From Allosphingosinicella indica (lineage in GTDB: Bacteria; Pseudomonadota; Alphaproteobacteria; Sphingomonadales; Sphingomonadaceae), in NCBI RefSeq assembly GCF_900177405.1, contig NZ_LT840185.1, positions 1,107,501-1,171,500 on the forward strand: a stretch of DNA of 64,000 nucleotides, given 5' to 3'. Positions 1 through 64,000 of the stretch are shown piece by piece. The translations under genes were made by a program, and so were the position numbers. Positions within the stretch are counted from its first letter, which is position 1, and the number at the start of each line of letters is the position of its first letter. The notes under the pieces were generated by a model. That model did not search any database, had not been told where the DNA came from, and worked only from the letters and a program-made list of their open reading frames with translations.

Positions 1-498
1 AAGGCGAACCTGCCGACGCGGATCAGCTTCGCCGTCACCTCCAAGATCGATTCGCGCACGATCCTGGGCGAGCAGGGCGCCGAGCAGCTCCTCGGCAAGG
101 GCGACATGCTCTACATGCCTGGCGGCAAGCAGATCGCACGCGTCCACGGCCCGTTCGTCTCCGACGAGGAGGTGCGCGCCGTCGCCGAACATTGGCGCGG
201 CCAGGGCCATCCCGAATATGTGATGGCGGTGACCGAGGAGCCGGAGGACGGCGGCTATATGTTCGAAGGCCAGCCGGTCGGCGACGACGACCCCGAGGCG
301 CAGCTCTACCGCAAGGCCGTGCAGACCGTGGCGGAGAGCCAGAAGGCGTCCACTTCCTACCTCCAGCGCCAGCTCCGCGTCGGCTACAACAATGCCGCGC
401 GGCTGATCGAGCGGATGGAGAAAGAAGGCAAGGTCAGCGCCCCCGACCACGTCGGCCGCCGCGAAGTGCTGATCGACCCCGAGGGACATCCGATCTGA
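1..498 (+). CDS. ftsK: FtsK/SpoIIIE DNA translocase, C-terminal end (partial)
   Basis: Only the last 165 residues are in the window; the reading frame is open from base 1. The visible part is the tail of the RecA-like motor (a segment reading RISFAVTSKIDSRTIL, then GADxLLGxGDMLY-like residues), an acidic linker, and a C-terminal winged helix of the FtsK gamma type (about residues 100-160, containing STSYLQRQLRVGYNNAARL). In FtsK the gamma domain reads KOPS sequences so that the septal motor pumps chromosome ends toward dif and activates XerD. The N-terminal membrane domain lies outside the window. Family assignment is firm; the strand and end are read directly. Confidence 0.95.
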   Translation, partial: KANLPTRISFAVTSKIDSRTILGEQGAEQLLGKGDMLYMPGGKQIARVHGPFVSDEEVRAVAEHWRGQGHPEYVMAVTEEPEDGGYMFEGQPVGDDDPEAQLYRKAVQTVAESQKASTSYLQRQLRVGYNNAARLIERMEKEGKVSAPDHVGRREVLIDPEGHPI

Positions 499-523
499 AC
501 CCCGCGGAACCGTGGGGGTTCAG
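495..523 (+). terminator. Hairpin at the ftsK stop codon
   Basis: Perfect 9-bp arms CTGAACCCC (495-503) and GGGGTTCAG (515-523) overlap the ftsK stop codon. There is no T-run after the stem, so it may act as a 3'-end stabiliser or Rho-associated end rather than an intrinsic terminator. Confidence 0.4.
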
Positions 524-577
524 TGGGCATTCAACCCGGATTGCTAGACACGCCCCCGTAACAGTTCGGAGACGATG

Positions 578-1201
578 ATGACGCGCAGCGTTTCGCGCAC
601 CCTTTTCCTGGCCGCCGCAGCGGCGGTGCTGAGCGTGCCCGTCGCGGCGCAGCAGACGTCGCCGCTGGCGCAGGCGCAGGGCCATCTGAAGGCGGTCGAT
701 ACGATGACCGCCGATTTCGCGCAGACCGGCCGCAACGGCCGCACGCTGACTGGCACCATCACCATGAAGCGGCCGGGCCGCGTCCGCTTCGAATATGCCA
801 AGGGCATCCCGATGCTGATCGTCGGTGACGGCAAGGCGCTGACCTTCATCGATTATGAGGTGAAGCAGGTGTCGCGCTGGCCGATCGGCACCTCGCCGCT
901 CTCGGTGCTGCTCAACCCCGACAAGGATCTGCGCGGCGTCGCCAAGGTGACGCGCAACGACAGCCAGGTGCTTCTGGTCGAGGCGAAGGACCGTCAGCGG
1001 CCCGAATTCGGAACCATTACCATCGCTTTCGCCAAGGTGCCGAGCGCGCCGCAGGGGCTGATGCTGCAGGGCTGGACGACGATCGACGCGCAGAACAATC
1101 GCTCGACGATCAAGCTCACCAACCAGCGATTCAACGTCGCAGTGGCCGATTCCGCCTTCCGCTGGACCGACCCGCGGCCCAACCGTGGCCCGCGCGGCTG
1201 A
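578..1201 (+). CDS. lolA: LolA-family outer-membrane lipoprotein carrier protein
   Basis: About 207 residues. An N-terminal signal peptide (hydrophobic stretch LFLAAAAAVLSVPVAAQ) is followed by a LolA-like fold: the start VDTMTADFAQTGRNGRTLTGT matches the family pattern of an early beta-strand with a FxQ motif, followed by PGRVRFEY. LolA carries lipoproteins across the periplasm from LolCDE to LolB. Two adjacent ATGs exist at 575 and 578; I prefer 578 because GGAG at 568-571 is then six bases away. ftsK followed by lolA is a common order in proteobacteria, which supports the call. The end at 1201 is certain; the start could be 575. Confidence 0.85.
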   Translation: MTRSVSRTLFLAAAAAVLSVPVAAQQTSPLAQAQGHLKAVDTMTADFAQTGRNGRTLTGTITMKRPGRVRFEYAKGIPMLIVGDGKALTFIDYEVKQVSRWPIGTSPLSVLLNPDKDLRGVAKVTRNDSQVLLVEAKDRQRPEFGTITIAFAKVPSAPQGLMLQGWTTIDAQNNRSTIKLTNQRFNVAVADSAFRWTDPRPNRGPRG

Positions 1202-1425
1202 TTTTTCGGTTTCTGAACGAAATTGTTAACGCCATTCATCGGCGCGACAGGAAAATGGGCCTAATAGGAGGGCTGCAATTGCAGGGCTTGTAACCGGGTT
1301 TTCCCCCTGTTTCCCGACCGGGCTCCTGCAATTGACCTCGCGTAGCAAACGCTAGGTTGGCCCTCGCTCCACGCCCCCGGAGCGGGGGCCTTACCTTTTT
1401 GGGGCCGCGCGGCTACATCGCCCCC
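1202..1425. other. Intergenic region lolA-xthA, palindromes only
   Basis: No convincing gene. It holds a 12-bp palindrome CTGCAATTGCAG at about 1274-1285 whose half (TCCTGCAATTG) recurs near 1325, and a terminator-like stem described separately. A TTG-initiated extension of xthA through this region is possible in frame but is not conserved-looking. Confidence 0.4.
1373..1400 (+). terminator. Intrinsic terminator-like hairpin just upstream of xthA
   Basis: Arms GCCCCCG (1373-1379) and CGGGGGC (1383-1389) with a 3-base loop, followed by CTTACC and TTTTT (1396-1400). It ends 26 bases before the xthA ATG, so it could end transcription from lolA or attenuate xthA. Confidence 0.45.
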
Positions 1426-2235
1426 ATGTCCCGCCCCGATCCGCAATCCAACCTGAAGATCGCATCCTGGAACATAAATTCGGTGCGCGCGCGCGCCGGG
1501 ATCGTCGAGCAATTCCTTCGCACCGAGCAGCCCGACATCCTATGCCTCCAGGAAACGAAGGTGATGGACGACGCCTTCCCGCGCGATCTGTTCCAGCGGC
1601 TCGGCTACAAGCACATGGTGCTGTGCGGGCAGCGGATGCACCACGGCGTCGCGATCCTTAGCCGCCTACCGCTCGCCAATGTCGACAAGCATGACTGGCA
1701 GGCGAATGGCGAGGCGCGACATGTCGGCGTCGATCTCGAATGCGGGATCCGGCTGGAAAATGTCTATATCCCCGCCGGCGGCGACATCCCCGATCGCGCG
1801 CTCAACCCCAAGTTCGGCCAAAAGCTCGACTTCCTCGAACGGATGACGCGCTGGTCGGAGACGACAAAGCGGCCGACCATCATGGTCGGCGATTTCAACG
1901 TCGCGCCGCTCGAATGCGATGTCTGGAGCCACAAGGCGCTGATCAACGTCGTCAGTCACACGCCTGTCGAGGTCGCGGCGCTGACCGGGCTGCAGCAGAG
2001 CAACGAATGGGTCGATCTCGGCCGCCACTTCCACCCCGCGCCAGGGCGGCTTCACACCTGGTGGAGCTATCGCTCGCCCGACTGGACGCGCAACGATCGC
2101 GGCCGCCGGCTCGATCATATGTGGGCGACCAAGGATGTCGCCGCGACTGCGGTGCGCCATGCCGTCCATGAAAGCTGCCGGAGCTGGGAGCGGCCGTCCG
2201 ATCACATCCCGCTCGTCACCGAGTTCAACGTGTGA
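1426..2235 (+). CDS. xthA: Exodeoxyribonuclease III
   Basis: 269 residues, the usual size for ExoIII-type AP endonucleases of the endonuclease/exonuclease/phosphatase fold. Visible motifs: [13 protein letters not shown] at 11-23, LQETKV with the metal-binding Glu43, GDFNVAP, and the C-terminal SDHIPLV with the catalytic Asp-His pair. The enzyme cuts DNA 5' of abasic sites and removes 3' blocks in base-excision repair. I chose the ATG at 1426; an in-frame TTG at 1357 would add 23 residues with no family similarity and would run through a terminator-like hairpin. The stop codon overlaps the GTG start of ribA (GTGA), implying translational coupling. Confidence 0.93.
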
Positions 2236-3269
2236 GCGATCCGCGCGCCGTCGCCCGCGCGGTCGATGCGCTGCGGCGCGGCTGGCCCGTGGCGGTGGAC
2301 GGGCTCTCCGTGCTGGCGATCGAGACGGCCGACGACGGCGGCCTCGCATCCTTCGATGCCGAGACGCCGGCCGATCTCCTCATCTCGGGCAATCGCGCGG
2401 CGACGCTGAAGCTGGCCAACCAGCGGGAGGGGACGCCGACCGGCCCGGTGCGGATCGCGCGTGCGCCGTGGATCGACCTCGCCGCCGCGACCGCGATCGC
2501 CGATCCGCAGCGCGACCTTGCAACGCCGCTCAAGGGTCCATTCCGCACGATGCCCGCCGCCCCGGAATCGAACGCGGCGCTTCGCCTCGCCCGGCTTGCG
2601 GGGCTGCTGCCAGCGCTGTTCGTCGGCGGCGCCGGCAGCGAGGCGGCAGTCGGGGCCGATGACGTCATGGCGTATCGTGAGGCGGATCATCTGCGCATCG
2701 CCTCGCGCGCGCGCCTCCCCGTCGCGGTGGCGGAGACGGCGGAGATCGTCGCTTTCCGCTCGGTCGGCGATGCGGCCGAACATGTCGCGCTGCTGATCGG
2801 ATCGCCAAGCGGCTCTCCGCCGCTCGTCCGCCTGCACAGCGAGTGCCTCACCGGCGACGCGCTCGGCAGTCTCAAATGCGATTGCGGGCCGCAGCTTCGC
2901 CACGCGCTCGCCGCGATGGCGGACGGCGGCTGGGGCATCCTCCTCTACCTCCGCCAGGAGGGGCGCGGCATCGGCCTGGTCAACAAGCTGCGCGCCTATG
3001 CGCTGCAGGATCAGGGGTTCGACACCGTCGACGCCAACCTCCGCCTGGGCTTCGGCGACGACGAGCGCGATTTCTCGGTCGCCGCCGCGATGCTCGGCCT
3101 GCTCGGTCAAAACCGCATCCGCCTACTCACCAACAACCCGCGCAAGGTGGCAGGTCTGGAAGCCGAAGGCATCGCGATCCCCGAACGCGTCCCCCTCGCC
3201 ATCCCGCCCAACCCGCACAACAGCGCCTATCTCGACGCCAAACGGCGAAAGAGCGGGCATCAGCTCTGA
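2232..3269 (+). CDS. ribA: GTP cyclohydrolase II with a degenerate N-terminal domain
   Basis: 345 residues starting at a GTG that overlaps the xthA stop. The C-terminal half (about 185-345) is a clear GTP cyclohydrolase II: zinc-site cysteines C205, C216 and C218 in [17 protein letters not shown], then [10 protein letters not shown] and the LTNNPRK motif. It opens GTP to start riboflavin synthesis. The N-terminal ~180 residues occupy the place of the DHBP synthase (RibB) domain of bifunctional RibBA proteins, but I cannot find the acidic metal and substrate motifs of that domain, so it is probably catalytically dead for that reaction. Confident for RibA activity; the role of the N-terminus is unknown. 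Confidence 0.88.
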
Positions 3270-3345
3270 GTTCCCGGCGCACGCCGGGGCCCACTCTCGG
3301 CGTTATCCGGCGGCCGGGCTCCGGCTTTCGCCGGAGATCAGAAAG
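3270..3345. repeat. REP-like palindromic element overlapping a gene end
   Basis: The segment carries the CCGGCGxxxGCCGGxGxCC core seen in other repeats of this window (11750, 29229, 34218), in opposed copies. It fills the gap between the convergent ribA and HAD genes and continues into the last codons of the HAD gene. Confidence 0.55.
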
Positions 3346-3995
3346 GTCGCAACCTCATCGAAGCTGTGGGCGATTTGCTGGACGCCGAGAGAGCGGAGCA
3401 TGTCGGCGTGGTCGGGGGCGCAGTGGGTGCCTGCGCAGAGGCCCACCACCGTCGCGCCGGACGCGACCGCGCCTTTCGCGCCGACCGCCGAATCCTCGAT
3501 GATGAGGCAGCGCTCGATCGGAACGTCCATCGCCGCGGCGGCGTGAAGATAGATGTCGGGCGCGGGCTTGCCGTTGGCGACATGCTCGCGGCCGCTGAAG
3601 ATCATCGGCTCGAACGCGTCGCGGAGGCCGAGGTGATCGAGATGTGCGCGGATCCATGCGCTCGAGCTCGATGAGGCGATGGCGCGGGGGAGGTCAGCAG
3701 GCAGCGAACGCACAAAGGCGATCGCGCCCGCGACTTCGGTCAGCCCTTCCCTCATCGCGCGCTGGTCCTCCGCGTCCCGCGCCTCGGCGAAACCCGCGGG
3801 GAGCGGCGCATCAATCCAGCGCTCGACCGCCGCGACGAAGGCGTCGCCCGCGAGGCCGGTAAAGTGCCTGAGCGCATCCTCCACCCGCGTCGGATGCCCG
3901 GCTTCGGTGAGGAAGGCCGCCATCTGCGCGTTGCCGGCATATTCGCTTTCGAGCAGCACGCCGTCGAAGTCAAAAATCAAGCCTTCGAAGGTCAA
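3303..3995 (-). CDS. HAD-superfamily phosphatase (beta-phosphoglucomutase/phosphatase-like)
   Basis: 230 residues. The first motif FDFDGVL gives the nucleophile Asp9 and acid/base Asp11; a helical cap follows (about 18-85); motif II is SSSSSAWI, motif III lysine lies in NGKPAPDIY and motif IV in IIEDSAVG. The GKPAPD and ED pattern is that of small-sugar phosphatases of the PgmB/Gph-like subfamily; the substrate cannot be read. Start is TTG at 3995, chosen because DFDGVL must lie near the N-terminus and because the TTG overlaps the stop of the upstream yggS gene (ATTGA). The last about 10 residues (SGESRSPAAG) are encoded by a REP-like repeat, so the natural C-terminus has been replaced or extended. 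Confidence 0.85.
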   Translation of the reverse strand: MTFEGLIFDFDGVLLESEYAGNAQMAAFLTEAGHPTRVEDALRHFTGLAGDAFVAAVERWIDAPLPAGFAEARDAEDQRAMREGLTEVAGAIAFVRSLPADLPRAIASSSSSAWIRAHLDHLGLRDAFEPMIFSGREHVANGKPAPDIYLHAAAAMDVPIERCLIIEDSAVGAKGAVASGATVVGLCAGTHCAPDHADMLRSLGVQQIAHSFDEVATFLISGESRSPAAG

Positions 3996-4654
3996 TCGCG
4001 CGCTCCGAACAGAGCGGTGCCGACGCGGACGTGGGTGGCGCCGATCGCCACCGCGGTCTCGTAATCGGCCGACATGCCCATGCTGAGCCCGGCGACGCCA
4101 TGCCGCCGTGCGAGCTTGGCCATCAGCGCGAAGTAAGGCGCGGGCTCGACGTCGGCCGGGGGCAGGCACATCAGCCCGGCGACCGGCAGGCCGGCAGTGC
4201 GCGCCGCTTCGATCAGCGCCGGCAGATCGGCGACCGCGCAGCCGCCTTTCTGCGGCTCGTCACCGATATTCACCTGGAGGAAGCAATCCGTCCGCCGCCC
4301 CGCCTTGTCCATCGCCTTCGCCAGCGCCGCGACGAGCGACGGGCGATCGACCGAATGGATCGCGTCGAACAGCGCCACCGCCTCGTCCGCCTTGTTGGAC
4401 TGGAGCCGGCCGATGAGGTGGAGCCGGACATCGGGATGCGCAGCGCGAAGCTGCGGCCACTTCTCCGCCGCCTCCTGCACTCTATTCTCGCCGAACACGC
4501 GCTGGCCGGCGGCGATCAGCGGCGCGATCGCATCGGCGCCCTGCGTCTTCGAGACCGCGATCAGAGTCACGCCGGCCGGATCGCGCCCCGCCGTCTTCGC
4601 GGCGCGTGCGATCCGCGCCCGCACGTCCTCCAGCCTTGCCGATGCGTCATCCAT
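3992..4654 (-). CDS. yggS: YggS-family pyridoxal-phosphate homeostasis protein
   Basis: 220 residues from the ATG at 4654. It has the family's single-domain alanine-racemase-like barrel: PLP lysine K36 in IAVSKTQG, then FGENRVQEA, HLIGRLQSNK, VNIGDEPQKGG and SMGMSADYETA near the end with VRVGTALFG. The protein binds PLP and buffers vitamin B6 and amino-acid/keto-acid pools; no enzyme activity is established. An alternative ATG at 4678 would overlap the start of the divergent thiE-like gene, so 4654 is preferred. It is followed with overlap by the HAD phosphatase gene. Confidence 0.9.
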   Translation of the reverse strand: MDDASARLEDVRARIARAAKTAGRDPAGVTLIAVSKTQGADAIAPLIAAGQRVFGENRVQEAAEKWPQLRAAHPDVRLHLIGRLQSNKADEAVALFDAIHSVDRPSLVAALAKAMDKAGRRTDCFLQVNIGDEPQKGGCAVADLPALIEAARTAGLPVAGLMCLPPADVEPAPYFALMAKLARRHGVAGLSMGMSADYETAVAIGATHVRVGTALFGARD

Positions 4655-4676
4655 CGGCGCTGCTATAGAAAGCGTC

Positions 4677-5222
4677 ATGCCCCGCCGCCACCCTCTGCCG
4701 AAACGCTGGCTGATGACCGACGAACGGCTGGGCGGCGCTTTGCTCGAAATCGTCGCGAGCTTGCCGCCGGGCAGCGGCATCGTCTTCCGCCATTACAGCC
4801 TCGCGCCGGTCGAGAGACGCACGCTGTTCGATCGCGTCCGCGCCGCCGCGGGCGATGCCGTGCTGCTGCTTGCCGGGCCGGACGCGCTCGCCGCCGAATG
4901 GGGCGCGGACGGAAGTCACAATCGGGATAGCCAGCGGCGCGGCGAAGGATGGCGCAGCGCGCCGGTCCACGCGCTGGAAGATTTGCGCGCCGCTGAGGCG
5001 GCCGGTGCGGACTTCGTTTTCCTCTCCCCGCTGTTCGCAACGCGCTCGCATCCCGGCGCCGCTCCGCTAGGCCCCGAGCGTTTCGCTGAGATTGCGCGCG
5101 AGGCCGAACAGCCGGTTATCGCGCTCGGCGGGATGAACGAAGACCGGGGCCGCGAGGCGGAAGCGCTGGGGGCTTATGGCTGGGCGGGGATCGACGCGTT
5201 CGCGGCGCGGCCGATGCGGTGA
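4677..5222 (+). CDS. Thiamine-phosphate synthase family protein (ThiE/TenI-like)
   Basis: 181 residues, shorter than the roughly 210 of typical ThiE. The sequence shows a TIM-barrel of the thiamine-phosphate synthase superfamily: LWLMTDER-like start (residues 11-16), VFRHYSL, HALEDLRAAEAAGADFVFLSPLFATRSHP and the phosphate-loop region IALGGMNEDRGREA. ThiE joins the thiazole and pyrimidine moieties; TenI-like paralogues may act as thiazole tautomerases. The residues that would settle the choice are not decisive by eye. It is divergent from yggS, with starts 22 bases apart, and its 3' end overlaps the convergent ygjP-like gene by 49 bases. Confidence 0.72.
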   Translation: MPRRHPLPKRWLMTDERLGGALLEIVASLPPGSGIVFRHYSLAPVERRTLFDRVRAAAGDAVLLLAGPDALAAEWGADGSHNRDSQRRGEGWRSAPVHALEDLRAAEAAGADFVFLSPLFATRSHPGAAPLGPERFAEIAREAEQPVIALGGMNEDRGREAEALGAYGWAGIDAFAARPMR

Positions 5223-5884
5223 AGCCCGGCGCCATGCGCCTTGAGCCAGGCGCGCGCCTCGCGAGAATCGCCCTCGAACAGATCGGCGACGAGCGCGTGG
5301 AAGTCGGGCCCGTGATGCATATGTATGCGATGCGCCACTTCGTGGGCCACCGTCGCGCGGCGAACGCGATCGGGCATCAGAATCAACCGCCAGCTATAGC
5401 GGATCGCGCCCGATGAGGAGCAGCTTCCCCAACGCGAAACGGAATCGCCAACACCGACGCGGCTCACGGCCACGCCGGCCGCGCGCGCATAATCATGCGT
5501 TTCCTCGGTCAGCACCGCCAGTGCCTCGCGCTTCAGCCAGCGCAGCAGCCGCGCCTCCAGATTGTCGCGCGGACCGCTGACCGCGATGCGCCCGTCCGTC
5601 GCCGCGATCTTGCGCGATCGTCCCTCGCTCCAGTCGATGATGTGCGGCGTGCCGCGCAACGGGATATCGGTTCCCGGCGTCAGCGCGATCGCCGGTGGCA
5701 CGCGCGCCACCGCCGCGTCGATCCAGCCGCGCTGGCTGTCCGCCCAGGCCATCGCCCGCCGCGCCGAGACGCGACGCGGATAGGTGAGTACCACGCCGCC
5801 GGTGCGCGGATCGACGCTCAGCCGCATCACCCGCGCCCGCGCGCTCGGTCGCAGGACCAGATCAGAGTTCGCGGTCGACGACAT
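5174..5884 (-). CDS. YgjP-like (DUF45, M48-type) metallopeptidase
   Basis: 236 residues from ATG 5884. The zinc-binding HExxH motif is present as HEVAH, followed by RIHMHHGPDFHALV, which supplies the further ligand histidine typical of the YgjP/SprT-like group. Upstream lies the WGSCSSSGAIRYSWRLI motif diagnostic of DUF45. E. coli YgjP is reported to act on nucleotides or proteins in different studies, so the role is open. No signal peptide is seen, so it is cytoplasmic. It overlaps the end of the upstream YcgN-like gene by 23 bases and the end of convergent thiE by 49. Confidence 0.85.
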   Translation of the reverse strand: MSSTANSDLVLRPSARARVMRLSVDPRTGGVVLTYPRRVSARRAMAWADSQRGWIDAAVARVPPAIALTPGTDIPLRGTPHIIDWSEGRSRKIAATDGRIAVSGPRDNLEARLLRWLKREALAVLTEETHDYARAAGVAVSRVGVGDSVSRWGSCSSSGAIRYSWRLILMPDRVRRATVAHEVAHRIHMHHGPDFHALVADLFEGDSREARAWLKAHGAGLHRIGRAANASIPAQP

Positions 5885-6287
5885 GATCCTCGAGATCGCC
5901 GACATCGACCTCGCTCACCGTCCAGCCACGCACCGATTCGCCCGCGCGGTGCACCGCCTCGCGGTCGCCCGAGACGAGATAATGCCAATCGGGCAGCGGC
6001 TCGCCCGCCGCACGCAGGCGATAGGCGCAGGTCTTCGGCAGCCAATCGTAGGTGGAAAGCGTCGTGCGGGTCAGCGTGATACAGTCGGGGACGTGTGCCT
6101 TGCGGCGTCTGTAATCGCCACACTGCCCGCTCCGCCGGTCGAGCAGCTTGCACGCGACGTTGGTGGGGAAGACGTCGCCGGTGGTGTCGTCCTCCAGCTT
6201 GTGAAGGCAGCATTTGCCGCAGCCGTCGCACAGCGCCTCCCACTCGGCGCGGTCGAGCGATGCCAGCGGCTTTTCCCAGAAGTTCAT
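5862..6287 (-). CDS. YcgN/YkgJ family cysteine-cluster protein (UPF0260)
   Basis: 141 residues. The N-terminal WEALCDGCGKCCLHKLEDD and later CKLLDRRSGQCGDY and VPDC give the eight-cysteine pattern of this family, thought to bind Zn or an Fe-S cluster. The start ATG at 6287 overlaps the stop of the SCO1 gene upstream (ATGA), so the two are co-translated. Function in the cell is not known. Confidence 0.85.
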   Translation of the reverse strand: MNFWEKPLASLDRAEWEALCDGCGKCCLHKLEDDTTGDVFPTNVACKLLDRRSGQCGDYRRRKAHVPDCITLTRTTLSTYDWLPKTCAYRLRAAGEPLPDWHYLVSGDREAVHRAGESVRGWTVSEVDVGDLEDHVVDREL

Positions 6288-6880
6288 TCCACCCAGCGTT
6301 GCAGTTCGGCAGCCACCGCCCCCGGCCCCTTGTCGTGTGGCAGCATCGCGATCGGCTCGCCCTCCGGCCCCATCAGCAGCGCGATATTGGTGTGATCGAC
6401 GAGATAATCCTTCGCCGCCGGATCGCCCGATCGCGCGAAATAGACGCCGAATTCCTTGGCGCTCGCGGCGAGCTGCTCGGGCGTGCCGGTGAGGCCGATG
6501 AAGCGCGGGTGGAAATTTGCGACGAACTCCTTGATCACCGCCGGCGTGTCGCGCTCCGGATCGACCGAGATGAAGATCGGCTGCACCTTGGCGGCGCGCG
6601 CGGCGTCGGTCTTCTCGAACATCTTGAGGCCCTGCCCCAGCGCCTGCATGTCGACCGGGCAGACGTCCGGGCAATAGGTGTAGCCGAAATAGACGATGCG
6701 GTACTTGCCCTTGAAATCGCTGTCGCGGACGGTCTGCCCGTCCTGGTTGACCAGCGTAAACGGCCCGCCGACACGCGCGCCCTTCAGCGGCGGATCACCC
6801 CGCTCGGAAGCACCGGAGCAGGCGGAAAGCAGCAGCGCGAAGAGCAGCGCCAGCATGGCGAAGGGGCGATAATCGTTCAT
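6284..6880 (-). CDS. SCO1/SenC family copper chaperone, lipoprotein
   Basis: 198 residues from ATG 6880. A lipobox (LLFALLLSAC) marks it as a membrane-anchored periplasmic lipoprotein. The thioredoxin-like domain carries the copper site CPDVC and the distal histidine in YLVDHTNIALLM. SCO proteins deliver copper to the CuA centre of cytochrome c oxidase or act in periplasmic redox homeostasis. An ATG at 6895 would add five residues before the signal; 6880 places the positive residues correctly. It is the first gene of a minus-strand operon with the YcgN-like and YgjP-like genes. Confidence 0.9.
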   Translation of the reverse strand: MNDYRPFAMLALLFALLLSACSGASERGDPPLKGARVGGPFTLVNQDGQTVRDSDFKGKYRIVYFGYTYCPDVCPVDMQALGQGLKMFEKTDAARAAKVQPIFISVDPERDTPAVIKEFVANFHPRFIGLTGTPEQLAASAKEFGVYFARSGDPAAKDYLVDHTNIALLMGPEGEPIAMLPHDKGPGAVAAELQRWVE

Positions 6881-6905
6881 GGTGCCGCCAGCCATGCTTT
6901 GCTAG

Positions 6906-7550
6906 ATGCGCGGGATCAAGTCGCGATTGTTGGGGAAGTTCATCGTGAAGACCGGGTATTTCCGCGGCGCGCTCGCCGGCCTCCTGCTCGCGTCCGGGCT
7001 GATGCCCGCCGCCGTTTCGGCGCAAAGCTATTCGGACGGGTTCAAGTTCATCGAGGCGGTGAAGAAGCGCAAGGGCGAGGAGGCCGAATCACTCGTTCGC
7101 CAGCCCGGCTCCACCGTGCTCACCGCGCGCGACGGCAGCGGCAATGGCGCACTTCACCTGCTGGTGCGCGACAAGGATTATACCTGGACGTCGTTCATGC
7201 TCGGCAAGGGCGCCAATCCCAACATGCAGGACCGCGAAGGCAACACCGCGCTGGCGCTCGCCGCGCAGGTCGGCTGGGTCGACGGCGCGCAACTCCTGCT
7301 TTCCAACCGCGCCTCGGTCGACGGGCCCAACCAGCGCGGCGAGACGCCGCTGATCCTGGCGGTCCACAACCGCGATCTCGCGATGGTGCGGCTGCTGCTC
7401 GCCGCCGGCGCCAACCCCAAGCGCACCGACAGCATCGCGGGCTATTCGGCGATCGACTATGCCAAGCGCGACGGCCGCGCCGCGGCGATAGTCCGCGAGC
7501 TCGAATCGCCCGCGGCCAAGCCCAAGACTCAGGTCGGCCCGGTCTTCTGA
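6906..7550 (+). CDS. Exported ankyrin-repeat protein
   Basis: 214 residues. A long signal peptide ends near AAVSAQ (residue about 39). The mature part contains about four ankyrin repeats with the GNTALALAAQVGWVDGAQLLL, GETPLILAVHNRDLAMVRLLL and GYSAIDYAKRDGRAAAI signatures. It is probably a periplasmic binding or scaffold protein; no partner can be inferred. A GTG at 6945 is an alternative start nearer the hydrophobic core. It is divergent from the SCO1 gene and ends three bases before the convergent mmcB gene. Confidence 0.8.
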   Translation: MRGIKSRLLGKFIVKTGYFRGALAGLLLASGLMPAAVSAQSYSDGFKFIEAVKKRKGEEAESLVRQPGSTVLTARDGSGNGALHLLVRDKDYTWTSFMLGKGANPNMQDREGNTALALAAQVGWVDGAQLLLSNRASVDGPNQRGETPLILAVHNRDLAMVRLLLAAGANPKRTDSIAGYSAIDYAKRDGRAAAIVRELESPAAKPKTQVGPVF

Positions 7551-7553
7551 TTC

Positions 7554-8051
7554 TCAGTCGAGGCCGTCGAGCCCTGGATCGAGCACCCCCGCCATCCGCC
7601 GCGCGGCGCGGCGGGCGAAGCGCAATGTCTCCGCCTTGCGCCGCGCGGGCGCGAGCTTCCTGAGCGGCGCATCGCGGATCACCGCCGCGTCGTAGCGATC
7701 GGCGACGAGCAGCCCCGAAACCTCCGGCCCCAGCGCCGCGCCGTCGAAATCGGCAAGGCCGAACCCCGCCGGCACCGCCCAGAAGAAGCGGTCGCAATAA
7801 TCGAGATATTCGGGCCATTTGTGATCGCCCATAAGGTCCGCGCGCGAAACCTTGATCTCAACGATGGTGAGCAGCCCCTGGCCGCAGATCGCCATCATGT
7901 CCGCGCGCCGGCCGTTGGGCAGCGGCACCTCGCACAGCGCGTGGATATCCTGCCGGAAGAACAGCCGCGTCACCCCGCGCGCGACATCCCGCGCGATCGG
8001 CGGCTCGTCGGCGAAGCAATCGGGCGAAATGGCGTGGGGCTGGCTGGCCAT
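7554..8051 (-). CDS. mmcB: MmcB-family DNA repair protein
   Basis: 165 residues. The sequence resembles the alphaproteobacterial MmcB family: VTRLFFRQDIHALCEVPLPNGRRADM, then LLTIVEIKVSRADLMGDHKWPEYLDYCDRFFWAVP, a layout of a PD-(D/E)xK-like nuclease fold with Glu-x-Lys (EIK). In Caulobacter mmcB is a DNA-damage-induced gene needed for tolerance of mitomycin C. No LexA-box was confirmed upstream. The C-terminus is arginine-rich. The assignment rests on memory of the family. Confidence 0.75.
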   Translation of the reverse strand: MASQPHAISPDCFADEPPIARDVARGVTRLFFRQDIHALCEVPLPNGRRADMMAICGQGLLTIVEIKVSRADLMGDHKWPEYLDYCDRFFWAVPAGFGLADFDGAALGPEVSGLLVADRYDAAVIRDAPLRKLAPARRKAETLRFARRAARRMAGVLDPGLDGLD

Positions 8052-8080
8052 GCCGCTTCATAGAATGAAACGGGAACGAA

Positions 8081-8116
8081 CGAAAGCCGCCGCGGCAAGG
8101 CCGGCGACGGCTTTCG
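8081..8116 (-). terminator. Intrinsic terminator after sleB
   Basis: Perfect arms CGAAAGCCG (8081-8089) and CGGCTTTCG (8108-8116) around an 18-base GC-rich loop; on the minus strand the stem is followed by a T-rich stretch (TTCGTTCGTTCCCGTTT). It lies downstream of the minus-strand cell-wall hydrolase gene and before mmcB. Confidence 0.5.
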
Positions 8117-8170
8117 AGGTTGGAAACGGCCTTGGGGTGGGGGGAGGTCGGCCGCTTCCAGGGGGCTGGT

Positions 8171-8884
8171 TCAGCGGTAGAAGATGTGGTTGCCGATCGT
8201 CCCGACGCGCTTCAGGTTGCGCCAGCCGGGCGACACGTAGCGGGCGTGGAAGAACATCGCGTCGGCGCCCGCGCTCTCGGCGAGATCGTCCTCCGCGATC
8301 CGCGCGATCGCCACGGCCTTGCGCCAGGCATTGCTCGCCTTCGGGATCGACGGGATCTGGCCGCCGCGGACGAACGAGAATTGCCCGCGCTGCTTGACGA
8401 CGCCGCAATAAGAGGTGGGGAAACGCCCCGAGCCTGCGCGATTGATGATCACTTCGGCGACGGCGAGCTGGCCTTCCAGGGGCTCGCCCTTCGATTCGAA
8501 ATAGACCGCGCCGGCGAGACATTCGAGATCGTCGCTGCCGAGCTCGGTCGCGCCATGTTCTTCGACCAGCGATGCGAGCGAGGCCATCTTGCCGCCCGGG
8601 TTCGCGCCGTTGAGCGCGCCGCGCTCGTCTCCGCCGATCGCCGCCACCGCATGCTGCGCGACGGGCGTTGAGAAGTCGACGTCGTGGGAAAGGATCCGCT
8701 CGGCATCGGCCGTCTGCACCTGCGGCGCGGCGTCATCGATGGTGGCGGTAGCGTGGTCGATGTAGCGCGACGTGATCGGCGCGACATCGGTATCGAGGGC
8801 TTGCGACGGATCGGCGTAGGCGACCCCTGCGGCAAGCGTCAAAATCGCCGCGGCAAAGCCCGCGACGCGAAAATTCCTGGACAT
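8171..8884 (-). CDS. SleB-type cell-wall hydrolase
   Basis: 237 residues. A signal peptide (FAAAILTLAAGVAYA) is followed by a low-complexity region and, from about residue 120, a Hydrolase_2/SleB domain: CLAGAVYFESKGEPLEGQL with the catalytic Glu, then VAEVIINR, YCGVVKQRGQFSFV and the HARYVSPGW segment. Such enzymes are lytic transglycosylases or amidases acting on peptidoglycan; in non-sporeformers they take part in envelope remodelling. It is monocistronic with a terminator downstream. Confidence 0.87.
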   Translation of the reverse strand: MSRNFRVAGFAAAILTLAAGVAYADPSQALDTDVAPITSRYIDHATATIDDAAPQVQTADAERILSHDVDFSTPVAQHAVAAIGGDERGALNGANPGGKMASLASLVEEHGATELGSDDLECLAGAVYFESKGEPLEGQLAVAEVIINRAGSGRFPTSYCGVVKQRGQFSFVRGGQIPSIPKASNAWRKAVAIARIAEDDLAESAGADAMFFHARYVSPGWRNLKRVGTIGNHIFYR

Positions 8885-9051
8885 TCACTGCAAATTCTAT
8901 GCGGTCTGCGATCTGAGGCAGCGCCAGCGCGACTTGCGCCGATGCTGCGGATCGCCTCCCGTCTCGCGCGGCCCCCAAGCCAAATCAGGCTGTTGTGGGT
9001 GGCCCCCCGCTTCTAAGTGCCCGCCGCCCATTCCCGCCGCGGCTCGGGGGG

Positions 9052-9390
9052 TCAATCAAAAGCGGTCATTTCAGCGGCGAACCGTTCGGCTGACGCGATG
9101 TCCAGTTCTAAAATCCACAAATCGGGATCGAATTTTTGCCTGCTGGACAGGAACTTTTCGATCGATTCGGGGTTTGCCGCCTCCTCGCCAACCGTCCGCC
9201 AGCGATAGTTGCCGTCGGGATCGAGCAGCCGCTCCATCGCCGAACGCCGTACGCCGCGCTCGGCGAGGACGAGCAGAACCGAGCCCGCCTGCGCATCGCC
9301 CTTGGATAACACCGTCGCGAATCCGCCCTCCGCCTGGGCCTTGTCGCGCAACGCGCGGACCAGCACGTCGCTCGCCAGGCGCGGAGTCAT
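9052..9390 (-). CDS. DUF1491 family protein
   Basis: 112 residues of unknown function. The layout, LASDVLVRALRDKAQAEGGFATVLSKGDAQAGSVLLV followed by WILELDIASAERF, matches the small alphaproteobacterial DUF1491 family. Its start overlaps the stop of the thioesterase gene upstream (ATGA), so it is co-translated in the hpf/ptsN neighbourhood. The 167 bases between it and sleB contain no evident feature. Confidence 0.75.
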   Translation of the reverse strand: MTPRLASDVLVRALRDKAQAEGGFATVLSKGDAQAGSVLLVLAERGVRRSAMERLLDPDGNYRWRTVGEEAANPESIEKFLSSRQKFDPDLWILELDIASAERFAAEMTAFD

Positions 9391-9854
9391 CCGGCGCGAT
9401 AGCCGGCCAGGCCGGAGAGCGGGATGTGCGATCGCATGAAGGTGCCGGTGCCACGCGCGGCTTCCTCGCCTTCGGCATCGATCAACCGCGCCTCGCCGAC
9501 GAACACGCGGCGCTTGCCGCTCACCCAGCGGCCTTCGGCGACGACCTCGCCACCGCGCAGCGGCTTGGTGAACATCATGTTGAATGCGGTGGTCAGCAGG
9601 AAGCGATCGGTGACCAGGCTGTTGCAGGCATAGAAGGCGGCATCGTCCATCATCTTGAAATAGATAGTGCCGTGCGCCGCGCCGGCGGCGTGGCTGACGC
9701 TGTCGTCGATGGTGAAGCGGATCCGCGCCAGCCCCTCTTCCGCAATCTCGATGCGCGACTGGAAGAGCCGGTTGATCGGCGCGACTGCATAAAGCGATTC
9801 GAGCGCGCGATAATGGGCCGCTGCGCCGGCGCGATCGCCCGCGTCAGGCGGCAT
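9387..9854 (-). CDS. PaaI-type hotdog-fold thioesterase
   Basis: 155 residues from ATG 9854. The hotdog fold is indicated by HAAGAAHGTIYFKMMDDAAFYACNS, with the HGT and Asp positions of acyl-CoA thioesterases, and by the C-terminal ARGTGTFM. Substrate is probably an acyl- or aryl-CoA. Longer ATG-initiated reading to 9908 would overlap ptsN by more than 60 bases; 9854 leaves an overlap of 11. Confidence 0.8.
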   Translation of the reverse strand: MPPDAGDRAGAAAHYRALESLYAVAPINRLFQSRIEIAEEGLARIRFTIDDSVSHAAGAAHGTIYFKMMDDAAFYACNSLVTDRFLLTTAFNMMFTKPLRGGEVVAEGRWVSGKRRVFVGEARLIDAEGEEAARGTGTFMRSHIPLSGLAGYRAG

Positions 9855-10311
9855 CGGCGGATTCGGTGCCGGCGAGTAGCGCGTAGATCGCATCCTTCGA
9901 CCGCGCACCGCGCAGCTTCGCCACCGTCTGGCGATCGCGCAGCGCCCGGCTGACGCTGGCCAGCGCTTTCAGGTGATCGGCACCGGCATCGACCGGCGAC
10001 AGCAGTAGGAAGACGAGGTCAACCGGCAGGCCATCGACCGCATCGTAGGCAATCGGCTGTGCGAGCCGCGCGAAATAGCCGAACACCGCTGGCAGATCGG
10101 CGAGCTTGCCGTGCGGAATCGCGACGCCGCCGCCGAAGCCTGTCGATCCCAGCCGCTCGCGCTCGCTGAGCGCGGCGAGGATCGTCTTGGCGGGGAGCCC
10201 GGTCTGCCCGGCAGCCGCGTTGGCGAGGTGCTGAAACAGCGCCTTTTTGTTCTCGCCGAACAGGCCCGCATCGACCGCACCGATGGCGAGGAAATCACCG
10301 ACTTCATTCAT
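9844..10311 (-). CDS. ptsN: Nitrogen PTS enzyme IIA (PtsN)
   Basis: 155 residues. The phosphorylation-site histidine H67 sits in GGGVAIPHGK, the EIIA-Ntr signature. The fold continues with PVDLVFLLLSPVDAGADHLKALASVSR. PtsN is the output of the NPr phosphorelay and adjusts potassium transport, stringent response and envelope functions according to nitrogen status. The classical rpoN-hpf-ptsN order is kept only in part: hpf is upstream, but rpoN is not in the window. An upstream in-frame ATG at 10341 would add ten residues. Confidence 0.9.
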   Translation of the reverse strand: MNEVGDFLAIGAVDAGLFGENKKALFQHLANAAAGQTGLPAKTILAALSERERLGSTGFGGGVAIPHGKLADLPAVFGYFARLAQPIAYDAVDGLPVDLVFLLLSPVDAGADHLKALASVSRALRDRQTVAKLRGARSKDAIYALLAGTESADAA

Positions 10312-10377
10312 AAGCACCGTCGTTGCGACCGCCGGCCGCAAATCCCTCGAAGCTGATACGGCCGTGCGGCGCGCGCG

Positions 10378-10953
10378 TCAGTCGCGCTGCGGCTCGACCC
10401 AGCCGATCGTCCCGTCGCCGCGGCGATAGACCATGTTGAACTTGCCGCTGCCCGAATTGCGGAACAGCAAGGCGTTAGTGTTCCTGAGATCGAGCAGCAT
10501 CACCGCATCGGAGACGCTGGCGTCGGGAATATCGACGCGCGTTTCGGCTATGATCGGCGGATGATCGGTCGCCGGCGCTTCCTCCTCGTCGGCACGGAAC
10601 ACGGTGTAGCCCGCATCGGCCGGGATGTCGGCCAGCTCCAGCGCGGGCGCCGAAGAGCGGCTCTTCAACCGGTCCATGTAGCGGCGAAGTTGCTTTTCGA
10701 TCTTCTCGGCAGCGCCGTCGAACGCCGGGTGCGCGTCATTGGCATTGGCCGAGGCCTTGAGGATCACGCCCTGCATGACATGCGCGACGATGTCGCAGAC
10801 GAAGCTATGCTCGTGCGGGCCGCGGCCGAAGGTGACGTTGGCCGATATGGCGCGGGAGAAATATTTGTCCGCGATTCCGGTCATCCGCTCCTCGACATGC
10901 TGACGCAGCGCGTCGCCGGTATCGACCTGGTGACCCGAAACACGGATATCCAT
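10378..10953 (-). CDS. hpf: Long-form ribosome hibernation-promoting factor
   Basis: 191 residues. The N-terminal domain (MDIRVSGHQVDTGDALRQHV ... RRYMDRLK) is the YfiA/HPF ribosome-binding fold; after a linker the C-terminal domain (about 130-190, with DAVMLLDLRNTNALLFRN and GTIGWVEP) is the dimerisation domain of long HPF, which joins 70S ribosomes into 100S particles. Start 10953 is chosen from three ATGs because GGAG then lies six bases upstream. ptsN follows 66 bases downstream. Confidence 0.92.
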   Translation of the reverse strand: MDIRVSGHQVDTGDALRQHVEERMTGIADKYFSRAISANVTFGRGPHEHSFVCDIVAHVMQGVILKASANANDAHPAFDGAAEKIEKQLRRYMDRLKSRSSAPALELADIPADAGYTVFRADEEEAPATDHPPIIAETRVDIPDASVSDAVMLLDLRNTNALLFRNSGSGKFNMVYRRGDGTIGWVEPQRD

Positions 10954-10972
10954 CATATTCTCCATAACTGAC

Positions 10973-10997
10973 GCGGGCGGGTTAGGCCCCCGCCCGC
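10973..10997 (-). terminator. GC-rich hairpin between dnaQ and hpf
   Basis: Perfect 9-bp arms GCGGGCGGG (10973-10981) and CCCGCCCGC (10989-10997) with loop TTAGGCC, directly after the dnaQ stop and 20 bases before hpf. No T-run, so termination strength is uncertain. Confidence 0.4.
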
Positions 10998-11004
10998 GGG
11001 CGCG

Positions 11005-11703
11005 TCAACCGCGGCCCTCCACGCGATCCCATATGGCATCGGTCAACGTCGCTACAAAGGCCGCGTGGCGACGAAGTTCCTCGTCGCTGGGACGATGCGG
11101 TCGCGGCGGGCGGGCGACGGTGGCGACGATGATCGCATCGGCGGGTGCTTCGGCTGCTGCGGGAGCTTCGGCGGCCAGGGACAGGCCGATCTGCCGGCCG
11201 CCGGTCAGCTCGACATAGACCTGCGCAAGAAGCTGGGCGTCGATCAGCGCGCCATGCTTGATGCGCAGGCTCCGGTCGATCCCGTAGCGGGTGCAGAGCG
11301 CATCGAGGCTGTGCTTCGCGCCGGGATGCCGCTGCCGCGCGAGAACCAGCGTATCGACCATCCGCGTCATGCAGACGACCGGGCGGCTGCACAGGCCGAG
11401 CTCGTGATTGAGGAAGCCGAAATCGAACATCGCATTGTGCGCGATGAGCGGACTGTCCTCGAAAAATTCGAGTAGCGCCTCACACTGATCGGCGAACAGC
11501 GGCTTGTCGGAAAGGAAGATGTCGCTCAGCCCGTGCACCGCCTCCGCACCCGCGGGCATCGACCGGCCGGGGTTGAAATAAGCGTGGAACGTGCGGCCCG
11601 TTTCGACGCGGTTGAACATCTCGACACAGCCGATTTCCACCATCCGGTCGCCGCCTTGCGGGCTGAGTCCGGTGGTCTCCGTATCGAAGACGATTTCACG
11701 CAT
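11005..11703 (-). CDS. dnaQ: DNA polymerase III epsilon subunit (proofreading exonuclease)
   Basis: 232 residues. DEDDh exonuclease: Exo I FDTETTG (Asp7, Glu9), Exo II in LIAHNAMFDFGFL and Exo III H-x4-D in KHGALIDAQLLAQVY. The C-terminal ~55 residues are Ala/Pro-rich with a final helix, where epsilon binds the alpha subunit. It edits replication errors. Its place next to coaE, maf and the PpsR gene reproduces the left arm of the Caulobacter/Rickettsia origin cluster. Confidence 0.95.
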   Translation of the reverse strand: MREIVFDTETTGLSPQGGDRMVEIGCVEMFNRVETGRTFHAYFNPGRSMPAGAEAVHGLSDIFLSDKPLFADQCEALLEFFEDSPLIAHNAMFDFGFLNHELGLCSRPVVCMTRMVDTLVLARQRHPGAKHSLDALCTRYGIDRSLRIKHGALIDAQLLAQVYVELTGGRQIGLSLAAEAPAAAEAPADAIIVATVARPPRPHRPSDEELRRHAAFVATLTDAIWDRVEGRG

Positions 11704-11749
11704 GAAGACGTTATGGAACCGCCGCGCGAGCGAGGCAAGGGCAGCGCTG

Positions 11750-11819
11750 TTCCCCGGCGAAAGCCAGGGTCCAGTCTCGAGTGAAGCTTACGTGCTGGAC
11801 CCCGGCTTTCGCCGGGGAA
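11750..11819. repeat. REP-like inverted repeat between dnaQ and coaE
   Basis: Two 25-base arms (11750-11774 and 11795-11819) are inverted copies matching at 24 of 25 positions; each carries the core CCCCGGCGAAAGCC. The right arm lies inside the coaE reading frame and provides its last codons, including the stop at 11788. Confidence 0.85.
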
Positions 11820-12399
11820 CGGAAAGCGTCCGCACAATTCCGCTAACGGCTTCCCGTGTTTCTCCCAGCGATCCTCCTGTCGGGATGACGAAATCTGCGC
11901 GCGCGCGCTTTTCGGCGTCGGGGAGCTGGAGCGCGAGGATGCGCGCGAACTTCTCGGCGTTCATCCCAGGCCGCGCCAGCACGCGGACGCGCTGCACGTC
12001 GGCGGGGGCGGAGACGACCGCGATCTTGTCGACCTGATCCCACCCGCCCTTTTCGAAGAGCAGCGGAATGTCGAGCACGACGAACGGCGCCGCCTCATGC
12101 GCCGCCAGAAACTCCGCGCGCGCGAGCGCGACGGCGGGATGGATTAGCGCTTCCAGCCGCCCGAGCGCGTCGCCGTCACCCAACACACGTTCCGCCAGTG
12201 TCGTACGATTCACCCCCGCCGCGCTCGTGGTGCCCGGAAAATGCGCTTCGATCTCGGCGACAAGCGCACCCTCCGGGCCTTGCAGCCGGTGCACTTCGGC
12301 ATCGGCATCGAACACCGGCACACCCTCGTCCGCGAACATCGCCGCCACGGTCGATTTGCCCATGCCGATCGATCCGGTGAGGCCGAGGATCAGCGTCAT
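11788..12399 (-). CDS. coaE: Dephospho-CoA kinase
   Basis: 203 residues. P-loop GLTGSIGMGKST at 6-17, then DADAEVHRL, and the VVLDIPLLFEKGG segment of the CoaE family. It phosphorylates the 3'-OH of dephospho-CoA, the last step of coenzyme A synthesis. The start overlaps the maf stop by four bases. The C-terminal residues SVPRRKPGSST come from a REP-like repeat that has run into the gene; CoaE proteins normally end a few residues before this. Confidence 0.93.
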   Translation of the reverse strand: MTLILGLTGSIGMGKSTVAAMFADEGVPVFDADAEVHRLQGPEGALVAEIEAHFPGTTSAAGVNRTTLAERVLGDGDALGRLEALIHPAVALARAEFLAAHEAAPFVVLDIPLLFEKGGWDQVDKIAVVSAPADVQRVRVLARPGMNAEKFARILALQLPDAEKRARADFVIPTGGSLGETREAVSGIVRTLSVPRRKPGSST

Positions 12400-12989
12400 G
12401 ACGCCATCAGCCCGATTGCGCGCAGCTCAGCCAAAAGCGGTAGCAGCGGCAGGCCGAGAATCACGAAATGGCTCCCCTCGATCGCGGTGAAGAGCTGCGC
12501 GCCCGGCCCCTCGATCCGGTAGCCGCCGACGCCCCAGCGCACCGCCTCATATTCCTGGTCGAGATAATCGGCGAGGAAGGCATCGCTCAGTGGTCGCATC
12601 TTCAGCGCGACGCTTGCGACGTGCCGCCATCGGACCGCGCCCGCCTGGACGAGCGCCGCGCCGGAATGGAGCTGATGGGCTTCGCCCGCCATGCGCCGAA
12701 GCTGCGCCTTGGCATCCTCGCGCGATGCTGGCTTGTCGAGCATCGTGCCGTCGGCAAGTTCGAGCGTCTGGTCCGCGCCTAGCACCCAGGCGTCCGCCGC
12801 CGCGTCGGCCGAAATAGCCTTGCGCTCTGCCAGCGCTATCGCGAGCGCCGCAGCGTCAAGCCCGTCCGCGCGTAGCTCCCGCTTGACCACTTCCTCGTCG
12901 AGCGGCGCGTCGATGGTGACGAACTCCACGCCCGCCGCCGCGAGCATCGCCTGCCGCGCCGCGCTTTTCGACGCGAGCAGCAGGCTCAT
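12396..12989 (-). CDS. maf: Maf-family nucleotide pyrophosphatase
   Basis: 197 residues. The N-terminal LLASKSAARQAML is the Maf signature, followed by VLGADQTLEL (catalytic Asp) and KPASREDAKAQLRRMAG. Near the C-terminus is GVGGYRIEGPGAQLF, typical of Maf. These enzymes hydrolyse modified or canonical NTPs (m7GTP, dTTP/UTP types). Start at 12989 overlaps the PpsR stop (ATGA). In Caulobacter aroE lies between maf and coaE; here the two are directly fused in an overlap. Confidence 0.92.
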   Translation of the reverse strand: MSLLLASKSAARQAMLAAAGVEFVTIDAPLDEEVVKRELRADGLDAAALAIALAERKAISADAAADAWVLGADQTLELADGTMLDKPASREDAKAQLRRMAGEAHQLHSGAALVQAGAVRWRHVASVALKMRPLSDAFLADYLDQEYEAVRWGVGGYRIEGPGAQLFTAIEGSHFVILGLPLLPLLAELRAIGLMAS

Positions 12990-13807
12990 GCTGCGCCCTT
13001 CTCCGAACGCTCGTCGCATAATTTGACGATCGCGAAGGCGGTTTCCTCGATCGAGCGCCGGGTGACGTCGATCACCGGCCAGCCATGATCGGCGAACAGC
13101 CGCCGCGCGAAGGCGAGCTCGCTGCTCACCGCCTCCGCATCGACGTAATTGGTCTCCTCGACCTGGTTGAGCGCGAGCAGCCGATTGCGGCGGATCTGGA
13201 TCAGCCGGTCCGGATTGGTGGTGAGGCCGACGACCATCGGATGCTTCACCGTGAACAGATTGGGCGGTGGCGGCGCCTCTGGCACCAGCGGGATGTTCGC
13301 CACCTTGAAGCCGCGATTGGCGAGATAGATGGAGGTCGGCGTCTTCGACGTGCGCGAGACGCCGGCGAGAACGAGATCCGCTTCCTCCCAATTTTCCGAC
13401 CCCACGCCGTCATCGTGCGCGATGGTGAACTGGATCGCGTCGACGCGCGCGAAATAGGCTGCGTCCAGCGCATGCTGCCGCCCCGGCCGCGCCTTCGCCG
13501 CCTGGCCGGTGATTGCCGCCAGCGCATCGATCACCGGATCGAGCGCCGAAACCGCGGGGATGTTGCGCTTGCGGCACTTCTGCTCGAGCTCGCGGCGTAT
13601 GTGGGGGCTGACCAGCGTGAACAGCACCAGCCCCGGCCGCCGCTCGATATCGTCGAGCACGCGATCGAGATGGCCTTCGGAGCGGACCATCGGCCAGAAG
13701 TGGCGCACCGCCTCAACCCCATCGAACTGCGCGAGGCAGGCCTTCGCGACCACTTCGAGCGTTTCGCCGGTGGAATCGGAGAGCAGATGAAGGTGAAGCT
13801 GGCTCAG
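12986..13807 (-). CDS. PpsR-type kinase/pyrophosphorylase (DUF299), probable CTG start
   Basis: 273 residues if started at CTG 13807. The family N-terminus LHLHLLSDSTGETLE is encoded directly after this CTG, and no ATG, GTG or TTG occurs in frame between it and the upstream stop codon; the first conventional start is GTG 13753, which would remove the SDSTGET motif. An AGGGG at 13815-13819 is 7 bases before the CTG. Further motifs: LAGVSRTSKTPTSIYLA (P-loop-like) and the C-terminal RSIEETAFAIV. The family phosphorylates and dephosphorylates PEP synthetase or pyruvate phosphate dikinase with ADP. It is the RP001/CC0001 homologue that borders oriC in alphaproteobacteria (from memory). Confidence 0.82.
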   Translation of the reverse strand: MSQLHLHLLSDSTGETLEVVAKACLAQFDGVEAVRHFWPMVRSEGHLDRVLDDIERRPGLVLFTLVSPHIRRELEQKCRKRNIPAVSALDPVIDALAAITGQAAKARPGRQHALDAAYFARVDAIQFTIAHDDGVGSENWEEADLVLAGVSRTSKTPTSIYLANRGFKVANIPLVPEAPPPPNLFTVKHPMVVGLTTNPDRLIQIRRNRLLALNQVEETNYVDAEAVSSELAFARRLFADHGWPVIDVTRRSIEETAFAIVKLCDERSEKGAA

Positions 13808-14120
13808 CGGAAAGCCCCTGTGGAAAAGCGTGTGGGAATCGCTAGCGGAAGCCTGGGCGCGCTTTCAAGCATTGCCGCCGCCCACAGCCCGCGGATTCGA
13901 TCCACAGTATGGCGAACAGCGAAAAAGTTCCGGCGCGAAGCTGTGGAAAGCGGGGATCGTTCGTGCGAATCCCGGAGCCTGCGTGCGGCTCTTTCGAGTC
14001 AAGCTGTTTGCAAAATCGGGCGCAGGCAATAAACCCCGGCATCCGTCGCCCTACATCTTACATCAGACTCCTATTATAAGAATCCTTTAAGGATAGAAGA
14101 GCGGGAAGCCGGACGCCTCC
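13808..14120. other. oriC: Putative chromosomal replication origin (oriC)
   Basis: The 313-bp gap between the divergent PpsR and hemE genes. Seen: DnaA-box-like 9-mers TTTTCCACA (13819-13827, minus, one mismatch to TTATCCACA), CGATCCACA (13898-13906) and CTTTCCACA (13942-13950, minus), each with two mismatches; six GANTC sites at 13836, 13894, 13967, 13996, 14066 and 14080; an AT-rich segment about 14053-14095 suited to unwinding, ending in the 13-bp palindrome ATCCTTTAAGGAT (14082-14094). Known: hemE and the RP001 homologue flank oriC in Caulobacter and Rickettsia. Inferred: this is oriC. Gene orientation diverges from here on both sides, and parA, parB and parS lie within 10 kb. It must also hold the hemE promoter. 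Confidence 0.75.
13815..13819 (-). promoter_or_regulatory. Shine-Dalgarno supporting a CTG start of the PpsR gene
   Basis: AGGGG on the minus strand, spaced seven bases (CTTTCCG) from CTG 13807. A 22-codon open frame on the same strand (13804-13872) ends at the TGA of CTGA, so the CTG also overlaps a stop codon, as do ATG/GTG/TTG starts elsewhere in the window. Confidence 0.5.
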
Positions 14121-15161
14121 ATGACCATTCCGACCAAGCCCCTGCTCGCCGTCCTCAAGGGCGAAAAGCGCGCAATTCCGCCAATCTGGCTGATGCGTCA
14201 GGCCGGGCGCTACCTTCCTGAATATCGTGCGCTGAGGGCCGACAAGGGCGGTTTCCTCGATCTCGTCTACGATCCCGACGCCGCGGCGGAGGTAACGCTG
14301 CAGCCGCTCCGCCGCTTCGGCTTCGACGGGGCGATCCTCTTCTCCGACATCCTGATCGTACCCTACGCGCTCGGCATGGACCTGACGTTCGAGGCCGGCG
14401 AGGGGCCGCGCCTCGCGCCGCCGCTGTCCGAAGCGAGGCTTGCCGACCTGACGCCCGCCCCAGGGCGCCTGGAGCCGGTTTACGCGACGGTGGATAAGGT
14501 TGCACGGGCACTGGACCCCAATGTCACCTTTCTGGGGTTCGCAGGCAGCCCCTGGACCGTCGCGACCTATATGGTCGCGGGGCGCGGCAGCCGCGAGCAG
14601 GCGGAGGCGCGGCGCCTCGCCTATCGCGATCCCGAAGGCTTCGGCGCGATCATCGCCGCGGTCGAGGCGATGACGATCGACTATCTCTCCGGCCAGATCG
14701 GTGCCGGGGTCGAGGCGGTGCAATTGTTCGACAGCTGGTCGGGCAGCCTCAGTCCCGCGCAGTTCGAGCAATGGGTGATCGCCCCGACGCAGCGGATCGT
14801 CGCCGGGCTGAAAGCAAGGCATCCCGACGTGCCGGTGATCGGTTTCCCCAAGGGTGCCGGCGGCAAGCTCCCCGCTTATGCGGAAGCGACCGGGATCGAT
14901 GCGATCGGCGTGGACGAGACGGTGAACCCGGAATGGGCGGATGCGGTGCTGCCCAAGCACATGCCAGTGCAGGGTAATCTCGATCCCTTGGCGCTGATCA
15001 CCGGCGGCGCGGCGCTTGAATCGGCGGTGGCGCGCATCATATCGGCGTTCCGGGGAAGACCGCATATCTTCAATCTGGGCCACGGCATCCTGCCCGATGC
15101 GCCGATAGCGCATGTCGAGCAGCTTCTGCGGCTGGTCCGCGGCGGTGGAGACCGGGCTTGA
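14121..15161 (+). CDS. hemE: Uroporphyrinogen decarboxylase
   Basis: 346 residues, standard length. Signature 1 LMRQAGRYLPEYR (about 24-36) holds the substrate-binding Arg residues; signature 2 is present as GFAGSPWTVATYMVAG; FSDILIVPYALGM includes the catalytic Asp. It removes four carboxyl groups from uroporphyrinogen III to make coproporphyrinogen III in heme synthesis. Its stop overlaps the TTG start of hemJ, so both heme genes are translated together. It is the right border of the proposed origin. Confidence 0.97.
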   Translation: MTIPTKPLLAVLKGEKRAIPPIWLMRQAGRYLPEYRALRADKGGFLDLVYDPDAAAEVTLQPLRRFGFDGAILFSDILIVPYALGMDLTFEAGEGPRLAPPLSEARLADLTPAPGRLEPVYATVDKVARALDPNVTFLGFAGSPWTVATYMVAGRGSREQAEARRLAYRDPEGFGAIIAAVEAMTIDYLSGQIGAGVEAVQLFDSWSGSLSPAQFEQWVIAPTQRIVAGLKARHPDVPVIGFPKGAGGKLPAYAEATGIDAIGVDETVNPEWADAVLPKHMPVQGNLDPLALITGGAALESAVARIISAFRGRPHIFNLGHGILPDAPIAHVEQLLRLVRGGGDRA

Positions 15162-15613
15162 TCAATGATCTTCAGACGGCCCTCACCTTGACCTACGCCT
15201 GGATCAAGGCGGCGCATCTCATCTTCGTGATCTTCTGGATCGCGGGACTGTTCATGCTGCCGCGCTTCTACGTCTATCATCAGGAGTCCGCGCCGGGCTC
15301 CGATGAGGAAGCGCGATGGATCGAGCGTGAGCGTAAGCTCCGCACGATCATCATCACGCCGTCGATGATTCTCGTCTGGCTGCTCGGCCTCGCGCTCGTT
15401 TACATCACCGGCGCCTGGACGATGGGCTGGTTCCACGCAAAGCTCGCACTCGTCATCGGCCTCTCCGGCTATCACGGCTATATGGTCGGTTACGGCAAGA
15501 AGCTCGCTTCCGGCCAGCGACCGATGAGCGGCAAGGCGCTCCGGATGATGAACGAGATCCCCGGTGTCGTCACCGCGATCATCGTCATCCTGGTGATCGT
15601 GAAGCCGTTCTAG
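15158..15613 (+). CDS. hemJ: Protoporphyrinogen oxidase HemJ
   Basis: 151 residues with four predicted membrane helices. The first helix contains the conserved His20 in WIKAAHLIFVIFWIAGLFMLPR; the loop ERKLRTIIITPSMILVWLLG and the last helix preceded by MNEIPGVVTAIIV fit the HemJ (UPF0093) family, which oxidises protoporphyrinogen IX. Start is TTG 15158 within TTGA, overlapping the hemE stop. Confidence 0.92.
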   Translation: MINDLQTALTLTYAWIKAAHLIFVIFWIAGLFMLPRFYVYHQESAPGSDEEARWIERERKLRTIIITPSMILVWLLGLALVYITGAWTMGWFHAKLALVIGLSGYHGYMVGYGKKLASGQRPMSGKALRMMNEIPGVVTAIIVILVIVKPF

Positions 15614-15769
15614 GCGGCTCTCCGCAGTTGACTTGAAACGAAGGCGGGCTAAAGCCCGGGGCAAGTCGTTTTGCCCGCCGTCCGCGCGGGCCGTCCCATC
15701 CCAAAGAGATGCGCCAGCTTTCCCGGCCCGGCACGACTGATCCCAACTTTTTCATTCGAGATACCCGCA
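15614..15769 (+). promoter_or_regulatory. rho leader region
   Basis: 156 bases before rho. A TTGACT (15628-15633) followed by TAAAGC (15650-15655) at 16-base spacing is a weak promoter candidate. Short GC-rich palindromes follow (GGGCTAAAGCCC at about 15648; CGGGCC-type runs), and AACTTTTTCATTC precedes the start. rho genes are often autoregulated through the leader, but no specific structure was resolved. Confidence 0.3.
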
Positions 15770-17026
15770 ATGCATTTGAAAGACCTCAAGCAGAAGACCC
15801 CTGCCGAGCTGGTGGCCATGGCCGAAGAGCTGGGCATCGAGGGCGCGTCGACGCTGCGCAAGCAGGAGCTGATGTTCTCCATCCTCAAGGTCCAGGCCGA
15901 GAATGGGCAGGAAATCATGGGCATGGGCACCATCGAGGTGCTGCCCGACGGTTTCGGCTTCCTGCGCAGCCCCGAGGCCAATTATCTCGCCGGCCCCGAT
16001 GACATCTATGTGGCGCCCAACCAGGTCCGCAAGTTCGGCCTCCGCACCGGCGACACGGTGGAAGGCGAGATCCGCGGCCCGAAGGACGGCGAGCGCTATT
16101 TCGCGCTGACCCGCCTCACCCAGGTCAACTACGACGATCCCGACGTTGTCCGCCACCGCGTCAATTTCGACAATTTGACGCCGCTCTACCCAGACGAGAA
16201 GCTGAGCCTCGACACGCTCGACCCGACGATCAAGGATAAGTCGGCACGGGTGATCGACATCGTCAGCCCGCAGGGCAAGGGCCAGCGCGCGCTGATCGTC
16301 GCGCCGCCGCGTACCGGCAAGACCGTGCTGCTCCAGAACATCGCGCGCGCGATCACCGACAATCACCCCGAGGTGTTCCTGATCGTGCTGCTCATCGACG
16401 AGCGGCCGGAGGAAGTCACCGACATGCAGCGCAGCGTGAACGGCGAGGTCATCTCCTCGACCTTCGACGAACCGGCGCAGCGCCACGTCCAGGTTGCCGA
16501 GATGGTGATCGAAAAGGCCAAGCGACTCGTCGAGCACAAGAAGGATGTGGTTATCCTGCTCGATTCGATCACCCGCCTCGGCCGCGCCTACAACACCGTC
16601 GTGCCGTCCTCCGGCAAGGTGCTGACCGGCGGCGTCGACGCAAACGCGCTGCAGCGGCCGAAGCGCTTCTTCGGCGCCGCGCGTAACATCGAGGAAGGCG
16701 GCTCGCTCTCGATCATCGCCACCGCGCTCATCGACACCGGATCGAAGATGGACGAGGTGATCTTCGAGGAGTTCAAGGGCACGGGTAATTCCGAGATCGT
16801 GCTCGACCGCAAGGTCTCCGACAAGCGCATCTTCCCGTCGCTCGATGTTGGCAAGTCCGGCACCCGCAAGGAAGAACTGCTCGTCGATCAGGCCACGCTC
16901 TCGAAGATGTGGGTGCTCCGCCGCATCCTCATGCAGATGGGCACGGTGGACGCGATGCAGTTCCTGCTCGATAAGATGAAGGATGCGAAGTCCAACGAGG
17001 ATTTCTTCGCCTCGATGAACCAGTAA
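15770..17026 (+). CDS. rho: Transcription termination factor Rho
   Basis: 418 residues. The N-terminal helical bundle ([20 protein letters not shown]) is followed by the cold-shock-like RNA-binding domain ([21 protein letters not shown]), the P-loop [12 protein letters not shown], Walker [17 protein letters not shown] with the Q- and R-loops near [11 protein letters not shown]. Rho loads on C-rich untranslated RNA and dissociates RNA polymerase. Start ATG 15770 matches the family N-terminus; the open frame extends further upstream without similarity. Confidence 0.97.
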
Positions 17027-17049
17027 GCGCCTGAAGGGGCCGATACGCG

Positions 17050-17733
17050 ATGCTCGAGATGTGGAACCATATTGTCAGCGACATGGGCACGCTGTTCGCC
17101 GGTTCGCCCGCCGCTTGGTGGGCGTTCGGGCAGGTTTTGCTGATCGATATCGTCCTCGCGGGCGACAATGCGATCGTGATCGGCGCGCTGGCGGCGGGTC
17201 TTCCCGCGGACCAGCGCAAGAAGGTCATCCTAATCGGCATCATGGCCGCGCTCGTCCTGCGCATAGCTTTCGCGCTGGTGGTGACCCAGCTCATGCAGAT
17301 CGTGGGGCTGATCTTTGCCGGCGGCCTGCTCCTGCTCTGGGTTTCCTGGAAGATGTATCGCGAACTGCGGCCGGCTGGCGCGGGGATCGGCGGATCGCCG
17401 GAAGTGCATGGCGACGAGAGCGCCAACATCAAACCCGCGAAGACCTTCGCGGGCGCCGCCTGGGCGGTTGCGGTGGCGGACGTTTCGATGAGCCTGGACA
17501 ATGTCCTCGCGGTCGCCGGCGCGGCACGCGAGCATCCTGGCATCCTCATCATCGGCCTGCTGCTGTCGGTGGCGCTGATGGGCGTCGCCGCCAACTTCAT
17601 CGCCCGCTATATCGAGCGTTATCGCTGGATCGCGTGGATCGGCCTCGCCGTTATCCTCTACGTCGCCGGCAAGATGATCTTCGACGGCTTCGTCGATCCC
17701 AACGTCGGTATCGGCACGCTGATCGGCTTCTGA
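17050..17733 (+). CDS. TerC/YjbE-family integral membrane protein
   Basis: 227 residues, about seven transmembrane helices. The family's acidic membrane motifs are seen: VLAGDNAIVIGALAAGL in helix 1-2 and SMSLDNVLAVAGAA in the second half, an internal duplication typical of TerC/YjbE. Members export manganese or other metals and protect exoenzymes during metalation. It starts 23 bases after rho and may be read through from it. Confidence 0.88.
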   Translation: MLEMWNHIVSDMGTLFAGSPAAWWAFGQVLLIDIVLAGDNAIVIGALAAGLPADQRKKVILIGIMAALVLRIAFALVVTQLMQIVGLIFAGGLLLLWVSWKMYRELRPAGAGIGGSPEVHGDESANIKPAKTFAGAAWAVAVADVSMSLDNVLAVAGAAREHPGILIIGLLLSVALMGVAANFIARYIERYRWIAWIGLAVILYVAGKMIFDGFVDPNVGIGTLIGF

Positions 17734-17903
17734 GCGGAGCCGTCGGGCTCCGGCCTCCGGCCTGGCGGCTAGCTAGGCGTCGAGGTGGACCGCTGGCGCG
17801 TGAGGCGGCCGTGGGTACACTAGGGCCCGGCTCTTGCGCTCCTGGCAGCGAAGCTGGACATAGGTGGCGGCACGGCGCCCAGGGTGCGCGGGGGCACGGG
17901 AGA
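17734..17903. other. Intergenic region with short hairpins
   Basis: 170 bases without a gene. A stem CGGAGCC/GGCTCCG (17735-17741 and 17746-17752) follows the TerC-like stop, and CCGGCCTCCGGCCTGGCGG runs on. No T-run. The rest holds no recognisable site. Confidence 0.35.
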
Positions 17904-18140
17904 ATGGCCATGAAGATCAGCGTCGACGTCGATTGCACGCCGGAAGAGGCGCGGCGGTTCATGGGGCTTCCCGATCTGACGCCGGTCCACGACGCCTATG
18001 TCCAGAAGATGCAGAAGATGGTCGCCGATGGCCTCACCGCGGAAGGGATGCTTGACATGGTCAAGCAGTGGGGTCCGATGAGCGAAGCCGGCATGAAGAT
18101 GTGGCAGCAGATGATGAGCGGGATGGCCGGCAAGACGTGA
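17904..18140 (+). CDS. Small methionine-rich protein (DUF6489-like)
   Basis: 78 residues beginning MAMKISVDVDCTPEEARRF. After GLPDLTPVHDAYVQKMQKM the C-terminal half is rich in Met (about 15 of 78 residues) and predicted helical. I recall this as the small sphingomonad/caulobacter DUF6489 family; function unknown. The stop overlaps the GTG start of mnmE, so it is translationally coupled to a tRNA-modification gene. A second ATG lies at 17910. Confidence 0.72.
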   Translation: MAMKISVDVDCTPEEARRFMGLPDLTPVHDAYVQKMQKMVADGLTAEGMLDMVKQWGPMSEAGMKMWQQMMSGMAGKT

Positions 18141-19423
18141 GCGGCGTTTCGCGCGACACGATCTTTGCGCTCTCGTCGGGCCAGCCGCCTGCTGCCATCG
18201 CCGTCATAAGGATCAGCGGGCCGCGCGCGCAGGCTGCCGTGTCCGCGCTTGCCGGAAAGGTGCCCGCGCCGCGCCGCGCCACCTTCTCGACGCTGTTTGC
18301 GCGGGACGGACAAGTCCTTGATAATGCGTTGATATTATGGCTTCCCGGCCCCGACAACGCCACCGGGGAAGATGCCGCCGAGCTGCATCTCCATGGCGGG
18401 CGATCGGTGGTCGCCGCGGTCAACGCCGCTTTGACCGAGCTCCCCGGCCTGCGCGCGGCTGAGCCGGGCGAATTCACGCGCCGCGCCTATGAGAATGGCC
18501 GGATCGATCTGGCAGAGGCCGAGGGCCTTGCCGATCTGCTTGCTGCCGAGACCGAAAGCCAGAGGCGTGCTGCCCTGACGCTTGCGGGCGGTGCGCTCAG
18601 CCGCCGGATTGCAGACTGGCAGGAGCAAGTGCTCAAACTCGCTGCGGAACTCGAGGCGGCGATCGACTTCGCCGACGAGGGGGACGTCATCCCCGTCGGG
18701 GCCGGCTGGCACAATCTGCTGCGCTCGCTGCACGGCGAGATCGCTGCAACGCTTGCGCGGCCCGATGCCGAGCGATTGCGCGATGGCGTTAGGGTGGTGA
18801 TCGCCGGCCCACCCAATGCCGGCAAGTCCAGCCTCCTCAATGCGCTGATCGGCCGCGAGGCGGCGATTATCTCGCCCATCGCTGGCACGACCCGTGATGT
18901 GATTGAGGCGCCGGTTGCGATCGACGGCATCCCCTTCTTGTTTGCCGATACCGCGGGGCTCCGGGGTGACAGCGATGATCCGATCGAAGAGATGGGGATT
19001 GCGCGCGCCAAGGGTCGCGTCGCTGCCGCCGATATCGTCCTCTGGCTCGGAAACATATCTGACCGGCCGGACCATCCTTCGCTGGTCACAGTGTCGCCGC
19101 GATGCGATGTCATTCCCGTTGATCTGAAAGCCGATGTCGCAACGTCCTCGCTGACCGGAGCAGGGCTCGCGACATTGACCGCAATGATTGCCGAGCACGC
19201 CCGCGCGATCCTTCCAGCCGAAACAGACATCGCGATTAATTGGCGACACCGCGCTGAGCTGAAAAATTGTTGCACGGCACTTGAGGAAGCGCAGGCTGAT
19301 GATCTGATCCTCGCGGCGGAGTCGCTGCGAGTCGCGCGTCATGCGCTGGACCGCATTACAGGCCGCGCCGGTGTCGAAGATATGCTCGACGCGCTTTTCG
19401 GGCGATTCTGTATCGGAAAATGA
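18137..19423 (+). CDS. mnmE: tRNA uridine-5-carboxymethylaminomethyl GTPase MnmE
   Basis: 428 residues from GTG 18137. N-terminal tetrahydrofolate-binding domain ([22 protein letters not shown]), helical domain, inserted G domain with G1 [15 protein letters not shown]2 GTTRDVIE and G3 DTAGLR, and the C-terminal FCIGK with the family Cys. With MnmG it modifies wobble U34. The place of the G4 motif (NKxD) reads SPRCDV, so guanine recognition looks degenerate. Start chosen because [10 protein letters not shown] aligns with family N-termini and the GTG overlaps the upstream stop. Confidence 0.95.
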
Positions 19424-19424
19424 T

Positions 19425-19440
19425 TGTTCCACGTGGAACA
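19425..19440. promoter_or_regulatory. parS: parS centromere site 1
   Basis: TGTTCCACGTGGAACA, a perfect 16-bp palindrome differing from the canonical TGTTTCACGTGAAACA only by a symmetric pair. It lies in the mnmE-mnmG gap, 5.4 kb from the proposed origin and close to parAB. ParB would load here and spread. Confidence 0.92.
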
Positions 19441-19478
19441 GGGTGACGCTTTGCGCTGGGTCGACTAGAGCGCGGATC

Positions 19479-21323
19479 ATGCAATTCGACGTAATCGTGG
19501 TGGGCGGTGGCCATTCCGGCGTAGAGGCAGCTTGCGCAGCAGCGCGTATGGGTGCGCGAACGGCGCTGGTAACGTTCGACCGCGCCGCTATCGGTGCGAT
19601 GTCCTGCAACCCAGCAATCGGCGGGATCGGCAAAGGCCATCTCGTGCGCGAAGTCGACGCGCTCGACGGCGTGATTGCCCGGGCTGCCGATCATGCTGCG
19701 ATTCACCACCGCATGCTCAACGCCAGCAAAGGCGCTGCGGTGCGCGGGCCCCGGATCCAGGCTGACCGCAAGCGCTTTCGGACTGCCGTTCAATCGGCAG
19801 TTGCTGGGCAGCCGCTAATCGACGTTGTCGAGGGCGAAGCGGCTTCGCTCATTCTGAGCGGGCGGACCGTCGGCGGCGTGGTGCTAGCCGACGGCCGCGC
19901 AATCACGTCGGCGGCAGTGGTGCTGGCGACAGGGACATTTCTCGGTGCGAAGCTCCATTTCGGCATGTCCGCCACAATCGGGGGTCGCGTCGGCGAGCGG
20001 GCGGCGAAGGCGATGGCGGACCAGCTCCGCGCATTGTCGCTTCCACTGGCACGCCTAAAGACCGGCACGCCCCCGCGACTGGACGGTCGTACAGTCGACT
20101 GGGCTGTGCTGGAACGCCAGCCGTCCGACGCCGGCAGTTGGACGATGTCTGCAATGACCGACCGTCGGGAGGCACCATCGGTCTTCTGTGCGATTACCCG
20201 GACGACGATCGCTACGCACGATATCATCCGGGCGAATCTCGATCGCTCTCCCCTGTTCGCCGGCGAGATTAGCGGTGTGGGGCCGCGCTATTGCCCGTCG
20301 ATCGAGGATAAGGTCCATCGCTTCGGCGATCGCGACGGGCATCAGATCTTTCTCGAGCCAGAGGGCCTCGACGATCCGGCGATCTACCCCAACGGCATTT
20401 CCACCTCGCTGCCCGAAGACGTCCAATTGGTGATGCTGCGCACGATTCCTGGTCTCGAACAGGTGGAGATCCTGCAAGCCGGTTACGCGGTGGAGTATGA
20501 CTATGTCGATCCGCGCATCCTCGAGCCGACGCTAGCCGTGCGGGACGTTGAAGGGCTTTATCTCGCAGGGCAGATCAACGGTACCACCGGCTATGAGGAA
20601 GCGGCCGCGCAAGGTCTGGTTGCGGGCGCCAATGCTGCTGCTTCGGCTGGCAATGCGTCACCGATCCTGTTCGATCGCGCCGATTCCTATCTCGGGGTGA
20701 TGATCGACGACCTCGTTCTGCAGGGCGTTACCGAGCCGTACCGCATGCTGACGGCGCGCGCCGAGTATCGCCTCCGCCTGCGCGCCGACAACGCAGACGC
20801 GCGGCTCACCCCCCTCGCTCTTGCGCATGGGCTCGCCGGACGCGCGCGTCGCGAGCATTTCGAGCGGCGCACCAAGGCACTGGCTGTCATAGAAAGGCAT
20901 TTGGCGGAACAATATGCGCCATCTGAAATGCGTTCGGCCGGTGCCGAGGTGGTCGACGATGGCAAAGTTCGCTCACTCACTGAATGGTTGCGTTTCCCCA
21001 ACGTGACAGAGCCGACGGTGAGAAGGCTCGACGCCTCTCTTAGCGATTGCGCGAGTGATCTGCTGTCCGAGGCGATCGAGGACCATCGCTATGCGCCCTA
21101 CGTTGCCCGGCAGGCGGTCGAGATTGCGAGATTGCGCGCCGATAATGCGGTCAAGCTGCCCGTCGATATCGACTATGCGGCCATCGCCGGACTTTCGAAT
21201 GAGATGATCGAAAGGCTCGATGCCGCGCGTCCATCCACGTTGGGTGCGGCTTCGCGGATCCGCGGCATTACGCCTGCGGCGCTGGCAGCGATCCTCGTCC
21301 AAGCACGTCGGCGCGCAGCATGA
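19479..21323 (+). CDS. mnmG: tRNA uridine-5-carboxymethylaminomethyl synthesis enzyme MnmG
   Basis: 614 residues. FAD-binding [15 protein letters not shown] at 4-18, then [23 protein letters not shown], the GTPPR segment [10 protein letters not shown], and [11 protein letters not shown], all MnmG signatures. It works with MnmE to install cmnm5U34. The ATG at 19479 is preferred; the open frame upstream runs through the parS palindrome and mnmE. Its stop overlaps the rsmG ATG. Confidence 0.97.
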
Positions 21324-21949
21324 CCGAAGACGACGCGCGGCAGTTTCTGATCGATGGTCTCGGTGTTTCACGTGAAACAATGGAGCGCCTGAATACCTAT
21401 GCCGACCTTGTCTCACGTGAAAACGCGGTTCAGAACTTGGTCTCTCCAGCGTCGCTGCCACAGATATGGAATCGCCATATCGTTGATTCGGCCCAACTTT
21501 CCGCGTTCGCGCCGCCAGGCGGTGATTGGCTCGACATAGGCAGTGGCGCAGGCTTTCCGGGCCTGGTTGTTGCGATGTTGCGTCGCACAAAAACGGTCAT
21601 GGTGGAGCAGCGGCGGCTGCGGGTAGATTTCCTCAATCGCGTCGTTGCCGAGACAGGGCTTGCCGGCCGGGCATTCGTTGTCCTGGGCAATATCGATACG
21701 ATCCCGGCGTCGCCGTTTGCCGTCATCAGCGCCCGCGCGGTGACATCGCTCGACAAATTATTCGTCTCCGGATCCCGCTTCGCGACCGAAGAGACACATT
21801 GGGTGCTGCCAAAAGGGCGGAGCGCTGCATCCGAACTGGAAGCCGCCAAGGCTTCGTGGCAGGGTGACTTCCGTCTCGAGCCAAGCCTCACCGATCCCGA
21901 AGCGCGCATCGTCGTTGCCACCGGGGTCCGGCGCCGCCGGGGACGGTAA
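21320..21949 (+). CDS. rsmG: 16S rRNA (guanine527-N7)-methyltransferase RsmG
   Basis: 209 residues. Rossmann methyltransferase with SAM motif [15 protein letters not shown], and the family segments [23 protein letters not shown] and [12 protein letters not shown]. It methylates G527 of 16S rRNA. The residues GVSRETM at about 15-21 are encoded by a parS palindrome lying in the coding sequence, as seen in rsmG genes of other bacteria. ATGA overlap with mnmG. Confidence 0.96.
21364..21379. promoter_or_regulatory. parS: parS centromere site 2, inside rsmG
   Basis: TGTTTCACGTGAAACA, an exact match to the bacterial parS consensus, within the rsmG coding sequence, 7.4 kb from the proposed origin. 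Confidence 0.96.
21409..21424. promoter_or_regulatory. Degenerate parS-like site 3
   Basis: TGTCTCACGTGAAAAC matches 13 of 16 parS positions with an intact CACGTG core, 30 bases after site 2. One half-site is good, so weak ParB binding is possible. Confidence 0.4.
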
Positions 21950-21969
21950 CAGGAGCTGAGACACCGGAA

Positions 21970-22746
21970 ATGATCCGCATCGCAGTCGCCAACCAGAAGG
22001 GCGGAGTGGGAAAGACCACCACGTCGATCAATCTAGCCACCGCGCTCGCCGCGACAGGGCAGCGCACCCTGCTGATCGACCTCGATCCCCAGGGCAATGC
22101 TTCCACCGGCCTTGGCGTGTCGCATGCCGAACGCGACCGTTCCAGCTACGATCTGCTCACTCGAGAATGCGCGCTGGGCGAGGCGGTCGTGGCAACGCGC
22201 GTGCCGCGGCTCGATCTCGTGCCCGCGACGGTCGATCTGTCCGGCGTCGAGATCGAGCTGGTCGGCAGCGAGGCGCGCACGCATCGGCTCGATCATGTCC
22301 TCGCTACAGGCGACCGCTGGGACGTGTGCTTGATCGACTGTCCGCCGTCGCTCGGCCTGCTCACCGTCAACGCGCTCGTCGCCGCCGATTCGGTGCTGGT
22401 GCCGCTCCAGGCGGAATTCTTCGCGCTCGAGGGGCTGAGCCAGCTCCTTCAAACGATCGAGCGGGTGCGGGCGCGTTTCAACCCCGATCTCTCGATCCTC
22501 GGCGTCGCGCTCACCATGTACGATCGGCGCAACAATCTTTCGGCGCAGGTGGCGGACGATGTGCGCGCCTGCCTCGGCAATGTCGTCTTCGACACGGTTA
22601 TTCCGCGCAACGTACGCCTCTCCGAAGCGCCGAGCCACGGCGTCCCCGCCCTCATCTACGATCACCGCTGCCCAGGCTCGGAAGCCTATATCTCGCTGGC
22701 CCGCGAGCTGATCGCACGGCTACCCGCGCCGGCGGTCGCCGCATGA
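21970..22746 (+). CDS. parA: Chromosome-partitioning ATPase ParA
   Basis: 258 residues. Deviant Walker A KGGVGKTT at 10-17, Walker A' LLIDLDPQGNA, Walker B VCLIDCPPSLGLLT. No N-terminal helix-turn-helix, so it is the chromosomal (type Ia, Soj-like) form. ParA dimers bind nucleoid DNA and pull ParB-parS complexes. Stop overlaps parB start. Confidence 0.97.
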   Translation: MIRIAVANQKGGVGKTTTSINLATALAATGQRTLLIDLDPQGNASTGLGVSHAERDRSSYDLLTRECALGEAVVATRVPRLDLVPATVDLSGVEIELVGSEARTHRLDHVLATGDRWDVCLIDCPPSLGLLTVNALVAADSVLVPLQAEFFALEGLSQLLQTIERVRARFNPDLSILGVALTMYDRRNNLSAQVADDVRACLGNVVFDTVIPRNVRLSEAPSHGVPALIYDHRCPGSEAYISLARELIARLPAPAVAA

Positions 22747-23624
22747 GCGACGAGGCGCCCCGCAAACGGACCACCGGACTCGGCCGCGGCCTGTCGTCGC
22801 TGCTCGGCGAGGTGTCGCAGGAAGCGCCGCTATCGGGCGGCGGGCGCGACAGCGTGCGGATGATGCCGGTCGCCAGCATCGAGCCCAACCCCGATCAGCC
22901 GCGCCGCAGCTTCAGCGACGAGGCGATCGCCGAGCTTGCCGAGTCGATCGCTGCGCGCGGGCTGATCCAGCCGATCGTCGTCCGGCCGCACGGGCACCGC
23001 TTCCAGATCGTCGCGGGCGAGCGCCGCTGGCGCGCGGCGCAGAAGGCGCGGCTGCATGAAGTCCCGGTGCTGGTCCGCGAGTTCGACGATCCGACGACGC
23101 TCGAAGTGGCGCTCATTGAGAATATCCAGCGCCAGGATCTCAACGCGATCGAGGAAGCGGAAGCCTATCAGCGGCTGATCGACGATTATGGCCACACCCA
23201 GGAGGCGCTGGCCAAGCTCGTCCACAAATCGCGGAGCCATGTCGCCAACCTATTGAGATTGCTGGACCTTCCCCAGGCCATCCGCGATCATGTCGTTGCC
23301 GGGCGGCTGACGATGGGCCATGCGCGGGCGCTCATCGGCGCCGACGATTCCGAGGCCTTGGCCCTGGAAGTGATCCGCGGCGATCTTTCCGTGCGCGAGA
23401 CTGAGAAATTGGTGCGGGGCGGCCGCCCCGCGGCACGGCGCGGGCCGATCGAGACCAAGGGGTCGAGCGCCGATGTCGAGGCACTCCAGCGCCAGCTCGG
23501 AGACATGCTGGGGCTCAACGTCAGTATCGCGCATAAGGGCGACGGCGGCACCGTGGCGCTCCATTATTCGTCGCTCGACCAGCTCGACATGATCTGCCAG
23601 CGGCTGAGCGGCGAGAAGATCTAG
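22743..23624 (+). CDS. parB: Chromosome-partitioning protein ParB
   Basis: 293 residues from ATG 22743. The N-terminus has the ParA-contacting GLGRGLSSLLGE; the CTP-binding box appears as GERRWRAAQKA; the helix-turn-helix segment includes LVHKSRSHVANLLRLLDLP; a C-terminal dimerisation domain ends the protein. ParB is a CTP-dependent clamp that loads at parS. The start overlaps the parA stop (ATGA); the open frame upstream of this ATG belongs to another frame of parA. Confidence 0.97.
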   Translation: MSDEAPRKRTTGLGRGLSSLLGEVSQEAPLSGGGRDSVRMMPVASIEPNPDQPRRSFSDEAIAELAESIAARGLIQPIVVRPHGHRFQIVAGERRWRAAQKARLHEVPVLVREFDDPTTLEVALIENIQRQDLNAIEEAEAYQRLIDDYGHTQEALAKLVHKSRSHVANLLRLLDLPQAIRDHVVAGRLTMGHARALIGADDSEALALEVIRGDLSVRETEKLVRGGRPAARRGPIETKGSSADVEALQRQLGDMLGLNVSIAHKGDGGTVALHYSSLDQLDMICQRLSGEKI

Positions 23625-24643
23625 CGCAGCCGCGCCGCCTGGCGGCAGATGGCGAACAATTCCTCGTCGACCGCGACGCTGCCGGGGCTGCCGGAGGCCT
23701 TGGCGAGCCGTTCGGCCTCGACCAGGCGGCTCGTCGCCTTGGCGAGCAGGTCGCTCCGCCAGCGGACGAGCTGGCCGGCGACGCGGTCCTTCTCCTTCCA
23801 GAAGATCGCCTTGCCCTGTGACGCCATGACGGCGCCGGGCGCCTGCCCCTTTTCGACCTCGGCGCGCAGCCGCGCCAGCAGGCTCGTCCGCCGGAGCAAC
23901 GCGCGGACCAGCGGGATGCCTTCTATCCCCTCGCTGGCCAGCCGGTTGAACTCTGCGCGCAAGGTCGCCGCGTCGCCGTCCATCACGCTGTCGACCATGC
24001 GGCCGAGATCGCCGCTTTCGCTGCCGACGCCCACCGCGTCGATCGCGTCATGGTCGAGCGGCTTGGGCCGGTCGGGCGCGGCGTCGAGATAAAGGGCGAG
24101 CTTGGCGATCTCCTGCGCCATCAATGCGCGGTTGCCGCCGGCGCCGTCGGCGATGCGCCGGGCGACGTCGGGCCGCGCGTCCAGCCCTTCTGCCTTCGCC
24201 ATCTCGGCGACCAGCCGGTCGGCGTCGCGCCCCTCCGGCGCGTAGCTGGCGAAGGCGATCGCACCCTTCTCGGCCAACGCCAGCTTGAGCAGCTTGGAGG
24301 TCGGCCGCAGCGCGCCGGCCACCAGCGCGACTGGGTTGCCCGCGGTCGCCGCCTCGGCCAGCGCCTCGACGGCAGCCAAGCTCTCTTCGCCTGCCGGTTC
24401 GACGATGATGTATCGCGCGCCGCCGAACAGCGAGATCGCCGCTGCCTCGTCTGCCAGTCGCGCTGGATCGGCCTTGAGCTCCGTGCCGGCGATGTCGATC
24501 CGCTCGGCGTCCGCCCCCATCACAGCGCCGATCCGCTTGGCGAGCGCGCGCGATCCCGCTTCGTCGGGGCCGTAGAAGAGGAAGAAGCGCGTCGCGGCCG
24601 GCGCCTTCAGCGCGCTGTCGAGCTGCGCCTTGTTGGCCTTCAC
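23621..24643 (-). CDS. holA: DNA polymerase III delta subunit
   Basis: 340 residues starting at GTG 24643, which overlaps the lptE stop. HolA fold: FFLFYGPDEAGSRALAKRIG (degenerate P-loop of the clamp loader), PVALVAGALRPTSKLLKLA, and the C-terminal collar RALLRRTSLLARLRAEVEKG. Delta is the wrench that opens the beta clamp. The gene is transcribed toward parB, overlapping its last four bases. Confidence 0.92.
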   Translation of the reverse strand: MKANKAQLDSALKAPAATRFFLFYGPDEAGSRALAKRIGAVMGADAERIDIAGTELKADPARLADEAAAISLFGGARYIIVEPAGEESLAAVEALAEAATAGNPVALVAGALRPTSKLLKLALAEKGAIAFASYAPEGRDADRLVAEMAKAEGLDARPDVARRIADGAGGNRALMAQEIAKLALYLDAAPDRPKPLDHDAIDAVGVGSESGDLGRMVDSVMDGDAATLRAEFNRLASEGIEGIPLVRALLRRTSLLARLRAEVEKGQAPGAVMASQGKAIFWKEKDRVAGQLVRWRSDLLAKATSRLVEAERLAKASGSPGSVAVDEELFAICRQAARLR

Positions 24644-25236
24644 CGCGCCGCTTCGCTTCGCGCCGCATAGACCGCGACGCGCGACACGATCTGGTCGGCC
24701 ACTTCCTTGGCGAGCCGCTCGAGCGCGGTCTGCTCGGCGGCGACGGTCGCATATTCCGATCCGACGACGTCGATCCCCGCGTCGGAGCCTGCGGTCGCGT
24801 CGAGCAGCACTGTGCCGACCGCGGCATCGACAAGGCGATAGCGCGCACGCAGCGTCCGCCGTTCGCGCGTCACGCTGCTGTCGCGGCGGATGCCGAAGCC
24901 GGTGATGTCGTCGTCCAGCTCGATCTCCAGCCGATAGCGCGGGCTCTCGCCCTCGCGCTGGCCGAGCCGATCCTCGAGCGCGGTGCGGACGAGCCAGCCG
25001 GCACGGCCGGCGATCGGGGCCACGGTCACCGTGCCGAGGGTCTGCGCCACCGCGCCCTGCCCGCCGCCGGCATAGAGCGGGCGCAGGGTGCAGCCGGAAA
25101 GTGCGAGCGCGGACAGGATCAGCGCAAAACCCCACACCCGCCTGGGCTGAGCGTGTCGAAGCCCTGCCCTTCTGCCTGGAGACAAAGGCAGGCCTTCAAC
25201 GAGCTCAGGCCGCGCGGCGGGGTGAGGCTCGGTCAT
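24640..25236 (-). CDS. lptE: LPS-assembly lipoprotein LptE
   Basis: 198 residues if started at ATG 25236. A lipobox LSALALSGC lies at about 42-50, followed by [10 protein letters not shown] as in alphaproteobacterial LptE; the rest is the small LptE plug domain that fits inside the LptD barrel. The first about 33 residues, including [17 protein letters not shown], are encoded by a REP-like repeat inserted between the leuS stop and the signal peptide. A GTG at 25137 would start the protein right at the hydrophobic stretch without a charged n-region. ATG 25236 overlaps the leuS stop. Confidence 0.85.
25141..25212. repeat. REP-like inverted repeat inside the 5' part of lptE
   Basis: Arms GGGCTGAGCGTGTCGAAGCC (25144 onward) and GGCCTTCAACGAGCTCAGGCC (to 25211) are imperfect inverted copies around CTTCTGCCTGGAGACAAA. 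The same TGAGC-TTGxCGAAGG motif occurs at 40810. Confidence 0.75.
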
Positions 25237-27734
25237 GCGACCAGATTCACCAGCCGGTCGGGCACCACGATCACCTTGCGCGGCGGTTTGCCGTCGAGGA
25301 TGCGCACCACATTCTCCGACGCCAGCGCCATTTCCTCGATCGCCTCGCGCGAGGCCCCCTTGGGCGCGGTCAGCGTGTCGCGGAGCTTGCCGTTCACCTG
25401 CACCGCGATCGTTACCTCGTCGACCACCAACAGCGCCTCGTCGAAGGCGGGCCAGGCAGCATCGGCGATCAACCCCTCTCCGCCGCGCGCTGCCCACGCT
25501 TCCTCGGCGAGATGCGGCACCATTGGCGCGACCAGCAGCAGCAAGGTCCGAGCCGCGGCGTTGCGCGAGGCCGACGGCGGCGCCTTCTCGATCGCATTGG
25601 CGAGCTCGTAGACGTTGGCCACTGCCTTGTTGAACGCCAGCGCCTCGATATTCTCGCCCACCGCCGCGATCGTCTGATGCAGCTTGCGGTCGAGGGCCTT
25701 GTCCTCGCCGTCGGTCTGAGGGTCCGCAGCGGTCATCCGCCACAGACGCTGGACGAAGCGCCACGTTCCCTGGATGCCTTCCTCGCTCCACGCCAGATCG
25801 CGCTCGGGCGGGCTGTCGGAGAGCATGAACCAGCGCACCGCGTCGGCGCCATATTGATCGACGATCGGCTCGGGATCGACGGTGTTCTTCTTAGATTTGG
25901 ACATCTTCTCGACGCGGCCCAGCGTCACCGCCTCGCCGGTCGCGGTTACGATGCCGCCCGAAACCTCGTCGGGCGCGAGCCAGCGGCCGTCGGGCGCGCG
26001 ATAGGTCTCGTGCGTCACCATGCCCTGGGTGAAGAGCCCCGCGAAAGGCTCGGCGACATTGATCTTGCCGATGCGTTGCAGCGCGCGCGTCCAAAAGCGC
26101 GCGTAGAGCAGGTGAAGGATCGCATGCTCGACCCCGCCGATATATTGTCCCACCGGCAACCAGCTTTCCGCGACCGCCTTGTCGAACGGCTTGTCGTCCG
26201 GTTGGCTGGCGAAGCGGATGAAATACCAGGAGGAATCGACGAAGGTGTCGAGCGTGTCGGTCTCCCGCCGCGCCGCTGCGCCGCATTTCGGGCAGGGCAC
26301 ATGCTTCCAGCTCGCATGCCGATCGAGCGGGTTGCCGGGCACGTCGAAGCTGACGTCCTCCGGAAGCGTGACGGGAAGCTGGTCCTTGGGCACGCCCACC
26401 GGGCCGCAGGCGTCGCAATGGACGATCGGGATCGGCGTTCCCCAATAGCGCTGGCGTGACACGCCCCAGTCGCGCAGCCGCCAGACGGTCGTCCCCTCGC
26501 CCCAGCCATCCGCTTCGGCGCGGCGGATCACCTCGGCCTTGGCGGCCTCGACATCCAGACCGTCGAGGAAGCGCGAATTGACGATGACCCCGCCGGCGCT
26601 CTCGGCCGCGTCGCCGATCGGCGTCCCGGCGTCGTCTGCGCTAGCCGCGACGACGCGGCGGATCGGCAGGCCGTATTTGGTGGCGAACTCATGGTCGCGC
26701 TCGTCATGGCCGGGCACGCCGAAGATCGCGCCGGTGCCATAGTCCATCAGCACGAAATTGGCAATGTAGACCGGCAATTCCCATGCGGGATCAAGCGGAT
26801 GGACGGCTTTCAGACCGGTGTCGAAGCCGAGCTTCTCGGCCGTGTCCAGCTCCGCCGCGGTCGTCCCGCCCTGCTTGCACAGCGCAATGAACGCCGCCGC
26901 ATCGGGCCGGCCTTCCGCCACTTGTAGCGCGATCGGATGATCAGGCGATACCGCAACGAACGACGCGCCGAAGATGGTGTCGGGCCGCGTGGTGAAGACT
27001 TCGACGGTATCCCCTCGACCGGCGAGCGCAAACCCGAAGCGCATGCCGCGGCTCTTGCCGATCCAGTTTTCCTGCATCAGCCGGACCTTGTCGGGCCATT
27101 GATCGAGCGTGCCGAGCCCGTCGAGCAGCTCCTCGGCGAAGTCTGTGATCTTGAGGAACCACTGGCTGAGCTTGCGTCGCTCGACCAGCGCGCCCGACCG
27201 CCAGCCGCGGCCGTCGATCACCTGTTCGTTGGCGAGCACGGTCATGTCGACCGGGTCCCAATTGACCTCGCTCTCCTTGCGGTAGACGAGGCCGGCGTCG
27301 AGCAGATCGAGGAACAGCGCCTGCTCGTGCCCGTAATAAGCGGGGTCGCAGGTCGCGAGTTCGCGGCTCCAGTCGAGCGCGAAGCCGAGACGCTTCAGTT
27401 GCGCACGCATCGTCGCGATGTTCGCCCAGGTCCATTCGCCCGGATGGACCTTCTTCTCCATCGCCGCATTCTCGGCCGGCATGCCGAAGGCGTCCCACCC
27501 CATCGGGTGGAGCACTTCGAAACCTTTCATCCGGCGATAGCGCGCCAGCACGTCGCCCATCGTGTAGTTGCGGACGTGCCCCATGTGGATGCGCCCCGAT
27601 GGATAGGGGAACATCTCCAGCACATAGCTCTTGGGCTTCCCGCTCGCGTCATCGGCGTGGAACGAGCCGCGCTCTTCCCACGTCCGCTGCCAGCGCGCGT
27701 CGGCCTCGAGCGGATTGAAGCGGCTGTTCGCCAC
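25233..27734 (-). CDS. leuS: Leucyl-tRNA synthetase
   Basis: 833 residues. Class I synthetase: HIGH-type motif [13 protein letters not shown] near 45-57, a large editing domain ([25 protein letters not shown] with the editing Asp), a zinc module (HCDACGPVG and [11 protein letters not shown]) and KMSKS in [14 protein letters not shown]. Charges tRNA-Leu; a tRNA-Leu(GAG) gene lies in the same window. First gene of a leuS-lptE-holA overlap operon. Confidence 0.97.
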
Positions 27735-27748
27735 GCTTTGCTCCGGGC

Positions 27749-28183
27749 TTAGCCGGCGACGGCGCTACGGCGCAGGTCGCGGGCCTTGGTCAGGATGATC
27801 TCTTCCAGCTTCTGCACGGTGGCCGCGGCGACGGGCGCCTCGATCCACTGCCCGTTCTGCAGCACCTGGCGCGAGGCGGCGACGCGCAGTGCATCGGCGC
27901 GCAGGTCGCGATCGAGGATGGTGACGGTCACCTTGGCGCGCTCGTTGGGCGATTCGGGGTTGGTGTACCAATCGGTGACGATCACGCCGCCGTTGGAATC
28001 GACCTGACCCATCGGCGCGAACGACAGCGTGTCGAGAGCGGCGCGCCACAGGTAGGAATTGACGCCGATCTGCGTCACCTGCGAGGCCGCAACCTGGCGC
28101 GGCGCCTGCTTGTTGCGATTGGCACAGGCGGGCAGCGCGATTAGGCAGACGGCGGCGAGGCCAAGGGCGGCGGCGCGAACCAT
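27749..28183 (-). CDS. DUF3576 lipoprotein
   Basis: 144 residues from ATG 28183. Lipobox [10 protein letters not shown] at 11-20, then a domain reading [54 protein letters not shown], the DUF3576 pattern of alphaproteobacterial outer-membrane or periplasmic lipoproteins. Function unknown. It precedes leuS by 14 bases and may be in its operon. Confidence 0.85.
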
Positions 28184-28472
28184 GAAGCATTTCCTCGAAA
28201 AACTGAGACAGGGAGGCGTTAAGTTATCACCGCGCAGGCGGCAAGCCGTCTCTGCGACTCGGCAGCGCGGGCTTCGTCGCAAATCGCGGCACCCTCGCCG
28301 CTTCATCCTGTATCAATCTGCCGCTGTCATGGTGAACATATCGGGGTTCGGGGCCACAGGTTGTGGGAAAGATGCAACAGCGTGAAAGCGAATCCCGGTT
28401 AACGGACCCGAAGCGCTGGCCGGGCGTATGGAGTCGTATTAGAGCCGTATCGATCCAGGAGTCGCATAAGCG

Positions 28473-29201
28473 GTGACGAAGAAACGGGGAATGTCAGGTC
28501 TGTTGGGGGGCGCAAGCTTGGCCTTGCTCGCGCTCGTGCTGACGCCTGCCATCGCCGCAACCGTCGTGCAGTCCGGCGCCAAGGAGTCCGCCAAGCGCCC
28601 CGCGCTGTCGTTACGCTCCGCCGCCAACGGTTTCACGCCTGCCGTCGCCGATCCGCGCCTCGCTGCCGAATTCGCGCGCCGCGGGCTTTCCGCCGGCAGC
28701 TTCCGCTTCACCCCGTCGGTCTCGGCGGACAAGAGCAACAAGCCGGTCACCGTCGCGGTCCGCGCGCGTTCGATCACGCCGGGCGACACGACGCGCTCGG
28801 CCGATGGCGCGGCCGCAATCACCGCGATCACGCCCACCGCCTACAGCTTGGGCGTCTCGGTCGGCTGGAAGCGTTTCGCGCTTTCGGGCGACGTCTCCAA
28901 GTTTGACGGCGGCGTGCTGCCGGGCCGCGAATCGGCGGAAGTTGGCGTCAGCTACAGCCCGACGCGCAACTTCACCGGCCGCGTGGCGGTGGGTGCCGAG
29001 CGCGCCAACGACGTGCTGCCGCGCCTCAACCCGGTCGACAGCAGCTATTCGCTCGACGTCGGCGGCACCTATTCGATCGCGCGCAACATCGATGTCACCG
29101 GCGGCGTCCGCTACCAGATCGATCGCGATCGCCTGCAGCCGCTCACCGACGATCGCCGCGACAGCCAGGCGCTCTACGTCGGCACCGCCTTCCGCTTCTA
29201 A
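28473..29201 (+). CDS. Small exported beta-barrel (porin-like) protein
   Basis: 242 residues from GTG 28473, with AGGAG about 12 bases upstream. A signal peptide (LALLALVLTPAIAA) precedes a basic linker, and the last about 120 residues alternate in beta-strand fashion (YSLGVSVGWKRFALSGDVSKF, EVGVSYSPTRNFTGRVAVG, YSLDVGGTYSIARNIDVTGGV) ending in Phe (GTAFRF), the outer-membrane insertion signal. It is likely a small outer-membrane barrel of unknown substrate. Confidence 0.72.
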   Translation: MTKKRGMSGLLGGASLALLALVLTPAIAATVVQSGAKESAKRPALSLRSAANGFTPAVADPRLAAEFARRGLSAGSFRFTPSVSADKSNKPVTVAVRARSITPGDTTRSADGAAAITAITPTAYSLGVSVGWKRFALSGDVSKFDGGVLPGRESAEVGVSYSPTRNFTGRVAVGAERANDVLPRLNPVDSSYSLDVGGTYSIARNIDVTGGVRYQIDRDRLQPLTDDRRDSQALYVGTAFRF

Positions 29202-29228
29202 GCGGACGCGCTTCTCCCAGCACCGACC

Positions 29229-29304
29229 GTCATTCCGGCGAAAGCCGGAATCCCTTTTCTTGCGTCTTTGAAGGAATGAGATCCCGGCTTTTCGCCGGGA
29301 TGAC
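29229..29304. repeat. Pair of REP hairpins between convergent genes
   Basis: Two stems in opposed order: ATTCCGGC-GAAA-GCCGGAAT (29232-29251) and ATCCCGGC-TTTTC-GCCGGGAT (29281-29301). The pair sits between the stop codons of the convergent barrel and PBP genes and could serve as a bidirectional terminator. Confidence 0.8.
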
Positions 29305-29313
29305 AGGCCCAGC

Positions 29314-31542
29314 CTAGAAGTCCTGAGGCTGCTCGGCCGGGCGGCGCTGGTCCTGCGGCGGCACGTCGTTGCGCTGTCGGCCCTGCTGTGGCGGCGGTGC
29401 CGGCGGTGGCGGGCGGTTGCGACCGATCGCGCGGTCGAGCCATTCCTGATCGAGCCGGTCGCCCTCGCGCCGGTTCTGTACGCGCGGGTCGCGGCTGTCA
29501 CGAGGGAAGTCGCGCGGATCGCGCGGATCGCGCGAATCGAGGATCGGCGGCGACAGGCGTCCGTCGCGGCCAGGCGGCAGCGTCTCGGGCGGAGCGCCGG
29601 GGGGCAGGCTGCCGTCCTCCGGGAAAGGCGGGCCATAATCGGGGCCGCCGCCGATCGGGTTGCCGTCGGGATCGACCATCATGAAATTGTCTGGCTCGCC
29701 GTACCAGGCTTCCTCGTCGGGCTCGGTCTGCCAGTCGGGCAGGGTGACCTCGATGTCGAACGCTTCCACCGGCCGCTTGGCGACCGCGGTGGACATGAAA
29801 TCGCGGAACGCGGCGGCGGGCGCGCGGCCGCCCTGCAGCCCGGGAATCGCCTTGGCATCGTCGCGGCCCATCCACACGCCGGTGGTGATCCCGCTCGAGA
29901 AGCCGACGAACCAGCCGTCCTTGTTGGAGCTGGTGGTGCCGGTCTTGCCCGCCACCGGCCGGCCGATCTGCGCGGCGCGCCCGGTGCCGGTGAGCACCGC
30001 GGACTGGAGCAGGTCGGTCATCTGCGCCGCCACCCATGGCGTCAGCAGCACGCGCGAATCGTCCGATTCATGCTGGTAGAGCAGCTGCCCCTCGCCGGTC
30101 GTCACGCGACGGATGCCATAGGGCACCACTGCGACGCCCTTGCGCGAGACCGAGGCGAAGGCGCGCGTCATGTCGAGCAGCCGCGCCTCCGATGTGCCGA
30201 GCACCATCGACGGCGTCGTGTTGACCGGCGTGGTGATCCCCATCCGCTGCGCCATGTCGGCGACGTTGCGGAAGCCGACTTCCTGGCCGAGCTTCGCCGA
30301 TACCGTGTTGACCGACCGCGAAAAGGCTTCGCGGAGGCTGATTGGGCCGGAGAAGCTGCGGCTGGAATTGCGCGGACTCCAGCCGCCGATCGTTACCGGG
30401 CCGTCGACCACCGTGTCCGACGGCGTATGGCCGGCTTCGAGCGCGGCGAGATAGACGAACAATTTGAACGCCGATCCCGGCTGCCGCACCGCCTGCGTCG
30501 CGCGGTTGTAGAGCGACGAGACATAGTCCCGCCCACCGACCATCGCGCGGACCGATCCGTCACGGTCCAGCGCCACGAGCGCGCCTTGTGCGCCCGACGG
30601 CGTATTGGCGTTGATCGCGCGATCGGCGGCGCGCTGCATTTCCAGATCGAGCGTGGTCCACACCTCGATCGGCGCGGTGGTCTCGTCGATCAGCGTGTCA
30701 AGCTGCGGCAGCACCCAATCGGTGAAATAGCGGACGCTGTTCTGCCGCGGGGTGGGGACGAACTTGACGTCGGCGGGCGCGGCGGACGCGGCCTCGACCG
30801 GCGTCACGTCGCCATTCTCGACCATGGCGCGGATGACGACGCCGGCGCGGCCCTTGGCGGCTTCCGCATCGGCGGTCGGTGAATAGTTGGAGGGCGCCTT
30901 GACCAGCCCGGCGATGATCGCCGCTTCGGAGAGGCTCAGCTCCTTGGCGCTATGCCCATAGAAGCGCCGCGCCGCGGCATCGATGCCATAGGCGCCGCCG
31001 CCGAAATAGACGCGGTTGAGGTAGAGCTCGAGGATCTGCTCCTTCGAGAAGCGCCGCTCGATCGCCAGCGCCAGGATCGCCTCGCGGATCTTGCGGCCGA
31101 AGGTGCGGCTGTTGGTGAGGAAGATGTTGCGGGCGAGCTGCTGGGTGATCGTCGATCCGCCCTGCGCCCAATGGCCGCGCTCTACGCGGACCTTGGCGGC
31201 GCGCACGATGCCGAGCGGATCGACGCCGGGGTGCGAGAGGAAGCGGCGGTCCTCCACCGCGATCATCGCGTCGCGCATCACCTCTGGGATCTGCGCATAG
31301 GGCAGCCATTCGCCGAAGCTCGGCCCCAGCGCCAGCATGACCGTCCCGTCGGCGGCGCGCACCCGGATCATCTGGCCGAGATCGTCGCGCTTCCGGAGTT
31401 CGCCGTAGGATGGAAGCGAGTTCATCGCGACGAGCACCGCGACGATCAGCGCGATCAGCCCGACGAGCCCGCCGTAGATGGCGGTCTTGAGCATGATCGA
31501 CAGCGTGCGGCGCAATTTGGAAGGGGAAGCATTACTGGCCAT
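29314..31542 (-). CDS. Class A penicillin-binding protein (PBP1A family)
   Basis: 742 residues. One membrane helix (about 20-40), then a GT51 glycosyltransferase with AVEDRRFLSHPGVD, GGSTITQQLARN and ILELYLNRVYFGGGAYGI, then a transpeptidase with the active-site PGSAFKLF (SxxK), SRSVNTVS (SxN) and AGKTGTT. It polymerises and crosslinks peptidoglycan. The last about 120 residues are an acidic/proline-rich tail containing a repeated RDPRDPRD block encoded by a 9-bp tandem repeat near 29512-29538, then a Pro/Gln-rich end. Confidence 0.93.
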   Translation of the reverse strand: MASNASPSKLRRTLSIMLKTAIYGGLVGLIALIVAVLVAMNSLPSYGELRKRDDLGQMIRVRAADGTVMLALGPSFGEWLPYAQIPEVMRDAMIAVEDRRFLSHPGVDPLGIVRAAKVRVERGHWAQGGSTITQQLARNIFLTNSRTFGRKIREAILALAIERRFSKEQILELYLNRVYFGGGAYGIDAAARRFYGHSAKELSLSEAAIIAGLVKAPSNYSPTADAEAAKGRAGVVIRAMVENGDVTPVEAASAAPADVKFVPTPRQNSVRYFTDWVLPQLDTLIDETTAPIEVWTTLDLEMQRAADRAINANTPSGAQGALVALDRDGSVRAMVGGRDYVSSLYNRATQAVRQPGSAFKLFVYLAALEAGHTPSDTVVDGPVTIGGWSPRNSSRSFSGPISLREAFSRSVNTVSAKLGQEVGFRNVADMAQRMGITTPVNTTPSMVLGTSEARLLDMTRAFASVSRKGVAVVPYGIRRVTTGEGQLLYQHESDDSRVLLTPWVAAQMTDLLQSAVLTGTGRAAQIGRPVAGKTGTTSSNKDGWFVGFSSGITTGVWMGRDDAKAIPGLQGGRAPAAAFRDFMSTAVAKRPVEAFDIEVTLPDWQTEPDEEAWYGEPDNFMMVDPDGNPIGGGPDYGPPFPEDGSLPPGAPPETLPPGRDGRLSPPILDSRDPRDPRDFPRDSRDPRVQNRREGDRLDQEWLDRAIGRNRPPPPAPPPQQGRQRNDVPPQDQRRPAEQPQDF

Positions 31543-31669
31543 CGCGCGTCAGCGATAAGGGGTGACGCGGGGCCTCACAAGCAAATCGCGCGCAGCCCGG
31601 CCCGCGGGCAAGTCGTGCGGCACGACTTCGCTCTGGCCGCGCCCGGCGATTTGCCGCACAATCGCGGGC

Positions 31670-32842
31670 ATGGCCACCTTGCTCCGCAACGCCCCCGAAG
31701 CCGATCCCGATGCCGACTGGAGCCTTCCCGGCTGGCTCTATCACGATGCCGAATATTTCCGGGTAGAGATGGCGCGCGTCCTCCGCCCCTCGTGGCAGAT
31801 CGTCTGCCATGAAAGCGAGATACCGGCAACGGGCGATTGGCGGACAATCGACTATCTCGGCGAGAGCGTGATCGTCATCCGCGGCCAGGACGGTGCGGTC
31901 CGCGCCTTCCACAACATCTGCCGCCACCGCGGATCGCGGCTGCTCGACGGCACCGACGGCTGCGCCAAACGGCTCGTCTGCCCCTATCATGCGTGGAGCT
32001 ATGCCGCGGACGGGCGTCTGACCGGCGTCCCTTCCGCAGACGATTATCCGGCGCTCGACAAGAGCGCGCTCGGGCTGCTCCCGGTCGAGATGGAGGCGTG
32101 GCGCGGCTTCCTCTTCGTGCGGCTGGAGGGCGGCGGCCCCTCGGTCGCGGCGATGATGGCGCCGTATGAAGCGGAGATCGCGCCCTATCGCTTCGAGGAT
32201 CTGCGCGCGATCGGCCGCGTCACGATCCGCCCACGCGACGTCAATTGGAAGAATGTCGCCGACAATTATTCGGATGGTCTGCACATCCCGGTTGCGCATC
32301 CCGGCCTCACCCGCCTGTTCGGCAAGAGCTATGCGGTCGAGGCGGAGGCGCATGTCGATCGCATGTCGGGCGAGCTCATCGACCGGCAGTCCGCCAACGT
32401 CTCGGAGCGCGCCTATCAGCGTTATCTGCCGCCGGTGCCGCATCTGCCGGCGGAGGCGCAGACGCGCTGGCTCTATTACAAGCTCTGGCCCAACGTCGCG
32501 TTCGACATCTATCCCGATCAGGTCGATTTCATGCAGTTCCTGCCGGTCTCGCCGACGGTTACGATGATCCGCGAGATCGCCTATGCGATCCCCGACGACC
32601 GGCGGGAGATGAAGGCTTCGCGCTACCTCAACTGGCGGATCAACCGCCGCGTCAATGCCGAAGACACCGAGCTTATCCGCCGCGTCCAGCGCGGCATGGA
32701 ATCGCCCGCTTATGTGCCGGGGCCGCTGGGGCGGAGCGAGGTATCGCTGAGGAGTTTCACGGCGAAGCTCCGCCGCCTCATCCCGGAAGCGCGTCTCCAC
32801 CATCCGCCGCCGCCGGGCTGGAGCGGCGCGCGCGGCGCATGA
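31670..32842 (+). CDS. Rieske-type aromatic ring-hydroxylating oxygenase alpha subunit
   Basis: 390 residues. Rieske cluster ligands CRHRG and CPYHAW; the mononuclear iron site is in VADNYSDGLHIPVAHPGL (Asn/Asp plus two His). No beta subunit, ferredoxin or reductase gene is adjacent. Orphan members of this group often act as O- or N-demethylases or on choline-like amines; the substrate cannot be read here. ATG 31670 gives the usual N-terminus; the frame is open upstream. The 3' end overlaps the convergent permease gene by 65 bases. Confidence 0.85.
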   Translation: MATLLRNAPEADPDADWSLPGWLYHDAEYFRVEMARVLRPSWQIVCHESEIPATGDWRTIDYLGESVIVIRGQDGAVRAFHNICRHRGSRLLDGTDGCAKRLVCPYHAWSYAADGRLTGVPSADDYPALDKSALGLLPVEMEAWRGFLFVRLEGGGPSVAAMMAPYEAEIAPYRFEDLRAIGRVTIRPRDVNWKNVADNYSDGLHIPVAHPGLTRLFGKSYAVEAEAHVDRMSGELIDRQSANVSERAYQRYLPPVPHLPAEAQTRWLYYKLWPNVAFDIYPDQVDFMQFLPVSPTVTMIREIAYAIPDDRREMKASRYLNWRINRRVNAEDTELIRRVQRGMESPAYVPGPLGRSEVSLRSFTAKLRRLIPEARLHHPPPPGWSGARGA

Positions 32843-34118
32843 CGAGATAGACGGGCAGCGCTGCCCCGGTCATCGCCAGACTCCACAGGCTCGCCTCGAT
32901 TCCGGCGCCGTGGAACGCCCACAGTGCATAAGCGAGCGCCGCCAACGCGACGGCGATCATGGCCGGCGGCGCGGCAATCCTGCCGAACCGCGCGAGCTTC
33001 AGCCAGGCGAGCACGCAGGCGAGATAGAAGATCAGCGTCACCGAGGTCGTCACCAGCAGCATGAACTGGAACAGCCCGGCGAGATCGCGCGAGTAATTGG
33101 CGAGCACCACGATGCTGGCGAGAGTGCTCGAGACGATATGGATGCGGTGCGGCGCCCCGCGCCGGTTGAGCTTCGCCGTCCAGTCCGGCAGCAGCCCGTG
33201 CCGCGCCAGCGTGAACGGCATTTCGGCCTGCAGCAGGATGAACCCGTTGAGCGCGCCGAGCGCAGCAATCGCAACGAAGATCGCCACTAACGGGCCGAGC
33301 GCGGGATCGACGAGCGTCCCAAAGAAGGTCGCGAACGGGGAGGTGGAGGTCACCACCGTTTCCGGGGGCAGCATCAGCGTCACCGCCGAGCCCGCGAGCA
33401 GGTAAAGTATGCCCGTGATCAGCACCCCGGTCAGCACGGCGCGCGGCACCGTACGTTCCGGGTCCTTGGCGCGGTCGCCCGCCACCATCGCGCTCTCGAA
33501 CCCGAGCATGGCGAAAAGCGTGAGCGTCGCAGCGCCACCGATCGCAGCGCCGGTGACCGGCACGGAGTTATGCGCGACGGGCGCCGCCGTCCCGCTGCCG
33601 AAGAGCCAGACGGCGACCAGGATGACGCCGACCAGCGGCACGACCTTCAGCAGCAGCGTCACGATCTGCACGCCGCCCGCGGTGCGGACGCCGCGGCAGT
33701 TGATCAGCGTGAACAGCCAGACCAGCGCGACGGCCACCGCCGCCGGCACGCCCGGTGCGGCGAGCGCGGGCCAGACCGCGGCGAGATTGCTGACCGCAGC
33801 GATGGCAAGTGTCGCGTTGGTGACCCAGCAGGATATCCAGTAGCTCCACGCGACGACGAAGCCGGTGCCGGCGCCAAAGGCGGCAGCGGGATAGGAATAA
33901 GGCGCGCAGTCCCCCGCCCGCCCTTTGCCGAGGCGCATCAGCACGGCGACCAGGCAGAGCGTGCCGACGATCGTCACCAGCCAGCCGTAAAAGGAGTTCC
34001 AGCCGAGCGGCGCGAGGCTCACCGGGAGCAGGAACACGCCCGATCCGATCATCCCGCCGACGACCAGCGCCACGCACATCGCGAAACCGAGCTGTCGCTC
34101 CGGAACTGCGTTCGTCAT
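32778..34118 (-). CDS. APC-superfamily amino-acid/polyamine permease
   Basis: 446 residues with about 12 membrane helices. The first helix has the unwound substrate motif GGMIGSGVFLLP, and the sixth region reads TLFAMLGFESAMVAGDRAKDPERTVPRA, which are signatures of the APC family. AdiC/CadB/PotE-like arrangement suggests an antiporter, but direction and substrate are unknown. The ATG at 34118 fits the family; a longer open frame to 34289 lacks similarity. Confidence 0.85.
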   Translation of the reverse strand: MTNAVPERQLGFAMCVALVVGGMIGSGVFLLPVSLAPLGWNSFYGWLVTIVGTLCLVAVLMRLGKGRAGDCAPYSYPAAAFGAGTGFVVAWSYWISCWVTNATLAIAAVSNLAAVWPALAAPGVPAAVAVALVWLFTLINCRGVRTAGGVQIVTLLLKVVPLVGVILVAVWLFGSGTAAPVAHNSVPVTGAAIGGAATLTLFAMLGFESAMVAGDRAKDPERTVPRAVLTGVLITGILYLLAGSAVTLMLPPETVVTSTSPFATFFGTLVDPALGPLVAIFVAIAALGALNGFILLQAEMPFTLARHGLLPDWTAKLNRRGAPHRIHIVSSTLASIVVLANYSRDLAGLFQFMLLVTTSVTLIFYLACVLAWLKLARFGRIAAPPAMIAVALAALAYALWAFHGAGIEASLWSLAMTGAALPVYLVMRRARRSSPAAADGGDALPG

Positions 34119-34259
34119 GGCCCTGCCCCCGCCTGGAGGGCGAACATGAACCTGTCGATCGGCGAAGGCAAAGGCTGAATTGGGAGGCGCCACGTCGTGC
34201 ATCAGGCGGCGGCCGGACCCCGGCTTTCGCCGGGGTTCATCACCAGGTTTCAGGATAAG
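34119..34259. other. Gap between the permease gene and tRNA-Leu, with one REP hairpin
   Basis: Contains a 10-codon reading frame (34146-34178, preceded by GGAGGG) that I do not call a gene, and the stem CCCCGGC-TTTC-GCCGGGG at 34218-34235, which belongs to the same repeat family as 11750 and may end the tRNA transcript. Confidence 0.5.
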
Positions 34260-34346
34260 TGGTGCGGTCGAGAAGACTCGAACTTCCACGGCCTTTCGGC
34301 CACAACGACCTCAACGTTGCGCGTCTACCAGTTCCGCCACGACCGC
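34260..34346 (-). tRNA. tRNA-Leu (GAG anticodon), CCA encoded
   Basis: Read on the minus strand: acceptor GCGGTCG pairs with CGACCGC; D-arm GTGGCGGAACTGGTAGACGC; anticodon stem CAACG/CGTTG around TTGAGGT, anticodon GAG (decodes CUC/CUU); a long variable arm typical of class II tRNA; T-arm with GTTCGAGTC. The discriminator A and CCA are encoded at 34260-34263. Confidence 0.96.
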
Positions 34347-34473
34347 ACATCATGAAACGGCCCCGCATGCGCGAGGCCCTGGCAAGGCCCGCGCCTCTAG
34401 CAAAGGGTTGGGGGGCGCGCAATGGTGGTTTCGGAAGTCGCCGCTGCCCGCGGATTTCCGGCGGCCGCGTCGT

Positions 34474-35574
34474 TTAATAGAGAAACATCGGCATGCCTTC
34501 GACGCGCATCAGCTTCGCGCGATAGGTGGAGCGGTCGTAGAGGCCGGTGACGTCCACCGATTTGGTGCCGTGCAGCAGGGTGTCGATCGGCACGTGCGCG
34601 TAATTGCCGTCGCTCAGCGTTACCATCCGCGCCTTCTCGCCGCGCTGGAGGAGTTGGACGGCGAGGCCGCCGAACGCGAAGCCGACCATCCGGTCCATCG
34701 CATCGGGCTCGCCCGCGCGCATCAGATAGGCGAGCTCCTGGATGACGGTGCCGCTGCCGAGCCGTTCCTCGATTTCGCGGCCGAGCTGCTGGCCGATGCC
34801 GCGGTCGTCGCGCTGCGTGGCGGAGCGCGAGAGATCGGCATCATCCTCCTTGCGCCCCGCGATCGAGGCGCCTTCGGAGATGACGCACACCGCATAATTC
34901 GCCGGGTTCGAGGCCTTGTCCTCGGCAAGCAGCGGCAGCAGCACGTCGAGGTCCGCGGGCGCTTCGGCGATGATGGTGCGATCGACCTGCGCGAGGAAGC
35001 CGGCGAGCAGCGCCGTCTCGCCGCTCCGCCGCCCGAACAGCTCGATCACGCCGATCCGCTCGTGGCTTTCGATGGTGGTGCGCAGCGCGTTGATCGCCTC
35101 GACCGAGCGGCTCACCGCAGTCGAGAAGCCGATGCAATAGTCGGTGCCGAAAACGTCATTGTCCATCGTCTTGGGCACCGAAATCACCGGCACGCCCTGC
35201 GCCGCGAGATGCGCGGAGAAGCGCAAGGTGCCGTCGCCGCCCAGCGTCACCATCGCGTCGATGCCGAGCGCGTCGAGCACCTTCAGCACCTGCCCCGTGC
35301 GGTCGCCGCCCTCCACCGTGCGCGGATCGGTGCGCGATGTGTGGAGGATGGTGCCGCCCATCCGGTCGATGCCGCGCACGCCCTCACGGGTCAGCGGCAG
35401 GCTGCCGTTGGCGATGCTCGCGGAATCGTCGGGGTCGATCTCGAGGAAACCCTGCCAGCCGCGGCGGAAGCCGGTCACCTCCCAGCCGAGATCGTCGGCG
35501 GTGAGCGTGATCGAGCGGATGCACGGGTTGAGCCCCGGCACATCGCCGCCGCCGGTGAGGATTCCGATACGCAT
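34474..35574 (-). CDS. 6-phosphofructokinase, PPi/ATP class uncertain
   Basis: 366 residues. PFK motifs: GILTGGGDVPGLNPCIR at 4-20, LGGDGTLRFSAHL and PKTMDNDVFGTDYCIGFSTA. The GGDGT glycine is the ATP-type residue, while the Lys of PKTMDND is the PPi-type residue, giving the mixed Gly/Lys class. It phosphorylates fructose 6-phosphate. A regulatory role or use of polyphosphate donors cannot be excluded. Divergent from the MATE gene over a repeat-filled 167-bp gap. Confidence 0.85.
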   Translation of the reverse strand: MRIGILTGGGDVPGLNPCIRSITLTADDLGWEVTGFRRGWQGFLEIDPDDSASIANGSLPLTREGVRGIDRMGGTILHTSRTDPRTVEGGDRTGQVLKVLDALGIDAMVTLGGDGTLRFSAHLAAQGVPVISVPKTMDNDVFGTDYCIGFSTAVSRSVEAINALRTTIESHERIGVIELFGRRSGETALLAGFLAQVDRTIIAEAPADLDVLLPLLAEDKASNPANYAVCVISEGASIAGRKEDDADLSRSATQRDDRGIGQQLGREIEERLGSGTVIQELAYLMRAGEPDAMDRMVGFAFGGLAVQLLQRGEKARMVTLSDGNYAHVPIDTLLHGTKSVDVTGLYDRSTYRAKLMRVEGMPMFLY

Positions 35575-35589
35575 TGCGGCTCCTTAATG

Positions 35590-35700
35590 GCCCTCCCCCT
35601 TGATGGGGGAGGGTTGGGTGGGGGTGGACTCGATGCCGTCCGCGGCTTCTCCGGAGACGCCACCCCACCCCAAACCCCTCCCCATCAAGGGGAGGGGCTT
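35590..35700. repeat. Inverted pair of REP-like elements in a divergent promoter region
   Basis: CCCTCCCCC-TTGAT-GGGGGAGGG (35591-35613) with tail TTGGGTGGGGGTGG, and an inverted copy CCACCCCACCCCAAA plus CCCCTCCCC-ATCAA-GGGGAGGGG (to about 35698). The whole forms a long potential cruciform between pfk and the MATE gene and leaves little room for promoters. Confidence 0.85.
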
Positions 35701-35741
35701 CATATGGCGCTCGTCCTTCAACCCGTCTATCGGCCGCGTCC

Positions 35742-37100
35742 ATGCGCTACAACCGCCGGGACATCGTGGAAGAGGCGGGGCGCATCCTGCGGCTGGCGTG
35801 GCCGATCATGCTGACCGGGCTCAACTGGACGCTGATGCATCTGATCGACGTCGCGATCGTCGGGCACATGAGTACGGCGGAGCTTGGCGCGCTGGCAGCG
35901 TCGCGGACGCTGACCTTCATCACCATCGTCATGGGGCTTGCCGGGCTCTCCGGCGTGCTCGTCCACGTCTCGCGCGCCGACGGCGGCGGGCGGCTTGCGG
36001 AGACCGGCGATCTGCTCCGCGCCGGCGCTGCGCTCGGGCTGACGCTCGGCTTCGGCGCCTTCGTGATCCTGATGCTCTTCGCCGAGCCGTTGCTGATGCT
36101 GGTCGGCGTGTCAGCCGATCTCCAGGGGCCGGGTGCCGCGGTCGTCCGCGCCATATCGTTCGGCTATCTCGGCCAGTTCGTTCTCGCCGCCGCCTCCTAT
36201 TTCCTCGAAGGGATCAGCCGTCCGCGGCGCGTGATGGCGGTCAATCTCGCGATGCTCCCCGTCAACGCTGTGCTCGCCTGGGCGCTGGTCGGCGGGCATC
36301 TCGGCTTTCCCGCGCTCGGCGCGGTCGGCGCGGCGCTGGCGACGGCGAGCGTGTCGGTCGGCGGCGGCATCGCGATGCTCGTCCTGTGCTGGCTGTTGCC
36401 GCGCGCCGCCGAGCGCGGCGTCCACGACCTCTCCGCCGCCGCCTTGCGCCGCGCCTTCGCCTGGCTGCCGCGGCTGGCGGGCTTCGGCGTCGTCCCCGGC
36501 ATCGCAGCGGGGCTGGAGCTTGCGGGCTTTTCCTGGCTGATGGCGCTCTCCACCCAGCTCGGCATCGTCGCGGCGGGCGCGTTCCAGGCGATGTTCTCGC
36601 TCCACAACATCGTCTTCACCTTGGCGATCGGCTTCGGATCGGCGGCCGGGGTGCGCGTCGGCAACGCGGTCGGCGCCGGCGAACCGGAGGAAGCATGGCC
36701 GCGCACGATGATCGCCGCGGGGCTCGCGCTGCTCATGCTCGGCGCGCTGTCCGCAACCTTCTGGCTGTTCGCCGTCCCCCTCACCGCGCCTTTCTCCGAC
36801 GATCGCGCGGTGACAAGCCTCGCCGCCGTCATGCTCGCGCTGATTGCGCCGTTCATGCTGTTCGACGGTCTGCAATATGTGATGGGCTATGCGCTCCGCT
36901 CGCTCGGCGAGCAGGTGTGGGCGGGCGTCAATTCGATCTTCGCCTTCTTCGTCGTCACCGGAGGGCTCGGCTGGTGGCTGGTGCGCGAAGGCTATGGCCC
37001 CGCCGGGCTGGTCTATGCCGCGGGCGCCGGGATGGTGCTGGCCGCTTTGCTCCAGTTCGCGCGGCTGGTGCTGGTCGTCAGGAGAATTGGCCGAAGCTGA
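35742..37100 (+). CDS. MATE-family efflux transporter
   Basis: 452 residues with 12 predicted helices in two halves. The N-terminal [30 protein letters not shown] is typical of NorM/DinF-like MATE proteins, with the second half starting near [21 protein letters not shown]. These are cation-driven multidrug antiporters. It overlaps the end of the convergent DUF3426 gene by 23 bases. Confidence 0.9.
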
Positions 37101-37821
37101 GGTTGAGCCGCTTGGCGCCGCGCGGCACGTCCACCTCGGCGCTATTGAACACCGTGCTCTGCCCCGGCGCCAGCTCCGGCACCGGCGCGGAGATGAACCA
37201 GCCGTAGACGACGCGGCCCTGCACGTCGCGGAGTTCGGCGCGGATCTGCGGCACGCGCTGGGTCTGTTCGGTCGGGTTGACGATCCGGCCGGAGACCGCG
37301 AGCAGTTCATTGCCGCTTTCGAGCTGGCGCCGCTCGGGCTGGCCGTTGACCTTGATTTCCAGCGGCGTCGCCGCTTCCGCCTTCGTCACATTCTGGATCG
37401 GCAGGCCGAACGCCCAGATCGCCGCGACCGCGCCCAGCATCAGCACCGCCGCGATGATCGCGATGATCGTCCACAGCCGCGCCGGGTTGCGCCGGCCGCT
37501 GAACGGCGGCTCTTGCGCATAGGCGTCATAATCGATCGGCTCGTCCGCGGCCTCGGGCTCCGGAAATGGGGTCGGCGTGGACTGGAAGGGCTGCGGAACG
37601 GCATGTTCGGGCGGCGGGGCTGCCGCGATAGGCGCCGCATCCTCGGCAACCGCTGCCGGCGGCTCGGCGCGCTCTTCCGGCATCACGCTCTTCGGCGCGG
37701 GCGGGGGTCCCTGGAACCAGCTATTCTTGCAATTGGCGCAGCGCACCTGCCGGCCGTTGGCGCCGATCGCGCTGTCCGGGACGACGTATCGCGTGTCGCA
37801 AACGGGACAGGACAGGATCAT
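37078..37821 (-). CDS. Zinc-ribbon / DUF3426 membrane protein
   Basis: 247 residues. An N-terminal MJ0042-type zinc ribbon (CPVCDTRY ... CANCKNSW), a long Pro/Glu/Ala linker, one membrane helix (about 118-142: [24 protein letters not shown]) and a C-terminal DUF3426 beta-domain with [22 protein letters not shown]. Function unknown; in alphaproteobacteria it is often next to ftsEX, as here, where it is divergent from ftsE. Confidence 0.85.
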
Positions 37822-37921
37822 CGCGCGGCTCTCAACCCCCTTGCTCGGACGCGAGCGAATCTAAACACCCGAACGCGGCCTGTTGCAAGAGAAGCCCGCG
37901 CTTTACGGCGGCTAGCGCGCC

Positions 37922-37960
37922 GTGCGAATGATCGCGCGGGGCAAGAGGAGGCGGGACTGA
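37922..37960 (+). promoter_or_regulatory. ftsE translation-initiation region with a short upstream ORF
   Basis: AGGAGG (37946-37951) stands five bases before CTG 37957. A 12-codon frame (GTG 37922 or ATG 37928 to TGA 37958-37960) ends in the TGA that overlaps that CTG as CTGA, which could allow re-initiation. The 135-bp gap from the DUF3426 start must also hold both divergent promoters. Confidence 0.5.
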
Positions 37961-38673
37961 GCGCGACGCGCAGCATCGTCCAGTTCGAGAATGTCGGGCT
38001 GCGGTACGGGACGGGGGCGGAGACGCTGTCGGACCTGACCTTCGCGCTGCGCGAAGGCGGCTTCTATTTCCTCACCGGCCCATCGGGCGCGGGCAAGACC
38101 TCGCTCCTGAAGCTTCTCTACATGGCGCAGCGGCCGAGCCGCGGGCTGATCCGCCTGTTCAGTGAGGATATCGTGACGATGCCGCGCGATCGCCTGCCCG
38201 GCTTCCGCCGGCGAATCGGCGTCGTCTTCCAGGATTTCCGCCTCGTCCGCCATCTCTCCGCGTTCGACAATATCGCGCTGCCGCTGCGTGTCGCAGGGGT
38301 GGAGGAGGGCGATCTGGCGACGCCGGTGACCGAGATGCTGAGCTGGGTCGGCCTCGGCCATCGTGCCAGCGCGCGCCCGGCGACGCTGTCGGGCGGCGAG
38401 CAGCAGCGCGTCGCCATCGCCCGCGCGGTGATCGCCCGGCCCGAACTGCTGATCGCCGACGAGCCGACCGGCAACGTCGATCCCGACATGGCGAAGCGGC
38501 TGATCCACCTGTTCGATGCGCTCAACAAGCTCGGCACCACGGTGGTGGTGGCGACCCACGATGTGCATCTGCTCACCCGCATTCCCCGCGCCGAGATGCT
38601 GCGGCTCGATCGCGGCCAGCTTGCCGATCCGACCGGGGCGCTGCGCCATCCGCCCAAGGGGCCGGAGGAATGA
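37957..38673 (+). CDS. ftsE: Cell-division ABC ATPase FtsE, probable CTG start
   Basis: 238 residues if started at CTG 37957. Walker A GPSGAGKTS (41-49), signature LSGGEQQRVAIARAV, Walker B LLIADEP, H-loop VVVATHD. FtsE with FtsX forms a type VII ABC system that activates peptidoglycan hydrolases at the divisome. No ATG, GTG or TTG is in frame between the last upstream stop-free stretch and the conserved IVQFENVGLRYG; the CTG has a strong AGGAGG at five bases. Other possibilities are another near-cognate codon or a sequencing error. ATGA overlap with ftsX. Confidence 0.9.
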   Translation: MSATRSIVQFENVGLRYGTGAETLSDLTFALREGGFYFLTGPSGAGKTSLLKLLYMAQRPSRGLIRLFSEDIVTMPRDRLPGFRRRIGVVFQDFRLVRHLSAFDNIALPLRVAGVEEGDLATPVTEMLSWVGLGHRASARPATLSGGEQQRVAIARAVIARPELLIADEPTGNVDPDMAKRLIHLFDALNKLGTTVVVATHDVHLLTRIPRAEMLRLDRGQLADPTGALRHPPKGPEE

Positions 38674-39560
38674 AGGGCGGCGTGCGCAAGTTCGGCGCCG
38701 CGGACCGGCGGCTACTGCCCGAGGGCCGCCTGTCGGGGCCGATGCCCTGGGTGATCGCGATCATGATGTTCCTGACGGTGCTCGCCGCCGCCGCCGGGCT
38801 GGGGCTCGGCAGCGCGGCGACGGGCCTCGACGCCGACATCGGCAACCGCCTCACCGTCCAGATCGTCGAGGCAAACCCCGATGCGCGCGAGCGGCAGTCG
38901 GCCGCCGCGCTCGCTGCGCTCCGGCAGACGCCCGGCGTGCTGGCCGCGACCCGCGTGTCGGACCAGCAGATGGCCGCGCTGCTCGAACCGTGGCTCGGCC
39001 CGGGCGGGATCGGCCAGGACATTCCCATCCCCGCGCTGATCGACGTCGAGCTGGGGCCCGGCACCACCGGCAATTCGGTGCGCGATGCGGTGCGCGCCGC
39101 AGCGCCGGACGCGCGGGTGGACGACAATGCGCAGTGGCTGGCGCCGCTCGCCAAGCTGATCGACGCGCTCCAGCTTCTGGCCGCGGCGCTGGTGCTGCTG
39201 ATGGTCGGCGCGCTCGCCGCCACCGTCGTCCTTGCCGCGCGCGCCGCGCTCGACACGCACCGGTCGACGATCGAGGTGCTCCACCTGATGGGCGCAACCG
39301 ACGTGCAGGTCGCGCGGCTCTTCCAGCGCCGCATCGCGCTCGATGCCTTGTTCGGCGGCGTCACCGGCTTCGTCGCGGCGGCGCTGGTGCTGGCGGTGAT
39401 CGGCCGGCGGCTCGGGGCGCTGGGCTCGGACCTGCTCGGATCGGCGGGGTTGCCGATCCTCTCCTGGCTGCTGCTCCTCGTCCTGCCCTTCGCCGGCGTG
39501 CTGCTCGCGGTTCTGGTTGCGCGCGTGACCATCCTCAAGGCATTGGGGCGGCTGTTGTGA
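38670..39560 (+). CDS. ftsX: Cell-division protein FtsX
   Basis: 296 residues with four membrane helices: one near 28-50, three in the last 130 residues, and a large extracytoplasmic loop between (DADIGNRLTVQIVEANPDAR ...). The C-terminal part has the FtsX motif HRSTIEVLHLMGATDVQVARLFQRR. It passes FtsE ATPase cycles to periplasmic hydrolases. Overlaps: ATGA with ftsE, GTGA with the next gene. Confidence 0.93.
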   Translation: MKGGVRKFGAADRRLLPEGRLSGPMPWVIAIMMFLTVLAAAAGLGLGSAATGLDADIGNRLTVQIVEANPDARERQSAAALAALRQTPGVLAATRVSDQQMAALLEPWLGPGGIGQDIPIPALIDVELGPGTTGNSVRDAVRAAAPDARVDDNAQWLAPLAKLIDALQLLAAALVLLMVGALAATVVLAARAALDTHRSTIEVLHLMGATDVQVARLFQRRIALDALFGGVTGFVAAALVLAVIGRRLGALGSDLLGSAGLPILSWLLLLVLPFAGVLLAVLVARVTILKALGRLL

Positions 39561-40081
39561 TCAGCCGTTTCCTGTCCTTTCTGCTATTGCTCTACGCGCT
39601 CGGCTTCGCGCTGTTCGTGGTGCTGCTGCCGCAGCCGGCGGACGGCGCGCGCACCGATGCGATCGTGGTGTTGACCGGCGCCGCGGGGCGGATCGAGCGC
39701 GGTTTGGAGCTGTTGCGACAGGGCAAGGCGGAAAAAATGCTGGTCTCCGGCGTCAACCGCACCGTCCGCCCGGTCGAGCTCGCCGATCGCTACGGCAATG
39801 CGCGGCTGTTCGACTGCTGCATCGATCTGGGGCGCGAGAGCGTCGACACGCGCTCCAACGCCGACGAGACCTACAATTGGCTGCGCCGCAACAAGTACAA
39901 ATCGGTGCGGCTGGTGACGACCGACTGGCACATGCCGCGCGCGGCGTTCGAACTGTCGCGCCGCGCCGAGGGGGTCGAGGTCGTGCAGGACGCGGTGCGC
40001 AGCAAGCCGAACTTCCGGCTGCTCTTCGCCGAATATAACAAATATCTCCTCCGCCGCGCCGCGGTGATCGTCGGCATCTGA
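39557..40081 (+). CDS. YdcF/SanA-like DUF218 protein
   Basis: 174 residues from GTG 39557, overlapping the ftsX stop. One N-terminal helix (FLSFLLLLYALGFALFVVLL) and a DUF218 domain: DAIVVLTGAAGRIERGLELLRQGKAEKMLVSG, SVDTRSNADETYNW and VRLVTTDWHMPRAAFEL. DUF218 members such as ElyC and SanA act in envelope or lipid-carrier metabolism. Its place in the ftsEX operon fits an envelope role. Confidence 0.88.
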   Translation: MISRFLSFLLLLYALGFALFVVLLPQPADGARTDAIVVLTGAAGRIERGLELLRQGKAEKMLVSGVNRTVRPVELADRYGNARLFDCCIDLGRESVDTRSNADETYNWLRRNKYKSVRLVTTDWHMPRAAFELSRRAEGVEVVQDAVRSKPNFRLLFAEYNKYLLRRAAVIVGI

Positions 40082-40800
40082 TGCCCCTGCTGCGCTCGCT
40101 GCTGTTCGCTCTGTTCTTCTATCCCGGCACGGTGGTCGCGGTGCTGCTATCGTTCCCGGGCGCGGCGATCGGCCGCAAGGCGCTGACCGCGGTGGTCCAC
40201 GGCTGGGCGCGCTGGCATCACTGGTGCGCCGTCGTGCTGTTGGGCATCCGCGTGCGCGTCGAAGGGCCGCGGCCCAGGGGCGCGATGCTGGTCGCCGCCA
40301 AGCACCAGTCGATGTTCGAGACGATCGAGATGCTGCTGCTGCTCGACGAGCCTGTGCTGGTGATGAAGAAGCAGCTCACCGACATCCCCGGCTGGGGCTG
40401 GGTGGCGCGCACCTATGGCGCGATTTCGGTCGATCGCGAAGGCGGCGCCAAGACGCTTCGCTCGATGCTGAAGGAAGCCAATCGCGCCATCGCCGCGGGG
40501 CGGCCGATCGCGATCTTTCCGGAAGGCACGCGCGTCATGCCGGGCGAGACGCCGCCGCTGCAACCGGGTTTCGCCGGCCTATACCGCGCGCTCGGACTGC
40601 CCGTGGTGCCGGTCGCGCTCGACAGCGGCCGGCTATGGCCGCGCCGCAGCTTCCTGAAGCGCCCCGGCCTCATCACCTTCCGCTTCGCCGATCCCGTCCC
40701 GCCCGGCCTGCCGCGCAAGGAGATGGAGGCGCGCGTCCACGCCGCGATCAACGTGCTGGAGGTCAGCGCCGCGACCAACCACCACCCCCGCTCATCCTGA
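40081..40800 (+). CDS. plsC: 1-acylglycerol-3-phosphate acyltransferase (PlsC family)
   Basis: 239 residues. The catalytic NHxSxxD box appears as AKHQSMFE, with Glu where Asp is usual; the second motif is IAIFPEGTRVMPGE. It makes phosphatidic acid from lysophosphatidate. A membrane helix starts the protein. TGATG overlap with the preceding gene places it in the ftsEX operon. The last residues (HHPRSS) run into a REP-like repeat. Confidence 0.88.
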   Translation: MPLLRSLLFALFFYPGTVVAVLLSFPGAAIGRKALTAVVHGWARWHHWCAVVLLGIRVRVEGPRPRGAMLVAAKHQSMFETIEMLLLLDEPVLVMKKQLTDIPGWGWVARTYGAISVDREGGAKTLRSMLKEANRAIAAGRPIAIFPEGTRVMPGETPPLQPGFAGLYRALGLPVVPVALDSGRLWPRRSFLKRPGLITFRFADPVPPGLPRKEMEARVHAAINVLEVSAATNHHPRSS

Positions 40801-40897
40801 GGAAGGACTGAGCTTGGCGAAGGCCTGTCTCGAAGGACCGTGCTACGTCCTTCGAGACGCCGTTTCGACTGCGCTCAACGGCTCCTCAGGATGAGCG
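40789..40897. repeat. REP-like cluster between plsC and parC
   Basis: Perfect 15-base arms CGCTCATCCTGAGGA (40789-40803) and TCCTCAGGATGAGCG (40883-40897) enclose an inner palindrome (CGAAGGACCGTGCTACGTCCTTCG) and CTGAGCTTGGCGAAGG. It overlaps the plsC stop and ends 18 bases before the parC stop. Confidence 0.88.
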
Positions 40898-40915
40898 AGT
40901 CCGGGGAAGAGCGAA

Positions 40916-43153
40916 TCAATTGAACCGGTTGTCGCGCGGGAAGCCGACAGGGGGCATCCGCCCCGCGGCGCCGCGCGCGGTGCGCCAGGCGGACATGTCG
41001 GGCTCGGCGCGCATCCGCCCGCTCTCACCGCCCATCGGCCAGCTCAGCCCTTCGGCGATCGGGAAGGTTGTGGCGTCGGAGAGGCCGCCATCGCGATAGC
41101 GCTGCAAGGTCACGCCCTGGCCGCGGCCCATTTCGGGCAGCTCGGCGACCGGGTAGACGACGAGCTTCCGGTTCTCGCCGACCACCGCGACATAATCGTC
41201 CGCTGCGTCGATCGGACGCACCACCTTCAGCTTCGCGCCGGGCTTCAAATTTACCACCTGCTTGCCCTTGCGCGTTTCCGCCACCGCGCCCGCCGCCGAG
41301 GTCACGAAGCCGCGCCCGTCCGATGCAGCGAGCAGCAGCTTGACGTTCTGCGCGGGCAGTAGCGCGACGATGCCGCCCTGCCCGTCGAGATCGACCATCA
41401 GACCCGCCGGCTCGCCGAAGCCGCGTCCGCCGGGCAGCTTGTCGGCGCCGAGCGTGTGGAAGCGCCCGCTCTCGGTCGCCAGCAGCAATTTGTCGGTGGT
41501 CTGCGCGTGGAAAGCGAAGGCGGGGCCGTCGCCTTCCTTGAACTTCAGCGTGTCGGCGGCGGCGAGATCGACATGGCCGCGCATCGCCCGGATCCAGCCG
41601 CGCTGCGAGAGGATCACGGTGATCGGCTCGCGCTCGATCATTGCTTCCAGCGGTATCTCGCGCGCCGGCGCCGCTTCCTCGATCCGCGTCCGCCGCCGCC
41701 CGAGCGGCGTGTCGGGCCCGTAGCGTTCGCGGAGCGCCGCCAAATCCTTCTTCAGCCGGGTGCGCTGCCGCGCCGGGGATTCGACCAGCTTCTCGAGTTC
41801 GCCGCGCTCCTTCTCCAGCGCGTCGCGCTCGCCGCGGATCTGCATCTCCTCCAGCCGGCGGAGCGAGCGCAGCCGCATGTTAAGGATCGCCTCGGCCTGC
41901 CGGTCGGTGAGGCCGAACTCGGCGATCATCACCGGCTTGGGTTCGTCCTCGGTGCGGATGATCGCGATCACCCGGTCGAGGTTGAGGAAGGCGACGAGAT
42001 AGCCGTCGAGCAGCTCCATCCGGTCTGTGATTTTGGCGATGCGGTGCGTTGCGCGGCGGACCAGCACTTCGATCTGATGCTCGATCCAGCCGAGCAGCAC
42101 CTGCTTCAGGCTCATCACCCGCGGCGTGCGCGTTGCGTCGAGCACGTTGAGGTTAAGCGGGATGCGCACTTCCAGGTCCGACAGCCGGTAGAGGCCGTCC
42201 ATCAGCACCTGCGGATCGACCGTGCGGCTGCGCGGCTCGAGCACGATGCGCACCGCCTCGTCGCTCTCGTCGCGGATGTCGGCCAGGATCGGCAGCTTCT
42301 TCTCGGCGATCAGCGTCGCGATCTGCTCGATGAGCTTCCCCTTGGCGACCTGATAGGGGATCTCGCTCACCACCAGGTGCCAGCCGCCGCCCTTCTCGAT
42401 CACCTTCTCGATTACCGCGCGCACGCGGAAAGCGCCGCGCCCGGTGGCGTAAGCGTGGGCGATCATGTCGGGCGCGTCGACCAGCACGCCGCCGGTCGGG
42501 AAATCGGGGCCGGCGACAAAATCCATCAGCGCCGCATCTTCGGCGCGCGGATTGTCGATCAGGTGGATCGCGGCGTCGATCACTTCAGCGGCATTGTGCG
42601 GCGGGATGCTGGTCGCCATGCCGACCGCGATCCCGCTCGCGCCATTGGCGAGCAGGTTGGGGAACAGCCCCGGCATCACCTCGGGCTCTTCGTCCTCGCC
42701 GTTATAGGTCGGGCGGAAATCGACCGTGCCGTCGTCGAGCCCTGCCATCAGCTCGATCGCCACCGGCGTCAGCCGCGCCTCGGTGTAGCGGTAGGCGGCG
42801 GCATTATCGCCGTCGATATTGCCGAAATTGCCCTGCCCGTCGACCAGCGGGTAGCGGAGCGCAAAGGTCTGCGCGAGGCGGACCATCGCGTCATAGACCG
42901 ACTGATCGCCGTGCGGGTGATATTTGCCGATCACGTCGCCGACGACGCGCGCGCATTTCTTGTATCCGGCGCTGGGATCGAGCCGCAGCAGCCGCATCGC
43001 CCACAGCAGCCGCCGGTGCACCGGTTTCAGCCCGTCGCGCAGATCCGGCAGCGAGCGCGCGGTGATCGTCGACAGCGCATATACGAGATAGCGTTCGGAC
43101 AGCGCATCGTCGAACGGCGCATCGACGATCTGATCGAAAGGGTCATCGGACAT
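40916..43153 (-). CDS. parC: DNA topoisomerase IV subunit A
   Basis: 745 residues from ATG 43153. GyrA/ParC core with [28 protein letters not shown] and the catalytic tyrosine Y123 in AYRYTEARL. The C-terminal pinwheel is shorter than in GyrA and lacks the GyrA box (QRRGGKG), which makes it ParC. It decatenates sister chromosomes. At the position of E. coli Ser80 the residue is Gln84, and Asp88 stands for Glu84. An ATG at 43180 would add nine residues. Confidence 0.94.
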
Positions 43154-43248
43154 GACGCTTCGATAGCGAAGCGACGGCACGGATGCGAGAGTCCGCTTGC
43201 CTTTGTCTACTGAATGAATAGACTAATGCTAAAACGAGGAGAGCATGC

Positions 43249-44130
43249 ATGAAGCACGTCCTTGTCCTGGCCGTTCTGTTCGCGGCCGCCGCTTGCTCGC
43301 ACGCGGATGAAGCCGGTGTCGTCGAACAATCCGACGCGCTGCCGGAACAGCAGGCACCCCCTTCTGAGGCTCAGCAGGAACCGCCCGGCGCGCCGGCCGC
43401 CGATGCCGTCGCGGTGCAGATGCCGCGCATCGCCTATGCCTATCGCTTCGCCTTCCGGCTCGCGCCCGACCGGGTCGCGGCGCTTCAGGACCGGCATCTC
43501 GCGATGTGCGATGCGCTCGGCCCAATGCGCTGCCGCGTCGCCGATCTGCAAAGAGCGGCGGGCGAAGGCGAACACACTCAGGGCTCGCTCAAGCTGCTGG
43601 TCGCCGCCGACGCGGCGCGGCTGTTCGGCGATCGCCTCGCGGCTGCGGCCGACGGCGCTGGCGGCGAAACCGTGGCCCGCGCGATCACCGCCGAGGATCT
43701 GTCCAAGCAGATGGTCGATACCGAGGCGCGCATCCGCATCAAGCAGGCGTTGGTCGATCGGCTCACTGCCTTGCTGGCGACGCGGAGCGGCAACATCCAG
43801 CAGGCGGTCGAAGCCGAGCGCGCCGTCAATGCCGCGCAGGAAGAGCTGGAGCAGGCGCGCGCCTGGCTCGCCGAAATGCGCGGCCGCGTTGCGCTGTCGA
43901 CGATGGATATCGCCTATCAGTCGGGCGCCCCGCTGGCCGGTGGCTTCGCGACGCCGGTGCGCGAAGCATGGGGCGAAGTGGCCTCGCTCAGCGGCAAGAG
44001 CCTGGCGATGATCCTGATCGTGGTTGCCGCGCTCGCGCCCTGGGCGGCCGCTCTCGCCCTCATTCTGGTCGCGGTGCGGCTCTACCGGCGGCGACGGCCG
44101 CGCGCCGTGTCAGAAGCCGACGCCGAGTGA
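43249..44130 (+). CDS. DUF4349 lipoprotein
   Basis: 293 residues. Lipobox VLFAAAAC at 9-16, a Pro/Glu-rich linker, the DUF4349 domain with IAYAYRFAFRL and DLSKQMVDTEARIRIKQALVDRL, a coiled-coil stretch (about 160-215: AVEAERAVNAAQEELEQAR), then a C-terminal membrane helix (LAMILIVVAALAPWAAALALILV) followed by basic residues. Function unknown; such proteins are thought to sit in the envelope. Confidence 0.85.
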   Translation: MKHVLVLAVLFAAAACSHADEAGVVEQSDALPEQQAPPSEAQQEPPGAPAADAVAVQMPRIAYAYRFAFRLAPDRVAALQDRHLAMCDALGPMRCRVADLQRAAGEGEHTQGSLKLLVAADAARLFGDRLAAAADGAGGETVARAITAEDLSKQMVDTEARIRIKQALVDRLTALLATRSGNIQQAVEAERAVNAAQEELEQARAWLAEMRGRVALSTMDIAYQSGAPLAGGFATPVREAWGEVASLSGKSLAMILIVVAALAPWAAALALILVAVRLYRRRRPRAVSEADAE

Positions 44131-44787
44131 GAAGACGACGGTAGCGTCGGCGCGGGGGACCGTGCCGGCGCTGGTGTCGACATAAGCGGCGCCGAGGCGG
44201 ATCGGACCGAGCGCATAGTCCACGCCCAGCGACCAGTCGGTATAGTCCAGCGCGCCGCGCGCGCGGCCGACATGGCCTTTGAGGCTCCACGGGGTGAGCG
44301 GGATGCCGGCGTCGAGCGCGGCGGAAAGATAGAGGCTGTCCTCGCCGCCGATCGCATCCTGGCTCGGCGCCCAGGCCGCGCCCGCGGTGGCGCGCACCGG
44401 GCCGAGCTGGTGGCTAAGCCGCGCATAGGTCTCGACATAATCGGTCGGCCCGGCGAGCGCGGGGGAGTCGGGGAAGGCGTAATAATTGACGCCCGCGTCG
44501 ATCCGCGTGCCCGATGCGATGTCGGTGGCGTAACCGGCATAGACGTCGATCTCGGCATTGCCGTAGCGCGGATCGTCGCTGAGGCTGGCGCCGAACGCGC
44601 CGGCGTAGAAGCCGCTCGACGCGCCGATGGTGAGCGAGCCCTGCACCGACGGGTCGCCGTCCGATCGGCTGATCCCGCGAAAGCGATAGTCGCTGACAAT
44701 CTTCGCCTCGGCGCTGACGTCGGCCGCGTACGCAGGCATGACGGGGAGCAGGACAGCGGCGGTGGCGGCGAGGATTAAGATACGCAT
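44110..44787 (-). CDS. TorF-family putative outer-membrane porin
   Basis: 225 residues from ATG 44787. Signal peptide ILAATAAVLLPVMPAYA, then the hallmark KIVSDYRFRGISRSDGDPSVQGSLT, and repeated beta-strands ending in Phe (VFSLGVGF). The family (annotated TorF or TIGR02001) is a predicted small outer-membrane barrel of unknown cargo. It is divergent from the phhA leader promoter and overlaps the end of the DUF4349 gene by 21 bases. Confidence 0.85.
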   Translation of the reverse strand: MRILILAATAAVLLPVMPAYAADVSAEAKIVSDYRFRGISRSDGDPSVQGSLTIGASSGFYAGAFGASLSDDPRYGNAEIDVYAGYATDIASGTRIDAGVNYYAFPDSPALAGPTDYVETYARLSHQLGPVRATAGAAWAPSQDAIGGEDSLYLSAALDAGIPLTPWSLKGHVGRARGALDYTDWSLGVDYALGPIRLGAAYVDTSAGTVPRADATVVFSLGVGF

Positions 44788-44824
44788 CGCCGCCTCATGT
44801 CGCGTGCCGCGGCGCGGCGCAACC

Positions 44825-44853
44825 TTGACAGCGCGGCCGCAGGCACGCACCTT
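44825..44853 (+). promoter_or_regulatory. Candidate sigma-70 promoter of the phhA leader transcript
   Basis: Perfect -35 TTGACA at 44825-44830, a 17-base spacer, and a weak -10 CACCTT at 44848-44853. The expected start is about 44860, the A of the leader-peptide ATG, so the leader would be translated as a leaderless mRNA. Confidence 0.6.
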
Positions 44854-44859
44854 GGCGAC

Positions 44860-44961
44860 ATGTTGCAGCGCGACAACTCCGTCGAATCCGCCATCGCCGT
44901 TTCCGGCGTGATGGCCGCGCGCGCTTATTATTACGGCACCGCCCGGGCGGGACCGTTCTAG
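44860..44961 (+). CDS. Putative leader peptide with three consecutive tyrosines (phhA attenuator)
   Basis: 33 codons from ATG 44860; an internal in-frame ATG at 44911 would give the 16-residue MAARAYYYGTARAGPF. The Tyr codons TAT TAT TAC occupy 44926-44934 and the TAG stop is at 44959-44961. Upstream of the Tyr codons an RNA stem GCCATCGCCG/CGGC..GATGGC (44890-44915) can form. The peptide precedes an antiterminator/terminator pair and the phenylalanine hydroxylase gene. I infer a ribosome-stalling sensor of charged tRNA-Tyr; it is not a known family. Confidence 0.6.
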   Translation: MLQRDNSVESAIAVSGVMAARAYYYGTARAGPF

Positions 44962-45006
44962 CGCATTCATCTCACAAGACTGCGATCTCGAACCCACCCC
45001 GCCCGG
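44943..45006 (+). promoter_or_regulatory. Antiterminator pairing (segments 2 and 3)
   Basis: CCGGGCGGG (44943-44951) is exactly complementary to CCCGCCCGG (44998-45006). The pairing extends with GTTC (44955-44958) to GAAC (44990-44993) and CGCA (44962-44965) to TGCG (44981-44984), giving a long hairpin exclusive with the terminator. Segment 2 overlaps the last codons of the leader peptide, so a ribosome at the stop codon would mask it. Confidence 0.6.
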
Positions 45007-45024
45007 CGCTCCGGCGGGGTTTTT
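44996..45024 (+). terminator. Intrinsic terminator of the phhA leader (segments 3 and 4)
   Basis: CCCCGCCCGG (44997-45006) pairs with CCGGCGGGG (45011-45019) with one bulged C and a CGCT loop, followed by TTTTT (45020-45024). It lies 26 bases before the phhA ATG, so it controls that gene rather than ending an upstream one. Confidence 0.85.
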
Positions 45025-45050
45025 CTTTGCGTGCAGGAAAGGCTCTCTCG

Positions 45051-45935
45051 ATGTTCAAGGATGTTACCGATTTCGTGGCCACGCCGGTGGCCGAGCGGCA
45101 CGGCGCCGCGCGCGATCCGAGCCGCCCGCCGCCGGGCGCGGCCACCGACTGGACGGTGCCGCAGCGCTGGGCGGACTTCGGCGCGGAGGATCATGCCGTT
45201 TGGGATCTGCTCTTCGCGCGCCAGCAGACGGCGCTCGACGGCCGCGCGGTCGCGGCGTTCGGCGAGGGGCTGGAGATGCTCCGCCTGTCGCGGCCGGGCA
45301 TCCCCGAGTTCGGCGAGCTCAACGCGCGGCTGCAGGCGCGCACCGGCTGGACCGTCGTCGCGGTCCCCGGCCTCGTTCCCGACGACATCTTCTTCGAGCA
45401 CCTCCGTCACCGCCGCTTTCCCGCGGGCAATTTCATCCGCCGCCGCGATCAGCTCGATTATCTCGAGGAACCGGATGTCTTCCATGACGTGTTCGGCCAT
45501 GTTCCGCTGCTCGCGCTCCCGGAGATGGCGGACTTCATGCAATTGCTCGGCGAGCTGGGGCTGGCGGCGATGCAGGCCGGCGCGCTCCACCGGCTCGGGC
45601 GGCTCTACTGGTACACGGTCGAGTTCGGGCTCGCGGAAGAGGCGGGGCGGCGTGCGATCTACGGCGCCGGCATCGTCTCGAGCTTCGGCGAAAGCCGCTA
45701 CGCGCTCGACGATCCGCGCCCGCGCCGCACCGCTTTCGATCTCGAGACCGTGCTCCGCACCGCTTATCGCAGCGACGCCTTCCAGCAGGGCTATTTCACG
45801 ATTCCCCACGTCGCCGCGCTGATCGATCAGGTATCGCGCGCCGAACTCCCCGAGCTCTACGCCGCGCTCGCCGATCTGCCCGATCTCGATCCGGCGACCG
45901 GAGAGCCGATTGGCGCGGAGGACGGCGGGCGATAG
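45051..45935 (+). CDS. phhA: Phenylalanine 4-hydroxylase
   Basis: 294 residues from ATG 45051 with AGGAAAGG about 10 bases upstream. Iron ligands H145 and H150 in FHDVFGHVPLL and E191 in YWYTVEFGL; the bacterial monomeric type without the regulatory ACT domain. It converts phenylalanine to tyrosine using tetrahydropterin. It follows the Tyr-codon leader and terminator and is nine bases upstream of the metX-like gene, so both probably share the transcript. Confidence 0.95.
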   Translation: MFKDVTDFVATPVAERHGAARDPSRPPPGAATDWTVPQRWADFGAEDHAVWDLLFARQQTALDGRAVAAFGEGLEMLRLSRPGIPEFGELNARLQARTGWTVVAVPGLVPDDIFFEHLRHRRFPAGNFIRRRDQLDYLEEPDVFHDVFGHVPLLALPEMADFMQLLGELGLAAMQAGALHRLGRLYWYTVEFGLAEEAGRRAIYGAGIVSSFGESRYALDDPRPRRTAFDLETVLRTAYRSDAFQQGYFTIPHVAALIDQVSRAELPELYAALADLPDLDPATGEPIGAEDGGR

Positions 45936-45944
45936 ACAGGCGCG

Positions 45945-46910
45945 ATGCATCGTCCGATCGACCTGCTGCCGGACACACCGGTCCGCGCCTTCACGGTGCC
46001 GCTTACCGGCGCGCTCGCAGGTTTCGGGGATGCGGCGGCGTTCGCGATCGCGGGCCCGGAGAGCGCGCCGGTGGTCCTCGTGCTCGGCGGCATATCGGCT
46101 AATCGCTTTCCGGCGGTGCGCCCCGACGGCGGCGCGGGGTGGTGGCCGGGCGTCGCCGGTGCTGGCAGCGCGCTCGATCCCGCACGCTGGCGTATACTCG
46201 GCATGGATTTCGTGTCTGATCCGGAGGGTCGTCGAGCCCCCGCCAGCGCCGATGTCGCCGCGCTGATCGCCGCCGCGCTCGATGCGGCCGGGATCGCGCG
46301 CGTCCACGCCGCGGTCGGAGCATCCTATGGCGGGATGATCGCCATGCGCTTCGCGCAGGACTATCCGGATCGCTGCGCGCGGCTGGTCGCGATCTCCGCG
46401 GATGCCCGCGCGCATCCGGCCTCCACCGCGATCCGCGAGCTGCAGCGGCGCACCGTCGCGCTCGGCCTCGCGGCGGGGCGCGGACAGGAAGCGCTGTCGA
46501 TCGCGCGCGGCATGGCGATGCTCACCTATCGCACCCGCGAGGAATTCGCCGACCGGTTCGAAGGCGGCATATCGGGCGACGACGTGCTCGAATGCACCCA
46601 GCCCGGCACCTATCTCCGCGCGCGCGGCGACGTCTATCACCAGGTCATGTCGCCCGAACGCTTCCTCAGCCTTTCCGCCGCCATCGACCGGCATGTCGCG
46701 GAGCCGGCGAAGATCGCGGTGCCGAGCCTGCTCATCGGCGCGACGAGCGACCTGCTCGTGCCGCCGTCGCAGATGGAGGCGCTGGCCGGGGGCATCGGCG
46801 CAAACGCGCGCCTCGTTCTCCGTCACTCGGCCTATGGCCATGACATGTTCCTGAAGGATGCCGATGCGATTTCGGCGTTGATCGCGCCATTTTTGGAGGA
46901 GTCCGCATGA
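45945..46910 (+). CDS. metX: MetX-like homoserine O-acyltransferase (alpha/beta hydrolase)
   Basis: 321 residues. VVLVLGGISANRF (oxyanion region), nucleophile S127 in AVGASYGGMIAMRFAQ, acid Asp in LIGATSDLLVPPSQ and His in HSAYGHDMFL. The sequence around S127 and the DxxVPP segment are those of the MetX/Cys2 family. It should acylate homoserine for methionine synthesis; serine acylation is the main alternative. Shorter than typical MetX (about 370), lacking some insertions. Stop overlaps the next start (ATGA). Confidence 0.82.
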   Translation: MHRPIDLLPDTPVRAFTVPLTGALAGFGDAAAFAIAGPESAPVVLVLGGISANRFPAVRPDGGAGWWPGVAGAGSALDPARWRILGMDFVSDPEGRRAPASADVAALIAAALDAAGIARVHAAVGASYGGMIAMRFAQDYPDRCARLVAISADARAHPASTAIRELQRRTVALGLAAGRGQEALSIARGMAMLTYRTREEFADRFEGGISGDDVLECTQPGTYLRARGDVYHQVMSPERFLSLSAAIDRHVAEPAKIAVPSLLIGATSDLLVPPSQMEALAGGIGANARLVLRHSAYGHDMFLKDADAISALIAPFLEESA

Positions 46911-48013
46911 CCGCGCCCGATACGCGCAGCGCCGCCACGATCGTCGCCAGCGCCGGCGTGCGATCCGATCCCGGCTACGGCAGCCTGACGCCGCCGCTGT
47001 TCGCCTCCGACACCTACGAATGGCCGGATGCCGCTACCAAGCCGGCCTATGATTATTCGCGCACCGTCAACCCGAACCGCGCACTGCTGATCGAGGCGCT
47101 GGCGGCGCTGGAGGGCGCGGCGGGCGGCGCGGCGACGGCGTCGGGCCAGTCTGCCGTGCTGCTCGCGACGTTGCTGCTTCCGGCAGGCGCGCGGGTCGTC
47201 GCCCCGCACGATTGCTATGGCGGCACTTACCGGCTGCTGAGCGGACTGGAGGCGGACGGCAAACTCGTCACGCGCTTCGTCGACATGGCGGACGATGCCG
47301 CCTTCGACGCGGCGATGGCGTGGGGGCCTGCACTCGTCTGGATCGAAACGCCGAGCAATCCGCTGCTTCGCGTCACCGACATCGCGCGCCGCGCGGGCGC
47401 GGCGCGGGCGGCGGGCGCGCTCGTCTGCGCCGACAATACGGTGATGACGCCATGCCGCCAGCGGCCGCTCGATCTTGGCTGCGATCTCGTCATGCATTCC
47501 ACCACCAAGGCGCTCAACGGCCACGCGGACCTGTTCGGCGGCGCGCTGCTGGCAAAGGATTCGGCGCTGGTCGAGCGGATCGAATGGTGGGCCAATGCGG
47601 CGGGGCTGTCCGCTTCCGCGCACGAATGCTGGCAGACGTTGCGCGGGCTGCGGACGCTGCCGCTGCGCATTGAGCGGATGGAAGCCAGCGCGCGCGCCGT
47701 CCATGCATGGCTTGCCGAGCAGCCGGCGATCGCCGCACTCCATTATCCCGGTGACGGCTTCATGCTGAGCTTCGAGCTGGCAGGTGACGCTGCGGCCTTC
47801 CTGACGGGTCTGAACCTCCTCACCCTCGCCTCGTCGCTTGGCGGCTACGCGACGCTGATCTGCAAGCCTTCGACGATGACTCATCGCGGAATGCCACCCG
47901 AAGCGCAGGCCGAAGCCGGCATTGCACCCGATCTGCTGCGCCTGTCGGTCGGGCTGGAAGCGCCCGACGATATCATCGCCGATCTCGCCCGCGGGATCGC
48001 GGCGCTCGGCTGA
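46907..48013 (+). CDS. Cys/Met-metabolism PLP enzyme (cystathionine gamma-synthase-like)
   Basis: 368 residues. PLP lysine K201 in MHSTTKALNGH, DNTVMTPCRQRPLDLGCD and the N-terminal YDYSRTVNPNRALLIEALAALEG place it in the MetB/MetC/MetY family. Fitting the neighbour, it probably replaces the acyl group of O-acylhomoserine with cysteine or sulfide. The choice between gamma-synthase and sulfhydrylase cannot be made. Its ATG overlaps the metX stop. Confidence 0.85.
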   Translation: MTAPDTRSAATIVASAGVRSDPGYGSLTPPLFASDTYEWPDAATKPAYDYSRTVNPNRALLIEALAALEGAAGGAATASGQSAVLLATLLLPAGARVVAPHDCYGGTYRLLSGLEADGKLVTRFVDMADDAAFDAAMAWGPALVWIETPSNPLLRVTDIARRAGAARAAGALVCADNTVMTPCRQRPLDLGCDLVMHSTTKALNGHADLFGGALLAKDSALVERIEWWANAAGLSASAHECWQTLRGLRTLPLRIERMEASARAVHAWLAEQPAIAALHYPGDGFMLSFELAGDAAAFLTGLNLLTLASSLGGYATLICKPSTMTHRGMPPEAQAEAGIAPDLLRLSVGLEAPDDIIADLARGIAALG

Positions 48014-48017
48014 CGCC

Positions 48018-49730
48018 TTAGCGCGTCACCGCGCCCTTGCTGCGCTCCCAGGCTTTGCGGCCGCCCACCCACGTTTCGAGCACCTGAGTGTCGCGGACGT
48101 CGCGCGGGGGGACAGTGAAGATGTCGCGGTCGATGAGCAGGAAATCGGCGAGGCGGCCGGGCTGGAGGCTGCCGAGCCTCTCCTCGGCGAAGCCGGCGAA
48201 CGCCGCGCCGGTAGTGAAACCGGCGAAGGCCTGCTCCATCGTTAGCTTCTGCTCGGGCATCCACCCGCCCGGCGGCTGCCCTTCCGCATCCTCGCGCGTC
48301 ACGGCGACGGCGAGGCCGTGGAAGGGGTTGGGCGATTCGACCGGGAAATCGGAGCCGAAGGCGAGCGGCACCTTGTTCTGCAGCATTGTCGCCCAGGCAT
48401 AAGCGCCGCCCAGCCGCTCGCGGCCCATCCGCGCCTCGGCCATCCGCCAGTCCGACGCCTCGTGCACCGGCTGCATCGAGGCGATGATCGAATTGCGGCC
48501 GAACCGCGCGATGTCCGTCGGGTCGATGATCTGCGCATGTTCGATGCGCCAGCGGCGGTCGCCCTTGTAGGTTTCGGCCAGCTCCTCGATCGCGCCGAGC
48601 AATTGCTCGTTGGCCTTGTCGCCGATCGCGTGGACGGCGACCTGGAAATTGTCCATCGCGGCGCGGCTCATCAAATTGCGGATCTCGGCATCGCTGTTGA
48701 AGCCGAGGCCGCTCTCCTTGGGAGAATCCTGATAGGGCGCCTTCAGCCACGCGCCGCGCGAGCCCAGCGCACCGTCGCTATAGAGCTTGACGCCGATCAT
48801 CCTCAGCCGCCCGTCGTAGAGCCACGGCGTCGGCCCGGCGCCGGCGATCGACAGCAGAGGATCGAGGCCCATCGCATAGGAGAGGATGCGGACGCGGAGG
48901 CGATTGGCGTCGCCCGCGCGGCGCATCGCGCTCCAATCCTCGACGTTCGTTCCCATGTCGGCGACCGAAGTGAGCCCCTGGCTCAGCATGATCTCCTGCG
49001 ATTTGGCGAGCGCCTCGTCGCGGGTGCGCGGCAGCGGCGGCGGCACGGCCTTGCCGACCAGCTCCATCGCGGCATCGATGAAGACGCCGCTCGGCGCCTT
49101 GCCCGCCATCTCGATCTTGCCGCCCGTAGGAGCCTTGCTGGCGGCGGTGATCTTGGCCGCTTCCATCGCTGCGCTGTTCGCCCAGCCGGCATGGCCGTCG
49201 ATACGCTCCAGCCACACCGGCCGGTCGCGCACCACCGCGTCGATATCGGCGGCGGTGGGGAAGCGGCCGAGATTCCAGCGCTCCTGGTTCCAGCCGCGCC
49301 CGACGATCCAGCGCGGGCTCGGGTTGGCGGCGGCAAAGGCGGCGATCTTCACCTGCGCCTCCTCGAGCGATCGGGTGTCGCTGAGGTCGAGCTGCATCGC
49401 CTGGAAACCGAGGCCGAGGACATGGCCGTGGCCGTCGATGAGGCCGGGGATCATCACCCGGCCGCGGCCGTCGAGCCGGTAGTCGGGGCGGTCGGGCCGC
49501 CGGTCGCCCTTGCGTAAGAGCTGCTTCACCCGCCCGTCGGTGCCCACCAGCAGCGCCTCGAACGTCACCAACACGCCGCGCTCGTTGAGGGTGTAGCCCT
49601 TGACGTTGTCGACCAGCGTGTCGGCAGAGGCGGCGGGCGCAAGCAAAAGCGCCGCGAGCGCCGCTGTGGCGGCTCGCACCCACCCCCGGCCCCTCCCTGC
49701 AAACAGGGAGGGGAGTTCACGGTTCTTCAT
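48018..49730 (-). CDS. YtcJ-like exported metal-dependent amidohydrolase
   Basis: 570 residues. A signal peptide (ATAALAALLLAPAASA) is followed by an amidohydrolase of the YtcJ/ExoE type: GLIDGHGHVLGLG (metal His pair), VKLYSDGALGSRGAW (carbamylated-Lys equivalent), VAVHAIGDKAN, IEHAQIIDP and LAFGSDFPVESPNPF. Substrate unknown. ATG 49730 overlaps the stop of the upstream dehydrogenase. Residues about 5-15 (ELPSLFAGRGR) are encoded by a REP-like palindrome. Confidence 0.9.
   Translation of the reverse strand: MKNRELPSLFAGRGRGWVRAATAALAALLLAPAASADTLVDNVKGYTLNERGVLVTFEALLVGTDGRVKQLLRKGDRRPDRPDYRLDGRGRVMIPGLIDGHGHVLGLGFQAMQLDLSDTRSLEEAQVKIAAFAAANPSPRWIVGRGWNQERWNLGRFPTAADIDAVVRDRPVWLERIDGHAGWANSAAMEAAKITAASKAPTGGKIEMAGKAPSGVFIDAAMELVGKAVPPPLPRTRDEALAKSQEIMLSQGLTSVADMGTNVEDWSAMRRAGDANRLRVRILSYAMGLDPLLSIAGAGPTPWLYDGRLRMIGVKLYSDGALGSRGAWLKAPYQDSPKESGLGFNSDAEIRNLMSRAAMDNFQVAVHAIGDKANEQLLGAIEELAETYKGDRRWRIEHAQIIDPTDIARFGRNSIIASMQPVHEASDWRMAEARMGRERLGGAYAWATMLQNKVPLAFGSDFPVESPNPFHGLAVAVTREDAEGQPPGGWMPEQKLTMEQAFAGFTTGAAFAGFAEERLGSLQPGRLADFLLIDRDIFTVPPRDVRDTQVLETWVGGRKAWERSKGAVTR
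49690..49713. repeat. REP-like palindrome at the 5' end of the amidohydrolase gene
   Basis: Perfect 10-bp arms CCCCTCCCTG (49690-49699) and CAGGGAGGGG (49704-49713) with a CAAA loop, inside the first codons of the gene. Related in sequence to the 35590 repeat. Confidence 0.8.
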
Positions 49731-50593
49731 TCGTTGAGCCTTCTCACCAGCGCCGAGGTGTCCTGACGGGCGCCGCCCATCGCCTGCACTTCGGCATAGA
49801 ATTGGTCGACCAGCGCGGCCATCGGCAGGCTGGCGCCGTTGCGCCGCGCCTCGTCGAGCGCGAGGCCGAGATCCTTGCGCATCCAGTCGATCGCAAAGCC
49901 GAAATCAAACTCGCCGCGCATCATCGTGTCCCAGCGGTTGACCATCTGCCAGCTCTGCGCTGCGCCGCCCGACACCGCTTCCAGCACCTTGTCCGGATCG
50001 AGCCCGGCGGCCTTGGTGAAATGCACCGCTTCGGACAGCCCCTGCAGCACGCCGGCGATGGCGATCTGGTTGACCATCTTGGTGAGCTGCCCGGCGCCGT
50101 CCGGCCCGACATGGACGATCCGCGCTGAGTAGGCTTCCATCAGCGGCCGGGCCGCGCCGATCGCCTCCTCGGTGCCGCCGCACATCGCGGCCAGCGTGCC
50201 GTTCTCGGCCCCCGCCTGTCCGCCCGACACCGGAGCGTCGACGCAGGCGATGCCCTGCCGCCGCCCGGCCTCCGCGATCTTGCGCGCGATGCGGGCGGAG
50301 ACGGTGGTGTGATCGATGAAGAGCGTGCCCGCACTCATGTTGCGGAACGCGCCGTCGGGGCCTTGCGTCACCCGGTCGACATCCTCGTCGGTGCCGACGC
50401 AGGCGATGACGGCATCGGCGCCACCCGCCGCCGCGGCCGGCGTCGCGGCATGGCTGCCGCCATGCGCCTGCACCCATGCGCGCGCCTTTTCCGGGCTGCG
50501 ATTGTGGACGACGAGGCTGTGCCCCGCGGCGGCGAGATGCCGCGCCATCGGCGCCCCCATCACGCCCAATCCCAGGAATGCGATCCGTGCCAT
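49727..50593 (-). CDS. 3-hydroxyisobutyrate/beta-hydroxyacid dehydrogenase family
   Basis: 288 residues from ATG 50593. NAD(P) fold start ARIAFLGLGVMGAPMARHLAAAGH, FIDHTTVSARIARKIAEA, substrate motif DAPVSGGQAGAENGTLA and the catalytic lysine in GQLTKMVNQIAIAG. Likely acts on a 2-methyl or 2-hydroxymethyl acid semialdehyde such as tartronate semialdehyde or 3-hydroxyisobutyrate. It precedes the amidohydrolase gene with an ATGA overlap. Confidence 0.9.
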   Translation of the reverse strand: MARIAFLGLGVMGAPMARHLAAAGHSLVVHNRSPEKARAWVQAHGGSHAATPAAAAGGADAVIACVGTDEDVDRVTQGPDGAFRNMSAGTLFIDHTTVSARIARKIAEAGRRQGIACVDAPVSGGQAGAENGTLAAMCGGTEEAIGAARPLMEAYSARIVHVGPDGAGQLTKMVNQIAIAGVLQGLSEAVHFTKAAGLDPDKVLEAVSGGAAQSWQMVNRWDTMMRGEFDFGFAIDWMRKDLGLALDEARRNGASLPMAALVDQFYAEVQAMGGARQDTSALVRRLNE

Positions 50594-50645
50594 CGCCCCG
50601 GCGATAGGGCCTGTTGGCGCGGCGCGCCAGATGCTAGGCGCGCGC

Positions 50646-51866
50646 ATGGCCTCAGACGCTCCCGGCATCGCCGACATCCGCGCCGCGGCGGACCGCATCG
50701 CGGGCGCGGTGGTGCGCACGCCCACCCTGCTCAGCCGCACGCTGTCCGATCTCACCGGCGCCAATGTCTGGCTGAAGTTCGAGAATCTCCAGTTCACCGC
50801 CGCCTACAAGGAGCGCGGCGCGCTCAACAAACTGCTGCTGCTGGACGAGGCGACGCGGCGGCGCGGCGTGATCGCGGCGTCGGCGGGCAATCATTCGCAG
50901 GCCGTCGCCTATCACGGCCGCCGGCTCGGCGTTCCCGTCACCATCGTTATGCCCAAGCCGACGCCGACGATGAAGGTGGTGCAGACCGAGGGCCATGGCG
51001 CCACCGTGGTGCTGCACGGCGAGCTGTTCGACGAAGCCTATGCCAAGGCGCGCGAGATGGAGGGCGAACTCGGCCTCACCTTCGTCCACCCGTTCGACGA
51101 TCCGGCGGTGATCGCCGGCCAAGGCACGGTCGCGCTGGAGATGCTGGACGACGCGCCTAACATCGACACCTTGGTCGTGCCGATTGGCGGCGGCGGCCTC
51201 ATCTCGGGCATGGCCGCGGCGGCGAAGGCGGTGAAGCCGGACATCGCCGTCGTGGGTGCGCAGGCCGAGCTTTATCCCAGCATGTACGCGCATATCGAGG
51301 GGCGCGAGATGCCGTCGTCGGGCGACACGATCGCCGAGGGGATCGCGGTCAAGCGGCCGGGCGATCTCACCCGCCAAATGGTCGCCGATCTGGTCGACGA
51401 AATCCTGCTGGTGCCCGAGCGCGCGATCGAGACCGCGGTCAGCCTCCTCGTCCAGATCGAGAAGACGGTGGCGGAAGGCGCAGGCGCCACCGGCCTCGCC
51501 GCGCTGCTCACCCATCCGGAACGGTTCCGCGGGCGCAACGTCGGGCTGGTCGTCACCGGCGGCAATATCGACACGCGGCTGCTCGCCACCGTGCTGCTCC
51601 GCGATCTCGCGCGATCGGGACGGATGGCGCGGCTCCGCGTCCAGCTCCATGACCGGCCCGGCGCGCTGTTCTCGGTGGTCAGGCTGTTCGAGCAGCAGCA
51701 GGTCAATATCGTCGAGGTCTATCACCAGCGCGTGTTCACCAACCTGCCGGCGAAGGACGCCTTCATCGACATCGAATGCGAGGCGCGCGACAAGGCGCAT
51801 CTCGACACGCTCGTCGCCGCGCTCGGCGAGGCCGGGTTCAACGTCCATCCGGTAGAGATTCACTAG
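50646..51866 (+). CDS. ilvA: Threonine ammonia-lyase with ACT domain
   Basis: 406 residues. PLP lysine K55 in [27 protein letters not shown] and the glycine-rich [14 protein letters not shown]. After residue about 320 comes one ACT domain ([31 protein letters not shown]), as in the shorter single-ACT class. It deaminates threonine to 2-oxobutanoate for isoleucine synthesis or catabolism. Longer open reading upstream of ATG 50646 overlaps the divergent gene and was rejected. Confidence 0.92.
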
Positions 51867-51988
51867 CCCGACCGTCCCGCCGCGGAACGCCCGGCCGCGG
51901 CAGCCGATTTTGCGTGCTCCCGCATCTTTGCAACCGCGCGCGGCGGGCGCATAACGTCCGTCTGAGACCACTCGTACCCGGAGCCCCG

Positions 51989-52762
51989 GTGACCGCACCG
52001 TTCCGCTTTCCCCGCTTCTTCGTGACCACGCCGACGGCGTGTCCCTATCTGCCCGGCAAGACCGAGCGGAAGGTGTTCACCGAACTCAACGGCCAGCATG
52101 CGCACGAGCTCAACGATGCGCTCGGCCGCATCGGCTTCCGCCGCAGCCAAGGGGTCGCCTACCGGCCGAGCTGCATCGATTGCCAGGCGTGCATTTCGGT
52201 GCGCGTGCTGACCGGCGAGTTCCAGCCCAACACCACCCAGCGCCGGCTGATCCGCCGCCACGCGGACCTCGAAGTCACCGCGTGCAAGCCGTGGACCACG
52301 CAGGAGCAATATGACCTGCTCCGCCGCTATCTCAACGCGCGCCATCCGGGCGGCGGGATGGTCGGCATGGACGAGAGCGACTTCGCCGATATGGTCGAGC
52401 AGAGCCCGGTGAAGACCTATGTCGTCGAATATCGCGAGCCGTCCGAGGGTGGTCGTCCGGGGCGCCTCGTCGGTGCCTGCCTCACCGATCAGCAGGCCGA
52501 CGGCCTCTCCATGATCTACAGCTTCTTCGAGCCCGAGCATGAGGGGCGGAGCGGGCTCGGCACCTATATCATCCTCGATCATATCGTCCGCGCCGGCCGC
52601 GCGGGGCTGCCCTATGTCTATCTCGGCTATTGGGTCGAGGGATCGAAGCGCATGGCCTACAAGACGCGCTTCCGCCCGATGGAGCGGCTCGGCCCCGGCG
52701 GCTGGACCCGCTTCGAGCCGGAGCAGCGCGAACTGCCGTTGGGCGCCTCGGTCAGCGCCTGA
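51989..52762 (+). CDS. bpt: Aspartate/glutamate leucyltransferase (Bpt-type)
   Basis: 257 residues from GTG 51989. R-transferase fold: [20 protein letters not shown], then [25 protein letters not shown] with the conserved Cys set, and [40 protein letters not shown]. Bpt transfers Leu to N-terminal Asp or Glu of proteins, marking them for ClpAP through ClpS (bacterial N-end rule). The start could also be at a nearby alternative codon. Confidence 0.92.
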
Positions 52763-52765
52763 ATC

Positions 52766-53524
52766 TCATTCGTCGACGATCGCGTCCGGCAGCCAGGGCG
52801 GGTTGGGGATCGCGCCGGTGGCCTCGTGGAGATAGGCCGCCCAGCGCATCGACAAATCGTTGAAATATTCGTCGTCGGGCTCGATCCGGCGCTGGAACAC
52901 GCCTTGCCGCGCGTCGCTCGGCATCACCAGCAGGTCGATCGGCCGCGCGACGCCGAGGTTGGATCGCATCGCGCTGTCGAACGAGAGGAAGCCCACCTTC
53001 ACCGCCTCGTGCAGCGGCGTCTCGTAGTCCAGACCGCGGTCGAGGATCGGCTTGCCATATTTGGTCTCGCCGATCTGGAGGAAGGGGACGTCCGCCTTGC
53101 ACTCGATGAAATTGCCGGCGTTGTAGATGAGGTAGAGCGCCGGCGGCGCCTTGCCGACGCGGCCGCCCAGCAGCAGCGAGACCGAACTCGACGCGTTGAT
53201 CGTCGCCAGCGCAGCGCCGACAGTCTGACTGGCGATCTGCACTGCCTCGCCAACCAGTTGGGCGACGCGGAACATGGAGGTCGCGCGCTTCAACGTCCGC
53301 GTCATCTCGCCGTCGCCGGTGGGCAGGCCTTCGTGGATCAGGCCGATCACCGACTGGCTGATCGACAGGCTGCCCGCCGAGCAGGCGAAGATCTGCCGGT
53401 CGCGATCGTCGGCAAGGACGTGGAGCTTCTTGAACGAGGAGAAATTGTCGATGCCCGCGTTGGTGCGCGTGTCGGCCATCAGGACGAGCCCCGCGTCCAG
53501 CAGCATACCGAGGCAATAGGTCAT
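52766..53524 (-). CDS. Anbu proteasome-type protease
   Basis: 252 residues beginning MTYCLGMLLDAGLVLMADTRTN, which places Thr2 as the N-terminal nucleophile after Met removal, with the Asp and Lys equivalents in ADTRTN and SSFKKLHVL. Anbu is the ancestral beta-subunit-like family that forms open helical or ring assemblies. The next genes (transglutaminase, alpha-E, ATP-grasp) form the family's classic operon. The substrate is unknown. Confidence 0.92.
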   Translation of the reverse strand: MTYCLGMLLDAGLVLMADTRTNAGIDNFSSFKKLHVLADDRDRQIFACSAGSLSISQSVIGLIHEGLPTGDGEMTRTLKRATSMFRVAQLVGEAVQIASQTVGAALATINASSSVSLLLGGRVGKAPPALYLIYNAGNFIECKADVPFLQIGETKYGKPILDRGLDYETPLHEAVKVGFLSFDSAMRSNLGVARPIDLLVMPSDARQGVFQRRIEPDDEYFNDLSMRWAAYLHEATGAIPNPPWLPDAIVDE

Positions 53525-53548
53525 GCGATCCCCTTCTGGCGCCGCCCG

Positions 53549-54385
53549 TCAGCTTTGCGTCTGGGCCTGTGCCTGCGCCCTTGCTAGCCGCACTTCAACC
53601 TCAACCGCCAGACTTTCTCCGCCGCCGCCGTTCCGCGACCCGACGAAAGGCGCCGCCTCGCGATAGTCGAGCCCGCCGGCGACGCGGATATAGGCGTCGT
53701 CGGCGCTGATGCCGTTGGTGGGATCGAATGCAGTCCAGCCGAGGCCGTCGATCCACGCCTCCGTCCAGGCGTGCGCCGCGGGCTGATGCACTGCGCCGTC
53801 GCGGCGAAACAGATGGCCCGAGATGTAGCGCGCGGGAATCCCCATCGTCCGCGCCACCGCGATGAAGATATGCGCGAAGTCCTGGCAGACGCCGTGGCCG
53901 GCATCGAACGCCTCGGTCGCCGTCGTCCCCGGATCGGTGTTGTCGGTATCGAAGGTCAGCCGTTCGTGGAGCGCGGCGTTGAGCCGGTGCAGCCGATCGA
54001 GCGTCGGTCCGCCTTTCGCTTCGAGGGCATGGGCGAGGCCGCGTATGCCGGCGCTGGGGTGGGTCAGCGCTGTCTCCCGCAGGAAGACGGCGGGCGGCAG
54101 ATCGTGCGGCAGGCCGGCGATCACCCCGGCGCTGTCCTCGGTCAGCACCCGGCCACTCACAGTGACGGCGAGGTGGTCGATCTCGGCATCGACGTAGAGC
54201 ATGTGGACGATGTTGCCGTAGCCGTCGCGATGCTCGCGCAGCCGCGCGTCGCAATCGACGTCGATTCGCCATTCGAGCACGTTCTGCGACGAGAAGCTGA
54301 GCGGCGTGACGCGCATGAGCTGGACGACGCGCTTGGGCGGCGTGTCGTAGCGGTAGCGGGTGTCATACTGGACGGCGAGACGCAT
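53549..54385 (-). CDS. Transglutaminase-like protease of the Anbu operon
   Basis: 278 residues. Catalytic triad C167 (GHGVCQDFAH), H205 (AAHAWTEAWIDG) and D221 (AFDPTNG). N-terminal beta domain MRLAVQYDTRYRYDTP matches the bacterial transglutaminase N-domain. Such proteins may cleave or crosslink peptides made by the neighbouring ATP-grasp ligase. The ATG overlaps the alpha-E stop by one base (TGATG). The C-terminus is Ala/Gln-rich. Confidence 0.9.
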   Translation of the reverse strand: MRLAVQYDTRYRYDTPPKRVVQLMRVTPLSFSSQNVLEWRIDVDCDARLREHRDGYGNIVHMLYVDAEIDHLAVTVSGRVLTEDSAGVIAGLPHDLPPAVFLRETALTHPSAGIRGLAHALEAKGGPTLDRLHRLNAALHERLTFDTDNTDPGTTATEAFDAGHGVCQDFAHIFIAVARTMGIPARYISGHLFRRDGAVHQPAAHAWTEAWIDGLGWTAFDPTNGISADDAYIRVAGGLDYREAAPFVGSRNGGGGESLAVEVEVRLARAQAQAQTQS

Positions 54386-55323
54386 CAGACGAACCGGAAC
54401 TGCTGGGCGATGGCGGCGTCGAGCGCGGCATTCTCGCCGATGAAGCGCTGCAGCGATTCGTGGAGGCCCGCGCGGAACAGGGTATCGATGTCGCCTTCCT
54501 CCAGCTCGTTGAGACGGCGCCGCGCGAGCCGGTCCGCCTCGCCCTGCCGCCCGGTGCGGTCGCCGAATGCGGCGAGCAGCGCCACCGCCTCCGCCGCGGC
54601 CGAGGCGAGCGAGCGGGGCAGTTCCTGGCGGAAAATCAGCAACTCGGCGACAAGCCAGGGCTTGGGCGTCTGGCGATAGAGAAAGCGATAGGCGTTGCGC
54701 GCCGAGACGGTCTGCAGGATCGTCGTCCACTGGTCGCGATCGAGCACGCCGCCGATCTGTTCGCCCTCGGGCAGGATGAGATAATATTTGACGTCGAGCA
54801 GGCGCGCCGTGTTGTCGGCGCGCTCGATCACCGCGCCAAGCCGCATAAGCCAATAGGCCTCGCTGCGCAGCATCCGAGACAGTGCGCCCTCGAAGCCGCG
54901 GGCATCGGCCTTCAATGCATCGACCAGCGCGTTGGTCGCCTGCGCGCCGCCCGGACTCGATCGGTCGCGGACATTCGTCCATGTGCGGTTGATCGCCTCC
55001 CAAAGCTCTCGGGTGATGTCGTTGCGCGCCGACCGGGCATTCTCGCGCGCGCCCTGGATGCTGGCGCGCACAGAATTGGGGTTTTCGTCGGCAAGCGTCA
55101 GGTATCGGCTGACGTTGAAAGCACCGAGGCTCTCGCCGGTGGCGGCATATGCGGGGCCTGCGCCCGCGACGTCGAGCGCGCTCTGCCAGGGCCCGAGATC
55201 GGCGCCGCCCGCGCCGACGAGCGAATGGAGGCGGATCGTCGCCTCCAGCAGCCGCACAGTGAATTCGGCACGCTCCATGTAGCGGCCGATCCAGTAGAGC
55301 GCCTGTCCGGTGCGCGCGAGCAT
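54385..55323 (-). CDS. Alpha-E domain protein (DUF403)
   Basis: 312 residues, almost wholly alpha-helical. MLARTGQALYWIGRYMERAEFTVRLLEA and RSEAYWLMRLGAVIERADNTARLLDVKYY are the two halves of the alpha-E family motif (repeated ERA/ERAD). Always genetically linked to circularly permuted ATP-grasp and transglutaminase genes; function unknown. Overlaps both neighbours by TGATG. Confidence 0.92.
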   Translation of the reverse strand: MLARTGQALYWIGRYMERAEFTVRLLEATIRLHSLVGAGGADLGPWQSALDVAGAGPAYAATGESLGAFNVSRYLTLADENPNSVRASIQGARENARSARNDITRELWEAINRTWTNVRDRSSPGGAQATNALVDALKADARGFEGALSRMLRSEAYWLMRLGAVIERADNTARLLDVKYYLILPEGEQIGGVLDRDQWTTILQTVSARNAYRFLYRQTPKPWLVAELLIFRQELPRSLASAAAEAVALLAAFGDRTGRQGEADRLARRRLNELEEGDIDTLFRAGLHESLQRFIGENAALDAAIAQQFRFV

Positions 55324-56774
55324 CAGCGTTGCACCGTGCCGTGCTCGCCAGGCGCGGCGAGGATGAAACTGTCCTTGGTGCCGCCGCCCTGGCTCGAATT
55401 GACCACCAGCGACCCCTCGCGGAGCGCCACCCGGGTGAGCCCGCCGGGGACGATGGTTACCCCGTCCGCGCCGGTCAGCACGAAGGGGCGGAAATCGACA
55501 TGGCGCGGGGTGATGCCCTTTTCGGCAAGCGTCGGCACCGTCGAGAGCGCAAGCGTCGGCTGTGCGATATAGCGGTGCGGCTCGGCCTTCAGCGCCAATC
55601 GGAACTGCTCGATCTCCGCCTTGCTGGCGGTCGGGCCGACGAGCATGCCGTAGCCGCCCGATCCGTCGACCAGCTTCACCACCAGCTCGTCGAGGTGATC
55701 GAGCACGTAGCCGAGCGCTTCGGGCTCGCGGCAGCGCCAGGTCTCGACGTTGGGGAGCTTCGCCTCGCCGCCCGAATAATAGCGGACGATCTCCGGCATG
55801 TAGCTGTAGATCGCCTTGTCGTCGGCAATGCCGGTGCCGGGCGCATTGGCGATGGTGACGTTGCCGGCGAGATAGGCCGCCATCAGCCCCGGCACGCCGA
55901 GCATCGAATCGGCGCGGAAAGTAAGCGGATCGAGGAAGGCGTCGTCGACGCGGCGATATATGACGTCGACCCGGACCCGGCCCTCGATCGTCCGCATCCA
56001 GACGAAATCGTCGTCGACCTCCAGATCGGTGCCCTCGACCAGCTCGATTCCCATGTAATCGGCAAGGAAGCTGTGCTCGTAGAAGGCGCTGTTGAAGTGG
56101 CCGGGAGTGAGCAGCACGCAGGTCGGGTTGCGGGTGCCGTGCGGCGCCACCGAATAGAGCGTGTCGCGCAGCAGATCGGGGTAGGTGTCGACCGCCAGCA
56201 CCGGGAAGATGTCGAACAGCTCGGGGCAGAGCCGGATCATCGCCTCGCGATTCTCGATCATGTAGCTGACGCCCGACGGCGTACGCGCATTGTCTTCCAG
56301 CACGAAGAAGTCGTCGGGTCCGGTGCGCACAAGATCGATGCCGCAGATGTGCGCATAGACGCCGTGCGGCGGCCGCGCGCCGGCGACGGCGATGCAGAAC
56401 TGGCTGTTGCCGAGCACGATGTCTGCCGGAACGACGCCGTCCTTCAATATCTGCCGCGCACCATACACGTCATCAATGAAAGCGTTGATCGCGGCGACGC
56501 GCTGTTCGAGCCCGGCCGAGAGGCGCGACCATTCTCCCGCGGTAAACACGCGCGGTACGATGTCGAACGGGATGATCCGCTCCGCCGCCTCGTCGTCGCC
56601 GTAGACGGCGAAGGTGATGCCGAGATTGTGGAAGGCGCTTTCCGCGGACTGCTGGCGCCGGTCGAGCTCGGCGCGCGGCGTGCCCGTAAGCCAGTCGGCA
56701 AGCGGCTCCAGCCCGTCGCGCGCCCTTCGGCCGCGGCTGACCCCCCATAATTCGTCGAACGGCGTCTTGCCCAT
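55323..56774 (-). CDS. Circularly permuted type 2 ATP-grasp protein
   Basis: 483 residues. Family blocks: NLGITFAVYGDDEAAERIIPFDIVPRV, FFVLEDNARTPSGVSYMIENR (metal/ATP binding), FNSAFYEHSFLADYMGIELVEG, VVKLVDGSGGYGM (glycine-rich loop) and PTLALSTVP. By analogy with peptide ligases it should join an acid to an amine. First gene of the Anbu-type operon, whose four genes overlap or lie within 25 bases. Confidence 0.92.
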   Translation of the reverse strand: MGKTPFDELWGVSRGRRARDGLEPLADWLTGTPRAELDRRQQSAESAFHNLGITFAVYGDDEAAERIIPFDIVPRVFTAGEWSRLSAGLEQRVAAINAFIDDVYGARQILKDGVVPADIVLGNSQFCIAVAGARPPHGVYAHICGIDLVRTGPDDFFVLEDNARTPSGVSYMIENREAMIRLCPELFDIFPVLAVDTYPDLLRDTLYSVAPHGTRNPTCVLLTPGHFNSAFYEHSFLADYMGIELVEGTDLEVDDDFVWMRTIEGRVRVDVIYRRVDDAFLDPLTFRADSMLGVPGLMAAYLAGNVTIANAPGTGIADDKAIYSYMPEIVRYYSGGEAKLPNVETWRCREPEALGYVLDHLDELVVKLVDGSGGYGMLVGPTASKAEIEQFRLALKAEPHRYIAQPTLALSTVPTLAEKGITPRHVDFRPFVLTGADGVTIVPGGLTRVALREGSLVVNSSQGGGTKDSFILAAPGEHGTVQR

Positions 56775-56884
56775 TGTCCCCCGGTTGCGAAGCTCAAAGC
56801 TTCAACACCGTCATGCCACGATTGTTCATCGCGCAAAACTGCCGGTCGAAATCTTCACGGCCGCGCAAGGAGCAATCAGCGCTT

Positions 56885-56903
56885 GATATTGATAACGTTT
56901 CGC
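56885..56903. promoter_or_regulatory. Fur-box-like sequence
   Basis: GATATTGATAACGTTTCGC matches about 12 of 19 positions of GATAATGATAATCATTATC. It sits in the 160-bp divergent gap between the ATP-grasp gene and the small Cys protein gene. The match is weak. Confidence 0.25.
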
Positions 56904-56934
56904 AATAGCGTGGTGACCTGGAGGGTTGATCCTG

Positions 56935-57348
56935 ATGACCACCGATCTTGCCGTGCTGACCCGAACCCCGTGCATCGGCTGCCTCGACGAGCCGCATCGC
57001 GCGATGATCGTCACGATGCGCTGGTGGGTGAGCCTGCGCAAACGTGGCTGCAATCCCTCAAGCGCGATCGCCGAACGGCTCGGATCGGAGGAAGCGGCGG
57101 TCCGCTTCTGGCTGTTCATGGAAGCGGTAGGCGCGGCCTGGCCCGACCCCTTCATCGTCAGCCCGCCCTGCTGCGGACGCCTGAGCTTCGACGAAGCGAC
57201 GCTGGTCCAGATGCTCGGCCATATCGGCCGCGGCGACCGCTGCGGCCTCTACCGCCTGCTCGGCGAGATGCTCCCGATCGAACAAAGCGAGCGCCTGTAC
57301 GTCGCGACGGCGGCCCTGCTCGACGCGGTGGCGCAGCCGGCGGATTAG
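56935..57348 (+). CDS. Small cysteine-containing protein of unknown function
   Basis: 137 residues from ATG 56935 with GGAGGG upstream at 56921-56926; TTG 56926 would overlap this site. Seen: an N-terminal CIGC (13-16), a helical part VTMRWWVSLRKRGCNPSSAIAERLG, then WPDPFIVSPPCCGRLSFDEA with paired Cys, and LLGEMLPIEQSERL. It has no signal peptide. The layout (helical repeat then PPCC) recalls small sphingomonad families such as DUF6628, from memory and unverified. Possible regulator or metal binder. Confidence 0.6.
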   Translation: MTTDLAVLTRTPCIGCLDEPHRAMIVTMRWWVSLRKRGCNPSSAIAERLGSEEAAVRFWLFMEAVGAAWPDPFIVSPPCCGRLSFDEATLVQMLGHIGRGDRCGLYRLLGEMLPIEQSERLYVATAALLDAVAQPAD

Positions 57349-57953
57349 CGTGCTGGCACCGCCGCACCGCCGCGCTGGAGCGGGGCGGGTTCGCCGCGGG
57401 CGTAGGTGCCGGTGAGGAGGCCTGCGGCGAGCACCTTGCCCGCCATCGCCTCGACCAGCGCCTTGCGGCCCGGATCGTCGCCGGGATCGACCGGCGCGGA
57501 TAGTGCGAAGAGTTGAAACGCATAGCGATGCTCGCCGTGGCCGGTCGGCGGATCGGGCGGCAGCCATTCGTCATTGCCGAAGCTGTTGCGGCCGACGCCG
57601 AAGGACGCGTCTTCGCCGATCGCGCCTTCCGCCAGCGCGCGCTCGCCGGGGTCGATGTCGAAGGCGACGGCGTGGACGAAGGGCTGCGGCGCCGGCGCAT
57701 CGGGATCCTCGACGATCAGCGCGATCGACCGCGTTTCGTCCGGCACGTTGTCCCACAGCAGCGGCGGCGACAGGCCCGCGCCGTCGGCGGTGAACCGGTC
57801 CGGGATGCGCCCGCCGTCGGCGAAGGCGGGGCTGTGCAACCGGATCGCGGCGAAGCCGGCGCCGAGCGACGCGTCGGCGATCACCAGCTTGTCCGCGCCC
57901 GCGCGCACGCCCTTCAGCGCGCGGCCCAGCCACTCGGGAACATGTTCGAGCAT
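57345..57953 (-). CDS. YbhB/YbcL-type PEBP (Raf-kinase-inhibitor-like) protein
   Basis: 202 residues from ATG 57953. PEBP fold: IRLHSPAFADGGRIPDRFTADGAGLSPPLLWDNVPDET, SIALIVEDPDAPAPQPFVHAVAFDI and PPTGHGEHRYAFQLFAL with the ligand-binding D-P-D-x-P and GxHRY-like motifs. An unusual N-terminal extension of about 35 residues precedes the domain. Bacterial members are small ligand-binding proteins of unclear role. Convergent with the preceding gene (4-base overlap). Confidence 0.88.
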   Translation of the reverse strand: MLEHVPEWLGRALKGVRAGADKLVIADASLGAGFAAIRLHSPAFADGGRIPDRFTADGAGLSPPLLWDNVPDETRSIALIVEDPDAPAPQPFVHAVAFDIDPGERALAEGAIGEDASFGVGRNSFGNDEWLPPDPPTGHGEHRYAFQLFALSAPVDPGDDPGRKALVEAMAGKVLAAGLLTGTYARGEPAPLQRGGAAVPAR

Positions 57954-58066
57954 TCGGTCCCTCCTTGAAGGAGACAGAACCGACCGCGCCGCGGATGGCT
58001 CCCGAAAGCGATTGCCCGCCACCGCGCCGGCCTTAAAGTGCGCGCGCAAGCCGAAGAGGGGGCGTT

Positions 58067-59395
58067 ATGGCGCAGGCGTCGCGGCCGTTCTATCGGACGC
58101 TCTATTTCCAGGTGCTGGTCGGCATCGCGCTCGGCATTCTCGTCGGCTGGCTGCATCCGGCGTTCGGCCAGTCGCTGAAGCCGCTGGGCGACGGGTTCAT
58201 CAAGCTCGTCAAGATGATCATCACCCCGGTGATCTTCCTCACCGTCGTCACCGGCATCGCCGGCATGTCCGATCTCAAGGCGTTCGGCCGGGTCGGCGCA
58301 AAGGCGATGGCCTATTTCCTCACCTTCTCGACGCTGGCGCTCGCCGTCGGGCTGATCGTCGCCAATATCGTCCGGCCGGGCGACGGGCTCCACATCGATC
58401 CGGCGACGCTCGATCAAGGCGCGGTCGGCAATTACGTCAAGGCGGCGCAGGAGCGGACGATCACCGAGTTCGTCCTCCACATGATCCCCGACACTGCGAT
58501 CAGCGCCTTCACCTCGGGCGAGATATTGCAGGTGCTGTTCATCGCGATCTTGTTCGGCGTCGCGCTGGCGCTGATCGGCGAGCGGGGCGAGAAGCTGCTC
58601 GGCACGCTCCGCACGCTCACCGCGGTCGTGTTCCGGATGGTGCACATCCTGATGTATGCCGCGCCGATCGGTGCGTTCGGCGCGATGGCCTTCACCATCG
58701 GCGAATATGGCATCGGCACGCTCGCCAATCTCGCCGGGCTGATCGTCACCTTCTACGTCACGTCGCTGCTGTTCGTGGTGGTCGTGCTCGGCCTCGTCGC
58801 GCGCGCCGCGGGCTTCTCGCTGTTCGCGCTCATCCGCTACATCAAGGATGAGCTGCTGCTGGTGCTCGGCACCTCCAGTTCCGAAAGCGCGATGCCGCTG
58901 CTGATGGAGAAACTGGAGCGCTCGGGCTGCCCCAAGCCGATCGTCGGGCTGGTGGTGCCCACCGGTTATTCGTTCAACCTCGACGGCACGAACATCTACA
59001 TGTGCATGGCCGCGCTCTTCATCGCGCAGGCGACCGACACGCCGCTGACGCTGGCCGACCAACTGCTGTTGATGGCGGTGGCGATCCTCTCGTCCAAGGG
59101 CGCGGCAGGGGTCACCGGATCGGGCTTCATCGTGCTCGCCGCGACGCTCTCGGTGGTGCCCGCGGTGCCGGTGGCGGGGATGGCGCTGATCCTCGGGGTC
59201 GATCGCTTCATGTCGGAATGCCGCGCGCTCACCAACTTCATCGGCAATGCGGTGGCGACGATCGTCGTCGCGCGCTGGGAGCGGGCGGTCGATCTCGACC
59301 GGCTCCATGCCGCCTTCCGCGGCGAGGGCGGCGCGTTCACCGAGCGGGAGAGCGACGCGCTGCAGATCGAGGGGCGGAGCGACGTTCCCGTCTGA
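58067..59395 (+). CDS. dctA: DctA-type dicarboxylate/cation symporter
   Basis: 442 residues of the glutamate/aspartate transporter fold. HP1 serine motif [35 protein letters not shown] (NMDGT-like motif, here NLDGT) and HP2 [13 protein letters not shown], then [16 protein letters not shown]. It takes up succinate, fumarate or malate with protons or sodium. Start ATG 58067 is preceded by GAGGGGGCGTT. Confidence 0.95.
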
Positions 59396-59400
59396 ACGTG

Positions 59401-59907
59401 ATGCGCGCCTTCCTCAATCTCCTGCTGTTCGGTGCGATGGTCGCGCTCGCGATCTGGTTCGAGCGCGGGCGCGAGCAGTCGATCACCGCCGCCGACGGCA
59501 GCGCGGTGCATGTCATCGACGGCGACAGCCTTCGGGTCGGCGGGGTCGAAATCCGCCTCGCCGGGATCGACGCGCCCGAATATCGCCAGACATGCCGCGA
59601 CGGTGCGGGCGCGGCATGGGCATGCGGCAAGGACGCGCGCGAGACGCTCGTCCGCCTGGTCGCGGCAGGCGGCCTCGATTGCCGATCGCGCGCGGAAGAT
59701 CGCTACGGCCGCGCGCTCGCGACGTGCCGGACGGGCACCGGCGATGTCGCCCGCGCGATGGTCGCGGCGGGGTTCGCCGAAAGCGCGCGCGATGACCGTT
59801 TCGACGCGCATCCCGACGTCATGGCGGAAGCGAAGGCGGCGAAACGCGGCATCTGGCGCGGTGATCATCAGCACCCGGCCGACTGGCGGCGCGCCAACGT
59901 GGGCTGA
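59401..59907 (+). CDS. Exported thermonuclease-family protein
   Basis: 168 residues. A membrane or signal segment (FLNLLLFGAMVALAIWF) precedes an SNase domain: VIDGDSLRVGGVEIRLAGIDAPE with the metal Asp and catalytic Arg, then EDRYGRALATC and AMVAAGFAESA. The glutamate at the usual SNase site is in the region RSRAEDRYGR. It is probably anchored or secreted and degrades extracellular nucleic acid. It begins five bases after dctA. Confidence 0.87.
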   Translation: MRAFLNLLLFGAMVALAIWFERGREQSITAADGSAVHVIDGDSLRVGGVEIRLAGIDAPEYRQTCRDGAGAAWACGKDARETLVRLVAAGGLDCRSRAEDRYGRALATCRTGTGDVARAMVAAGFAESARDDRFDAHPDVMAEAKAAKRGIWRGDHQHPADWRRANVG

Positions 59908-59970
59908 CGCGGCCACTGGCGCGGGTCCGCCCGCACGCTATTCTCCGCCGCGACTCGAAGGAGAAGCCCG

Positions 59971-60501
59971 ATGCGCAAATCCCTCTTCGCCGCCTTGCTG
60001 CTGTCGTTTGCCATGCCGGCGTCGGCGGCGCTCCCCGTCGGCGCGCCCGCGCCCGATTTCACGACCCGCGGCGCGATCGCCGGCAAGGTGTTCAAGCTGC
60101 ACCTCGCCGAACAGCTCAAGAAGGGGCCGGTCGTCCTCTATTTCTTCCCTGCCGCCTTCACCCCCGGCTGCACGCTCGAGGCGCAGGAATTCGCCGAGGC
60201 GACCGACGATTTCAACAAGCTCGGCGCAACGGTGATCGGCATGTCGGCCGATCCGATCGACAAGCTCGCCAAGTTCAGCGTCTCGGAATGCCGCAACAAG
60301 TTCGCGGTGGCATCGGCGGGCAACAGCCTCATCGACAAATATGATGTCGCGCTGCCGCTGAAAGTCGGGCTTTCCAACCGCACCTCCTACGTCATCTCGC
60401 CGCAAGGCCGCATCCTCTACGCGCACAGCGACATGAGCCACCGCGACCACGTCAAGAACACGTTGGCCGCCGTCCGCAAGTGGAGAGCCGAGCAGAAATA
60501 G
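59971..60501 (+). CDS. Periplasmic peroxiredoxin (BCP/PrxQ-type)
   Basis: 176 residues with a signal peptide ending at about residue 20 (FAMPASA). Peroxidatic C67 in FPAAFTPGCTLEAQEF; a second Cys, C107 in SVSECRNKF, may resolve the sulfenic acid but is farther along than in typical PrxQ. It would reduce peroxides in the periplasm. It follows the nuclease gene by 63 bases. Confidence 0.88.
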   Translation: MRKSLFAALLLSFAMPASAALPVGAPAPDFTTRGAIAGKVFKLHLAEQLKKGPVVLYFFPAAFTPGCTLEAQEFAEATDDFNKLGATVIGMSADPIDKLAKFSVSECRNKFAVASAGNSLIDKYDVALPLKVGLSNRTSYVISPQGRILYAHSDMSHRDHVKNTLAAVRKWRAEQK

Positions 60502-60559
60502 AGTTCGGCATTTCATTATCTGAACAAGGCATTATCCTCTCTTTAGGGGAGAGGTGACG

Positions 60560-62092
60560 ATGCAGAAGTACGGACTAGCGCTGTTGCTGTTGGCGGGGCA
60601 GCCGGTTGGCGCGCAACCTGTCCCCGGCTTCTTCTCCGACCTTCCGCCATATGATGTTCTTCTCGAGAGCGGCGATGCCGCGTCGCAAATTGCGACCTTG
60701 ATGGGCGAAGGCGTGCAGCCGCCCTGCACGCTCGCTCCGCTCGACAAGGCATTGGCGCTTACGCCGTCGCCTGGCCGGCCGCGCGGTCTGATCCAGTATG
60801 CGCGCGCCGGCTGCCTCTCCGACAAGGCGCAGCAGCCGGCCGCACGTGCGGCGATCGACGAGAGCGTGCGCCTTCTTCCGGGCTACGGAGCGCCGCTGGC
60901 GCTAGCATTCATGCTGTACAGCTTTTCGGATCGGCCCGGCCCTGCTGCCGACTATCTCGTGCGGCTGATCGAGATAAACCCCGACGCGGCCCTGCAGGTT
61001 GACGATTATTCGGTCAGCAACCTGATGAGCCGCCTCAGCGATGCCAACGATCGCCGACGGCTTGCCCGGCTAAGCGAAAAGTTGCTGGAGATCGGCTGGA
61101 TGTCCGACGATCTCGCGCAGCGCGCCACCCTCGCAACTGCGGTAATCGAAGGACGCATGGACGCGGGCGACGTCGCGGGCGCCCGGGCGCTGGTCGAGAC
61201 GGTGGCAGTGCCCGGCAAGCTTTACACGATGCTCTCGGATCGGCGCTACGAGGCTTTATGGCCTGACATCGAGCGCTGGGCCGGACCGCAGCTCGGAAGG
61301 TTGTGGCAGCCTTATCTTCGCGCCGCCGAAGGCCGATGGCGTGCATCGAACAATGCGGATGCCGCAAAAGATTATGGCGATGCGCTTCTCGATGCCGGCC
61401 ATTACGATGCGATTCTTCGCGATCTGCTGCCGCTGACGCAGCGCAAGATCGATCCGAAAGACGACGACGGACTGATCTTCCTTGTTCCGTCGATCGCGGC
61501 GGCGCTCGCACGGGCGGATCGGTGGGACGATATCGAAGCATTGTACCAGAGGATGCTCGCGATCTGGCCTCTGGGTGGCGAAACCAACGCCCTCAACCTG
61601 AGCGGCAACCGCGCCGTGTACCTATTTCGCGCCGGCAAAGCCGACGCGGCGCGTCAGGAAATCGATCGTACCATAGTGGAAGCGCTGAGGCGGCGCGAAG
61701 AAGTGGGAGCCGGCGCTCTCGCAGCCATGGCGCTGCATCGCGCCTGCATCTTGCAGAAACTCGGCGAGACCGAGGAGGCGCTGAAAGCGCGAGACATCAT
61801 CGGCCCCAGCCGGCGCGTCATGATCGCCGATCTGATGCTGTGCCTCGATCGTCCGAACGATGCCCGCGATGCGCTCATCATGGCGCTGGAAGATCCCGCG
61901 CAGCGCGCGTCCGCGATCAATTTTGTGCAACCGGGCGATTTTTCGCCGAACGATGGGATGGCCGGGCGTACGATACGCGCCCGACAAGCGCTGGCGCGCG
62001 ACCCGGCGCTGCTCCGCGAAGTCGCAAAATATGGGCGCGTTCTGGACTTCGAGCTTAAAGCACCGCCCGAGCTCGAAAAGGTACCACTATAG
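60560..62092 (+). CDS. Exported helical-repeat (TPR-like) protein of unknown function
   Basis: 510 residues from ATG 60560, with GGGGAGAGG at 60546-60554. A signal peptide (YGLALLLLAGQPVGAQ) is followed by an all-helical sequence with TPR-like spacing (for example AAIDESVRLLPGYGAPLALAFMLYS and ALYQRMLAIWPLGGETNALNL), but no strong consensus repeat. Likely periplasmic or outer-membrane associated. Paralogous to sphingomonad 'hypothetical TPR' proteins only in general layout. The GTG at 60554 is inside the ribosome-binding site. Confidence 0.7.
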   Translation: MQKYGLALLLLAGQPVGAQPVPGFFSDLPPYDVLLESGDAASQIATLMGEGVQPPCTLAPLDKALALTPSPGRPRGLIQYARAGCLSDKAQQPAARAAIDESVRLLPGYGAPLALAFMLYSFSDRPGPAADYLVRLIEINPDAALQVDDYSVSNLMSRLSDANDRRRLARLSEKLLEIGWMSDDLAQRATLATAVIEGRMDAGDVAGARALVETVAVPGKLYTMLSDRRYEALWPDIERWAGPQLGRLWQPYLRAAEGRWRASNNADAAKDYGDALLDAGHYDAILRDLLPLTQRKIDPKDDDGLIFLVPSIAAALARADRWDDIEALYQRMLAIWPLGGETNALNLSGNRAVYLFRAGKADAARQEIDRTIVEALRRREEVGAGALAAMALHRACILQKLGETEEALKARDIIGPSRRVMIADLMLCLDRPNDARDALIMALEDPAQRASAINFVQPGDFSPNDGMAGRTIRARQALARDPALLREVAKYGRVLDFELKAPPELEKVPL

Positions 62093-62116
62093 CGGCCGCC
62101 AAGCCGGGAGTGCAGG

Positions 62117-62551
62117 ATGCTTGCCGAGCTTGCCGTGTCGACCTTCATGGTGCTGCTCACCGTCGCGATCCACGGCGCCGGGCTTTACGCGCTGGGCCGC
62201 TTACTGCGGCTCGAGCGGGACGCGGTGGACTGGGCGAGCATGCATCCGATGTCGCCGCGCGGCTTTGCGCTCACCTTCGCTTTGGTGTTCGGGCTGTTCG
62301 CGCTGCACGGCACCGAAATCTGGCTTTACGCCTTCGCCTTCCACGCGCTCGATGCCGTGCCGGACCTTCGCACCGGCGTCTATTTCTCGACCATCACCTA
62401 CGCGACGATCGGCTATAGCGACGCGCCGATCGCGGAAGGCTGGAAGCTGGTTGCGGCGATCGAGGGGATCAACGGGGTGCTGCTGATCGGCTGGTCGACC
62501 GCCTTCTTCGTGACGATCATGACGCGGATGGGCCCGCATCGTCGCTCCTGA
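62117..62551 (+). CDS. Two-helix potassium channel family protein
   Basis: 144 residues. Three hydrophobic segments (about 5-28, 50-72, 115-138) with a pore loop TTITYATIGYSDAPI-like sequence; the filter TIGYS is at 97-101, close to the canonical TVGYG. It matches the Ion_trans_2 type of small K+ channel without a regulatory C-terminus. Probably tetrameric. Lies between the repeat protein and a phospholipid gene. Confidence 0.82.
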   Translation: MLAELAVSTFMVLLTVAIHGAGLYALGRLLRLERDAVDWASMHPMSPRGFALTFALVFGLFALHGTEIWLYAFAFHALDAVPDLRTGVYFSTITYATIGYSDAPIAEGWKLVAAIEGINGVLLIGWSTAFFVTIMTRMGPHRRS

Positions 62552-62591
62552 GCCACTGGACTTGCCGCGCGCGGCTCCGCATGAGGCGGTG

Positions 62592-63752
62592 ATGTCGGAC
62601 GCGAAGCCCAAGCTTACCGCCGAGGTGGAAGGTAACCGCCTCACCCTGCTTCCCGACGGGCCGGAGCGGCTCGAGGCGCTGATCGCGCTGATCGACGGCG
62701 CCGAGCGGACGCTGCGCCTGCTCTACTACATCTTCGATCCCGACGAATCCGGCCGCCGCGTGCGCGATGCGATCGTCCGCGCGGTCGATCGCGGGGTCAC
62801 CGTCTGGCTGCTGGTGGACGGCTTCGGCACCAAGGAAGGGTCCGACGGTTTCTTCAAGCCGCTCGCCGACGGCCAATGCCATTTCTGCCGCTTCGTACCG
62901 CGCTTTGGCCGGCGCTATCTGCTGCGCAACCACCAGAAGCTGGCGCTCGCCGACGAGAAGGTCGTGCTGGTCGGCGGCTTCAACGTCGGCGACGATTATT
63001 TCGGCACGGTCGAAGAGGGCGCGTGGCGCGACATCGGGCTCTGCGTCGCGGGCGACGGCGTCGCCTGCCTCGCCGATTATTTCGACTCGCTGTTCGAATG
63101 GGCGCACGATCCCAAATCGCGGATCCGATCGCTCCGGCGGATGCTCAAGAGCCACAGCAAGCAGATGGGGCGCATCCACTGGCTGTTCGGCGGCCCGACG
63201 CGGCGGCTGAGCCCATGGGCGAAGGCGGTGCTGCGCGACATGCGGGGCGCCAAGCGGATGGACATGATCGCCGCATATTTCGCGCCGAGCCGCGCGCTGC
63301 TCCGCCGCATCTACGGCGTCGCGCGGCGGGGTCAGTCGCGCGTGGTCACGGCGGCAAAATCGGACAACACCGCCACCATCGGCGCGGCGCGCTACACCTA
63401 TTGGCGGATGCTCAAACGCGGCGTCGAGGTATACGAATATGAGGCGACCAAGCTGCACAGCAAGCTGATCATCGCCGACGACGTGGTCCATATCGGATCG
63501 GCCAATTTCGACATGCGCAGCCTCTATCTCAATCTCGAGATGATGCTGCGCGTCGAGGATGCCGGCTTCGCCGAGCAGATGCGCGGCTTTTTCGCGCACG
63601 AGCTGGAAGGATCGCGCCGCATCACACTGGAGGCGCATATGGCGCAGCGCACCATCTACAACCGCTTCAAATGGTGGGTCGCGCACTTCATCGTGGCGGT
63701 GATGGATTACAACGTCTCGCGCCGGCTCAATTTCGGGCTCGACGGCCGCTAG
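62592..63752 (+). CDS. cls: Phospholipase D / cardiolipin synthase family protein
   Basis: 386 residues from ATG 62592. Two HKD motifs: H114-K116-D121 (NHQKLALAD) and H289-K291-D296 (LHSKLIIAD), and GGFNVGDDYFG. No N-terminal transmembrane helices as in ClsA, so closer to ClsB/ClsC-like cytosolic or peripheral enzymes. It joins or hydrolyses phosphatidyl groups. Alternative start at 62562 adds ten residues. Its end overlaps the Crp-like gene. Confidence 0.88.
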   Translation: MSDAKPKLTAEVEGNRLTLLPDGPERLEALIALIDGAERTLRLLYYIFDPDESGRRVRDAIVRAVDRGVTVWLLVDGFGTKEGSDGFFKPLADGQCHFCRFVPRFGRRYLLRNHQKLALADEKVVLVGGFNVGDDYFGTVEEGAWRDIGLCVAGDGVACLADYFDSLFEWAHDPKSRIRSLRRMLKSHSKQMGRIHWLFGGPTRRLSPWAKAVLRDMRGAKRMDMIAAYFAPSRALLRRIYGVARRGQSRVVTAAKSDNTATIGAARYTYWRMLKRGVEVYEYEATKLHSKLIIADDVVHIGSANFDMRSLYLNLEMMLRVEDAGFAEQMRGFFAHELEGSRRITLEAHMAQRTIYNRFKWWVAHFIVAVMDYNVSRRLNFGLDGR

Positions 63753-64000
63753 ATCGGGCGGCGCCCGATGTAGAGATAGCCGGGATCGAACTCGGCGACT
63801 TGCCGCAGGCCGGGCTGGTCGTGAATCGTGACCTCGCCGCTGCGGAAGGTGGCGAGGCCCCGGTCGCGCAGCGTCCGCAGCGTGCGGTTGACGTGGACGG
63901 AGGTGAGGCCGGTCGCATCGGCGACGTCGCTCTGCGTCAGCGGCAGGCGGTAGCGCCCGCCTTCGGCCAGGCCGACCACCTGGAGCCGCGCTTCCAGCTC
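63749..64000 (-). CDS. Crp/Fnr-family transcriptional regulator, C-terminal part (partial)
   Basis: Only about 83 residues are in the window; the gene continues beyond base 64000. The sequence has the Crp helix-turn-helix: LTQSDVADATGLTSVHVNRTLRTLRDRGL, with recognition helix VHVNRTLRTL and wing FRSGEVTIHD. The effector domain is outside the window, so the signal sensed cannot be told. Convergent with cls. Confidence 0.9.
   Translation of the reverse strand, partial: ELEARLQVVGLAEGGRYRLPLTQSDVADATGLTSVHVNRTLRTLRDRGLATFRSGEVTIHDQPGLRQVAEFDPGYLYIGRRPI

Follow-up and report, generated by a model that had tools for sequence, protein, structure and literature searches.

Leader-peptide attenuators of amino acid operons are a well-known mechanism in Proteobacteria, where they were reportedly surveyed by Vitreschak et al. 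in 2004. The leader described here, located ahead of the phenylalanine 4-hydroxylase gene phhA in Allosphingosinicella indica and its relatives, resembles these attenuators in having a short ORF with repeated codons for the end product, 2:3 and 3:4 helices as alternatives, and a terminator before a gene whose role is biosynthetic, in the case of phhA probably so. Unlike them, it would sense Tyr, probably places its start codon at the 5' end of the transcript, and would control a hydroxylase usually described as catabolic. Escherichia coli trpL, pheL, and pheST are among the named attenuators (PMC11802643). In Sinorhizobium meliloti, the rnTrpL RNA is reported to begin directly at the leader start codon, an ATG (PMC7298713), and this alphaproteobacterial trpL attenuator is therein similar to the phhA leader, whose ATG probably also lies at the start of the RNA; set against each other by description, trpL differs in its Trp codons and in having trpE(G) downstream. 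aroR of Corynebacterium glutamicum shares with the phhA leader a Tyr codon and the control of aromatic synthesis, and differs in its Phe-Tyr-Phe motif, its operon with aroF, and its reported response to Phe rather than Tyr (PMC11802643). Two other lineage-restricted leader-ORF attenuators were likewise reported from comparative genomics, namely uORFC-8-2 (Cys codons before cysS in Rhodobacterales) and uORFC-13-1 (aroF in Acholeplasma), and these differ from the phhA leader in amino acid, gene, and lineage (PMC8632094). Putative attenuators have also been described ahead of tyrA-containing operons (PMC1173090), and the main text of a survey of premature terminators contains no mention of tyrosine or phhA (PMC2965389).

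No Tyr-specific leader controlling phhA was found in the literature searched, which lay mostly outside subscription papers. Judged against that literature, the mechanism is of a known kind, while the sensed amino acid and the target gene appear to be new. We consider a ribosome-mediated transcription attenuator that would sense charged tRNA-Tyr and control phhA to be the best explanation for the locus, with a probability of roughly 0.88. A first-pass annotation had proposed this reading from the letters of the DNA, and conservation, pairing, and geometry now support it. If true, it would mark the first demonstration of tyrosine specificity in a ribosome-mediated attenuator and would extend this form of control to an amino acid for which the literature searched gave no such case.

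Anatomy of the phhA Leader

In the window, i.e., the whole 64-kb stretch of DNA that was analysed, the leader is preceded by a Gcw_chp gene (44110-44793). Since this gene is on the opposite strand, the leader needs a promoter of its own. The features are as follows.

44825..44853, + strand: putative promoter, TTGACA at 44825-44830 and a weak -10 box, CACCTT, at 44848-44853, spacer 17 nt
44860..44961, + strand: leader peptide ORF, ATG at 44860, 33 codons, then TAG at 44959-44961
44926..44934, + strand: run of three Tyr codons, TAT TAT TAC, where the ribosome is proposed to stall
44943..44958, + strand: 5' half of the antiterminator, segment 2 CCGGGCGGG at 44943-44951 and extension GTTC at 44955-44958
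44990..45006, + strand: segment 3 and its extension, GAAC at 44990-44993 and CCCGCCCGG at 44998-45006
44997..45006, + strand: 5' arm of the terminator, CCCCGCCCGG, within the segment 3 region and shared with the antiterminator
45011..45019, + strand: segment 4, the 3' arm of the terminator, CCGGCGGGG
45020..45024, + strand: U tract of the intrinsic terminator, TTTTT
45051..45935, + strand: phhA, phenylalanine 4-hydroxylase (Pfam PF00351, Biopterin_H, 9.1e-39), ATG at 45051, the gene proposed to be controlled

The promoter, leader ORF, Tyr run, TAG, segments 2 and 3, and terminator had each been called in the first-pass annotation, and all were seen again with coordinates correct to the base. 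Segments 2 (CCGGGCGGG) and 3 (CCCGCCCGG) are perfect reverse complements of each other, as had been claimed, and GTTC with GAAC forms an additional paired block. The dual role ascribed to segment 3 was also borne out, as the terminator arms CCCCGCCCGG and CCGGCGGGG pair with one mismatch and are followed by TTTTT ahead of the phhA start codon.

A terminator scan placed a site at 45008-45020, with a stem shorter than that of the 44997-45019 hairpin, and a promoter scan of the window listed no site at the leader promoter, whose -10 box is poor. No Rfam family, the T-box included, matched in the window at gathering scores. Relaxing the threshold to an E of 10 gave seven matches, each well short of its gathering score and none of them to an amino acid leader or T-box, and a known Rfam leader or riboswitch family was excluded by the absence of a qualifying match in the window. 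The combination of three consecutive Tyr codons, a stop no more than 16 codons away, and a hairpin with a T-run within 130 nt occurred once on the two strands of the window, at this locus, and was absent from 30 dinucleotide shuffles of the window. Compared with 200 shuffles of itself, three of which reached an energy as low, the 165-nt leader had the more stable fold (z -2.6). These shuffles, and the permutations reported below, ignore relatedness.

Directly after phhA, with almost no gap, lie an alpha/beta hydrolase gene and a gene for a PLP enzyme of Cys/Met metabolism (45945-48013), which may be cotranscribed with phhA by read-through. Control of these two genes is not a conserved feature of the leader, a similar pair being absent downstream of phhA in the relatives' loci examined.

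Conservation of the Leader in Three Genera

Homologous leaders were found ahead of phhA at all 34 readable loci, comprising 22 from the window's genus and 12 from two other genera of the family, g66 and g98. The synteny with phhA that had been put forward as a check was complete, phhA being the next gene downstream at 34 of 34 loci. Within the genus, 23 of 26 genomes encoded phhA, and one leader holding a run of N (L014) was dropped, leaving the 22 readable loci. The order of Tyr cluster, stop, G+C-rich segment 2, terminator, and phhA was the same in all 22 (examples are VYYYYGSTRAGPI, YTYYYPPGTGPI, and IAYYYYFAARAETD) and in both g66 leaders. Conservation in relatives had been set beforehand as the point on which the proposal could fail; the Tyr codons and the paired segments were kept across the 22 genus loci. 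Carriers in the genus include Sphingosinicella sp. CPCC 101087 (L031), S. terrae (L032), and Sphingomonas deserti (L033). Rows with the same sequences as others (L031-L033 and L051), repeats of other loci (L079-L086 and L091), a fragment (L068), and an additional, incomplete copy from the edge of a G001 contig (L055 and L056) were dropped. This second copy of leader and phhA (G001:C1:1239-2016) is interrupted and is perhaps an assembly overlap.

We ran a covariance model, R1, over 397 genomes of the family. Outside the genus, strong matches were recovered in g66 (G093, 1.3e-20; G172, 5.3e-14) and a weaker one in g98 (G243, 3.6e-8), each with phhA downstream, and two matches (G140, 4.0e-10; G251, 1.2e-8) were plain terminators without phhA. 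Inspection of the regions upstream of phhA in 10 sampled g98 genomes revealed a homologous leader in all 10 and clustered Tyr codons in nine. The leader of S. caseinilyticus (L051) is identical in sequence to that of row L134 from g98. Terminators abound in these genomes and many weak R1 matches span little beyond one, as would be expected if a chance ORF merely stood before an ordinary terminator. Against this stand the 34 conserved loci, the lack of any occurrence in 30 shuffles, and the retention of Tyr codons across phhA genes that are ~50% identical; on conservation we reject a plain terminator with a chance ORF, which we regard as vanishingly improbable.

To describe codon content, we took as the stall window the ten codons from -48 to -18 relative to the leader stop. 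Over the 34 leaders, Tyr accounted for 102 of 340 stall-window codons (30%), compared with 1.2% for Phe, 0.6% for Trp, and 0.9% for His. At least two Tyr codons were present in the stall window of 33 of the 34 putative translated leaders and at least three in 25, with a single Tyr left in L157. The leader Tyr codons were TAT in 85 cases and TAC in 17, against 21 of each in a rough background of four window genes.

RAGP, the motif central to SecM arrest in E. coli, stands at the end of seven of the 34 leader peptides, including that of the window, and would suit an arrest peptide, where the nascent chain rather than uncharged tRNA-Tyr stalls the ribosome. The peptide end is not conserved, however, reading TGPI, RTGTD, RAETD, RAVFD, RAVETG, and others elsewhere, whereas the RNA pairing that it encodes is conserved and the Tyr cluster is the conserved feature of the peptide. 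Given this variability, SecM-like arrest is most unlikely, and RAGP is probably a by-product of segment 2.

A leader that responds to aromatic amino acids or to slow translation generally, not to tyrosine, would be in keeping with the Phe-Tyr-Phe of Corynebacterium aroR, said to answer Phe (PMC11802643), and with the stall windows that contain any Phe (3 of 34) or any Trp (2 of 34). The predominance of Tyr over Phe, Trp, and His in the stall window makes such general sensing quite unlikely.

The N-terminal half of the leader ORF was poorly conserved. The bases from the leader stop onward were strongly conserved, reading TGACGCGC or TAGCGCGC in 20 of the 34 leaders and TAGCGCAT in the window (44959-44966), and this conservation goes beyond what the pairing model needs.

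A Probably Leaderless Message

An in-frame ATG or GTG lay 35-38 nt past a TTGAC box in 23 of the 34 leaders. This arrangement was seen in every genus leader but L053 (21 of 22) and in both g66 leaders, and in none of the 10 from g98. Because the spacing puts the expected transcription start at the start codon, the leader mRNA is probably leaderless, with its ATG at about +1. A similar geometry in trpL raises the question of a second activity, since rnTrpL and peTrpL of Sinorhizobium are reported to act in trans (PMC7298713). That the attenuated RNA or leader peptide of phhA also acts in trans, adding to attenuation, would accord with the TGACGCGC or TAGCGCGC that 20 of the 34 leaders carry at the stop and that pairing leaves partly unexplained; set against the poorly conserved N-terminal half of the ORF, we hold it to be unlikely.

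Pairing of Segment 3 with Segments 2 and 4

The genus alignment, A1, comprised 21 leaders, with L053 and L051 left out of both A1 and A2 (21 of 23 given). In A1, the share of paired cells was 91.5% for the 2:3 helix and 95.7% for the 3:4 helix, and sliding the partner lowered paired 2:3 cells to 33.5-63.0%. One key 2:3 pair was G-C in eight leaders, G-U in seven, and A-U in six, and never A-C. The 2:3 covariation score in the genus was reached by 8 of 500 column shuffles. The 3:4 helix was near-invariant, with 7 of 10 pairs never varying, and its covariation (score reached by 62 of 500 shuffles) is uninformative because the helix hardly varies. Extension past segment 2 added three pairs changed on both sides, with 60% of extension cells pairing.

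Segments 2 and 3 of g98 differ in sequence, pairing GCGGTGG with CCACCGC, and 94.3% of their 2:3 cells were paired. Two g98 leaders carried a double change, from G-C to A-U, giving GCGATGG with CCATCGC. Sliding the g98 register by +3 raised covariation (0.162 versus 0.127), yet 74.3% of cells were then paired. The compensatory changes sought as a check of the first-pass annotation were thus found in the 2:3 helix, as the G-C, G-U, and A-U states within the genus and the double change in g98, and not in the 3:4 helix, which hardly varies.

Mean duplex energy was -25.0 kcal/mol with a leader's own partner, -22.0 kcal/mol with partners swapped within clades, and -19.8 kcal/mol with partners swapped between clades. 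For 27 of 34 leaders, the own duplex was better than the average of the within-clade swaps, and for the other 7 it was no better; it surpassed the average of the between-clade swaps in 31 of 34. The observed sum of duplex energies was never reached in 20000 within-clade partner permutations. Related sequences are not independent, so these pairing figures count as support and not as probabilities.

Ribosome Position and the Proposed Switch

Across the 34 leaders, 95 of the 102 Tyr codons lay at -39 to -27 from the leader stop, and segment 2 lay within -24 to +1 in every leader. With assumed footprint sizes, segment 2 would be masked by a ribosome that has reached the stop and left free by one on the sensing codons. 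We propose that RNA polymerase would start at or beside the leader ATG. With Tyr-tRNA plentiful, the ribosome would pass the Tyr codons to the stop and cover segment 2, segments 3 and 4 would pair, and transcription would end ~165 nt from its start. With Tyr-tRNA short, the ribosome would stall on the Tyr codons, and the free segment 2 would pair with segment 3 before synthesis of segment 4, allowing phhA to be transcribed. PhhA would then convert phenylalanine to tyrosine, in organisms that mostly have no TyrA.

In the window, folding predicts 2:3 and 3:4 helices that are mutually exclusive. With the ribosome placed at the stop, the predicted probability of the terminator was at least 0.8 in 34 of 34 leaders. 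With the ribosome on the first Tyr codon and segment 4 not yet made, the RNA beyond the ribosome folded with a median of -28.2 kcal/mol, compared with -18.3 kcal/mol for the terminator alone. Once segment 4 was included, equilibrium folding favored the terminator in 30 of 34 leaders even with the stalled ribosome, the window's leader being one of the four in which the antiterminator wins. Equilibrium folding was hence rejected as proof of switching, and the model has to rely on cotranscriptional kinetics, with the segments acting in the order in which they are made.

The predicted 2:3 helix takes up 7-9 nt of the terminator arm in 23 of the 24 leaders from the genus and g66, the window's included, and 2 nt in L053. 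Among the 10 g98 leaders, this overlap was no more than 1 nt in seven and at least 6 nt in three, and the switch is less clear there.

Distribution of the Leader among phhA Genes

No matching leader was found at the 80 other phhA loci screened (L022-L030, L034-L050, L052, L057-L067, L109-L131, and those of 19 TyrA-negative genomes from other genera), L057-L067 being screened by eye on the sequence. At L029, L034, L042, L048, L116, L142, and L155, Tyr-containing ORFs without a matching terminator, or the ends of longer ORFs, were present; these were counted as having no leader, which for L034, with a short ORF ending IYFYCQ near phhA, is a judgement. At L057, a gene encoding an AsnC-type regulator is divergent from phhA, as also reported in other bacteria (PMC1173090).

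In a tree of 113 phhA proteins, the 33 leader-bearing proteins were split from the 80 others by a branch with 100/100 support; the midpoint root serves for drawing only, and L054 is absent, its phhA match being a contig-end fragment. The leader-bearing proteins diverge down to ~50% identity to that of the window. One gain of the leader, with no loss in the rows examined, would be the simplest history.

Eight R1 matches without phhA (L089, L090, L092, L094, L099, and L101-L103) were ordinary terminators or gene ends with no Tyr run, and a multigene regulon was rejected as far as these eight loci go. No phhA lay near the R1 loci L093, L095-L098, L100, and L104-L108, which were checked for phhA alone. 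Since the best R1 matches listed include 1 of the 10 g98 leaders, Tyr leaders may exist ahead of genes other than phhA.

TyrA Loss and the Probable Role of PhhA

TyrA (PF02153) had no match in the complete 2.8-Mb genome containing the window. Matches over the cut-off were obtained in 6 of 26 genus genomes, compared with 344 of 397 genomes of the family. In tables compared by hand, phhA was present in 50 of the 53 family genomes below the TyrA cut-off and in 296 of the 344 with TyrA. Consistent with a biosynthetic role, 29 of the 34 leader genomes lacked TyrA over the cut-off, counting as TyrA-lacking two genomes with subthreshold matches (G021 and G192), and PhhA is therefore probably their route to tyrosine. 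In the absence of TyrA, regulation of phhA in the manner of a biosynthetic gene would make sense; for a catabolic gene, being switched on by tyrosine shortage would be unexpected. A one-to-one link between TyrA loss and the leader was rejected, given five genus genomes with both (G003, G005, G014, G015, and G024) and 19 TyrA-negative genomes of other genera with phhA and no leader (L132, L133, L137-L146, L148-L152, L154, and L155). Among the named carriers of the leader, TyrA gave no match over the cut-off in CPCC 101087 (G013) and is present in S. terrae (G005). HPD was encoded in 25 of 26 genus genomes, and tyrosine breakdown therefore exists too.

On balance, and with some reserve, we favor a leaderless, Tyr-tRNA-sensing attenuator that arose once in the phhA lineage of Sphingomonadaceae and marks a turn from catabolic to biosynthetic use around the loss of TyrA. 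PAH has been argued to be a route to tyrosine from fitness data (PMC7311316), and the leader would support, independently and from the side of regulation, a biosynthetic role for some bacterial phenylalanine hydroxylases. It could also serve as a genomic marker for a biosynthetic role of phhA and as a natural tyrosine sensor in Alphaproteobacteria.

Prephenate dehydratase (PF00800) likewise had no match in the genome containing the window and was present in 18 of 26 genus genomes. Chorismate synthase and the PhhB family were both found in this genome, and in 26 and 24 of the 26 genus genomes, respectively. This gene content points to a possible dependence on outside phenylalanine, and the organism is a likely phenylalanine auxotroph that may make tyrosine solely through PhhA. 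In other genomes, the pathway genes lie close to phhA: in G004 and G021, the next gene upstream on the same strand, ~310 nt before phhA and with the leader in between, is a prephenate dehydratase match, and in G005, G006, G013, G020, and G024 prephenate dehydratase and chorismate synthase are both within ~6 kb.
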